Shown: positions 1 through 32,850 of the stretch, piece by piece
Layout of the letters: every line of letters starts with the position of its first letter
How positions within the stretch are numbered: the stretch's first letter is position 1
Virus record (IMG/VR): IMGVR_UViG_3300025711_000261
Location: 1 to 32,850 of that record
DNA length: 32,850 nucleotides
Origin: a virus
Direction: 5' to 3' (one strand)
Notes under the pieces: generated by a model
Seen by the model: the letters and a program-made list of their open reading frames with translations, nothing else
What the model was told of the DNA's origin: nothing
The model's database searches: none
Made by a program: the position numbers and the translations under genes

Positions 1-471
1 ATGAAAACTCACGGGGATCTGTTCGACAAACACCTCCTTCCAGATCTTGACGATCAGACTGCCTTACTCAAAGCGCATCTTTTGATTGAAGAGATGCTCA
101 GAGACTTTTGCTACAAATCAGTGCGCTCACCCGAACACCTCCGTAAAGCCCGCCTTAACTTCACACAAGTCACCAAGCTCGCGAGATCACTATGTGCCTT
201 TGACTCTGCACAGCTCGGTCATGTGTGGGGGATGGTAAAGCTGGTGAACGACCTAAGGAATTTCATGGCTCATGAACTTGAGCCTGACGTAATCAAGTTC
301 GAAACGTGTCGGGACTCATTGATCAAGTCTTCTGGACTCAAACAGACTGAAAGTGATGGCTCACCGGTGAAACGTCTGGCTCCCAGCTTGAGCTACCTCT
401 GCGGAGCGATGTCCGCGATGCTACAGGTCTCGTTAGCGATCCAATTCCCTGACGATTTCGCGACCGACTGA
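1..471 (+). CDS. HEPN-like domain protein, function unknown
   Basis: Protein of 156 residues, mostly predicted helix. It contains RNFMAH at residues 86-91, which fits the R-x4-6-H motif of HEPN domains; an amphipathic helix precedes it (about 20-40). HEPN proteins are often RNases in toxin-antitoxin or defence modules, though some (MltR/DUF4145-like) have no known nuclease role. No nucleotidyltransferase partner is visible downstream, and anything upstream lies outside the window. The ATG is at base 1, so the true start could be further left. Base composition is less GC-rich than the phage late genes, which suggests accessory DNA. The family call rests on one motif plus the helical pattern; a catalytic role is inference. 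Confidence 0.55.
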   Translation: MKTHGDLFDKHLLPDLDDQTALLKAHLLIEEMLRDFCYKSVRSPEHLRKARLNFTQVTKLARSLCAFDSAQLGHVWGMVKLVNDLRNFMAHELEPDVIKFETCRDSLIKSSGLKQTESDGSPVKRLAPSLSYLCGAMSAMLQVSLAIQFPDDFATD

Positions 472-553
472 ACGGAACAGACGCAAAGAGTCAGCACAGT
501 TGAGCCGACCTCCTACAGGTGCCGATCCTAAAATCCGCCGGGGTCCGAAAAAA

Positions 554-770
554 TAGTAATATTAGTAATATCCACTCTGAAAAACGGCCACAGCCCTTGT
601 CTATCAAGGCTTCCAGCGGTTTGGGGGAGGGCGATATTTAAGCGATAGGAAGGCGATAGTATTACCTTTCTTAGAAGCTATATTTCTATTCCTTAAAACC
701 CAATGAATCCGGGGGTTTGACAGAAATATTACTTTTCATATCGCTTCATATTACCTTCCCTTGTAATACC
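554..770. repeat. Iteron-like cluster of short repeats in AT-rich DNA
   Basis: Seen directly: a perfect tandem 9-mer TAGTAATAT at 554-562 and 563-571; three GCGATA copies starting at 631, 642 and 653, exactly 11 bp apart; three direct copies of TATTACYTTYC at 660-670, 727-737 and 749-759; and GTAATACC in the opposite sense at 763-770. Inverse TATCGC copies occur near 740 and 825. One-helical-turn spacing suggests cooperative binding by a protein on one DNA face, as at replication origins, partition sites or operators. The binding protein is unknown. Confidence 0.5.
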
Positions 771-1406
771 AAAAGCCCAGTAAAACCGTGGTCTCCAGAC
801 CCATTACCACTCCCGTATAGCTGATATCGCTCTTTTCGAAACGACCACCCCTCACTTAAGAATCAATCTCAATAGAACGACGTTTTTTCAGGGGCCCTAA
901 TCGGTTGCACAAAGTGAAAATTGATCGTCGATCGTGTTCAGTTCTGTGAAATCCATCAAACACGCCTCAACCCCCCTCAGTCGTGGCCTGCAGGGAATTC
1001 AGCCTGCCCCCGCCTCCAGCCAATCTCCGCCTCAAAAAGATCGTGCGCGTTTTTGAAAAAACACATAAACCCACCTTTTAAAACGTTTTTGCCCAATGAA
1101 ACCGGGGACTCCACCGATACCCTGTCCGTGACCAACCTGAGCGCTCCTGTGCAATCGCGCTGCATTTCCCTTCAAAACTTTGCACTTTGTGAAATGGCCG
1201 ATCCCCTGCAGAGCCCCACGGCCCGCCTGGGCTAGAGGTTCGTTTGCACTACATCCGGACTTGCACAAAAAAAGGACACAAAGCCCGTCGGCGGGAGGGG
1301 GATAAGTGCTTTTTCTCCCAGTTTTTTCTTGCTCACGCGGATTTCGAGATTGCCGCCCGGTCGGCACTTCGTCGGATCAGCGCCCAGCCAAACACACACG
1401 GCAATA

Positions 1407-1426
1407 TACTGTACTCATATACAGTA
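1407..1426. promoter_or_regulatory. LexA (SOS) box
   Basis: TACTGTACTCATATACAGTA is a near-ideal LexA site (CTGT-N8-ACAG with TA on both flanks). It ends 27 bp before the ATG at 1454, which suits repression of the promoter driving the two following genes. Induction by DNA damage is therefore expected. Confidence 0.9.
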
Positions 1427-1453
1427 CATTGATGAACCAGTAGGGCCAACGCG

Positions 1454-1696
1454 ATGACGAGCGCAAGTGACTTCACACAGAGCAGTACGACCGCCTTTTG
1501 GCGAGAGCTGCTGCGAGATGAGGCTGCATTGCTGCGCCACCCAGGGGCACACCATAAAAAGCTACTTGACGCGGCACACGCACTGCATAGGGCTCAGCTG
1601 ATTGATAGTGATGATCTGGCCGATCTACTTGAGCAAGCGGATAGTGCACTGGAGTATGCCGTGGAGGCGCTTCTGGATGAACCAGGCGACCACTAG
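1454..1696 (+). CDS. SOS-regulated small protein, first gene of LexA operon
   Basis: Protein of 80 residues, acidic and helix-rich with many Ala and Leu; no domain recognised. It starts 27 bp after the LexA box, with only a weak ribosome binding site (GTAGGG, somewhat distant). The next gene follows 12 bp downstream and both end before a strong terminator, so the pair forms a short SOS operon. By position (beyond the tail end of the late operon) it resembles the LexA-controlled tum-orf97 operon of coliphage 186, whose Tum protein inactivates the CI repressor. No sequence similarity to Tum was established. The SOS link is well supported; an antirepressor role is inference. Confidence 0.7.
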   Translation: MTSASDFTQSSTTAFWRELLRDEAALLRHPGAHHKKLLDAAHALHRAQLIDSDDLADLLEQADSALEYAVEALLDEPGDH

Positions 1697-1708
1697 GGGG
1701 GAATTATC

Positions 1709-2005
1709 ATGCACATGCTAGTGACCCCGATGCGCTGCAAGGGCGTGGCTTTGGACCCACAAGAAAGGAGGCGTTATCCGGCGATCAGGGGTGACGTACT
1801 TGTAGCATCCGCTACAAGCAACGAGCTTGGCCGAAGCTCAAATGTAGCGCGGGTATCGAAGGGGATGCCGTTGGAACCTGATCCACTGCCTCGGTTGCTC
1901 GATGCGAATTTATCCGGAATGGCCCCGAACGGTTTCGTGCTGAGCGGCATTGAGTACGTCGACGGATGCGCTTATGCGCAGTCCTGGTGGTGCCGTCTCG
2001 CTTAA
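1709..2005 (+). CDS. Second gene of the SOS operon, unknown function
   Basis: Protein of 98 residues with a strong ribosome binding site (GGGGGGA about 7 nt before ATG). No domain recognised. The N-terminal third is basic and contains a short RRRYP motif; the C-terminus ends in an aromatic stretch with a WWCR motif. It follows the 80-residue gene closely and is almost certainly co-transcribed under LexA control. A bidirectional terminator lies 18 bp after its stop. Candidate roles are antirepressor partner or another SOS-induced prophage function, but nothing in the protein itself shows which. Confidence 0.65.
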   Translation: MHMLVTPMRCKGVALDPQERRRYPAIRGDVLVASATSNELGRSSNVARVSKGMPLEPDPLPRLLDANLSGMAPNGFVLSGIEYVDGCAYAQSWWCRLA

Positions 2006-2022
2006 TAGCTCAGGGCAAAAGA

Positions 2023-2050
2023 AAACAGAGGCCGAAGCCTCTGTTTTTTT
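2023..2050. terminator. Bidirectional rho-independent terminator
   Basis: Perfect 8-bp stem ACAGAGGC (2025-2032) / GCCTCTGT (2037-2044) with a CGAA loop, followed by a seven-T run on the plus strand and preceded by an A-rich run (AAAAGAAAA) that gives a U-rich tail on the minus strand. It closes the SOS operon from the left and the 33-codon minus-strand gene from the right. Confidence 0.9.
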
Positions 2051-2056
2051 GTTGCC

Positions 2057-2158
2057 TTACACCTGCTGAAAGATTTTGAATAAGCGGAAAGCCCAGTAGG
2101 CCGTCTGCAAAATCCGAATCACTTCTTCAGGGAGGTAGCGCGCAATGAAATTTTTCAT
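2057..2158 (-). CDS. Candidate 33-residue small protein
   Basis: A short ORF of 34 codons including stop, encoding an amphipathic, aromatic-rich helix (begins MKNFIARYLPEEV, ends RLFKIFQQV). GGAG lies about 9 nt upstream of the ATG, and the ORF ends 7 bp before the bidirectional terminator, so it has the punctuation of a real gene. The start codon lies inside a perfect 8-bp hairpin (2143-2160), and an 8-bp segment of the coding sequence is complementary to the leader (2133-2140 with 2213-2220). Small hydrophobic peptides with sequestered starts are typical of type I toxins, but no antisense RNA is proven. Could also be a leader peptide. Confidence 0.55.
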   Translation of the reverse strand: MKNFIARYLPEEVIRILQTAYWAFRLFKIFQQV

Positions 2159-2220
2159 TGAATATACTCCGCTGCTTAGTAGGCCACACCATTAGTGAGT
2201 GTGGTTCTTCCACGCTACCT
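2133..2220 (-). other. Structured mRNA leader/start region of the 33-codon gene
   Basis: Three nested stems are seen: AGGTAGCG (2220 to 2213) with CGCTACCT (2140 to 2133), closing the domain; CCACAC with GTGTGG (2184-2189 and 2199-2204), extended by a U-G wobble only in minus-strand RNA; and CAATGAAA with TTTCATTG (2143-2150 and 2153-2160), which contains the start codon. Together these would hide the translation start. Folding was done by eye. Confidence 0.5.
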
Positions 2221-2262
2221 GGCAATACCCGGCAGACTCCTATTCAACTAATCAACGAATAC

Positions 2263-2310
2263 CGTTAATTACGGACAATACATTCGAGTATTCGAACACC
2301 GTAACTAACG
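2263..2310 (-). other. 48-bp nested inverted repeat, probable RNA stem
   Basis: Outer arms CGTTAATTACGG (2263-2274) and CCGTAACTAACG (2299-2310) pair at 11 of 12 positions in DNA, and at 12 of 12 in minus-strand RNA, where the odd pair becomes G-U. Inner arms TTCGA/TCGAA (2283-2287, 2292-2296) form a second stem. The wobble bias suggests a minus-strand transcript, the same strand as the 33-codon gene downstream. A protein-binding operator is the alternative. Confidence 0.45.
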
Positions 2311-2490
2311 ACAGTTGAAAAGTGATCACGCTTGACGGAGTCGGCACAGAGCAATAGTCTTCGGACTGTGAGATACAAAGATTTGCTTCAGTAGCGCTTC
2401 TGGGGAGAATCCTAACACAGGATTCAAGCTAGGGAAGTAGCTGAAGATGCTCCATCCGGGCCCGCCATTGTGCGGGCCTACTCATTTCTG

Positions 2491-2676
2491 ATGGCCGGCC
2501 ACCTTAGCGTTTTGCAGATATCTCGCTAAGTACCGGGGTTTCAGGGTGAAGCTTGATCAAATATGCTTAGCGCTTGCTAAACGCTTACTGAAACATCCTG
2601 AAACATTTCTCTCGACGAAACTAAGATGGCCGGCCGAAGCATATAACTCGCCGGCCATAACTTATGATGGCCGGCC
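2491..2676. repeat. ATGGCCGGCC repeats
   Basis: Identical ATGGCCGGCC at 2491-2500, 2626-2635 and 2667-2676, plus an inverted 9-bp copy GCCGGCCAT at 2650-2658. The inverted copy can form a 9-bp stem with either neighbour (loops of 15 or 8 nt). All lie in non-coding DNA just past the last late gene, so a transcription terminator, an mRNA 3'-end stabiliser or a protein-binding array are possible. Confidence 0.55.
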
Positions 2677-2748
2677 GACTTACATGTCGTCTTTAAACGA
2701 CAAGTCAATACCATCAAACTGCTGTCAAACTTAAATCTGGCAACTGGT

Positions 2749-3720
2749 CTACAGGGTGATTTCTTTAGTTTTTGATAGCATTTTTGCTGCGAGAACCGAG
2801 TTTTCTGTAAAAGCAGGGGCATTACTTGGAACTGGTGTGGATCCGTGCGTATGGCCAGCCAGCTGTACATTCATCTGCTGCATCAGGTCGAGCAGATCGC
2901 AGAGCACCTGCAGCACGTTTACCCCTTCAGATCCTAACCAGGTCTTGGGCGCGGCCATTCGTTGGCTGACCGCTGCAACGCATTTACGCATCCCCTGAAT
3001 CCTTTCCTCCATATCGCCGCCCACCGTGGCGTTATGCTTCTGCCCCACAACCAGATTCAAGTCACGCCCGGTCGCCTGGTGCAAATCATCCACCGCCGCA
3101 AGGCTCGCGGATCCGCCCGACAACAGCTTGAGCGCGCCCAGCGCCTCGATCTTCTTGATCCCACCCACAGACTCGGTGGAATGATCGTCCACTGTCCTGG
3201 TGTGACTCTGGAAGCTCTCAGTGTTCTGCATCGCCTCCACTTCCCGTTCGATCGCCTTGTCCTGGATCTTGCCGTCGGTTTGGCGCAGCCAGTTGCCGTC
3301 GGCGTCGACGCGCTGCTGGCAGGCCTCGCTGTGCTGCCACACCTGGTCACCCTTCGGCACCCGGGGCAGGCTCAGCCCGTGTGGCAGGATCTGGGTGATA
3401 AAGGGTTTGTGCGGCAGACCATAGGCAAAGCTGACCACCACGGTGGTGCCCTCTTCCGGAAAGCCAAACATGCCAGCCTCTTGCCCGCCCATCGGTGCCG
3501 GCAGCGGCAAGCCGGTCAGGATCGGCAGCGCGGGATCTGGCTCGCCATCGGGCAGCAGCACTTCCACGTCGACGCCAAAGCGCGGCCGGAAGTCGTCGCA
3601 CAGACCAGGTGCGGCCGGTGCATCAGGCACGGCCACCACGCGGCCAAAGCGTGGCAGGTGGTAGCCGCCGGTGAGTTCGGGGAATTGCCGCTCTACGCTG
3701 CGACGGATTGCGTCATCCAT
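2749..3720 (-). CDS. V: Baseplate spike protein (gpV-like)
   Basis: Central tail spike that pierces the outer membrane. The protein has 323 residues, longer than P2 gpV (about 211). The N-terminal part (about 20-130) looks like the OB-fold domain of baseplate assembly protein V (GxxxxGFPEEG-type strand followed by SFAYGLPHKPFI). The C-terminal half would form the beta-helical stalk, and HTH at residues 290-292 fits the metal-binding H-x-H of spike apices. It is the last gene of the late operon and its start overlaps the preceding hub gene by 28 bp. No clear terminator follows; the inverted repeats at 2626-2676 are candidates. Confidence 0.8.
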   Translation of the reverse strand: MDDAIRRSVERQFPELTGGYHLPRFGRVVAVPDAPAAPGLCDDFRPRFGVDVEVLLPDGEPDPALPILTGLPLPAPMGGQEAGMFGFPEEGTTVVVSFAYGLPHKPFITQILPHGLSLPRVPKGDQVWQHSEACQQRVDADGNWLRQTDGKIQDKAIEREVEAMQNTESFQSHTRTVDDHSTESVGGIKKIEALGALKLLSGGSASLAAVDDLHQATGRDLNLVVGQKHNATVGGDMEERIQGMRKCVAAVSQRMAAPKTWLGSEGVNVLQVLCDLLDLMQQMNVQLAGHTHGSTPVPSNAPAFTENSVLAAKMLSKTKEITL

Positions 3721-4397
3721 TTGATCGCCATTTGATTGCCGGCAAGGGTCACGCTGGTGATCCTCTCGCCCTGGTTGATGGTTGCACCTGGTCGCAGTCC
3801 GGGAAGGGCCGCGATCATTGCGCTCTGGTTACCCTGGTAGCCGTCGAACAGTTCGACCGGCAGCTGCAGCGGCGGGCGGATCCCGAAGAAACTATCGGCC
3901 CAACTGCCCACAAACACTTCGCCGTCGCCCTGCTGCTGCCAGATAAAGTCGGGGATGCTGAATACGCTGGCCAGGCTGTCCATCGCCAGGTAGCCGGCGG
4001 CCAGGCTGTAGAAAAACGGGGCTTTGACCTTGGCGTAGCCCTTGTCCGGCACGCGGAAGCGCAAGCCGGTCTTGTCGCTGACCTCGGCCAGCACGCCCTG
4101 CAGGTCGACGTGTCGCAGGTTCAACGGCATAGGCTGCGACAGGATCGCCGCCAGTTCGCGGCAGACCAGGATCTGCTGCACGCTGTTGATCGCCGTCGAG
4201 CGTTCAACAAAGCCAATGAAGTGGCGCTGCAGCGGGCCGTCGTTGTAGCCGACATCGAGCATCACCAGACCTTTGACTGGGGCGCCGGCCTGGATGGTGA
4301 AGGTCGCCCGGCCGGGGCTTTTGATGTCCAGCCGAACTTCATCCTTAACCAGCGGGTACGGCGTGCCGCCGATCGTCAGTACCTTGTGCAGTTTCAT
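3693..4397 (-). CDS. Baseplate hub protein
   Basis: Protein of 234 residues with beta-rich, gpD/gp27-like features, including an N-terminal small barrel (KVLTIGGTPYPLV) and a FIGFVERSTAI segment typical of tail hub proteins that form the ring joining tube and spike. It overlaps the downstream spike gene by 28 bp and the upstream gene by 4 bp, so the three are translationally coupled. Adjacent hub and spike genes are usual in contractile tails. The residue-level resemblance is moderate and the call relies partly on this context. Confidence 0.6.
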   Translation of the reverse strand: MKLHKVLTIGGTPYPLVKDEVRLDIKSPGRATFTIQAGAPVKGLVMLDVGYNDGPLQRHFIGFVERSTAINSVQQILVCRELAAILSQPMPLNLRHVDLQGVLAEVSDKTGLRFRVPDKGYAKVKAPFFYSLAAGYLAMDSLASVFSIPDFIWQQQGDGEVFVGSWADSFFGIRPPLQLPVELFDGYQGNQSAMIAALPGLRPGATINQGERITSVTLAGNQMAIKWMTQSVAA

Positions 4398-4942
4398 GGT
4401 GTCGGGGCCAGCCAGTCATCGACCTTTTTCAAGGTCCGTTCAAAGCCGCTCAGTTCCTCGGGCGTGCCGGTACCGTCGCCCCCACCCGCAGCGGCGCCGC
4501 CGACCGCAGAACCCGGGCCGGATTGGGACGTGACACTGTTGCCGGCGCGACGATTCTCTACCCGTTCGGGGTTGGACAGTTTCTCTGACAGGGTGAACTG
4601 CACCAGCCACTGACTGAGGATGTCGTCTTCCCGCGCACTCACACCGTCGCTGAATTGCACTTCGCGGATCCCGAACGCGGCGGCGGTGTCGTTGACGATC
4701 CGATACATCTTGAGCTGGCCACCGCCGGCCGTGGCCTCGGCCAGGCGCATCAGGTCGCGCAGTTGCACCGCGTCAACGAACGGAACCGCCATGCTTACGG
4801 CCAGGGTTTTGGGTTTGAAGCCCTTATGTGCCGTCTGGCTGTTGCTGGTCTGCCCCGAAAGGTCGTCGCTTTCGATACGCAGGTTGGCCGTGATTTTCAG
4901 GCGCTTGCCCAGGATCTGTTGGCCGTCGAGTAAAAGCGTCAT
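4394..4942 (-). CDS. Putative baseplate complex protein
   Basis: Start placed at the ATG at 4942, giving 182 residues and an ATGA overlap with the preceding gene; an upstream extension to 5017 lacks support. It begins MTLLLDGQQILGKRLKITAN. The first 130 residues look like a compact beta/alpha domain, followed by a low-complexity Gly/Ala/Ser linker (roughly residues 125-160) and an acidic-hydrophobic tail ending DDWLAPTP. Its position between an unknown tail gene and the hub suggests a baseplate component, as annotated in related HP1/K139-type phages. Function is inferred from location. Confidence 0.5.
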   Translation of the reverse strand: MTLLLDGQQILGKRLKITANLRIESDDLSGQTSNSQTAHKGFKPKTLAVSMAVPFVDAVQLRDLMRLAEATAGGGQLKMYRIVNDTAAAFGIREVQFSDGVSAREDDILSQWLVQFTLSEKLSNPERVENRRAGNSVTSQSGPGSAVGGAAAGGGDGTGTPEELSGFERTLKKVDDWLAPTP

Positions 4943-5862
4943 AGGCCAACCAACTCCCGAACAAAGCTCAAACCGTCCCGCGAACCCACCAACAACACAC
5001 CAGCGCACAGCACCCATTCATGACCAGGTGCATCGCCCTGCAGCAAGGCGCGGCGCAGCTCGTTGTTGTCGCCTGGGCCCAGGATCCGCGCACGTATGCT
5101 GTGATCGGCATTGCCGCCGGCCAGCAAGGCTTTCAGGTCGTTCAACTGTTTGTCGCGGCCTTTCTGCTGAGCAGCCTTGCGACCGGCCAATGCCGCCAAG
5201 TCCCCCATGGGCGAGCTGTCAGCCGCGTAGCTCTCCAGGACAGCGATCTGGCCGGCCATGGATTGCTTGGCAGCCTTGACCACCGTGCAACGCTCCAGGG
5301 GCAGCGCCGACCAACGCGGCAAAGGCCCGGCGCTGGGGATCTCCCACTTTTCAGACTCCAGCCGCGACAAGTTCCGAGCTCGACGTTCAGCGCGCACCAG
5401 GTCAGGGATCGGTAGCAATGCATTAAAGCGCGCCAGGGTCTCGGCGAACTGATCCAGGCGCGTGCCGAGGAACATCAGCGACAACGCATATTGAGGGCCA
5501 GCCGGCCGGCCGTTGTCGCTGGCGTCGACCAGTTTGGCGGCCAGCTGCTGCAGCAAGTTCGGCGCGGACAGAAAACGCTGGTGGCCACGGCCCTGCCCTA
5601 CCCCACTTTGAAACGGCGTCACGCTCAGGCACGCCGGCGCCTCGCCCATTTGCCCCGCCAGTGCAGCACGACCGGCCTCGATCGCGCCCTTGGCCGCACC
5701 ACCCACTGGCCCGGGGTTGGTGCTGGTCATGCCGTCAAGGCCGGCCAAGCGTTGGCCGGTGCTGGTCAGCTCTTTACCGGCCAATTTCTGGGCTGCTGAC
5801 AGCTCGCCCATCCACTGAGTGGCTTGCTCAGGCCAGCGCATGGTCACAGGTGCCCACGTCAT
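4939..5862 (-). CDS. Tail-region protein of unknown function
   Basis: Protein of 307 residues starting at the ATG at 5862, which overlaps the stop of the preceding gene as ATGA; this is preferred over the 5880 start. It is Ala/Leu/Gly-rich and largely helical. There is a Gly-rich segment near residues 40-65 and a helical middle with a QFAETLARFNALLPIPD stretch. No enzymatic motif is visible. It sits between the fibre chaperone and baseplate genes in an unbroken chain of overlapping genes, so a structural or assembly role in the tail tip is likely. No specific family is recognised. Confidence 0.55.
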   Translation of the reverse strand: MTWAPVTMRWPEQATQWMGELSAAQKLAGKELTSTGQRLAGLDGMTSTNPGPVGGAAKGAIEAGRAALAGQMGEAPACLSVTPFQSGVGQGRGHQRFLSAPNLLQQLAAKLVDASDNGRPAGPQYALSLMFLGTRLDQFAETLARFNALLPIPDLVRAERRARNLSRLESEKWEIPSAGPLPRWSALPLERCTVVKAAKQSMAGQIAVLESYAADSSPMGDLAALAGRKAAQQKGRDKQLNDLKALLAGGNADHSIRARILGPGDNNELRRALLQGDAPGHEWVLCAGVLLVGSRDGLSFVRELVGL

Positions 5863-6419
5863 GGCTGCACACTCTCCCACGTGACGCTCTTCAAGGCGTC
5901 GACATCACCGGAGCCCAGCGCTCGATCCAACTGCTGCTTGAGATCGTTGGCGTACTGCAGCAACTGCAGTTTGAACACTGTGAGATCATCACCGACCTGG
6001 CGCAGTTGCTCGGCAGTGTGCAACCGGAAGTCTTTCGCCCCCAACTCGTCACGACAGGCATAGGGCATATCAACCCCGCGCAAAATGGCGCCGGTCAGGT
6101 TCAGTTGATCGTCAAACTGGCTGCTGTATTCAAAGCGCTCACCCAACGCGCTGGATTGGAATCCACCGGTGATAGCGTCTACACAGGCCGCATCGATCTC
6201 TTCGATTTTCGCCGCATAGCGCGCTTCCAGGGTTTGGCTTTCGCCCTCGTTGTGGCCTCTGATCGCAACGGGTAAACCGTCCAAGTCACGACCAATGCTT
6301 GCCCCCGATGATTGGGCGTCAAGTAAACCTCGGAAAGTCGCGGTGGCAATCTGGATTGATCCAGGTCCATCTACCCCAAAGGCCCAGCGCTGATCAGCGT
6401 CTATCCATGTTGCAAACAT
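5859..6419 (-). CDS. Putative tail fibre assembly protein (DUF4376-like)
   Basis: Protein of 186 residues directly after the tail fibre gene, the usual place for a fibre chaperone. The C-terminal ~100 residues (an ALGERFEYSSQFDDQLNL-type motif, then two long helices) resemble the DUF4376 domain common in fibre assembly proteins. The N-terminal ~60 residues carry a small beta domain with WIDADQRWAF. It would help fold or trimerise the adhesin. It starts 9 bp after the fibre stop and overlaps the next gene by 4 bp. Confidence 0.55.
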   Translation of the reverse strand: MFATWIDADQRWAFGVDGPGSIQIATATFRGLLDAQSSGASIGRDLDGLPVAIRGHNEGESQTLEARYAAKIEEIDAACVDAITGGFQSSALGERFEYSSQFDDQLNLTGAILRGVDMPYACRDELGAKDFRLHTAEQLRQVGDDLTVFKLQLLQYANDLKQQLDRALGSGDVDALKSVTWESVQP

Positions 6420-6428
6420 TCTGTGTCC

Positions 6429-8027
6429 TCACTTGCCGATGGCAATCCAGTCAATAGAGCCGCCGATATTTAGTTGCCCAGCGCCGTACCATTGGTTATC
6501 AATCAGAAACCCGGTCAGGCTGCGATCACGCATTTGGGCGCCGTTGGAGTTGTTGTTGGCGGCGCCGGCGTACCAAAAAGTGGGCAGCACTCTGCAAAAA
6601 CTGCCGTAGGCCTGGGCAAAGGTCACGCTAAGCGAGCCGCCGGCCGCTTCGGGTCCGATAGTCGTCGTGCCCCAGTTGATGATGATCCCGCCGAGCCACG
6701 ACGGAAAAACCACGTAGCCGTTACCGGTCAAACTCGCCGAGAATCCCCACCGGAGCTTTTTCGGCGTGACATACGCGGTGTCGTCAACGCCGGCGTCGGT
6801 CTGCACTTGGCTAGCTACTTTCGCCCCGCCGGCCACGGCCTCCGTTGCTTGCGTCGCTGCAGTCGTCAAGGTGATGTTGCCGGACCCATCGAACATTGCA
6901 GCGCCGGTGACCGCGCCGGCCAAGTTGATGCCCCGTGCCGTTGCCAGCTTCGCCGCTTTACCGACCACCGTGACACCCGAAACGATGTTGGCGATACCGG
7001 TCCAGATCAGCGCCGTGGCGGTTTTAACGGCCTTGGTGGTCGCCAGAATCACGCTACTGTTGGTGTCCTGGTCGTCGCTGATCGCGTTGGGCAGGTTGCC
7101 GAGGCCTACGTCGTCCTTGGTAGTCGCTCGGGCTCGCAGATTTTCATAGTCACCCACCCGAGCAGCGAAATGCTGCACCAACGGCCCACCGATCGGCTCC
7201 GTAGGGCGGCGGTCGGTGATGGTGCCGGCACTGGGCAGATCGGCGAGCAGCACCTGGTAGTGCTTCACCCCTGCACTGTCGGTGTAGTCCAGACGGTTTG
7301 CCCCATAGGCGATTGTCGCCTTGGCAACCATGTCGCTCAGCTCGCGCTGCATCGCCACGTCGATCCACACCGAGGTCGGAAAAGCACCTGGTGCACTAAA
7401 TTGCAGAGCTGCACGCTCCAGGCGGATGCCCTCGACATAGGCCGTCCCCGCCTTGAGCTGGTAGACATTCCCGACCTTTTCCACCTGCAGGGCGCTGCCG
7501 AAGAAACACGCCCGACCGAACATGTCGCGATTGGCCTGGCGCTCGCGCTCATCGATGCCCGCCAGCCGGACCGTGAAATCGTGCTGCCAGGTGTTGGCAT
7601 TGATTGTGACGCCCGTCAGCGCTTGAGCCCCGTCGAATACCACCAGGAAGTTGCGCGTGAGGTTGTTGCCAACCTGCTGTGGCGGAATATTGCGGCGCTT
7701 TTGCTGGAGCGGCACGTAGGCCACGGCAAACAACACATTTTCCGCGGTTTCCAGCCCGATCCAGTTGAAGTCCCAGTCGCCAATATCCGACCCGATCTGA
7801 GCGCTGTACACGACCTGGTTAGGGTTCACGTACCCGGCGTGCTCGGCCGCAATTGCATGGGTGTAGACGATCCGCGCCGCTGCAGGCTTTCCGGCGGCTC
7901 GGTCGACCGGGGCGTTGGTGTCCAGTCCTGGAATATTGGCAAAGATGAATCGGGAGACTTTCAAGCCGGCATTGGCGGCTTGTTTGGCGGCAATCAGGTT
8001 TTCACCTGCAAGGGTAAGGCTGGCCAT
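6429..8027 (-). CDS. Tail fibre protein (DUF3751 N-term, gp53-like C-term)
   Basis: Receptor-binding fibre of 532 residues. Residues 1-150 match the baseplate-attachment region of phage tail-collar fibres (DUF3751: IFANIPGLD, a VVYSAQIGSDIGDWDFNW-type motif, VAYVPLQ). The middle has a TKDDVGLGNLPNA junction seen in many fibres, followed by an Ala/Thr/Gly-rich shaft (about 330-430). The C-terminus (about 440-532, with VFPSWLGGIIINWG and WIAIGK at the very end) resembles the gp53-like C-terminal domain of other fibres. The distal part determines host range and is normally the most variable. It lies 8 bp after the gpI gene. Confidence 0.85.
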   Translation of the reverse strand: MASLTLAGENLIAAKQAANAGLKVSRFIFANIPGLDTNAPVDRAAGKPAAARIVYTHAIAAEHAGYVNPNQVVYSAQIGSDIGDWDFNWIGLETAENVLFAVAYVPLQQKRRNIPPQQVGNNLTRNFLVVFDGAQALTGVTINANTWQHDFTVRLAGIDERERQANRDMFGRACFFGSALQVEKVGNVYQLKAGTAYVEGIRLERAALQFSAPGAFPTSVWIDVAMQRELSDMVAKATIAYGANRLDYTDSAGVKHYQVLLADLPSAGTITDRRPTEPIGGPLVQHFAARVGDYENLRARATTKDDVGLGNLPNAISDDQDTNSSVILATTKAVKTATALIWTGIANIVSGVTVVGKAAKLATARGINLAGAVTGAAMFDGSGNITLTTAATQATEAVAGGAKVASQVQTDAGVDDTAYVTPKKLRWGFSASLTGNGYVVFPSWLGGIIINWGTTTIGPEAAGGSLSVTFAQAYGSFCRVLPTFWYAGAANNNSNGAQMRDRSLTGFLIDNQWYGAGQLNIGGSIDWIAIGK

Positions 8028-8035
8028 GGAAATTC

Positions 8036-8560
8036 CTACAGGGTGGCGACCAGCGTTTGCTGATCGTCATTGAACTGAACGATGGCGGTGGCCACCGTGA
8101 TTGGGGTGATGGTCGAGAAGTCGTAGCGCCTGCAGGTGCGGCCATACTGCTGGATCAGCACACGCAGCAATTCGGGGTTTTGCGACAGCTGGGAGTCGGA
8201 AAAACGCAGAAGAATCACGTCCCAGTCCCGGCCCGCCTGACGCTCCTCGATCTCGATGTAACCAACACCGAGGCGGACCAGGATGCGTTTCATCCCAGCG
8301 GTGCTGCCGGCGTCGACGGCGTTGATGAAGGCGTACTTGACCCGTAGGCGATACAAGGCCTCGGGTTCGCCCTTGAAGCGGGTGATGTCGCGCTGCCAGG
8401 CCAACAGGTCCAGCACGGTAATGTGGCAGGTGTCCGCGTCCATCTGCAGAAGCGGCCAGCGCAACCAGCCCTCGACGCGTTCCCACCAGGATTGGGCGGC
8501 AGCCTTGAGTTTGGTCAGCTCGACGCCATCGAGCCAGAACGGCAAGTTGATCTTAATCAC
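8036..8560 (-). CDS. I: Baseplate/tail protein gpI
   Basis: Protein of 174 residues, close to P2 gpI (176). It connects the baseplate wedge to the tail fibre. A run of Trp-rich helices at the N-terminus (WWERVEGWLRWPL, about 25-37) and the LLAWQRDITRF segment (about 52-62) fit the tail protein I family. The start codon is GTG at 8560, overlapping the end of gene J by 8 bp. The order J-I-fibre is the conserved arrangement in P2-type phages. Confidence 0.85.
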   Translation of the reverse strand: MIKINLPFWLDGVELTKLKAAAQSWWERVEGWLRWPLLQMDADTCHITVLDLLAWQRDITRFKGEPEALYRLRVKYAFINAVDAGSTAGMKRILVRLGVGYIEIEERQAGRDWDVILLRFSDSQLSQNPELLRVLIQQYGRTCRRYDFSTITPITVATAIVQFNDDQQTLVATL

Positions 8561-9728
8561 GCAACAACACCTCCAAGCTCTGGATCCGTGGAATGTTCAG
8601 CTCGCTGATGATGTCGGCGGTGGCAAAGCGCAGAGACTCGATGCCGGCGAATTTCTGGTGAAGTTCTTCACCTAATCGGCTGAATGAAAACCGCGACTGG
8701 GGATAGGTCAGGGTCGGCTGGAAGTCCGTGGCGGTGCTCTCACGAAACGCGGCACGCACGAACAACGTGGCGTTGTCTTTGAGGGTTGCACGCTGTTCGA
8801 TGGTCAATGTCGACCGTGGCCAGATCTCCAACTTCACGGCGTGCTGGGTTTCAGGCATGACCATCACCAACAGGTCATCGCCGTGGCCATGGTTGCCCTG
8901 GTCGCGGATATGCGCGTTGATTTGCGCCAGGTACGTCGCCGCCGGCACGTCCGCGTCAAACAGGACAAAGGCGTTCGCACTACCCGGACCACGTGGCGCG
9001 CCATGCTGGAAATACACGCCATCCGGGCGCACACCGGGGAAGGCCGAAATCATGGCGCGGTACACCGCATCGGTGTGCCACTGGTTGACCGCAGAAAACT
9101 GGTTGCGGGTGCGCAAACGCAGCTCGTCGTTGGGCTCAGGATCTGCACCTGGTGTGGTCAACCAGCCGTCGGTGTTCACTACCTGGGCAATGCCCGGTAC
9201 CGGTACCGGCAAGATCGCGTAATAACCCGGGGCCAGGTTGAAACCGGCGCCGGTGTCGACCGCCTCGACCGGGATCTGCAGCTGCATCAACCCATCGGCG
9301 AAGATACCCACCGCCGTGGTCACCACCTGGTAGATATGGCCGTTGATTGATGCGGACTGCACCAGCGTTCCGGCCGGTACTTCCAGGGCGCCGCCGGCGG
9401 CTTCGCGGGTGAACAGCAAAAAACCCTTGGCCTTGGTCGCGCCCTTACGCTCGACGTTGACGGCCCAGGCCAGCATGTCGAGCCAGGCGTCTACGGCAGT
9501 CTTGACGAAAAAGTTGGGCAGCACCGTGGCCACGAAAAATTCCAGGATCCACAGCACCGGCTTGGTCACCAGGGCGCGCACCACGCGCCAGAACGGCGAA
9601 TAGGCGCTGGTGTTGCTCAATTTGCTGCCCTGGGCGGCTACCTCTTTTTCCCACTCCTGCAGGAGCCCCGCCTCGGTCGTAGGAATGCCGGCGTCGGCCA
9701 GCGCCTGCTTAAAATCTACGTCACTCAC
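8553..9728 (-). CDS. J: Baseplate wedge protein gpJ
   Basis: Baseplate J family protein of 391 residues (P2 gpJ is about 302), forming the wedge around the hub. The N-terminal helical region is followed by the typical core: an FLLFTREAAGGALEVPAGTL-type motif near residue 105, a GAGFNLAPGYY motif near 160, and the TPGADPEPNDELRLRTRNQF-type segment near 195-215 characteristic of baseplate J. GTG start at 9728, overlapping the stop of the preceding gene (GTGA). Confidence 0.9.
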   Translation of the reverse strand: MSDVDFKQALADAGIPTTEAGLLQEWEKEVAAQGSKLSNTSAYSPFWRVVRALVTKPVLWILEFFVATVLPNFFVKTAVDAWLDMLAWAVNVERKGATKAKGFLLFTREAAGGALEVPAGTLVQSASINGHIYQVVTTAVGIFADGLMQLQIPVEAVDTGAGFNLAPGYYAILPVPVPGIAQVVNTDGWLTTPGADPEPNDELRLRTRNQFSAVNQWHTDAVYRAMISAFPGVRPDGVYFQHGAPRGPGSANAFVLFDADVPAATYLAQINAHIRDQGNHGHGDDLLVMVMPETQHAVKLEIWPRSTLTIEQRATLKDNATLFVRAAFRESTATDFQPTLTYPQSRFSFSRLGEELHQKFAGIESLRFATADIISELNIPRIQSLEVLLRD

Positions 9729-10042
9729 AAAGTCACCTCGATATTGCCGAATTTCAGGGTTGTTGCCGTGACCAGGTACTGGCCTGGCTGCAGCTGGGTG
9801 ATCTGCGCCGTGCCCGGTACCAGGCGCTCGTCGCCCTCCACCAGCAGTTCCAGTTGCTGGATGCAGTCGCGTTGCTTGAGCCGATCGCGCTCGGCCACCA
9901 GGGTGACCAACAGGCCGCTGTCGCGGATCATGTGAGCGATGTCCTGGGCAATGCTGGCCCGGTCATCGATCAGCAGCGGCTGACGCGACGGATCCAGCAC
10001 CAGGTCATTGCCAACAATCAAAAGATCGATGTACTCGCTCAT
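9725..10042 (-). CDS. DUF2590-like baseplate protein
   Basis: Small beta-rich protein of 105 residues in the slot normally occupied by gpW/gp25-type baseplate lysozyme-like proteins. The sequence (MSEYIDLLIVGNDLVLDPS... DDRASIAQDIAHMIRDSGL) resembles DUF2590, a family found in K139/HP1-type phages. Its start overlaps the tape-measure stop by 4 bp (ATGA), and its own stop overlaps the GTG of gpJ. A gp25-like sheath-initiator role is inference from position. Confidence 0.7.
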   Translation of the reverse strand: MSEYIDLLIVGNDLVLDPSRQPLLIDDRASIAQDIAHMIRDSGLLVTLVAERDRLKQRDCIQQLELLVEGDERLVPGTAQITQLQPGQYLVTATTLKFGNIEVTL

Positions 10043-12024
10043 CCGCCCACCGACATGGCAACCATGTTTTCCATCTCCAGGGAGGTCATAGGCTTGCTGT
10101 TGTGGATCTCGACTTTCTCCACGTGCATGCCCTTGTTCTGGCTGCTGTTGTTGTTCTGGATACTCGTCAGCAGCCCGCCCTGGGGCACGGCGTTGGGGCG
10201 CGCCGGTGACAAGCTTGGAATGGCCGCATTGATGGTCTGCTGGGCGCGCTGCGCGGCTGCAGCGCTGTCCATGGTGTTGACGCCAATGTCGGTACCCGGC
10301 ACCTCGGGCATGGCGCCAAAGCGGGTTTCAATCTCGACGCCGGGGATCTTGTTCAGCATCTCGATCAGGCCGTTGATTGCCGTGTGAAAGATCGCGACGA
10401 TGCCGTCCCACGCGGCCTTGGCCATCCCGGCCCAACCACCCATCGACGCGAACCAGTCCGACAACGCGGTGAGCTGGTCGCTGACCCACTTGAACGCCTC
10501 GCTGTTCATCAGCGCGGCCGTCCACTCGTCCCAGTACACAACGGCGGCGATCACCGCCGCGACCAAGGCCATAACCCCGATCACGATCCACACGACCGGG
10601 TTGGCCAGCAGCGCCGCGTTGACCAACCAGATCGCGCCTTGCCACAACAGCATCACGCCACGCAGCAAGCCGAGAACGGCAGTCAGGCCGTAGACCACGG
10701 TGATGTAGCCCAGCATGAAAACCTTCTGCAGGAGGAATACGGCCGTGGTTCGAAGGCTGATCAGTTGCACCACTTTCCAGACAGTGACCATCGAAAGCCA
10801 GACCATGCGGCCGGCGCCGATCGCGAAAGTCAGCAGGGACATGGCGGCAATCAGTGCCAGGATCGTCAGCGTGACGATACCGATCACCCGGGTGATGTTG
10901 GGGAACATCTGGGTCCAGCGGGTCATGGTGCCGGCGATGCCCGACAGCTTGGCCATCAACGGCGTCAGGATCGGAATCAGCGCCTGGCCAAAGGCGATAC
11001 GCAACGCTTCGACCGCTGCCGCGAACTGTTGCCAAGGGTCGACCATGTCCATGGCCATTTTCTGCGCGTCCTCAAGGCCGCGAACCTTCCCCAGCTTTTC
11101 CATGCCGTTGCGCAGGCGGTCGGTGTCCTTGGCCAGGGAGCTGATCACCTGCGCGCCCTCCCCGCCAAACGCTTCCATCAGCTTGGCGCTGGCCGACGCA
11201 CTGGTCAGGTCGCCCAGCTTGCCCTGCAGCTTGTCCATGATCTGCAGCATGGGCAGCGCCTTGCCGTTGGAGTCGGTGAACTTCAGGCCCATTTTTTCGG
11301 ACGCAGCGCCCAGGTTTTCGAAGAACGCCTTGTAACGCCCGCCGGCGTCACCGCCTTCCATGGTGCTGCTCAGCGAGCCGATCACAGCGAACTGCTCGGC
11401 AATATCAACGCCGGCAGCGGTCGCGATAGACCCTACTTCCTTAAAGGCGTCCTTGAGCTGGGCACCGTCGGTGCGGAACAGCTGCACCGCCAAAGCGGTC
11501 TGGCCACCGAGCTTTTCAACCCATTCGCCCTTGCCCATGGCGTCAGCCTGGCCTTTGAACAGGTTGTACATGGTGCCCACGTAGGCGCCCATGGTCTCGG
11601 CGTCGGATTTGGTGGCCTTGGCCAGCAGGTTGCTGGTGTTGGTGAAGGTGGCCAACTGGCTGCCAGTCAGGCCCTTAATGGCGCCCTCAATGCTGTAGGC
11701 CGACGCGACAAAATCCCGGGCGTTCTCGCCATAGTTCACAGAGAAATCCAGGGCCTTCTGATTCAAAGCCGTCAGCGCATCTTCGGCCACACCCAGGGAT
11801 TTGACCTCGCCCAGAGCGCGGTTCATCTCCAGCGCGGGCTGCAGTGATTCGTTGATGCCAACAAAAGCGCCCGTCACACCGGCCAGGCCCATGCCCATGG
11901 TCTTGATGTTCTTTTCGCTTTGCTCGGTCAGCTCGGAAAAGCCCATCTTCACCTTGCCCAGGGGCGCGGTGACCTTGTCGGTCAGAGCCAGGATGAAGTC
12001 CAGGCGGGCGCTACGATCGGCCAT
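10039..12024 (-). CDS. Tail tape measure protein
   Basis: TP901-type tape measure of 661 residues whose length sets tail length. Residues ~60-330 carry the conserved core (ALDFSVNYGENARDFVAS, then the Ala/Gly-rich AFGGEGAQVISSLAKD). A block of several hydrophobic segments follows at about 381-491, thought to be inserted in the host membrane during DNA delivery. The C-terminal ~60 residues are Pro/Asn/Gln-rich. It lies immediately downstream of the frameshifting chaperone gene, the standard arrangement. Confidence 0.92.
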   Translation of the reverse strand: MADRSARLDFILALTDKVTAPLGKVKMGFSELTEQSEKNIKTMGMGLAGVTGAFVGINESLQPALEMNRALGEVKSLGVAEDALTALNQKALDFSVNYGENARDFVASAYSIEGAIKGLTGSQLATFTNTSNLLAKATKSDAETMGAYVGTMYNLFKGQADAMGKGEWVEKLGGQTALAVQLFRTDGAQLKDAFKEVGSIATAAGVDIAEQFAVIGSLSSTMEGGDAGGRYKAFFENLGAASEKMGLKFTDSNGKALPMLQIMDKLQGKLGDLTSASASAKLMEAFGGEGAQVISSLAKDTDRLRNGMEKLGKVRGLEDAQKMAMDMVDPWQQFAAAVEALRIAFGQALIPILTPLMAKLSGIAGTMTRWTQMFPNITRVIGIVTLTILALIAAMSLLTFAIGAGRMVWLSMVTVWKVVQLISLRTTAVFLLQKVFMLGYITVVYGLTAVLGLLRGVMLLWQGAIWLVNAALLANPVVWIVIGVMALVAAVIAAVVYWDEWTAALMNSEAFKWVSDQLTALSDWFASMGGWAGMAKAAWDGIVAIFHTAINGLIEMLNKIPGVEIETRFGAMPEVPGTDIGVNTMDSAAAAQRAQQTINAAIPSLSPARPNAVPQGGLLTSIQNNNSSQNKGMHVEKVEIHNSKPMTSLEMENMVAMSVGG

Positions 12025-12031
12025 GTGGTTC

Positions 12032-12489
12032 CTATCCGTTCAACGCACGGGCAATGCCGCTTGCGACGGCAAATTCCATGCGTTTCCAGTGTTCGTCTTC
12101 CAGCCACTTGGCCGTGCCCATGTTCTCGATGGTGGGCTCGGCACCAGGTAGCCAACGGTTGGTCAGGGCCAGCAACTGGCCCAGGCCGTCTTCGGTCAGG
12201 CGGTCAGCGTGCTCAAGGGCTTTTTTACGATGATCTCGACGTCAGGCGCGTACTCCTCGAGGAGCGCGCCGGCGATTTGCATGGTCATCACCGGGTTGGC
12301 CAACACCTCGCGCAGACCGGCCTTTTCAGCGGGCAACACGGTGCTGCTCAGCAAGTTGAAGGACGGCGCGACCTTGTTGTTGGCGGTCATGGCATTGAAG
12401 TACTTGGTCACGTCCTGGGGCGTCAGGGTGAAGGTGAATTCCTTTTCGCCTACTTCCAGGGTGATTTCGCGGGCTTGGGTCTGGCTCAT
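12032..12489 (-). CDS. Tail assembly chaperone, frameshift product E+E'
   Basis: Fusion of 152 residues made by -1 ribosomal frameshifting near the end of the 97-codon upstream frame (12196-12489). The overlapping frame then continues for 62 codons to a TAG at 12032-12034. Translating the minus strand in the -1 frame after AAG gives an uninterrupted ORF (ALEHADRLTEDGLGQLLALT...) that ends 8 bp before the tape measure start. In long-tailed phages the short and fused products act in a fixed ratio to coat the tape measure during tail assembly. Neither appears in the virion. The fused product is inferred from sequence; the mechanism is well known for P2 and lambda. Confidence 0.8.
12196..12489 (-). 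CDS. Tail assembly chaperone, short product (gpE-like)
   Basis: Protein of 97 residues ending ...IVKKPLSTLTA. The N-terminus (EVGEKEFTFTLTPQDVTKYFNAMT) fits the phage tail assembly chaperone family that binds the tape measure. It is the non-shifted product of the pair; its last seven codons are replaced in the fused form. It starts 42 bp after the spanin stop, with a strong position in the late operon. Confidence 0.82.
   Translation of the reverse strand: MSQTQAREITLEVGEKEFTFTLTPQDVTKYFNAMTANNKVAPSFNLLSSTVLPAEKAGLREVLANPVMTMQIAGALLEEYAPDVEIIVKKPLSTLTA
12220..12226 (-). promoter_or_regulatory. Programmed -1 frameshift site (A AAA AAG)
   Basis: On the minus strand, codons GTA AAA AAG contain the heptamer A AAA AAG in the correct phase for simultaneous slippage of two tRNA-Lys. 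The -1 frame beyond it is open for 62 codons; the 0 frame stops after 7 more. Confidence 0.85.
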
Positions 12490-12531
12490 TGTTCGTATCC
12501 GTTGTGGTGGTTGGTTTAAAGGGGTTTCGGG

Positions 12532-12987
12532 TCAGCGCAGGCACACCTGGTGCACGTAGTCCTGCAGGCCCAAGATCATTTGCTTACTGAGGGCAAGTTG
12601 ATCTCTGAGGGTGAAATAATCCGGTCGAGCGTCTGTTGCGAGTTCGGGGGTACCTGCATCAGCCACGCCGCCGGCGCTGGCTTTTTCGGTGCCGGCGGCG
12701 CTGCAGGTGGCGTTGACGCGCAGCCGCTGACGGCGATCGTCAACAGCGCGCTGCAGCTCAAGGTTTGAAGCGCGTTCATGGTCCAGCTCCAGGGTTCGTT
12801 TAAGATCGATCGCGTCACGGTCGGCCAGCATTTCGCCGCTGATGCGGGCGGCTTCGCGTAGGCCCGTCGCTTCGAACAGGGCGTTGTCACGCTCCTGGCG
12901 GGCGGTGTCGCGTTGCCCCTCCAGGATGTCGAAGCCGATAAATGCGACCACGCACAGCAGCAGCGGAAACAGGATCTCGCGCAGCAT
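12532..12987 (-). CDS. Rz: Inner-membrane spanin Rz
   Basis: Start taken at the ATG at 12987 (151 residues), whose first base is the last base of the endolysin stop. One N-terminal membrane anchor (residues ~5-20, LFPLLLCVVAFIGF) is followed by a long helical periplasmic part with heptad-like QRDTARQERDNALFEATGLREAARI. This is the i-spanin layout: anchored in the inner membrane and spanning the periplasm to meet Rz1 and fuse the two membranes at the end of lysis. A second gene, Rz1, is embedded in another frame. Confidence 0.85.
   Translation of the reverse strand: MLREILFPLLLCVVAFIGFDILEGQRDTARQERDNALFEATGLREAARISGEMLADRDAIDLKRTLELDHERASNLELQRAVDDRRQRLRVNATCSAAGTEKASAGGVADAGTPELATDARPDYFTLRDQLALSKQMILGLQDYVHQVCLR
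12576..12779 (-). CDS. Rz1: Outer-membrane spanin lipoprotein Rz1 (embedded)
   Basis: Protein of 67 residues encoded wholly inside Rz in a different frame. The signal peptide (1-19) ends in the lipobox IAVSGC with Cys20 as the acylated residue. The mature part is short (48 residues) and Pro-rich (PPAAPPAPKKPAP), as usual for Rz1. The start ATG is at 12777-12779. It would pair with Rz to form the envelope-spanning complex. Confidence 0.85.
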   Translation of the reverse strand: MNALQTLSCSALLTIAVSGCASTPPAAPPAPKKPAPAAWLMQVPPNSQQTLDRIISPSEINLPSVSK

Positions 12988-13520
12988 CACAAGCCCTCCG
13001 CGCACATGGCCGCTTCGGCGCGCCGGCGAGCGTGCAGCCCCGGAACAAAGCGCTTGCGGCCCTGTGCGTCGGTGACGGACGACCACACAGGGCTCTTGCC
13101 ATCGGGGCCCCAGGCAAGGGCCTTACAGCCTTCTGCGATCTTGCCGGCATTGATCAGGCCCACGGCACGACTGGCGCAGGTGCTGGGCGTACCGAAGTTG
13201 TGGCCATGGCTGCTCAGGGCGTCGAAGGTCTTCTGCCCGATCGCCGGATTGGTCAGGCAGTCAGCCAGAGCCAGTTGGCCTTTCTCGACCACCAACTGCT
13301 CCACCTCAGCGCAGCGCGCCGGCGACCAGTAGTCACCCACAATCAGCGGGTACGGACTGGTGTAACGGGTGATGCCCTTGCACACGGTCGGCAGGCCACG
13401 GGCCAACTTGTCCGCGTACACGGTGTTCTGGCCGTTACCTTCCCAAGTGCCCAAGAACACGACCAATGCGGAGCTGCAGAGCGTTATGCCACCGGCGGCG
13501 ATCTTGCCGCGCAGGCTCAT
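12987..13520 (-). CDS. SAR endolysin (lysozyme, GH24 type)
   Basis: Peptidoglycan-degrading muramidase of 177 residues. The catalytic E-D-T triad is visible at Glu27 (WEGNG), Asp37 and Thr51 (TVCKGIT). The N-terminal segment (residues 7-25, AAGGITLCSSALVVFLG) is weakly hydrophobic and rich in Ala/Gly/Ser, the mark of a signal-arrest-release domain: secreted by the host Sec system, membrane-tethered and inactive until released. Cys15 within the SAR segment and Cys47 near the active site could form a P1-Lyz-like disulfide switch (inference). It overlaps the holin candidate by 4 bp and Rz by 1 bp. Confidence 0.88.
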   Translation of the reverse strand: MSLRGKIAAGGITLCSSALVVFLGTWEGNGQNTVYADKLARGLPTVCKGITRYTSPYPLIVGDYWSPARCAEVEQLVVEKGQLALADCLTNPAIGQKTFDALSSHGHNFGTPSTCASRAVGLINAGKIAEGCKALAWGPDGKSPVWSSVTDAQGRKRFVPGLHARRRAEAAMCAEGL

Positions 13521-13813
13521 GGGAACAGGATCCGCAACAGCGCCGGCCCGACCATCTGCGCGACCACACCCAGCACGGTCAGCACCGCCAACATGCGGGT
13601 GACCTTGGTGCCGATGTCGGACACGGTGGCCGTCAGCTCGCGCTGACCATCGTTCAAATCCGAGAGCTGTACCGCCATGTGTTCGAATTCGCCTTCCAAC
13701 CGGGTGACACGGGTCGGCACGGTTTCGTGGCGTTCCTCCAGGTCGCTGACGCGGTGTTCAAGCACAGCGAAGCGGCTTTCCAGGGTGCCTTTGGGCTTGG
13801 CGCGAGCGGTCAT
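13517..13813 (-). CDS. Holin candidate with C-terminal membrane segment
   Basis: Protein of 98 residues. Residues ~10-70 form a charged coiled coil with heptads (SRFAVLEHRVSDLEERHETVP); residues ~73-95 are one hydrophobic segment (MLAVLTVLGVVAQMVGPALL). It sits directly upstream of the endolysin with a 4-bp overlap, the usual place for a holin or pinholin that depolarises the membrane and releases the SAR endolysin. A single C-terminal transmembrane helix after a coiled coil is less usual than a multi-pass holin, so an antiholin or a lysis accessory protein remains possible. Confidence 0.5.
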   Translation of the reverse strand: MTARAKPKGTLESRFAVLEHRVSDLEERHETVPTRVTRLEGEFEHMAVQLSDLNDGQRELTATVSDIGTKVTRMLAVLTVLGVVAQMVGPALLRILFP

Positions 13814-14022
13814 CGGCGCTGTCCTTGCTCAACAAGTGATTGGCATGGAACACAGCGAGTCATCCCGCCCAGGGCCTGGCGCTTTTCCGGGATAGGCTTA
13901 TCGCAGTCTTCGCAGTGGGTCAGGCTTGGCCCGCTCGGCCGTGCTGCAGCAAGTGCGGCCGCGATCGCCGCGTCACGCTGACGTTGTTCCAGGGCCTGGG
14001 CGCGATCGAACGGGCAAACCAT
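13810..14022 (-). CDS. TraR/DksA-like C4 zinc-finger protein
   Basis: Protein of 70 residues with four Cys in the arrangement C-x2-C-x17-C-x2-C (CEDCDKPIPEKRQALGGMTRCVPC), the TraR/DksA zinc-binding signature. Phage members bind RNA polymerase's secondary channel and may shift host transcription. It lies in the late operon between the tube gene and the holin candidate, overlapping both (1 and 4 bp). A small Cys4 protein here is common in P2-type phages; its exact role is not known. Confidence 0.8.
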   Translation of the reverse strand: MVCPFDRAQALEQRQRDAAIAAALAAARPSGPSLTHCEDCDKPIPEKRQALGGMTRCVPCQSLVEQGQRR

Positions 14023-14471
14023 CAGCGCAGGCCCTCGATCTCTGCAGCAGCCAGGTACGGCACGCCGTTGACGCGAATGAAATCCGGGCTGGTGACGTCG
14101 AAAGGCACCTTGTGCTTGGACTTCTCGCCGCCCTTGGGGTCGACACTCAGCAGGCTGGATACCTTCAACTTGCAGCCGAAGGCCTCAATGCGCAGCTCTT
14201 CTTCGCCGGCCTTGGCGAAGAACACCGAGTCGAAGGGCTCCAACTGTCGGAAGCTGCCGGCAGCGCGAGCGGCCTCGATCAGCAGGTTGAAATTGCTGGT
14301 GTCGAATTCGAATTCACCGCTGCACGACACATCGCCGTCGACGTGCCCGTTGGGCACGCCCCGCGATTGCGCCACGGCGGTGTTATCGGTGACGTCCAGG
14401 GTGCAGCTTTCAACGTGGATCTGCAGGTCACCCAGGTTGATGTCGAAGTTTTTACCGCCAATACGGGACAT
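14022..14471 (-). CDS. Tail tube protein (DUF2597-like)
   Basis: Protein of 149 residues that stacks into the inner tail tube. Its compact beta-sandwich composition (begins MSRIGGKNFDINLGDLQIHVES, ends YLAAAEIEGLR) fits DUF2597, the tube family of HP1/K139-type phages. It follows the sheath gene by 6 bp and overlaps the zinc-finger gene by one base. Sheath and tube side by side is diagnostic of contractile tails. Confidence 0.78.
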   Translation of the reverse strand: MSRIGGKNFDINLGDLQIHVESCTLDVTDNTAVAQSRGVPNGHVDGDVSCSGEFEFDTSNFNLLIEAARAAGSFRQLEPFDSVFFAKAGEEELRIEAFGCKLKVSSLLSVDPKGGEKSKHKVPFDVTSPDFIRVNGVPYLAAAEIEGLR

Positions 14472-14477
14472 ACGGGA

Positions 14478-15593
14478 TTACTCCGAATCGTCGTTGGAAA
14501 GGTCCAGGGCGATGTTCGCCGTGAGGTCTTTCGGGCAATTGAGGGGCTTGATCTTGATGTACACCTCCACCTTGGTTTTGGTGTGCCAGACCAGCTGGAT
14601 GTCGCCGTCTTTCGGGGATTCGATCTCACCCGGGAACACCTGGCCGGCGAATGTCGTGGACTTGGCCATCACGCGCAGCGGCTTCATAAAGGCGCTGATA
14701 GCGGCCGCCATGCTGTTGGGCGTGTTGTTCAAGCGCCGATCGGCAACGCGCAAGATCAGCAGCGGGCGCACCTGGCGAGCAGCCTTGTCGGCCAAACGCA
14801 GGTACTCGACCACCTGGAAGTCGCTCGCCGGCGCATCGAGCATGTTTCCGTCACCCCAGAACACACCCGGGTAGTCGGGGTAGGTTTGCGAGACTGAGAA
14901 GCGCGCCTTGTCTAGTTCCGACCGCACGGCCGACGGCAGTGGCAGGCCGTCTTTGTCTTTGGGCACGCTGCCCAAGGCCAAAACCGGGCCGCTGGCCACG
15001 CGCATAGGGCTGTCAGCAATGCTGACGGCAGCGTTGGCCAGGCGCCCAGCCAGGACGCCCTGGTCATTGCCGTGCAACTGGGGCACGACCAGGACACGCG
15101 GCGCAGCCAGGTCTTTGGTGATCGCCTTTTGCTGGGCCAGGTATTCCGACCAGGTCTGTTCTGCAGTGATGCCAGCGGTGCTGGCCATCACGAACACACG
15201 ACGGCCGTAGGTGTTGCTGACGGCGATCGCGGCGTCATGCATGGCCGAGAGTTCAGCAGCAGCGGCCACCGGTTTGGTGATCACCACGGCTTCCACAGAA
15301 AAGCCCTGCTGCTGGGCCTTTTCCAGGGCGACAAGCCAGTCACCATCGGCAGCAATCGGAGCCGCCAGGCAAGCCCAGCGGTCGCCGCCATTGGCCTTGG
15401 CCGCCGCGACTTGGGCTTTCAGGTCGCTGACAGGCTGGCCCAGGACCGCTTCCAGGTCGCTGTCGGTGTTCAGGGCGATCAGGCTACCGACGCTCTTAGC
15501 GCCGGGACCAATGAACAGGAAATAGCGCTCGATCTCGGTCACGGCACCCTGGCCGAGGTTGAGATTGTTAACGCTGACTTTGCCAAGTGCCAT
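14478..15593 (-). CDS. Contractile tail sheath protein (DUF2586-like)
   Basis: Sheath subunit of 371 residues; contraction of the assembled sheath drives the tube through the envelope. N-terminus (MALGKVSVNNLNLGQGAVTE followed by FLFIGPG) resembles DUF2586 sheaths rather than P2 FI. The C-terminal domain (about 280-371; LRVADRRLNNTPNSMAAAI, then an FPGEIESPKDGDIQLVWHTK region) carries the conserved sheath fold. It starts 11 bp after the preceding gene's stop. Confidence 0.85.
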   Translation of the reverse strand: MALGKVSVNNLNLGQGAVTEIERYFLFIGPGAKSVGSLIALNTDSDLEAVLGQPVSDLKAQVAAAKANGGDRWACLAAPIAADGDWLVALEKAQQQGFSVEAVVITKPVAAAAELSAMHDAAIAVSNTYGRRVFVMASTAGITAEQTWSEYLAQQKAITKDLAAPRVLVVPQLHGNDQGVLAGRLANAAVSIADSPMRVASGPVLALGSVPKDKDGLPLPSAVRSELDKARFSVSQTYPDYPGVFWGDGNMLDAPASDFQVVEYLRLADKAARQVRPLLILRVADRRLNNTPNSMAAAISAFMKPLRVMAKSTTFAGQVFPGEIESPKDGDIQLVWHTKTKVEVYIKIKPLNCPKDLTANIALDLSNDDSE

Positions 15594-15604
15594 GCAGTGC
15601 CTCG

Positions 15605-16285
15605 TTATTTGGGGGAGTTGAGGATTTGTGCCAGCACCTGGTTAACCAGCAGGCTGGTATCCCGGTCGGTACTGACGCCCAGGAACTGGCGTTTCGGCAG
15701 GGTGATTTCCCAGCTTTGCGCGCCGTTGCCCTCGGCCTTTTCGTCGGACAGGATGCGTATCAGCAGGCCCGCCTTGGCGTAGTTCACGTGTTCTTGAATC
15801 CATGCCACGGTCGGCCGGGAAAGGCTCTTCTTGCCCTTCTGGCGAACCTTGAAGCCCAAGCGGCGCAGACGTTTTGCCTGTTTGTCCGTCGCGGCCAGGC
15901 CCTCGGGAACCTTGTTCCACCGGCGCATCTGCGCGGCTGTACGGCGCTCGGTCGCGCCGTGGTGTTGCTGCGCGGCGACCCAGCCAGTCAGGCCGTTACG
16001 CCATCCCAGGGTTGCGGAGTCCGCGCTCACGCTGGTGACCTGGAGCAACTTGCCCAGGCCGGCTTCCATCTTCTTTTTGCCTTTATCGTCGCCCTTGCGC
16101 GCATCGAAGGCCGAGCCGTCCAGGTTGCGCTGCTCGCGGATCCGCTTACGGCTCATGGTGCGCACGCGCTTGGTGACGTTGTTGAGCAAACGCCGGCGCA
16201 GCTGCGGGGGCAGACTCAATAGCGCCAGCTGCTCGCGAACGCCCAGGTGGCCCCGTACGTCCAGCTCGAAAGTGCTACGCGCCAC
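15605..16285 (-). CDS. S: Tail completion/virion morphogenesis protein (gpS-like)
   Basis: The longest frame begins at a TTG at 16312; GTG at 16285 is preferred because AGG lies about 9 nt upstream and it gives an 11-bp overlap with gpR. That leaves 226 residues, longer than P2 gpS (about 150). The Arg/Lys-rich central part (MSRKRIREQRNLDGSAF) and the ending match phage virion morphogenesis proteins that finish tails before joining to heads. It follows gpR and precedes the sheath, the P2-type order. Confidence 0.75.
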   Translation of the reverse strand: MARSTFELDVRGHLGVREQLALLSLPPQLRRRLLNNVTKRVRTMSRKRIREQRNLDGSAFDARKGDDKGKKKMEAGLGKLLQVTSVSADSATLGWRNGLTGWVAAQQHHGATERRTAAQMRRWNKVPEGLAATDKQAKRLRRLGFKVRQKGKKSLSRPTVAWIQEHVNYAKAGLLIRILSDEKAEGNGAQSWEITLPKRQFLGVSTDRDTSLLVNQVLAQILNSPK

Positions 16286-16721
16286 CGCCGCGGACCTCGC
16301 CTTGCTCAGCAACCCACAGGTCGAAGTCGACCAGGCCCCACTTCTTGCCGAACGCCTCGACCAAGCCGTTAGGGTCTTCGGTCAAGTGCTGCGCCTCGAC
16401 AAACTCCAGGGTCAGTTCCAGATCTGCTTCGTCCGGGGTGACCTGGTCGACGGCGAACGTCGGCGCCGGCAGGTCGTCGTCCCGATCGGGATCGTTGGTT
16501 TCCAGCCAGCCGCCCAGGAGCGCCATCAACAGCGCCGGGTTGCCGGCGAATCGCTCGATCACGACTACGGCGCGATAACGCATATCGCCCATGTGCAGGC
16601 CCTGGGTGGTGTCTTTCCAGATCAGGTCCAGATTGACCTGCTCGGCCCAGCTGTCGATCTGCTCGGGCAGCACCAGGTGCAGGCCGATCAGGTAGGTGGT
16701 CAGGGCGCGGAGCTTGTTCAT
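16275..16721 (-). CDS. R: Tail completion protein gpR
   Basis: Protein of 148 residues, close to P2 gpR (about 155). Starts MNKLRALTTYLIGLHLVLPEQIDSWAEQ; the MNKLxALTxxL opening followed by an FVEA(Q)HLxED-type segment (about 110) is typical. It caps the tail so that it can join the head. ATGA overlap with the preceding head-completion gene. Confidence 0.82.
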   Translation of the reverse strand: MNKLRALTTYLIGLHLVLPEQIDSWAEQVNLDLIWKDTTQGLHMGDMRYRAVVVIERFAGNPALLMALLGGWLETNDPDRDDDLPAPTFAVDQVTPDEADLELTLEFVEAQHLTEDPNGLVEAFGKKWGLVDFDLWVAEQGEVRGGGA

Positions 16722-17179
16722 AGCAACGCCGCCGTGATGCGGCCACGGCCCTGCAGCGAGCGCACAGCCTGTTGGCTGAATGCCAGGAAGGTTTCCGGGC
16801 GATCGGGCAATTCCTTGCCCAGGTTTTCCGCGCTGTCGCGGCGGATGATGGTCACGAACTGGGGCAAAAGGCTGGCTTTGGCCCTGCAGTAAACGGCGCG
16901 TTTGTACGTCGCTGCTTGAAATGTGCGCTCGGGCAGCACCATAGGGTCAGCAGATTCCAAGGTGGTGACACCTTGGTTCTGCCAACGCGCTTTGCACGTG
17001 GCCAAGTCGCTGTTGACCTCGGTCATCGCCGTGGTCAATTCAGCCGTCAGCAGTTCCACCAGGTATTCCGCCGGCAGGCGATAGCCCTTCTGAAACTCGG
17101 CCACATCGAGGTTCGGCCAAAAGCCGTCATTCTCGATCGCCAGTTCCACAAGGGTGGTTGGTTTACCTGAAAAGCTCAT
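16718..17179 (-). CDS. L: Head completion protein gpL
   Basis: Protein of 153 residues, near P2 gpL (about 169). The N-terminal WPNLDVAEFQKGYRLP and the middle YKRAVYCRAKASLLPQF match the head completion (stabilisation) family that binds the portal vertex after DNA packaging. A 97-bp gap separates it from the small terminase gene upstream, the largest gap inside the late operon. That gap contains a run of eight Gs but no clear promoter. Confidence 0.82.
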   Translation of the reverse strand: MSFSGKPTTLVELAIENDGFWPNLDVAEFQKGYRLPAEYLVELLTAELTTAMTEVNSDLATCKARWQNQGVTTLESADPMVLPERTFQAATYKRAVYCRAKASLLPQFVTIIRRDSAENLGKELPDRPETFLAFSQQAVRSLQGRGRITAALL

Positions 17180-17276
17180 GCTGACCGCTCAAATAGGGCG
17201 GGGAGCCTGTTTTCAGTGGGACGGTCCATAAATGGGCGGCTCACTTCCACAGGTCCCCGCTGGGGGGGGTAGTCGG

Positions 17277-18002
17277 TTACTCGGTGGCCGGGGTAGCAGC
17301 CGCTTGTTTTTCCAAGGCCTTGCGGACCCTTTTGATACGGGTGTTGTTGCCGGCCTGGGCGTACAGCTCGGTGGAGCGCTCCAAGTGCTTGAGCGCGGTT
17401 TCCCACTGCTCGGCCTCCATGGCGCGCATGCCGATCAACTTGTGGTACTTGCTGGGGATCTGCTCCGTCAGGTTCCACACACCATCAACCAGCGGCAGCA
17501 GGTCGGACAGATACGGCTCCGGGCTGCGCTTGGCCGTGTACTCGGCGTAGGCCCATTCGCACACGGCATCAGCGACGAAGGTCTGGATGTCGCGGCGCTT
17601 GAAGCGCTCCGGCATCTGCTGGCCTTGCTCCATCAGGAAGTCGGCCAACTCCAGGGCGTCTTCGAACTGGGCGGTGTCGAACAGCCAGACCATCACCTGC
17701 ACCGCAACGCGGTTCGGGAAGTTCAAACCCGACTCGCAGTAGCGCTGCACGTATTCCTGGTACTTGGGCAGCAGCTCTTCGCGCTTAAGCGTCTGGCGCC
17801 CAGCCAGGCCATTGATCGCGCTGATGCGCGCCAGGTCCTGGTCCAATGCCGCTTCCTGCAGCAGCAGGTGCTTGCGTGCATTTGCGGGGCTGCTCAGGGC
17901 TTCCGCCGGCGAGTAAGGAAGCGCTGCGGAGACGGCAGCCGCCGTAATGGCGGCGCCTCCCAGCGCGATAGTGCGGCGCTTGTGCGCAAGGGCCAGACTC
18001 AC
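17277..18002 (-). CDS. M: Terminase small subunit (gpM)
   Basis: Protein of 241 residues (P2 gpM about 247). It recognises cos and delivers DNA to the large terminase. The stretch LLPKYQEYVQRYCESGLNFP (about 78-97) and the helix-rich C-terminus (KYHKLIGMRAMEAEQWETAL) are family hallmarks. GTG start at 18002 overlapping the capsid stop (GTGA). Unlike large terminase P, it lies in the scaffold/capsid operon, as in P2. Confidence 0.87.
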   Translation of the reverse strand: MSLALAHKRRTIALGGAAITAAAVSAALPYSPAEALSSPANARKHLLLQEAALDQDLARISAINGLAGRQTLKREELLPKYQEYVQRYCESGLNFPNRVAVQVMVWLFDTAQFEDALELADFLMEQGQQMPERFKRRDIQTFVADAVCEWAYAEYTAKRSPEPYLSDLLPLVDGVWNLTEQIPSKYHKLIGMRAMEAEQWETALKHLERSTELYAQAGNNTRIKRVRKALEKQAAATPATE

Positions 18003-19018
18003 GCCACAAGCTCCACGTTTTCGGTCATGGCGAACTTTTCCAGCTGCTCGATCACATAACCTTCATTGCGGCTGTTGTAGTCCTCAACGCGGGAGCGCTT
18101 TGGATTGTCGACGGTCTGCTTACGCCAACTGGAGTCCTGGAAGTAGATCGACAGGTTGTCCCAACTGGTGACGACCACGCCGTTGACCGGGAAGAACGGC
18201 ACGCTAAAGCTCGGCAGGCCGCCGTAGGTGGCGATTACCTGGGCTTCTTCGATGCGCTCTTTTTCGGTCGGGGTGTCGCCCTGCTTCGAATACAGCTTGG
18301 CCTTGTCAGCGGCCAGCAGGTCGGTGCCGATGATTGCGATCAGGTCGCCGGCATCGCGCAGACGTTCGTCCACCAGTTGTTTGGTGTCGTGCACCAGAGC
18401 ATCGAGGTTGGCATAGTCGCCACCGGCGCCGAGGGTGACTTTGCCGGCGACCTTGCCTTCCTTGAGTACCTGGGCGGGGATTTGTTCACGGGCCTGCTGC
18501 AGCCAACCTTTGTTGACGTCCTGCAGCATCGGGTATTTCTCGATGTCGGTCTGCAGGGCAGCATGGGTGCCGTGGAAGCCGACCATGATGCGGTCCAGCG
18601 CAATCTGTTTCTGCACAGCTGCGGAGTAACGCTGATGGAAGTCAGGGAACTTGGCCCAGGCATCGATCTTGGCGTAAGGCAGGCCAACATCGGACTCGGT
18701 CGAAGACAGCTCGTAGGTGTCCTGGTCCAGCGAGGACGCATCTTTGGCTTCGCGGTCGGTGGTCTTGGTGTTGGTACGGCCAGTGACCGGGCCCGACACG
18801 CCGATGAAGACCTTCTGACCCTTGATCTCGGTCACCGGAATGACGTTGATACGCCCCAGGAAGTCCGACTTGGCCGTGATGGCGTCGTTCAGCTCCTGGG
18901 CAATGGTCGGGTCGACGCTAAAGTGCTTGCTGGCCAACTCCACGCCGTAGCTTTCAGCGATGGCCAGCTGCAGTTCGGCGTACATCTTGGCGCCGTAGGC
19001 GCTCAGTGAATAAGCCAT
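17999..19018 (-). CDS. N: Major capsid protein (P2 gpN family)
   Basis: Capsid precursor of 339 residues (P2 gpN about 357). HK97-like fold; family motifs include FLGRINVIPVTEIKGQKVFIG (about 52-72), WAKFPDFHQRYSAAV (about 121-135), and the C-terminal DSSWRKQTVDNPKRSRVEDY near 295-315, all typical of the P2 family. The N-terminal ~30 residues are probably cleaved by the gpO protease. It starts one base after the scaffold gene stop. Confidence 0.95.
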   Translation of the reverse strand: MAYSLSAYGAKMYAELQLAIAESYGVELASKHFSVDPTIAQELNDAITAKSDFLGRINVIPVTEIKGQKVFIGVSGPVTGRTNTKTTDREAKDASSLDQDTYELSSTESDVGLPYAKIDAWAKFPDFHQRYSAAVQKQIALDRIMVGFHGTHAALQTDIEKYPMLQDVNKGWLQQAREQIPAQVLKEGKVAGKVTLGAGGDYANLDALVHDTKQLVDERLRDAGDLIAIIGTDLLAADKAKLYSKQGDTPTEKERIEEAQVIATYGGLPSFSVPFFPVNGVVVTSWDNLSIYFQDSSWRKQTVDNPKRSRVEDYNSRNEGYVIEQLEKFAMTENVELVA

Positions 19019-19019
19019 G

Positions 19020-19940
19020 TCAGAGCACCCGCTTTTTGACGGTGGTTACCGGGCCGGGATTGCGCGGCAACTGGCGACCGGTGGAGTTGTTCTGCAGGGC
19101 GCTGAACTGCTTCTGCAGCGCATCCAGCTTGGCAAGTACGGACTGGTTGCCCTTGCTCTGGCGGCGAAATTCGCGCTCTTGCTCGGCGGTGGCCACAATC
19201 TCGTCCACGGCCGTGCTGACGTCATCGATCAGGTCTTGATCGGGTTCAGGCGCATCGGCGGCGGCGGGCTCGATGACGGCTTGAAGGCCGGCAGCGACAA
19301 CCAGCAGCTGCTCCACCAGGGCCGTCAAAGCCGTTGCTGTAGCTTCATCCATTGGGGGTTTGCTCTCTGTGTTGGGTGGAATGGTTTCGGTGGGCAGCGC
19401 ACCTGCAGCGAAACGCTTGAAAAAGCCGGTCAGGGCATCGATCAGGCCGGTTTCGGCGGTGTTTGTGCTGTCGTCCTGCAGGCGGCCGAGTTCGACCGAC
19501 GCGGCGTAGTAGGAGGCGCGGTTGTTCTTGTGGGAGAAGTAGAGTTCCTGAGTACCCACGCTGGCAGGCTGGTCGGTAACGCCCAAACCAGTCAGGTAGG
19601 CCTTGCCCTTGCCACGGAAGTCCGGGGTAATTTCGATGCTGCTGAACAGCTTCTGGCCCTGGTCATTCAGATACAGCAGGCGGTCGTTGGGCTTCAATTG
19701 CGCTTCCAACGCGACTTCGCCGGGCTCCAGGTCTTCGGCTTCTTCCACCAGACGCACCGCGTAGACGGTGCCGTGGGAGCCAGGCCAACGTTCGTGGTCG
19801 CACCAGATCACCGCCGTGTAGAAGGACGGTTTGTAGGTTTCAGCGATGTCGCGCAGTTCCTGGGGAAGGATTACGCGCCCATCAACGGTAGCTCCGCTGG
19901 TGGCGACACGTTTCCAGAACGAAACAAGGGAACGGGGCAT
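19020..19940 (-). CDS. O: Capsid scaffold/maturation protease gpO
   Basis: Start placed at the ATG at 19940 (306 residues; P2 gpO about 284), because conserved sequence begins MPRSLVSFWKRVATSG; upstream codons to 20000 look non-coding. N-terminal half is a serine protease: Asp20, His49 and Ser127 (PAS-x-GT) match the Asp19/His48/Ser107 triad of P2 in order and, for the first two, spacing. C-terminal third is a helical scaffold (QEREFRRQSKGNQSVLAKLDAL). It is the first gene of the leftward late operon; no strong ribosome binding site is visible. Confidence 0.9.
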   Translation of the reverse strand: MPRSLVSFWKRVATSGATVDGRVILPQELRDIAETYKPSFYTAVIWCDHERWPGSHGTVYAVRLVEEAEDLEPGEVALEAQLKPNDRLLYLNDQGQKLFSSIEITPDFRGKGKAYLTGLGVTDQPASVGTQELYFSHKNNRASYYAASVELGRLQDDSTNTAETGLIDALTGFFKRFAAGALPTETIPPNTESKPPMDEATATALTALVEQLLVVAAGLQAVIEPAAADAPEPDQDLIDDVSTAVDEIVATAEQEREFRRQSKGNQSVLAKLDALQKQFSALQNNSTGRQLPRNPGPVTTVKKRVL

Positions 19941-20025
19941 GGGTTTAACTGCGCTCAATCGCTGAATGAGCCGCCAAGATAGGGAGCCGTCAGCCCTCAA
20001 ACAAACGGTTCAAATGCGCGTTTCT

Positions 20026-20044
20026 CCTATATTCGCGATATAGG
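20026..20044. promoter_or_regulatory. Palindrome in the divergent late promoter region
   Basis: CCTATAT-TCGCG-ATATAGG, 7-bp perfect arms, lies in the 161-bp gap between the divergent starts of gpO and gpP. In P2, this gap holds two Ogr-activated promoters with TGT-N12-ACA boxes; no such box was seen here. The palindrome is therefore the best visible candidate for shared late control, or overlapping -10 elements. A second hairpin, GCCGCA-TAGAC-TGCGGC (20083-20099), abuts the terminase ATG. Confidence 0.45.
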
Positions 20045-20101
20045 CGGATCACGGAATTTAACCCCGCGTTTCCAGCGTTTTCGCCGCATAGACTGCGGCC
20101 C

Positions 20102-22159
20102 ATGTACTACTCGACCGAAGTTAAAGAAGCCGCCAAACGCCTGTTTCTGCGCCGCTGTAAGGCCAAGGAAATTCAGGCGCAGCTCAACCTGCCCAACATC
20201 CGAATCGTCTACTACTGGATCCGCCAGGGCGGGTGGGAAGACATGCTCTCGGACGAAGAACCGCTGACCGCTGTCGGCCGGCGGATCACCCTGCTCCTGG
20301 ACAAAGTGGGTAGCCTGTCCAAAGACGATCTGAACGAACTGGACCGACTGACCACCGTTCGCGAACGACTGCTGAAACAAGCGGCCAAGCCCGCACCGGT
20401 GACGGCATCGAACGGCGACGACCTGGGCGAGCCCCAGGAGCCGCGCAAACGCTCGCGTGGCGAACGCTCCAGCCGTGGCGAAGGCGGTGACAGGAAGAAG
20501 GAAAAGAAGGCCAAGAACGACATCAGCGGGCTGACCGAAGTCGACTTCCTGGATAAGTTCATCAGCAAGATGTACCGCTATCAGCAGGAGTTGTTTGCAG
20601 CCAAGCAAAACCCGCTGACGAGCCGGATCCGCAACATCCTCAAAAGCCGCCAGGTAGGCCTGACCTACTACTTCGCCGGCGAAGCGTTCATGGACGCGGT
20701 ACTCACTGGCGACAACCAGGTGTTCCTGTCGGCCAGCCGCTCGCAATCAGAGATCTTCCGCAGCTACATCATCCAATTTGCCAAGCAGTGGTTCGACATC
20801 GAGCTGACCGGCAACCCGATCACGCTCAGCAACGGCGCCGAACTGCGCTTCCTGTCGACCAACAGCAGCACCGCCCAGGGCTACCATGGCCATGTGTACG
20901 TGGATGAGTACTTCTGGATCCGCGACTTCGAAAAACTCAGCACCGTGGCCAGCGCCATGGGCACCCACAAGAAGTGGCGCAAAACCTACTTCTCGACGCC
21001 CAGCGCGGTGTCGCACCAGGCGTACCCGTTCTGGTCGGGCGAGGAATTCCGCAACAGCAAACGCGGTAAGAAAGCCGGCGGCACCTGGCCTACCGAGGCG
21101 TCCTACACCCAGGGCGCGCTGTGCCCCGACGGCCAATGGCGCAAGACCATCACCATCCAGGATGCTATCGACGGCGGCTGTGATCTGTTCGACCTGGAGC
21201 AGCTGCAGTTGGAGTACGACGAAGACAAATTCCAGCAGCTGTTTTACTGCAAGTTCATCGACAGCAGCCAAAGCGCGTTCGGCCTCAAGGACCTGGAGCG
21301 CTGCTACTCCGACCTGTCGTTGTGGGAGGACTACAACCCCGAACTGGATCGCCCCTTCGGCAACAGCCCGGTGTGGCTTGGCTACGATCCGAGCCGGACC
21401 CGCGACGACGCCACGTGTGTGGTGGTCGCCCCGCCGCTGGAACCCGGGGCGAAATTCCGCATCCTGGAAAAGCACAGCTGGCGGGGGCATTCGTTCAACT
21501 ATCAGGCCGCCCAGGTCAAGAAGCTCACCGAGCGTTTCAACGTCCAGCACATCGGTATCGACATCACTGGCGTGGGCTATGGCGTGTTCGACCTGGTGCG
21601 CGACTTCTACCCGAAAGCCACGCCGATCCATTACAGCCTTGAGACCAAAAACCTGCTGGTCCTCAAGGCCCAGGACACGATCCAGGGAAGCCGCATCGAA
21701 TGGGACGCCGGCTGGACCGACATCGCCCAGGCGTTCCTGACCATCAAGCGCGGCACCACCACCAGCGGCCAAGTGACCTACAGCGCTTCGCGCACCGACG
21801 CCACCGGTCACGCCGATATTGCCTGGTCGATCATGCACGCCCTGTTCAATGAACCCCTCAACACCAACAAGCGGCGCCGTAGCCGCTACGTCACGAGCGG
21901 AACCAATGCCCAAGCCACGACACAAAAAGCCCCAAGCCAGCCAACAAGCGCGACAGCCACAGCCAATGCGGGCGTTCACCTTCGGGGAACCCGAACAGGT
22001 GCTGTCCGGCAACATCGGCGAGTACCTGGGGGTATTTCTCAGCGACGACGGCGAGATCTACAAGCCGCCGGTGTCGCGGGCGGGCCTGGCCAAGCTGCTG
22101 CGCGCCAACGCACACCACGGCGCAATTCCCAAGTTCAAACGCAACCTGCTGTTGCGTGA
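20102..22159 (+). CDS. P: Terminase large subunit (gpP), with C-terminal extension
   Basis: Packaging ATPase and nuclease, 685 residues as the frame stands; P2 gpP has about 590. N-terminal helix-turn-helix (YYSTEVKEAAKRLFLRRCKAKEI), ATPase part from about 175 with the SRQVGLTYYF-type phosphate-binding loop (about 180-190) and VYVDEYFWI Walker B (about 262-270), then the RNase H-like nuclease with WLGYDPSRTRDD (about 420) and HIGIDITGVGYGV. From residue ~602 on, the frame runs on through the start of the portal gene for about 84 codons of Arg/Gln/Ala-rich sequence that looks out of frame. The gene therefore probably lost its normal stop, or the tail is unconserved. Ribosome binding site weak. 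Confidence 0.9.
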   Translation: MYYSTEVKEAAKRLFLRRCKAKEIQAQLNLPNIRIVYYWIRQGGWEDMLSDEEPLTAVGRRITLLLDKVGSLSKDDLNELDRLTTVRERLLKQAAKPAPVTASNGDDLGEPQEPRKRSRGERSSRGEGGDRKKEKKAKNDISGLTEVDFLDKFISKMYRYQQELFAAKQNPLTSRIRNILKSRQVGLTYYFAGEAFMDAVLTGDNQVFLSASRSQSEIFRSYIIQFAKQWFDIELTGNPITLSNGAELRFLSTNSSTAQGYHGHVYVDEYFWIRDFEKLSTVASAMGTHKKWRKTYFSTPSAVSHQAYPFWSGEEFRNSKRGKKAGGTWPTEASYTQGALCPDGQWRKTITIQDAIDGGCDLFDLEQLQLEYDEDKFQQLFYCKFIDSSQSAFGLKDLERCYSDLSLWEDYNPELDRPFGNSPVWLGYDPSRTRDDATCVVVAPPLEPGAKFRILEKHSWRGHSFNYQAAQVKKLTERFNVQHIGIDITGVGYGVFDLVRDFYPKATPIHYSLETKNLLVLKAQDTIQGSRIEWDAGWTDIAQAFLTIKRGTTTSGQVTYSASRTDATGHADIAWSIMHALFNEPLNTNKRRRSRYVTSGTNAQATTQKAPSQPTSATATANAGVHLRGTRTGAVRQHRRVPGGISQRRRRDLQAAGVAGGPGQAAARQRTPRRNSQVQTQPAVA

Positions 22160-22949
22160 ATTCATTCCGTCCGAGGGCTGCAGCACGCAGACCATGGGCC
22201 GGGCCAGCCTCGACTACATGGTGTTTGGCGAGGCGTATTTCTACCGCGACACCAACGCCTTCGGCGAAGTGCTGGAGATGCAACACCTGCCGGCCATCAA
22301 CATGCGGGTGAAGGTCGACGGCGGATTCAGGATGCTGCTGCCCGACAGCAAGTTCATGGACTTCGACCAGGACGAAATCGAACACGTCCTGGACTACGAC
22401 GTAGAACAGAACATCTACGGCGTACCCGATTACCTGGGCGGCCTGCAGGCACTCTTGCTCAACGAAGCCGCGACCCTGTTCCGCCGGCGCTACTACAGCA
22501 ATGGCGCGCACGCGGGCTACATCTTCTACACCAACGACCCGGACCTGACCGAGGAAGACGAAGACAACCTGCGCGCCCAGATCAGCGCCAGCAAGGGGGT
22601 GGGCAACTTCCGCTCGATGTTCGTCAACATCCCCAACGGCAAGGAAAACGCGATCCAGATCATCCCCGTGGGTGACTTCCAGGCAAAGGACGAGCTGGAG
22701 AAGGTAAAGAACATCACCCGCAATGACGTGATCGCAGCCTGGCGTATGAACCCTGCCCTGGCCGGGATCATCCCGGAAAACAGCGGCGGGTTTGGGGATA
22801 TCGAGAAGATCGATCGCGTTTACACCAGCAACGAGATCAGGCCGATTTGCCAGCTGTTCAACCAGTTGAATGACACGCTTCGGCGCGACAGGAAAATATC
22901 GTGGCAAGAAACCAAAATACCAGTCGATAACACTGGGCAAACATCTTAA
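21906..22949 (+). CDS. Q: Portal protein (gpQ)
   Basis: Portal vertex protein of 347 residues (P2 gpQ about 344), the channel for DNA entry and exit. ATG at 21906 is preferred to an upstream in-frame ATG at 21819, because the conserved region begins with FTFGEPEQVLSG. Family motifs include SLDYMVFGEAYFYRD (about 107), a GVPDYLGGLQALLLNEAATLFRRR-type stretch (about 175-200) and the MNPALAGIIPENSGGFGD segment near 295. It overlaps the terminase frame by 254 bp. The stop is followed by the control region of the Ogr-like gene. Confidence 0.93.
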   Translation: MPKPRHKKPQASQQARQPQPMRAFTFGEPEQVLSGNIGEYLGVFLSDDGEIYKPPVSRAGLAKLLRANAHHGAIPKFKRNLLLREFIPSEGCSTQTMGRASLDYMVFGEAYFYRDTNAFGEVLEMQHLPAINMRVKVDGGFRMLLPDSKFMDFDQDEIEHVLDYDVEQNIYGVPDYLGGLQALLLNEAATLFRRRYYSNGAHAGYIFYTNDPDLTEEDEDNLRAQISASKGVGNFRSMFVNIPNGKENAIQIIPVGDFQAKDELEKVKNITRNDVIAAWRMNPALAGIIPENSGGFGDIEKIDRVYTSNEIRPICQLFNQLNDTLRRDRKISWQETKIPVDNTGQTS

Positions 22950-22957
22950 AGCAGCTA

Positions 22958-22988
22958 TTGCCACTACAAAATGTGGCAAAATAGTGGC
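22958..22988. promoter_or_regulatory. GTGGC half-site array upstream of the Ogr-like gene
   Basis: Perfect inverted repeat TTGCCAC (22958-22964) - 8 nt - GTGGCAA (22973-22979) and a further GTGGC at 22984-22988, exactly 11 bp after the second half-site. The array lies 27-57 bp before the activator's start codon. TTGCCA could double as a -35 element. An operator for autoregulation or for CI is likely; the binding protein is unknown. Confidence 0.5.
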
Positions 22989-23014
22989 TATTGGCTGCCC
23001 TGGGGAGGGACACA

Positions 23015-23263
23015 ATGAGAGTTGTATGCAAATGCGGGAACAAGGGCCGGATTGCTTCACGCGAAGAACTATCGCGAGATTTTGCCAAGCTCTATTGCCA
23101 GTGCCTCGACGCAACGTGCGGGCACACATGGGTAGCGAATTTGACGTTTTCGCACACGCTCAGCCCTTCCGCTCAATCCTACGAAAGAATGCTGTTTGAT
23201 CGTTTGAGGGATATGCCCAGAGCGAAACAACGGGAATTATTCGATCAGTTGGGCGCGGCATGA
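23015..23263 (+). CDS. ogr: Ogr/Delta-like late gene activator
   Basis: Zinc-finger transcription activator of 82 residues. Cys5/Cys7, Cys28/Cys30 and Cys35 with the conserved LYCQC-x4-CGHTW stretch and the downstream ANLTFSHTLSPSA match the Ogr/Delta family, which binds upstream of P2-type late promoters and contacts the RNA polymerase alpha subunit. The start is the ATG at 23015 after a strong GGGGAGGGA ribosome binding site; an upstream in-frame ATG at 22991 lacks one. It lies between the portal gene and the immunity region rather than at the end of the tail operon as in P2. Confidence 0.85.
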   Translation: MRVVCKCGNKGRIASREELSRDFAKLYCQCLDATCGHTWVANLTFSHTLSPSAQSYERMLFDRLRDMPRAKQRELFDQLGAA

Positions 23264-23277
23264 TTGGGGGAGGGAAC

Positions 23278-23320
23278 GCCAGCCCTAGGGGCCAGCGCCT
23301 GGGGCTACAAGCGAGCTGGC
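23278..23320. other. Inverted repeat between convergent genes; possible terminator or cos
   Basis: GCCAGC (23278-23283) and GCTGGC (23315-23320) flank GC-rich DNA with a CCTAGG palindrome and a second hairpin-forming stretch. The position between portal/ogr and the early region corresponds to cos in P2, but the known P2 cohesive-end sequence is not present. No U-tract. Function undecided. Confidence 0.3.
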
Positions 23321-23517
23321 TAGGTGATTGTTTTGCCGAAGTGAGAGGCGTTGGGAATTTCCAAAAGTAGCTCTGACATACGCCTCACGTGGTTCTGGTC
23401 TTCTACAGACATACGTCGGTAAAGCTTGATCAACCGTAGCTCCATCGAAGTAAGCGCGTGCCAATCAAGTGCATCAGATTTTGTGTAATTGCCTTCAAAT
23501 TTTGCTCGATCCAACAT
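23320..23517 (-). CDS. Mini-paralogue of the repressor C-terminal part
   Basis: Protein of 65 residues with a good ribosome binding site (GGAG, 8 nt before ATG). Residues ~21-52 align without gaps to residues ~80-111 of the neighbouring CI-like repressor, sharing L-x2-x-E-x3-I-x2-Y-R and DQ-x3-RRM-x-E. It has no DNA-binding domain of its own. Such a protein could form mixed oligomers with CI and tune its activity (inference). It lies about 100 bp downstream of the CI stop on the same strand, with a near-palindrome spanning its ribosome binding site. Confidence 0.65.
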   Translation of the reverse strand: MLDRAKFEGNYTKSDALDWHALTSMELRLIKLYRRMSVEDQNHVRRMSELLLEIPNASHFGKTIT

Positions 23518-23522
23518 GCGTA

Positions 23523-23549
23523 CGACTCCATTGATGCATGAATGAGTCG
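23523..23549 (-). promoter_or_regulatory. 27-bp near-palindrome over the mini-repressor ribosome binding site
   Basis: Centred on ATGCAT; arms CGACTC/GAGTCG and ATT/AAT pair apart from one inner mismatch and one bulged base. In the minus-strand mRNA the 3' arm contains GGAG, the ribosome binding site of the 65-residue gene, so the fold would block translation. As DNA it could be an operator. A perfect 14-bp palindrome (GGCGGAGCTCCGCC, 23559-23572) lies close by, towards CI. Confidence 0.5.
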
Positions 23550-23617
23550 ACGTTATCGGGCGGAGCTCCGCCGAGGCACAGCTGGGAATGCAACCAATGT
23601 TAACTATTCGTTACAGC

Positions 23618-23977
23618 TCAATCGCGGCTGCGAGACTCCATAACAGCCATCGCTTCCAGCATCCGACGAATCATTTTTTGGTCGTCTTCAGGAATGTTGC
23701 GGTACTGATCGATTATTTGAGCTTCTACCTCACTCAAATCCGATATCTGTTTTTGGCCGGTAAGTACAAAACCAATGTCGATACCAAGGCCCGCAACCGC
23801 CATGAGATAAGCCGTATCAGGGTTCCGAGCCCCGCGTTCATAGCTGCCCTGGGTGTTTCGATTTACGCCGCCGGCCAGTGCCAAATCTTCCTGACTCAGA
23901 CCTAACCTAACCCGCTCATCACGTAAGCGGTCACCTGGGGAGCGATCGCTCTCAGGACTAAATGCACAATTTTTCAA
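23618..23977 (-). CDS. CI-like prophage repressor (XRE family)
   Basis: Helix-turn-helix regulator of 119 residues. HTH_XRE domain at about 15-72 (GDRLRDERVRLGLSQEDLAL...GSYERGARNPD), then a short helical C-terminus (82-113). No S24 peptidase domain, so RecA-stimulated self-cleavage as in lambda CI is not possible. Start codon is TTG (complement of 23975-23977) with GAGGG five nt upstream; a weak start suits low repressor levels. It is divergent from the early operon across an 87-bp gap, the classic lysogeny switch layout. Confidence 0.82.
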   Translation of the reverse strand: MKNCAFSPESDRSPGDRLRDERVRLGLSQEDLALAGGVNRNTQGSYERGARNPDTAYLMAVAGLGIDIGFVLTGQKQISDLSEVEAQIIDQYRNIPEDDQKMIRRMLEAMAVMESRSRD

Positions 23978-24064
23978 GCTATCCCTCTGTACAAGATCAA
24001 ATTAGCGTGCATAATCACCACCTATGAACACGAAACAACTCATATCAACAGGAGTGAACGCACT
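23978..24064. promoter_or_regulatory. Divergent CI/early promoter region
   Basis: The 87-bp gap between the repressor and the early operon. A rightward sigma70-type promoter is plausible: TGTACA (23988-23993), 16 bp, CATAAT (24010-24015). AGGAG at 24050-24054 precedes the first early gene by 10 nt. Operators were not defined. Confidence 0.5.
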
Positions 24065-24265
24065 ATGCACGCGCCAGTTACACCGGAGCAAGCCCGCGCA
24101 GCGCTTGATCGACAGGGGATGAGCATTGCGGAATTCAGCCGTATCCATAGCCTGAACAAAAATTTGGTTAGCGACCTTTTAAACGGGCGTCGAAAAGGTC
24201 GCCGAGGGGAGGCACATCGCGCCGCCGTGTTGCTGGGGATCAAAGACGGCGTGATTGCACAGTAA
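24065..24265 (+). CDS. BcepMu gp16-like DNA-binding protein (Cro/Cox candidate)
   Basis: Protein of 66 residues. The pattern TPEQARAALDRQGMSIAEFS ... LVSDLLNGRRKGRRGEAHRAAVLLGI closely follows the phage-associated BcepMu gp16 family, with a helix-turn-helix and the NGRRKGRRG-x-AHR signature. As first gene of the early operon and divergent from CI, it probably works as the Cro/Cox-type switch protein. Its stop overlaps the start of the next gene (TAATG). Confidence 0.8.
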   Translation: MHAPVTPEQARAALDRQGMSIAEFSRIHSLNKNLVSDLLNGRRKGRRGEAHRAAVLLGIKDGVIAQ

Positions 24266-24774
24266 TGGCCACGGTACTGAGGGAACAGCAGAAGATGAAA
24301 AGTCGAGTTCTAAAAACGCGCCGGGAAGTGGTCAGCGCAATCATTTGCAGCTACTCAGGTGGCCGTGAATGTGCCGCCGCACGGATCGGCCTGCCGCTCA
24401 AAAAGTTTGATAACCACGCTTATGAGAACAACAGCTGCCGCCCGCTGACCGATGCGCAGATCTTCCAGCTGGAGCAAGTCACCGGCACTCACCACTTGCC
24501 CAATTACGTCGCGGCAATGTACGGCGGCATGTTCGTCCCAGTGGTCCATCCAGACAGACTGGATAACGTGGAGATGTACGCACGGGCCATGCAGAGTTCA
24601 GCCAAACAAGGGACGGTCGACCAGATCATTGCCCAGGCACTTGATGACGGGGTGATCACCGACGTTGAGGCCGAGCTGATCCAGAACGCCCATACCTTGC
24701 ACATGGCCGCACGCACCGCCGAAGTGTACGCCGCGATCGATCTCTACCGCGCCAAATCGGGGAAAGCCAAATGA
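24265..24774 (+). CDS. YmfL/CII-like phage regulatory protein
   Basis: Protein of 169 residues. A Cys/Ala-rich helical N-terminus with SGGRECAAARIGLPLKKFDNHAYE (about 31-54), then PLTDAQIFQLEQVTGT (about 60-75) and YVAAMYGGMFV, resembles the CII/YmfL group of phage regulators. The C-terminal part is helical. It likely controls early transcription. Overlaps both neighbours (TAATG and ATGA). Confidence 0.7.
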   Translation: MATVLREQQKMKSRVLKTRREVVSAIICSYSGGRECAAARIGLPLKKFDNHAYENNSCRPLTDAQIFQLEQVTGTHHLPNYVAAMYGGMFVPVVHPDRLDNVEMYARAMQSSAKQGTVDQIIAQALDDGVITDVEAELIQNAHTLHMAARTAEVYAAIDLYRAKSGKAK

Positions 24775-25136
24775 CTGCTAAGACCAATACCCTGGACTAT
24801 CAGGAGTGTATGCAGAACGCCGCGCTGGCTTTCCTTGAGCGCCATCAAGCCGAACACCTGGGCGATCTGCCGGCGTTTCTTGACCGCGCCATCAACCACC
24901 TGGTGGCCACCTTTGATGTATCCGAATCAGTTGCAATTAAGCTGACTTCCCTTGCCCATTTAGAGCTGCAAGAAGTCGCTTACCGTCAACGCCTCGATCT
25001 GGACTACAGCAACGCCACCGTCGTGGTGATCAAAGATCCCCTCAAAGGGATCTGCTGGTCCGTACCCGTAAGCCTTATCTATGAACGCATCTTGACCGCT
25101 CCTGACAACGTGCGTCTGCGCTTCACGAACTCGTAA
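24771..25136 (+). CDS. Early-operon protein of unknown function
   Basis: Protein of 121 residues, ATGA overlap with the preceding gene. Helical first half (YQECMQNAALAFLERHQAEHL), beta-like second half (DYSNATVVVIKDPLKGICWSVPVSLIYERIL). No known domain recognised. Codon use and GC content match the neighbouring phage genes. Probably an accessory replication or regulatory protein, judging only by place in the operon. Confidence 0.6.
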   Translation: MTAKTNTLDYQECMQNAALAFLERHQAEHLGDLPAFLDRAINHLVATFDVSESVAIKLTSLAHLELQEVAYRQRLDLDYSNATVVVIKDPLKGICWSVPVSLIYERILTAPDNVRLRFTNS

Positions 25137-25139
25137 CAC

Positions 25140-25177
25140 AAACCCAACCAAAAGCCGGCCCCACGTCTCGTGGGTTT
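25140..25177 (+). other. Intergenic hairpin, possible attenuator
   Basis: AAACCCA (25140-25146) pairs with TGGGTTT (25171-25177); alternatively CCCACG-TCT-CGTGGG (25160-25174) followed by TTT. The two folds are mutually exclusive and lie between early genes. No long U-tract. Confidence 0.4.
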
Positions 25178-25209
25178 GGGTGAGCTGCGCCTGAAATCGA
25201 GGTTTAACG

Positions 25210-25449
25210 ATGGAAAACGCCGTAAGTGTCACCACTCAACTGCCCCCGGCCGAGGCCGAAGCGTTGCTGGCAGCGCTACGTGAACAGTATCGCTTAAGCC
25301 TCAATGAGCATTGGTACGACGACCAATTCCGCTTCGTGGCGGACGGTCTTCGCCACGGCGCAATTCTCGCCCACGTCCCGGTAATGGCTGCGCAAAAACG
25401 CCTTATGGCAGCCCTATCCCAAAGCCTTAAAGCAGTGAAGCAATCATGA
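25210..25449 (+). CDS. Small early protein of unknown function
   Basis: Protein of 79 residues with GAGG about 8 nt upstream of the ATG. Mostly helical: PPAEAEALLAALREQYRLSL then QFRFVADGLRHGAILAHVPVMAAQKRLM. No domain recognised. The stop overlaps the primase ATG, implying translational coupling and perhaps a replication-accessory role. Confidence 0.6.
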   Translation: MENAVSVTTQLPPAEAEALLAALREQYRLSLNEHWYDDQFRFVADGLRHGAILAHVPVMAAQKRLMAALSQSLKAVKQS

Positions 25450-28139
25450 AAGAAGATCTTCGGCACGACGTCCTGCAGCGGCTTGAGTCCGACTATGGGC
25501 TCAAACACCGTAGCGGCACCGATTACATGCGCGGCGGTGAATGCCCCAAGTGCCACAAGCGCGAGCTGTATTCGCGCCACGACAAGCCGTGGCTGGTGAT
25601 CTGCGGCCGTTCGGAGAAGTGTGGCCACACCCTGCATGTTAAAGAGATTTACGACGATCTATTTGAAGACTGGAGCAAACGCGCACCAGCGACAGACAAA
25701 GCCCCAACGGCAACGGCACGCGCTTACCTGGAGTTCGGCCGCGGCTTCAACATCGAGCTGATCGCCGGCTGGTTCACCCAGGAAACTTACTTTTCAGCCC
25801 AGCAGAACGCCGGCAGTGCCACGGTTCGATTCGCGCTCGATAAAGGCGGGTATTGGGAACGGCTGATCGACAAGCCCGCACGTTTCGGCAAGATGAAAGC
25901 CCGCTTCGCACCTGGTGAAAGCTACAGGGGCACTTGGTGGTGCCCGCCGTGCGTCGACGTGCTAGAAGCGAAAGAAATATGGATCGTTGAAGGCATTTTC
26001 GATGCCATCGCCTTGGTCCATCACAACATTGCCGCCGTTTCGGCTATGTCTTCAAATGCTTTCCCGGCCGACTCGCTACAGGCAGTCGTGGCAGCCCGCC
26101 CAGGCAACCTGCCTAAGCTGGTGTGGGCGTTGGACAACGAGCCAGGCGCACACGCTTATACGAAGCGATGGGTTCGTATGGCACGTGAACTGGGCTTCAC
26201 CTGCGAAGCGGCCCAAATCCCTCAGCGCGACCAGAAGAAGGTCGACTGGAACGATCTGCACCAGCGTTGGCAGTTCCTGGACGAAGGCGAGAAGCGAGAT
26301 AGCCAGGTCGATAAGGATCTCACCATTGCGCGCCACCACGGCGCCCTGCTGATCGCTGAGAGCGCCACGGAAAAGGCCCTAGTGATGTTCGACTGGAAGC
26401 GCCGTAGCGAATTCCACCTAGAGTTCGGCAACCGCCTGTACTGGTTCAAGCTCGATCTGGAGAAATACAACAAGGCGATACAAGAGCTGGAAGACAGCGA
26501 ACACCACGACGATCAGCAACTGAACAATAAGCAGATGCGGGCCAAGGCCATGCAGCAGTGCGGCGCCCTGCAACGTATTGCCACCTGTAATCCGAAGGCT
26601 CTGTACTACCAGGAAAACAAACTCACCGACGAGTCCTGGTACTACTTTCGGATCACGTTTGCCCATGATGCTGCGCCGATCAAGAATACTTTCACCAGCT
26701 CGCAAATCGCCTCGTCTGCTGAATTCAAGAAGCGCCTACTCGGTATCGCCCCGGGCGGAATGTTCACCGGCACTACCCAGCAGCTGGACGCCTTCATTGA
26801 GGAACAGACCGACGCCCTCAAGACCGTTCAGACGATCGACTTCACCGGGTATACCCGTGAGCACGGCGCCTATGTATATGGTGACGTGGCGGTTCGCGAT
26901 GGCAAGGTGTTCAAGCTGAATGAAGAAGACTTCTTCGATATGGATCGGCTGAGCATCAAGACTCTCAGCCAGTCCGTATCCCTGAACCTGAACACCGACT
27001 TAGAAATGTTTGATACCGAGTGGCTGGGTCTAATCTGGCAATGCTTCGGCGCTAAAGGTCTTGTAGCCCTAGCCTTTTGGTTCGGGGCACTTTTTGCCGA
27101 GCAGATCCGCCAGCACCAAAAGAGTTACTCCTTCATGGAGATTATCGGGGAGCCAGGCGCAGGTAAGTCAACGCTAATCGAGTTCCTGTGGAAGCTGTAC
27201 GGTCGCATCGACTATGAGGGCTTCGATCCTACAAAGGGCACCCCTGTGGCTCGTGCCCGCAACTTCGCCCAAGTGGCGAATCTACCCGTAGTGCTAATCG
27301 AGTCGGAGCGTGAAAAGACCGACGGTGGCGCGACCAAACAGTATGACTGGGACGAACTCAAAACCGCCTACAACGGCCGTAGCGTCCGCTCCACCGGTGT
27401 AAAGAATAACGGTAACGATACTCGGGAGCCGCCATTTCGTGCCGCGTTCGTCTTCGGCCAAAACCATCCGGTGAATGCCTCCGAGCCAATCTTGCAGCGC
27501 ATCGTGCACATCGCCATGACAAAGGATGGCCACACGCCGCAAACCAAGTTGTTGGTGGAAAAGCTGGAGCGTATGCGGGTCGACCGCGTGAGTGGGTTCC
27601 TGCTCAAGGCCACCATGAAAGAAAACGTGGTGATGCAGACCGTGCGAGAAAAGGTGCCCGTCTACGAACAGCAACTACTGGCCCTGCCAGAGATCCGCAC
27701 CGTCCGGATTGCGACGAATCATGCCCAGTTACATGCCCTGGTCGACGCGCTAGTGCACGTCGTCCCGCTGAAAAAGCACCAGGTGGACGCAGCCCATGCG
27801 GAGATCCAGAGCATGGCCAAGGAACGCCAGCTCGCGATCAATGCTGATCACCCGATCGTCGTCGAGTTCTGGGAGCTGTACGAGTACCTGAACAACGCGG
27901 CAGGTGGCCTGAACCACTCCCGCAATGACGGCCTGATCGCTGTAAACCTCAATGACTTCGCTAAAGAGGCGGCAGAGAAACGGCAGAAAGTGCCGGATCT
28001 GACTGAACTCAAACGCCACCTGAAAACCAGCAAGTGCCCGAAATTCGTGGAGACGAACAGGAACGTATGTTCGTCCTGGGACGTCGACGCTGCCAATAAA
28101 CCAAAAACCGTGCGGTGCTGGATTTTCCAGGTTGCCTGA
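25446..28139 (+). CDS. Phage primase/helicase (zinc finger, Toprim, P-loop)
   Basis: Replication protein of 897 residues. Residues 33-61: zinc finger (Cys33, Cys36, Cys53, Cys59, CGHTL). About 175-275: Toprim primase domain with IWIVEGIFDAIAL (conserved Glu), WALDNEPGAHAY (Asp) and DWNDLH. About 560-680: P-loop ATPase with GEPGAGKST near 568-576 and a VVLIESE Walker B candidate near 615. The C-terminal ~200 residues are helical and may hold a DNA-binding domain. It would prime and unwind DNA for bidirectional replication, in place of the gpA rolling-circle initiator of P2. Largest gene of the early operon; overlaps the previous gene. Confidence 0.85.
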   Translation: MKEDLRHDVLQRLESDYGLKHRSGTDYMRGGECPKCHKRELYSRHDKPWLVICGRSEKCGHTLHVKEIYDDLFEDWSKRAPATDKAPTATARAYLEFGRGFNIELIAGWFTQETYFSAQQNAGSATVRFALDKGGYWERLIDKPARFGKMKARFAPGESYRGTWWCPPCVDVLEAKEIWIVEGIFDAIALVHHNIAAVSAMSSNAFPADSLQAVVAARPGNLPKLVWALDNEPGAHAYTKRWVRMARELGFTCEAAQIPQRDQKKVDWNDLHQRWQFLDEGEKRDSQVDKDLTIARHHGALLIAESATEKALVMFDWKRRSEFHLEFGNRLYWFKLDLEKYNKAIQELEDSEHHDDQQLNNKQMRAKAMQQCGALQRIATCNPKALYYQENKLTDESWYYFRITFAHDAAPIKNTFTSSQIASSAEFKKRLLGIAPGGMFTGTTQQLDAFIEEQTDALKTVQTIDFTGYTREHGAYVYGDVAVRDGKVFKLNEEDFFDMDRLSIKTLSQSVSLNLNTDLEMFDTEWLGLIWQCFGAKGLVALAFWFGALFAEQIRQHQKSYSFMEIIGEPGAGKSTLIEFLWKLYGRIDYEGFDPTKGTPVARARNFAQVANLPVVLIESEREKTDGGATKQYDWDELKTAYNGRSVRSTGVKNNGNDTREPPFRAAFVFGQNHPVNASEPILQRIVHIAMTKDGHTPQTKLLVEKLERMRVDRVSGFLLKATMKENVVMQTVREKVPVYEQQLLALPEIRTVRIATNHAQLHALVDALVHVVPLKKHQVDAAHAEIQSMAKERQLAINADHPIVVEFWELYEYLNNAAGGLNHSRNDGLIAVNLNDFAKEAAEKRQKVPDLTELKRHLKTSKCPKFVETNRNVCSSWDVDAANKPKTVRCWIFQVA

Positions 28140-28162
28140 TTCCACCGAAGGAGGAAGCGTAG

Positions 28163-28456
28163 ATGCAAGTGCAAGTCTTCATAGGCAGTGCTGGCGACGG
28201 CCAGGCCAGCAAGCTGCAGGAGGTCCAAGACCGACTGATCGCGGCGGGACGAAACACCCCGATCATTCAAGCAGGAGCGTATGCCGATGATGGGCTACTG
28301 CAGATTCTGGAAGTTCGAGCAGCAGGTGGCCAGCGAGAAATCCTGGTGGACGACTGCAGCAGGTCGCAGATTCTAAAGGTATTGGAGTGGCGGTCATGCG
28401 CAAAGGATGACCCGAATATTGACGACCTGGTTATTCACCTGGCACGCCAGGACTAA
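28163..28456 (+). CDS. Small protein of unknown function
   Basis: Protein of 97 residues with an excellent ribosome binding site (GGAGGAAG about 7 nt before ATG), 23 bp after the primase stop. Mixed alpha/beta with FIGSAGDGQASKLQEVQDRL and a central ILEVRAAGGQREILVDD segment. No family recognised. Genes here are probably co-transcribed with the primase. Confidence 0.6.
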   Translation: MQVQVFIGSAGDGQASKLQEVQDRLIAAGRNTPIIQAGAYADDGLLQILEVRAAGGQREILVDDCSRSQILKVLEWRSCAKDDPNIDDLVIHLARQD

Positions 28457-28471
28457 CCGGAATTGCGAAGC

Positions 28472-28501
28472 GGTGTCGAGGAGTTGGCCCTCCCCGACAC
28501 C
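28472..28501. other. Strong hairpin between early genes
   Basis: GGTGTCG (28472-28478) pairs with CGACACC (28495-28501), with inner GGAG/CTCC pairing as well. No U-tract follows, so an mRNA stabiliser or pause site is more likely than a terminator. Confidence 0.5.
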
Positions 28502-28523
28502 AGCCACCACTGAGGGCAACACC

Positions 28524-28775
28524 ATGCAAGCACAGCACCAAAGCAGCAGCGACGAGAAGGCTACCACACCGGCACGGCACCTGGTGACCACCGCCATTAT
28601 TGGCGCCGCGATGATTGGATACCTGGTACATAAAACACCGGATGACCGCTTACGACTTGAGAGTCTGGCCACCAGGGCGCAGAACCTCGGCGAACTGAGC
28701 GCAACTGATTTGGCCCTGGTTACCCGTCTGCTGGAAACGCACCCGGCGAAGCGCCCGAACTTTGCGCAAAGCTAA
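28524..28775 (+). CDS. Small single-pass membrane protein, unknown function
   Basis: Start taken at the ATG at 28524 (83 residues); the longer frame from 28407 overlaps the previous gene and its extra part looks out of frame. Hydrophilic N-terminus (QAQHQSSSDEKA), one hydrophobic segment at about 20-37 (VTTAIIGAAMIGYLV), then a soluble helical tail (LRLESLATRAQNL...). No family recognised. Short membrane proteins in early operons sometimes act in superinfection exclusion, but nothing here shows that. Confidence 0.55.
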   Translation: MQAQHQSSSDEKATTPARHLVTTAIIGAAMIGYLVHKTPDDRLRLESLATRAQNLGELSATDLALVTRLLETHPAKRPNFAQS

Positions 28776-28829
28776 GTCTGAATGAAGGGATAGGTTTCAT
28801 GAATTGCATTACACAACATGGTTTAGAAA

Positions 28830-29057
28830 ATGATGGGGGCCGTCGTGAGTAAGCTGGATCGTTTCATGCGGGAGAAGGAAGTGTTGGGCATTACTTCTTT
28901 CTCACGAACCACTCTCTGGCGGGAAATCAAACGGGGGAATTTCCCCAAGTCGGTGGTGATTTCGGCGGGCCGGGTTGGCTGGCGAGAATCTGCGATCGAG
29001 GCCTGGCAGAACAATCCCGAAAATTGGCAGATCAGTGCCAAAACCGAAGCCGCGTAA
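28830..29057 (+). CDS. AlpA-family regulator / excisionase-like
   Basis: Protein of 75 residues (72 or fewer if the GTG at 28845, with GGGGG nearby, is used). SFSRTTLWREIKRGNFPKSV is the winged-helix recognition part of the AlpA family, and GRVGWRESAIEAW closes the domain. AlpA-type proteins activate integrase genes or act as excision directionality factors; its place next to int supports either. The stop codon TAA lies in the loop of a perfect hairpin (29046-29065) that is part of a direct repeat. Confidence 0.82.
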   Translation: MMGAVVSKLDRFMREKEVLGITSFSRTTLWREIKRGNFPKSVVISAGRVGWRESAIEAWQNNPENWQISAKTEAA

Positions 29058-29072
29058 GCGGCTTCATCTATT
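29046..29072. repeat. 27-bp direct repeat, copy 1 (end of alpA, hairpin)
   Basis: Matches 30075-30101 at 23 of 27 positions (by eye); the shared core is GTAAGCGGCTTCA. In this copy the hairpin GAAGCCGC-GTAA-GCGGCTTC contains the alpA stop codon. The pair bounds the AbiTii gene. Confidence 0.75.
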
Positions 29073-29130
29073 TGTACCAATCCAACTGCGGCTACTATGT
29101 AGATCTTCTCGGTCTATGCAGGTTTCAGCG

Positions 29131-30042
29131 ATGTCGCTCATTCAAGATATTCAGGCCGCAGCCATCTCCCAGTCTACGGATGTCGCTACGTTGTTGCGGA
29201 TGTGTAAGTTGCTTGCGGCTCGCATTTCCTACCCACAACTCAATGAATGGGCGAACAAAGAACTCAATGGGTATCCCGACGTTAAGTCACTACCAGACTA
29301 TCGAGAGTTGCGTGTCCATTCCTATGGAACATTCCATGGAGGGTTTAGACAAGCCAACCGCCTGCAGATACCCGTGTCGATACTCCCTGAAAATCTACAA
29401 GAGCAGTACAGGCATGCTTACTTGGGGGCAAGTATCAGCGTCTATGCCGAGCTACTGAGAGGAGATACAACTGGCAGAATTGAAGAGCCATGGCCGGTAG
29501 AGCTGGCAGTACATTGGGCGTCTAAGGTCACAAAAGACATGCAGTGCGTAGCCGCGTGGAAAGAGATTCCCATCGGCGCGGTGGTTCGACTTTTGGACTC
29601 CGTCAAAACGCGAATTCTTGATTACGCAATTGATTTAGAACGAGAAGCTCCTAATGCTGGAGAAACACCAATTGGTAGCCAACCTCCTTTGAGTAGCGAA
29701 AAAATGACAAAAATATTTAACAACAACATTTATGGCAGCGTTGGCAACATTTCTAATGAAGGTGAAAACTTCACGCAAAACGCGTCTATTCAGCTTGGAA
29801 ATTGGGACTCGCTGACGAAGCAGTTGACTTCACTTGGTCTGAATCCGACTGATTTTGAAGATATGCAAGGTGAACTTGACGAAGCCATTGCGACGAAGGA
29901 CGAGAAGGAAAAATCAGCAAAAGCCAGTTCTTGGATTAGTCGATTAACAATGAAAGCGGTTGAAGGTGCGACGGGGGTGGGCATAGAGGCTGCCGCTGCT
30001 GGCGTAGCAAAGGCAATCGGAGCCTACGTCGGCCTGTCCTGA
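29131..30042 (+). CDS. AbiTii-domain abortive infection protein
   Basis: Protein of 303 residues, start chosen at the ATG at 29131, where the conserved domain begins (MSLIQDIQAAAIS). The N-terminal AbiTii domain (about 2-190) shows ATLLRMCKLLAARI, EWANKELNGYP and a following LPDYRELRV. It is followed by NNIYGSVGNI (about 195-215) and the usual C-terminal architecture: a WDSLTKQLTSLGL segment and a Gly/Ala-rich hydrophobic end (GATGVGIEAAAAGVAKAIGAYVGL) that may act on membranes. AbiTii proteins are linked to abortive infection against phages; the mechanism is unknown. It is clearly more AT-rich than the surrounding phage genes, so cargo (a moron) is likely. Confidence 0.83.
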   Translation: MSLIQDIQAAAISQSTDVATLLRMCKLLAARISYPQLNEWANKELNGYPDVKSLPDYRELRVHSYGTFHGGFRQANRLQIPVSILPENLQEQYRHAYLGASISVYAELLRGDTTGRIEEPWPVELAVHWASKVTKDMQCVAAWKEIPIGAVVRLLDSVKTRILDYAIDLEREAPNAGETPIGSQPPLSSEKMTKIFNNNIYGSVGNISNEGENFTQNASIQLGNWDSLTKQLTSLGLNPTDFEDMQGELDEAIATKDEKEKSAKASSWISRLTMKAVEGATGVGIEAAAAGVAKAIGAYVGLS

Positions 30043-30074
30043 GTATGATCCGAGCTACCTTTCCGATCTGCAGT

Positions 30075-30101
30075 GAGGCCGTGTAAGCGGCTTCACTTAT
30101 T
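30075..30101. repeat. 27-bp direct repeat, copy 2 (end of int)
   Basis: Second copy of the repeat at 29046-29072; its last bases include the integrase stop codon (30097-30099). Four mismatches. The hairpin is less perfect here. Confidence 0.75.
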
Positions 30102-31308
30102 CCAGCTTGGCCGCTATCACGTTCTTTTGTAACCAGGTCGCCCAGCGCTGAAGCCCCGTTTTCTTTTCATCAAAATAGTCATAGCGGTCATAGTGCTTCG
30201 AGGCCACATCACCGAACGCATGGCCCTGGATACGGTCTTTCAACTCTTTGCTAATTTTTGCAACGCCCATCAATGTTTTGCAGGTGCGCCTGATGTCTCT
30301 CAGGGTAAACGGACCATTGAACTTGTCAGAGTGTCGACCGTAGAGCTTGGTGACAGCGCGTGACAGTGAGTTGGCATGTAGTGCGCTGCCCTCGACTTTC
30401 CCTTCAAACGGATAGGAACTGGCTGCACTAATTTCGTCCATTGCCTTCAGGCTCTCGCGCATCAGCTTGTTATAGGGCACAACATGCAGGGAGCGCTCGC
30501 CCTCGGCGCCCTTTCCTTTTTTGTTACGGATGATCAGGTGGTCTTTCAGGTACTGCCGGCGTTCGGTCGCCAAAAGTTGCTCGGGCCGCTGCCCACCGGA
30601 CGCAATCAGAAACTTGATCAGCTCCGCTGTGACCACACTAAGTTGTTCGGGCAGCAACTGCCACAAACGGGCCAGTTCCTCGGGCGACAATGCACGATCA
30701 CCAGGTTGCTCCCAATCAGCCTGCACTGGAACGCTGGCCACAGGGTTGCTCTTGAGCCCGAACTTCAGATCTGTTTTCTGGTAACTGCGAGGGTTGAATT
30801 CCTGTTCCAGGCCCATCTGGAAGGCTGCATGCAACTGCGAGCGGAGGCGGTTGCAGTAGGTCGTAATCCCGTCGCCAATCATCTTTGAAATGATGTCGCG
30901 GATCTCACCTGGGCCGATCAGCGAGACGGGCCGCGTGACCAGGTTGGGAAATGGCTCGGAAACATAGTGCTTGAACGACCACTTCACATCGTCAGCGGAA
31001 GCTGCGCCCTCGCCGGCCAACTTGGTCGTGTATGCGTCCAGTAGGTTCTGGAACGTGCCGGCCGATACCGCAATTTCCTTCTCTACGCGGCAGAGATCGC
31101 GAGCGGCGGCTAAGCCGAGCGTTGGCCAGGTACCAAGTTTACTTTTGGGCTTGGCCCCATTCACCCGCCGCTGAAAATAGAACTCCTTTGTCCCGTTCGG
31201 GCGGACCCTCAAAATCAACACGCCTTCGCCTCGGGCGCTGCGGCCGTCCGAGACCGTGTATTCCTTTTCCGCAGGTTTCATTGCCTTGATTTGTTTCTCT
31301 GTGAGCAT
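30097..31308 (-). CDS. int: Tyrosine recombinase integrase (P4-like)
   Basis: Site-specific recombinase of 403 residues. N-terminal arm-binding domain (1-80, short DUF4102-like, SDGRSARGEGVLILRVRPNG), core-binding domain (about 85-180), catalytic domain (about 205-390) with Arg241 (GGQRPEQ), a Lys in KKGKG (263-267), His275, Arg340 (RDIRRT; Arg replaces His at 337), His363 (GHAFGDVA) and nucleophile Tyr373 (KHYDRYDY). Start ATG at 31308 has no ribosome binding site; instead two 12-bp repeats lie directly upstream. Reads away from the attachment region. Convergent with alpA/AbiTii. Confidence 0.92.
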   Translation of the reverse strand: MLTEKQIKAMKPAEKEYTVSDGRSARGEGVLILRVRPNGTKEFYFQRRVNGAKPKSKLGTWPTLGLAAARDLCRVEKEIAVSAGTFQNLLDAYTTKLAGEGAASADDVKWSFKHYVSEPFPNLVTRPVSLIGPGEIRDIISKMIGDGITTYCNRLRSQLHAAFQMGLEQEFNPRSYQKTDLKFGLKSNPVASVPVQADWEQPGDRALSPEELARLWQLLPEQLSVVTAELIKFLIASGGQRPEQLLATERRQYLKDHLIIRNKKGKGAEGERSLHVVPYNKLMRESLKAMDEISAASSYPFEGKVEGSALHANSLSRAVTKLYGRHSDKFNGPFTLRDIRRTCKTLMGVAKISKELKDRIQGHAFGDVASKHYDRYDYFDEKKTGLQRWATWLQKNVIAAKLE

Positions 31309-31333
31309 CTGGGGGCCGTTACTGGGGGCCGTT
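31309..31333. repeat. Tandem CTGGGGGCCGTT, probable Int arm-type or autoregulatory sites
   Basis: Two identical 12-mers at 31309-31320 and 31322-31333 directly upstream of the int start codon. Similar GGGGGCC repeats are common next to P4-like integrase genes. Int binding here would block its own translation/transcription start. Confidence 0.6.
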
Positions 31334-31410
31334 GGCCTGAAATAAGTGGTTCATCGGTGAAACAGCATGGAATGACCTACTCTTTGCAAAGCCTTGTTCC
31401 TCCTGGCTTT

Positions 31411-31434
31411 ACGGGACATAAGCATACATCCCGT
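31411..31434. repeat. Inverted repeat in the int upstream region
   Basis: ACGGGA (31411-31416) and TCCCGT (31429-31434) in the int-tRNA gap; a CTTTGCAAAG palindrome lies about 20 bp to the left. Possibly an AlpA or Int binding site. Confidence 0.35.
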
Positions 31435-31462
31435 GACTGTATGAAACACTATCCGCCCAAGA

Positions 31463-31486
31463 TTCCCAAGCTGATAACGAGGGTTC
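31463..31486 (+). repeat. Partial tRNA-Gly-like fragment (att core candidate)
   Basis: TTCCCAAGC-N7-GAGGGTTC, identical in spacing and in all 17 defined bases to positions 31559-31582 of the complete tRNA-Gly. It corresponds to the anticodon loop through the T-arm start. The anticodon loop is a favoured crossover point of tyrosine integrases. The bases after it do not continue as tRNA. Confidence 0.55.
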
Positions 31487-31528
31487 TTATTGGACACGCC
31501 ACTTTAGTGCACCGTCGAGGCAAGAAAA

Positions 31529-31602
31529 GCGGGTATAGTTGAATGGTACAACTATTGCTTCCCAAGCAATCGGTGAGGGTTCGATTCCCTCTACCCGCTC
31601 CA
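31529..31602 (+). tRNA. tRNA-Gly(CCC)
   Basis: 74 nt, full cloverleaf by eye: acceptor GCGGGTA/TACCCGC, anticodon stem ATTGC/GCAAT around loop TTCCCAA (anticodon CCC), T-loop GGTTCGATTCC, encoded CCA end. The probable integration target or its neighbour. Confidence 0.95.
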
Positions 31603-31914
31603 CCTTCGAGCCAGTGTTTCCGGGCCTTCCAGGGGATTCCCCCTCAAGCAGAAAGTCTTAGGAAGCATCGTAGCAGTCCCTAGATTCAAGCTCCCCAGCC
31701 CCCCTAGAGTCACCAAAATTTGGTGCACCGTCGGCGCCGTCCAGAATGGCGCATCGACAGACCATAGCCCTCCTCGGGTCACCCAATAAACCCCAAAAAG
31801 CTCATTTCCGTACCAAGCCTGGATCGCCAACCAGCCCATCATCGTGCGTCCCAGAATGCCCGCTGAATGCCGTCTTGAAAGTCGACCCAGAATTTTCGAA
31901 AGGGAGTGAACGGA
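31603..31914. other. Intergenic stretch after the tRNA
   Basis: No supported gene. A minus-strand frame (31591-31950) overlaps the tRNA and has no convincing start. A short palindrome CACCAAA-A-TTTGGTG lies at 31711-31725. Probably host DNA flanking the tRNA. Confidence 0.5.
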
Positions 31915-32115
31915 ATGGCAAGCCCTCCCCCTCAAAAAACACCTGGACATCGACAGAGCTCCAAACGATCACCAGCATCTATTCCAACGTTTAGTCGTTT
32001 TCAACTCTCAGTCGCGCATCCGACCATGATCAAGATCGGGCTCCTAACCACGCTCACGCTCACGTTGGCGGTAGCGCTTTACAAACGTGGATTCGATCAA
32101 TTCTTCAATTTTTAG
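31915..32115 (+). CDS. Small membrane protein, unknown function
   Basis: Protein of 66 residues starting at the ATG at 31915 with GGGAG about 8 nt upstream. Basic, Ser/Pro-rich N-terminal half (KTPGHRQSSKRSPAS), then one hydrophobic segment (about 39-55, IKIGLLTTLTLTLAVAL) and an aromatic end (GFDQFFNF). No family recognised. Its last 72 bp overlap the 3' end of the convergent gene on the minus strand, which is unusual; one of the two ends may be an annotation artefact. Confidence 0.5.
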   Translation: MASPPPQKTPGHRQSSKRSPASIPTFSRFQLSVAHPTMIKIGLLTTLTLTLAVALYKRGFDQFFNF

Positions 32116-32850
32116 CCCAAGCCCGCAGTTTACCAACGAAGCCATAGAACTATCGGTCAGCGAAAAATCGTTGGGAATAAGGCCGATATTCTCCTCCCTG
32201 TTCTTATTAAGTTCCTCTTCAAACGCTTTCAAGAAGTCAGCCAAGCCAGGGCGGCGAGCTTCAGTTGCTGCACTTGCAGCGGAGTCACTTGAGACTGTTG
32301 CTGCATTGGCTGCATTCACACCAATCTGCGCCACCACCTTAGTTATGGACGGCCAGTATTTGAGATCATATTGATAGGTCAAGTTATCCAACTTCTTCTT
32401 CAGGTAAGACCTGAAAAGCCCATTATCCTCAGAAGCATCTTCAACGACATCCATAATGTGGTAGTAGGTATCACTACTAAAACTGGACATCTCTTTAACC
32501 TCGGTGCGCCGCGACAGCAACTCCGAAAGCAGCTCTGAAACTTTTGCTATTCGCGCATTCAATTCAGTGAGCCTCTCCCTATCCTCACGAGCTTCTTTGA
32601 TCTTTCCTGGATTCCAGGAGTACACCGTGGCGGTGAAAACATCGAAGAATGACTTCAGCGCCCTGGGTTGCTCAGCCAGCGCGGCATGCAGCTCGACGTA
32701 GGCATCAGCAAGCTCAGTGGTGCGTCCCAGCAGACCCTCGATGATTGGATTGATACTGCGCCAGGTACCGTGCTCCTCGTTATATTTGAAGTCTTCACGC
32801 AATATGTTTTCACACACCTCGATTGCAGTGGTACGAACTTTAATATCCAT
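32044..32850 (-). CDS. Coiled-coil protein of unknown function
   Basis: At least 268 residues; the ATG is on the last base of the window, so the true start may lie outside. Charged and helical, with a likely coiled coil at about 82-115 (KEAREDRERLTELNARIAKVSELLSELL split over heptads), an Ala/Ser-rich stretch at about 178-195, and an Arg/Glu-rich end (YRQRERERG). No known domain recognised. Composition differs from the phage genes. Position next to a tRNA-Gly suggests accessory DNA, but function cannot be said. Confidence 0.6.
   Translation of the reverse strand: MDIKVRTTAIEVCENILREDFKYNEEHGTWRSINPIIEGLLGRTTELADAYVELHAALAEQPRALKSFFDVFTATVYSWNPGKIKEAREDRERLTELNARIAKVSELLSELLSRRTEVKEMSSFSSDTYYHIMDVVEDASEDNGLFRSYLKKKLDNLTYQYDLKYWPSITKVVAQIGVNAANAATVSSDSAASAATEARRPGLADFLKAFEEELNKNREENIGLIPNDFSLTDSSMASLVNCGLGLKIEELIESTFVKRYRQRERERG

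What the first reader, a model, noticed from the sequence alone, without database searches (positions are those of the whole stretch)
2025..2310. 33-codon minus-strand gene whose start is buried in a multi-stem RNA, type I toxin-like
The ORF at 2057-2158 has a ribosome binding site and ends at a strong terminator. Its start codon lies in a perfect 8-bp hairpin (2143-2160), and an 8-bp coding segment pairs with the leader (2133-2140 with 2213-2220). The encoded peptide is an amphipathic, aromatic helix. Sequestered start, long-range pairing and a tiny hydrophobic product are the combination seen in type I toxins and pore-forming peptides. It sits beyond the tail operon, where prophage cargo is common. 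The toxin idea is inference.
Basis: partly seen in the sequence, partly recalled or inferred. Interest (0 to 1): 0.72.

Follow-up and report, generated by a model that had tools for sequence, protein, structure and literature searches.

The report
Antisense-controlled small-protein gene in Pseudomonas prophages
A 33-residue protein in a Pseudomonas prophage belongs to a widespread, unannotated family almost always found with an overlapping antisense RNA gene, the layout of a bacterial 'type I' toxin-antitoxin pair, and it occupies a prophage slot that in relatives often holds anti-phage defence genes.

Summary
The ORF is real. I found 60 distinct homologous loci (27-36 aa), in Pseudomonas prophages, chromosomes and P. 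syringae-group conjugative plasmids. pN/pS is about 0.2, the core is PEELIRALQAAYWSIRL, and no library names it. About 200 nt upstream on the opposite strand lies a conserved ~124-nt RNA gene (promoter, hairpin, terminator). Its 5' end overlaps the predicted 5' end of the toxin-like mRNA by ~36 nt; 56 of 60 homologs have it. A profile of this block, built without the ORF, finds essentially only loci that also carry the ORF, including one whose protein had diverged beyond recognition. The mRNA leader (~240 nt) starts with a hairpin whose arms co-vary between loci (swap test z=-7.3); its 3' arm is the leader's strongest complement to the distant Shine-Dalgarno. The cassette sits in a prophage cargo slot that in relatives holds Septu, restriction, ApeA-, PD-T4-2- or Ppl-like genes. 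Best reading: a new type I-like toxin-antitoxin family. Expression, toxicity and neutralisation are untested.

The parts
2057..2158 (-). 33-codon ORF MKNFIARYLPEEVIRILQTAYWAFRLFKIFQQV (toxin-like protein)
   Evidence: 60 distinct homologs, pN/pS 0.19-0.24
2167..2170 (-). Shine-Dalgarno GGAG
   Evidence: A GGAG/GAGG-like SD precedes the start in nearly all homologs
2143..2160 (-). Hairpin holding the start codon (7 bp, 4-nt loop)
   Evidence: weak conservation, z=-2.9
2023..2046 (-). Terminator of the mRNA, shared with the convergent plus-strand operon
   Evidence: Sequence; a hairpin follows the stop in homologs
2409..2414 (-). Candidate extended -10 box (TGTTAGGAT) of the mRNA promoter; start predicted near 2401
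   Evidence: TGnTAnnnT at a fixed distance in 34 of 56 loci; consensus match, not transcript mapping
2159..2401 (-). Structured 5' leader of the mRNA (about 243 nt)
   Evidence: Leaders fold better than shuffles, mean z=-3.0 in 18 loci; length
2349..2389 (-). Co-varying 5' hairpin of the mRNA leader, target of the antisense RNA
   Evidence: Swap test z=-7.3, p<=0.0002, n=46; fold
2344..2353 (-). Candidate anti-Shine-Dalgarno pairing with 2165-2175
   Evidence: -12.6 kcal/mol; family-wide peak of SD complementarity near this region
2332..2358 (+). Antisense RNA promoter: TTGACG 2332-2337, AATAGT 2353-2358
   Evidence: Present in 56 of 60 homologs
2365..2488 (+). Antisense RNA (about 124 nt); first 37 nt (2365-2401) antisense to the mRNA 5' end
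   Evidence: Conserved block, hairpin swap test z=-4.9, R1 profile hit E=8e-10
2458..2479 (+). Terminator of the antisense RNA
   Evidence: 7 of 9 stem pairs have compensatory changes across homologs

Best explanation
A type I toxin-antitoxin-like cassette of a protein family absent from the searched libraries, carried as prophage cargo and by P. syringae-group plasmids. Shown by sequence and comparison: a 27-36 residue protein under purifying selection; a structured leader; and a divergent ~124-nt antisense RNA gene whose 5' end overlaps the predicted 5' end of the mRNA by ~36 nt. Inferred: the leader folds so that its 5' region can pair with the Shine-Dalgarno and block translation. The antisense RNA binds the first hairpin of the mRNA through its unpaired 5' tail, releases the 3' arm that carries the anti-Shine-Dalgarno and/or exposes the duplex to RNase III, and so silences the gene. 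When transcription of the element stops or changes (loss of the prophage or plasmid, infection by another phage), the short-lived antisense RNA disappears, the protein is made and stops growth. The likely benefit is retention of the element or exclusion of other phages.
For: Protein family and purifying selection. Antisense promoter, RNA and terminator in 56 of 60 loci. Positionally fixed extended -10 for the mRNA. Co-varying mRNA 5' hairpin z=-7.3 and antisense hairpin z=-4.9 against a control of z=-0.3. Anti-SD peak. RNA profile and ORF co-occur: 12 of 13 hits carry the known ORF and the 13th, L043, carries a diverged one; 8 of 8 strong genome hits are ORF genomes. Mobile location: prophage slot shared with defence genes and conjugative plasmids.
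Against: No transcript, toxicity or neutralisation data. Promoters are consensus matches, and the mRNA -10 is absent or weak in about a third of loci. RNAalifold on plain alignments finds no consensus pairs in the leader. The peptide is not strongly hydrophobic and has invariant polar residues, which is unlike generic membrane toxins. Four distant homologs lack the recognisable antisense promoter. The anti-SD effect is modest (p=0.011) and in the window is slightly displaced from the 3' arm.
Confidence: 0.74

Rival explanations
1. The protein is not a self-toxin but a specific small regulatory or exclusion protein of the prophage (for example binding one host or phage target), kept silent by the same antisense RNA and expressed on infection or induction.
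For: Invariant P10, E12, I14, R15, Y21 and L26 and only moderate hydrophobicity suggest a defined protein target; the slot holds anti-phage systems.
Against: Tight antisense control plus a structured leader on prophages and plasmids is the usual layout of a harmful product. Plasmid copies without phage genes argue against a purely phage-specific role.
Confidence: 0.18
2. The locus is a non-coding RNA element or an operator region and the ORF is incidental.
For: The RNA and DNA structure is extensive and the antisense block is strongly conserved.
Against: pN/pS about 0.2, conserved start, SD and stop, and protein conservation across 60 loci.
Confidence: 0.03
3. A chance ORF in a prophage intergenic region.
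For: Short ORFs are common: one search lists 90 of 25 aa or more in 6 kb.
Against: 60 distinct homologs with a conserved architecture; HMM E-values down to 1e-20 in single genomes.
Confidence: 0.01

Closest known systems
AapA/IsoA type I toxin-antitoxin (Helicobacter pylori; PMC6733600)
   Same: Peptide of about 30 aa, cis-overlapping antisense RNA of about 80 nt, SD sequestered by long-distance pairing in the mRNA
   Different: The antisense RNA here overlaps only the first ~36 nt of the mRNA, far from the ORF; the candidate anti-SD is at the 5' end; no relation of the protein was found; different host phylum
TimP/TimR (enterobacteria; PMC11228461)
   Same: A leader element far upstream of the RBS controls translation; mutually exclusive folds; the antitoxin RNA acts on the leader
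   Different: No protein relation was found; the antisense RNA here is encoded opposite the mRNA 5' end
TisB/IstR-1 and ZorO/OrzO (E. coli)
   Same: Peptides of about 29 aa with a divergently encoded sRNA and a long structured leader (from general knowledge)
   Different: In those systems the sRNA pairs without cis overlap (general knowledge); no LexA box was found at this cassette, although one precedes the convergent neighbour operon
Hok/Sok, the type I system reported for P. syringae DC3000 (PMC8790059)
   Same: Antisense control of a leader; plasmid-borne members
   Different: No Pfam match to the Hok family at E<=1; shorter protein with a different motif

Membership tests
Type I toxin-antitoxin system | Small protein, under about 60 aa, encoded by a conserved gene | tested here: met
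   27-36 aa, 60 loci, pN/pS about 0.2
Type I toxin-antitoxin system | Antisense RNA gene complementary to the mRNA | tested here: met
   Sequence level only: conserved promoter, hairpin and terminator, ~36-nt overlap
Type I toxin-antitoxin system | Structured leader that hides the RBS | tested here: inconclusive
   Co-varying 5' hairpin and anti-SD peak support it; no direct probing of RBS access
Type I toxin-antitoxin system | Hydrophobic membrane-active toxin | tested here: inconclusive
   Helix predicted, cationic, but best KD18 about 1.0 and moment not above shuffles
Type I toxin-antitoxin system | Both RNAs transcribed; protein toxic; RNA neutralises it | not testable with these tools
   Needs RNA-seq and expression assays
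Hok/Sok family | Hok protein family match | tested here: not met
   0 Pfam families at E<=1 for the window protein; none in NCBIfam for the family beyond one chance hit
TisB/IstR | LexA-controlled toxin promoter | tested here: not met
   No CTG-N10-CAG at 1901-2600
Any Rfam antisense or sRNA family | Match at the family's gathering score | tested here: not met
   Window and seven homologous loci: none besides the tRNA; only sub-threshold chance matches at 2000-2520

The most novel reading that the evidence does not exclude
The antisense RNA works as an allosteric switch. It pairs only with the loop and 5' arm of the mRNA's first hairpin, freeing the 3' arm, which is an anti-Shine-Dalgarno for a site about 200 nt downstream; and the cassette serves as a prophage anti-phage (abortive infection) module in a defence slot.
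Probability: 0.25. Interest if true: 0.82.

Novelty: new member of a known kind. Interest (0 to 1): 0.7.

Why it matters
A survey of 339 P. syringae genomes found toxin-antitoxin systems almost exclusively of type II, with hok-sok the one type I system included (PMC8790059). This would be a Pseudomonas type I-like family, seen here in about 3% of sampled species genomes (13 of 399), overlooked because its protein is too short to be annotated. It alternates with known defence systems in one prophage slot, which makes a role in phage exclusion directly testable, and the co-varying leader makes the antisense mechanism testable by compensatory mutation.

Tried and rejected
A second pairing site of the antisense RNA at the SD or in the lower leader: asRNA 46-100 gave z=+0.5 and +0.6; asRNA 1-45 versus SD/AUG gave z=-1.8 in 23 loci, but asRNA 1-34 gave z=-0.8 in 46 loci against a narrower SD window. 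A 5'-end to stop-region interaction as in hok or AapA (z=-0.7). A conserved leader ORF at the mRNA 5' end (frames differ between loci on inspection). LexA control of the toxin. RNAalifold on plain sequence alignments found no pairs in the leader, probably because stems fall out of register, so swap tests were used instead. DNA homology to phage records and protein search of isolated phages found nothing credible, so the family is known here from prophages, uncultivated viral contigs and plasmids. Direct repeats between the left 6 kb and right 5 kb of the window, to fix attachment sites, gave only a 14-nt chance match.

Full report
OBSERVATION. The 33-codon ORF at 2158-2057 (-) is present with an ATG start, a GGAG 8 nt upstream and a terminator directly after the stop. 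The minus strand of 2020-2330 folds at -108.4 kcal/mol, z=-5.83 against shuffles. The start-codon palindrome is a 7-bp stem with a 4-nt loop rather than 8 bp. The 8-bp pairing of 2133-2140 with 2213-2220 exists in the predicted fold.

THE PROTEIN IS REAL. The window is an IMG/VR virus record of 32,850 bases: a contractile-tailed phage genome with sheath, tape measure, baseplate and capsid genes, an integrase and a tRNA-Gly near its right end. The peptide matches nothing in Pfam, NCBIfam or PHROGs. It has clear homologs in related prophages, in 40 viral contigs, in 11 GTDB genomes, all Pseudomonas, in 13 of 399 Pseudomonas species genomes and in six conjugative P. syringae-group plasmids, where it is unannotated. 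Removing duplicates leaves 60 loci. The proteins are about 27-36 aa with the core PEELIRALQAAYWSIRL. Synonymous changes far exceed non-synonymous ones (pN/pS 0.19 over all pairs, 0.24 over close pairs). AlphaFold2 predicts a helix at 10-32, with a break from a short N-terminal helix just before P10. The protein is cationic and only moderately hydrophobic, and its hydrophobic moment does not exceed that of shuffled sequences.

THE MISSING PARTNER. Upstream of the ORF on the opposite strand, 56 of 60 loci carry TTGAC[G/T]-N15/16-CATACCCTTTGA-like boxes, followed by a conserved sequence of about 124 nt. Its 5' tail of about 22 nt (ACAAAGAUGUA core) is predicted unpaired in many loci; a hairpin and a GC-rich terminator follow. 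In the terminator stem 7 of 9 pairs show compensatory changes. In the window this is TTGACG 2332-2337, AATAGT 2353-2358, RNA about 2365-2488 (+), terminator 2458-2479. On the gene's strand, at a fixed distance inside this block, lies TGnTAnnnT (34 of 56 loci within 83-87 nt of the end of the antisense -35 box), an extended -10. That places the mRNA 5' end near 2401, so the two RNAs overlap by 37 nt here (median 36, range 34-47). All transcript ends are predictions.

INDEPENDENT CO-OCCURRENCE TEST. A sequence profile of the 70-nt overlap and antisense-promoter block (R1), which contains no part of the ORF, was searched in 80 loci chosen only by their baseplate gene. It hit 13. Twelve carry the ORF. 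The thirteenth, L043, had not been recognised by protein search (E=0.21) but has, in the same place and with an SD, MMILITRNVLDSIIQGLRLAYWVTRLVILIFK. R1 was built from loci that include some of these, so the ORF-positive hits are partly expected; L043 is the blind one. In 399 Pseudomonas genomes the eight strong hits are all genomes with the ORF; a ninth, marginal hit (E=0.0098) was not followed.

RNA ANATOMY. Relatedness of sequences can affect such scores, but the controls stay near zero. Complementarity to the SD region along the leader peaks at the 3' arm of the 5' hairpin (mean about -7.6 against about -5 kcal/mol elsewhere), with a cognate advantage of z=-2.3, p=0.011. In the window UGCUCUGUGC (2353-2344) pairs with GCAgCGGAGUA (2175-2165), -12.6 kcal/mol. 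This suggests that the 3' arm region is an anti-SD, and that antisense pairing to the loop and 5' arm would free it.

CONTEXT. In prophages the cassette lies between the last baseplate gene and a convergent two-gene operon. Where the spacer can be measured it is 748-943 nt with the cassette and 994-2853 nt without it. The alternative occupants include Septu PtuA, type II restriction, PD-T4-2/GmrSD-like, ApeA-like and Ppl-like proteins, and many of unknown function. So this is a cargo slot rich in defence genes. On the plasmids the cassette lies near SOS-peptidase, PBECR2, recombinase and ParA/AAA-ATPase genes.

INTERPRETATION. [quoted passage not shown]). A census of 339 P. syringae genomes found toxin-antitoxin systems almost exclusively of type II, with hok-sok the one type I system it included (PMC8790059). 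The literature searches turned up no description of this family, though most subscription journals and preprints are not held. I put about 0.74 on a type I toxin-antitoxin-like system and 0.18 on an antisense-controlled non-toxic exclusion or regulatory protein. Shown: conserved gene, conserved antisense gene, co-varying RNA elements, cargo slot. Inferred: transcription, toxicity, neutralisation, the anti-SD switch and the biological role.

Noticed in passing
window 1409-1424, upstream of 1454-1696 and 1709-2005 (+): LexA-like box CTGTACTCATATACAG before the convergent two-gene phage operon (phrog_6137, phrog_5560, unknown function). A LexA-like box is found in 60 of 63 related loci, so this operon is probably SOS-induced and runs towards the cassette, sharing its bidirectional terminator.
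   Followed up: partly
window 2023-2748, and the equivalent slot in L004-L081: A cargo slot between the baseplate gene and the convergent operon. In relatives it holds Septu PtuA (L005), type II restriction (L018), PD-T4-2/GmrSD-like (L039), ApeA-like (L051), Ppl-like (L042) and many unknown proteins: a place to look for new defence systems.
   Followed up: partly
window 28975-30042 (+): Protein of 355 aa matching the AbiTii abortive-infection model (E=3e-40).
   Followed up: no
window 2240-2330 and leaders of homologs such as L012 and L131: Repeated CGTTAATTACGG-like near-palindromes between the antisense promoter and the ORF (four copies in L012), and GTTTAGCTAAAC palindromes in L131; possible operator sites as well as RNA stems.
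   Followed up: no
window 2490-2680: Four ATGGCCGGCC-type repeats in direct and inverted orientation beside the antisense RNA terminator; similar GGCCGGCC runs occur near the cassette in L006, L043 and L105.
   Followed up: no
L131:2554 and L131:4400: Two diverged copies of the cassette 1.85 kb apart in one contig, each with its own antisense block.
   Followed up: no

Follow-up and report, generated by a model that had tools for sequence, protein, structure and literature searches.

Variable cargo, including many defence genes, at the convergent alpA/int junction of Pseudomonas phages

We found that different genes, many of them of defence type, can occupy the junction at which an alpA-type gene and an integrase gene (int) converge. 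In the stretch of DNA that we analysed (hereafter the window, a 32,850-bp IMG/VR virus record taken at its full length), this junction holds an AbiTii-family gene between two copies of a short repeat. We think it likely that the junction acts as a cargo slot and that the state of the window arose through staggered recombination between related phages or prophages. In most lineages, alpA and int appear to share one predicted hairpin terminator, which is built partly from the last codons of alpA. Loci that were compared with the window are given L numbers.

The right end of the window carries alpA, the AbiTii-family gene, int and a tRNA-Gly(CCC) gene, in this order. The family matched by the alpA product, phrog_2790, is that of an excisionase and transcriptional regulator, and a match of int to PF22022 (3.4e-04) lies under that family's cut-off. 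The features are as follows:

28830-29057, + strand: alpA-type excisionase/regulator gene (PF05930, E 1.5e-13; phrog_2790, E 3.1e-15)
29046-29072, no strand: repeat copy 1, the putative alpA-side terminator hairpin (29046-29065) followed by AT and by CTA in the register of the int stop (from repeat and fold)
29131-30042, + strand: AbiTii-family cargo gene, 303 amino acids (PF18864, E 1.6e-43; PADLOC AbiTii, 1.9e-40)
30075-30101, no strand: repeat copy 2, the putative int-side terminator hairpin (30075-30094) running into the int stop (from repeat and fold)
30097-31308, - strand: integrase of the phage tyrosine-recombinase kind (PF13356, 1.4e-09; phrog_1 integrase, 9.7e-32)
31529-31602, + strand: tRNA-Gly(CCC) gene adjoining int (from context; at most a putative attachment site)

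A second IMG/VR record (L002) is the same as the window over 8,751 identical bases. It may represent the same or a near-identical genome, so it argues only weakly against an assembly artefact. The Pseudomonas phage UFJF_PfPro (L049), annotated as a member of the Peduoviridae, matches window positions 2700-25400 (22.7 kb) over 85% with 81% identity. The structural genes are common to both, and the annotated integrase of UFJF_PfPro lies on the opposite strand; judging from this comparison, the integration module looks to have been exchanged as one unit. Both ends of the window (1-2700 and 32044-32850) are lower in G+C, and for the end open reading frames that were tried (1-471, 921-1235, 1454-1696, 1709-2005 and 32044-32850) no Pfam family was found. 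The window has its tRNA-Gly(CCC) gene near int in common with L031 (5797-5870), but no tRNA was found in 11 other loci scanned alongside, some of which have little sequence on that side.

A preliminary description of this DNA had reported 27-bp direct repeats that bracket the AbiTii gene between convergent alpA and int, the first copy holding the alpA stop and a hairpin and the second the int stop, and the sequence bears out each of these points. The repeats (29046-29072 and 30075-30101) are identical at 23 of 27 positions. With up to three mismatches allowed, their 20-nt hairpin core occurs nowhere in the 32,850-bp window apart from the two repeat copies, a third match being copy 1 on the opposite strand, and the shuffled window gave 0 core matches in 100 shuffles. 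Copy 1 consists of the alpA end GAA GCC GCG TAA, then GCGGCTTC, and forms a perfect 8-bp stem (-16.1 kcal/mol on the + strand, -15.2 on the - strand), in which these last alpA codons make up the 5' arm and the loop, the loop holding the alpA stop (TAA, 29055-29057). Copy 2 folds with an 11-bp stem, at -18.5 kcal/mol on the + strand, which is the AbiTii strand, versus -13.0 on the - strand, and holds the int stop (TTA at 30097-30099). The other gene's stop can also be traced in each copy, as CTA (29068-29070) in the register of the int stop in copy 1 and as GAG GCC GTG TAA (30075-30086) in the register of the alpA end in copy 2, which is the look that two descendants of one junction should have. 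The T-tracts at both putative terminator hairpins are weak. A consensus scan called copy 1 terminator-like, though just on the + strand, and did not call copy 2 on either strand, and the sites that it calls terminator-like show no excess as a class (4 in the window against a shuffle mean of 3.9). No promoter for the window cargo was recognised by consensus scan, and a search of the window for inverted repeats gave two pairs (12-13 nt), neither at the cargo ends.

The AbiTii protein scored 149.6 bits against PF18864, for which the curated cut-off is 27.6, and conservation with L008 indicates that its start is likely the ATG at 29131. The gene had been described as AT-rich; its G+C content is indeed lower than that of its neighbours, although only mildly so (48.6%, versus 55.3% for alpA and 55.5% for int). 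The Lactococcus AbiT system consists of two genes, abiTi and abiTii, and we rejected filing the cargo as this system because only one cargo gene is listed (open reading frames of about 200 nt or more). The AbiTii domain covers the N-terminal ~190 amino acids, over which the protein is like the AbiTii domain proteins (PF18864) treated in the HEPN superfamily paper PMC3710099. It differs from them in its C-terminal ~110 amino acids, which match phrog_16090 only (function unassigned); that paper describes the Lactococcus AbiTii as having no HEPN domain and some relatives as fused to one, and Pfam gave no HEPN match in the window protein. By analogy with its family, the gene is probably an anti-phage gene that serves the lysogen. 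A single-sequence AlphaFold2 model (mean pLDDT 48, pTM 0.33) was too poor for a fold search.

Relatives of the AbiTii protein include those of L008 (82% identical) and L135 (61%). The 61% relative (locus L136) lies outside any alpA-int site, in a genome with no alpA or int of the alpA-int module kind within the 13.5 kb examined, so that the AbiTii gene occurs also away from this junction. A scan of viral contigs for AbiTii returned a single record, the L002 contig, and was insensitive, since it missed L008. There was no match in phage records, 90 plasmid records matched (all below 60% identity), and 1 of 398 Pseudomonas-group genomes had a match at E<=1e-40, away from an alpA-int site.

Relatives of the junction were collected through int, from 20 viral loci, 12 loci from species genomes and 12 of 398 group genomes. 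An int profile search of viral contigs kept the best 80 of 132 relatives, and PG1 and Presto alone were counted from four int matches in phage records. We required alpA and int to be both present and convergent, which gave 99 sites after removal of repeats (L131, the same as L025; L132, the same as L071; L120, the same as L117; and duplicate copies of the same contigs). L032 and L033, in which no alpA was found, were left out, and L038, L042, L044 and L045 were too short and were replaced by L131-L134.

In this sample, which includes the window and the best 80 of 132 viral loci, 69 of the 99 sites are empty and 30 are filled; the 99 sites represent 91 distinct int sequences (61 empty, 30 filled). 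The stop codons of alpA and int are 1-21 nt apart in all 69 empty sites, and the filled sites have cargo intervals of 515 to 3,368 nt (n = 30; 536 nt in L017). Empty sites are spread across the int tree, and can also be found in contigs with the window's upstream genes (L011, L012 and L024), in phage PG1 and in the 79-kb phage Presto. At least 19 changes between empty and filled are needed on this tree, which was obtained by a quick search, is unrooted, has 35 of 86 inner branches with support below 80, and does not distinguish gain from loss. Sites with very similar int differ in cargo, and AbiTii is present in only two of the 99 sites (window/L002 and L008).

The flanking core genes are therefore constant while the cargo is absent or different among close relatives, and the earlier proposal that the site is a cargo-exchange hotspot agrees with the 69/30 split, the repeated changes and the varied cargo. 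The cargo-free relatives with a single repeat copy that this proposal predicted do exist. The two observations named beforehand as contrary to it were not made: the repeat is not wholly missing from cargo-free relatives, as 48 of 69 have the hairpin, and AbiTii is not fixed. The empty state is probably ancestral (on an unrooted tree), and in this commonest arrangement the convergent stops lie a few bases apart, with one common putative hairpin terminator in most lineages. Comparison of the sites shows that the slot has gained and lost defence and other genes many times. Such a slot would tolerate foreign DNA because only two gene ends and a terminator need survive.

We defined a clear hairpin as a stem across the alpA/int junction that has 6 bp or more, of which 4 or more are G-C pairs. 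A G+C-rich hairpin of this kind spans the junction in 48 of the 69 empty sites. It was missing in the other 21 (L020, the five L100-type sites and 15 sites from a class with int about 63-64% identical), so the common terminator is not universal. Across all 43 distinct 20-mers, pairing holds in 238 of 344 cells, compared with a shuffle mean of 212.4, and there are 33 two-sided Watson-Crick changes (shuffle mean 14.1), neither of which was reached in any shuffle (0 of 2000); for the empty sites alone, 135 of 192 cells pair (shuffle 120.1) and there are 20 two-sided changes versus 8.2, kinship not being removed from any of these figures. What lies between the convergent genes is thus a conserved G+C-rich stem-loop with compensatory change, as in a bidirectional terminator, and the suggestion in the preliminary description that alpA and int once met at one common terminator gains support. 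AlpA often ends in Glu-Ala-Ala and, in view of the compensatory changes in the hairpin, the need for this ending plausibly lies in the hairpin and not in the protein.

An exact-hairpin scan of viral contigs returned 31 stretches, among which 16 loci were taken as lying outside the 99-site set and were left out of the site counts; 3 of these have alpA (L139, L143 and L145) and 13 do not. In nine loci (L137, L142, L144, L148, L150, L156, L159, L163 and L166), the hairpin-at-stop design stands directly before an ATG and apparently ends one same kind of gene, unrelated to alpA, as a recurring gene-end hairpin.

The cargo scan against Pfam and PADLOC covered 39 of 46 listed open reading frames and the window AbiTii; the cargo of L017 was left out. 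PADLOC matches at E<=1e-3 were obtained for 12 of the 30 filled sites, weakly for L134 and L122 and by the second gene for L008, and two further sites have a defence-type Pfam domain, namely AbiU2 (L023) and HNH (L071). Defence-type matches thus amount to 14 of 30 filled sites, a plain tally and not an enrichment measure. The other 16 have no PADLOC match and no defence-type Pfam domain among the scanned open reading frames; two of them carry GNAT, one a transposase and one DUF6864, and 12 had no match in either library. The cargo identified is as follows:

AbiTii: window and L008
SoFic-like Fic: L003
GmrSD/NsnA-like: L006 and L073
ApeA-type HEPN: L007 and L027
AbiU2: L023
Septu PtuA and PtuB: L019
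PDC-S31: second gene of L008, and L069
RelA/SpoT-like PDC-S33: L097
HNH: L071
DUF6602 with a weak PD-DExK match: L134
BnzA, weak partial match: L122
GNAT: L016, and L017 by 72% DNA identity only
DUF6864: L018
Transposase gene with a Mu-type transposase C-terminal domain, in the alpA-int interval: L133 (5285-6970)

A search for a second alpA-type hairpin in 33 filled rows (the 30 sites and three repeats) gave 7 matches versus 0.83 expected. We did not find the second hairpins of L069 (at alpA's own end) and L133 (inside the transposase gene) credible. A credible second copy is present in 4 of 30 filled sites (the window, L008, L014 and L022), and in L003 the int side is the only one with a copy. 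Most filled sites show no duplicated terminator. The expectation that relatives would hold different genes between the same repeats is borne out by a minority: there are 29 further filled sites, but few of them have the second copy.

The hairpin adjoins int in the window and in L003, which are nearest neighbours by int, and L003 has no other. L008, L014 and L022 have a stacked structure, with a first gene on the + strand, the hairpin, a second gene on the - strand and then int; in L008 the AbiTii relative is followed by the second hairpin, another gene and int. The order in L014 is alpA, cargo, a second alpA with hairpin, a second cargo and int. The second alpA of L014 is nearly whole and 84% identical to the first, with start and stop lost. 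The first is nearer to the alpA of L065 (89%) than to the second, a distance that may reflect faster drift of the decayed copy rather than another parent. Homology to alpA in the 24 nt before the second hairpin was found in L014 only, and not in the window, L022, L008 or L003; the window has 11 matches to alpA there, compared with a null mean of 12.0. As there is no alpA homology before copy 2, the duplication in the window comprises essentially the hairpin and the int stop.

We measured junction overlap from the ends of left and right homology with the nearest empty site, which could be anchored in 22 of 30 sites (L003, L008, L016, L017, L018, L027, L117 and L122 were set aside for poor anchors). 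The overlaps range from +27 nt in the window to -39 nt and are mostly near zero or negative. Positive values were obtained for the window (27 nt), L133 (20), L019 (9 to 23) and L009 (6). The homology ends nearly meet (0 to -7) in L005, L006, L007, L010, L022, L023 and L130, and 12 to 39 nt are missing in L004, L014, L025, L031, L069, L071, L073, L091, L097 and L134; L092 stands at -9 or +6. For several sites the value varies with the empty site chosen (for example, window, +27, -49 and -39, the last two against more distant sites; L019, +23, +9 and +9; L071, -26, -29 and -29; L092, -9, -9 and +6; L005, -2, -12 and -36), and the estimates are coarse in cases such as the window, for which the nearest empty site reaches only 70-80% identity in int. 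The +27 overlap of the window comes from a single empty site, L030, with whose junction copy 2 agrees at 24 of 27 positions; copy 2 and the int end align with this junction, and homology reaches 21 nt past the int stop.

In a staggered, non-allelic exchange, the left part would have supplied alpA, its terminator and AbiTii, and the right part would have begun immediately ahead of the terminator of the other parent, leaving int with one of its own. The terminator before AbiTii would then stop the alpA transcript and the one behind would be common to AbiTii and int, with selection for intact int, alpA and terminator acting alongside recombination. The preliminary description had allowed for either recombination between related phages or insertion with duplication of the terminator, and the former fits better because the overlap length is not fixed and because L014 has a second alpA. 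Recombination is also favoured by pairs of sites that share a flank and differ in cargo. L010 and L019 are alike over the first 94-99 nt after the alpA stop (88%) and in int (96%), L009 and L025 over the last 107 nt before int (92%) and in int (93%), and in both pairs the cargo is different; these pairs show cargo exchange between otherwise like phages. Within the window, the nearest relative, sought among 16 loci, likewise differs between the upstream genes, alpA and int; relative to L009, the upstream genes are 87% identical, but alpA only 68% and int 73%. As counterpoints, the repeat is short, and the hairpin-at-stop design also ends unrelated phage genes, which would in principle allow convergence to produce a second hairpin. 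Our confidence in the recombination step is slightly lowered because the overlap of the window depends on a single empty relative.

Insertion with duplication would involve a mobile AbiTii cassette that entered a single terminator and duplicated 27 bp in the manner of a transposon, which we regard as unlikely. It would account for two in-register copies with both stop codons traced in each, and L133 shows that a transposase gene can enter the site, with an overlap of about +20. A transposon should, however, leave one fixed value, whereas the overlaps spread from +27 to -39 nt in the 22 of 30 anchored sites. Moreover, the window cargo is AbiTii alone, with no transposase or recombinase family, and the 61% AbiTii relative sits outside an alpA-int site. 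A transposon with target-site duplication was rejected as a classification, there being no fixed repeat length among the anchored sites and no transposase family or terminal inverted repeats in the window cargo.

The two terminators could instead be independent, AbiTii or int having gained its own hairpin and the copies having become alike by convergence. The exact 20-mer pattern does occur at the ends of unrelated phage genes, copy 2 has a longer stem, of 11 bp, and folds more stably on the AbiTii strand, and no alpA sequence is recognisable before copy 2. Convergence is nevertheless improbable, given that copy 2 and the int end are homologous to the whole L030 junction (24/27, continuous into int) and that GAG GCC GTG TAA is kept in the alpA register. 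It is very unlikely that AbiTii between two terminators is ancestral to this int clade, with empty sites formed by deletion between the repeats. AbiTii with a following hairpin is found on two separate branches (window and L008), between which L030 is empty and other cargo occurs, but empty sites extend across the whole tree, some of them in lineages where we saw no relative of AbiTii, and the nearest neighbour L003 has other cargo (Fic) at the same place.

Defence hotspots in prophages have been described before, one of them between cI and integrase in Vibrio phages (PMC9122126), and the alpA/int junction is a new example. It resembles the P2/P4 hotspots of that paper in that one fixed position in temperate phages carries genes that differ from one relative to the next, mostly defence genes in the published case; Septu is among the cargo there and in L019 here. 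What sets it apart is its position at the convergent alpA/int junction of a Pseudomonas module, where a shared hairpin serves as the anchor; the main text of PMC9122126 does not use the words "terminator" or "flank", and it speculates on recombination at cos ends for P2 and P4. The P4-like satellites in PMC8628076 also have a core of alpA and integrase, with variable cargo between core genes. We found no description of the alpA/int junction of Pseudomonas phages as a defence hotspot, which is weak evidence of absence, as the literature searched covered few subscription papers. Phage morons are extra genes with their own promoter and terminator. The AbiTii gene is likewise a single gene between phage genes, with its own terminator and lower G+C, whereas its terminator duplicates the one that belongs to the site, and it has no promoter by consensus scan.

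The discussion of PMC9122126 states that recombination pathways at defence hotspots need further experiments. For the question of how defence genes repeatedly enter the same phage place, the alpA/int junction is an unusually clear example: its empty state can be given to the exact base, the filled states can be aligned to it, and leftover hairpins and lost or duplicated bases record the entry of each cargo. We consider it quite unlikely, if conceivable, that the shared terminator is the exchange site itself, its palindrome promoting strand exchange or template switching and making it a cassette port for different backbones; cargo would then enter beside the hairpin and leave with or without a second one. 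The alpA/int stop junction also provides a simple anchor for finding further candidate defence genes, given the 16 of 30 filled sites in which the scanned cargo gave no defence-type match.

Some details of individual flanks can be added. In L009, L010 and L019, 10-36 nt of the old int 3' end persist past the alpA hairpin and int ends in a new tail, AKLHST instead of AELK: the cargo replaced the last int codons. Positions 58-133 of the L019 interval and 1677-1755 of the L025 interval share a stretch of about 80 nt (74% identical) in inverted orientation, on the left flank in one and the right flank in the other, which we take to be possibly an intergenic repeat of Pseudomonas.
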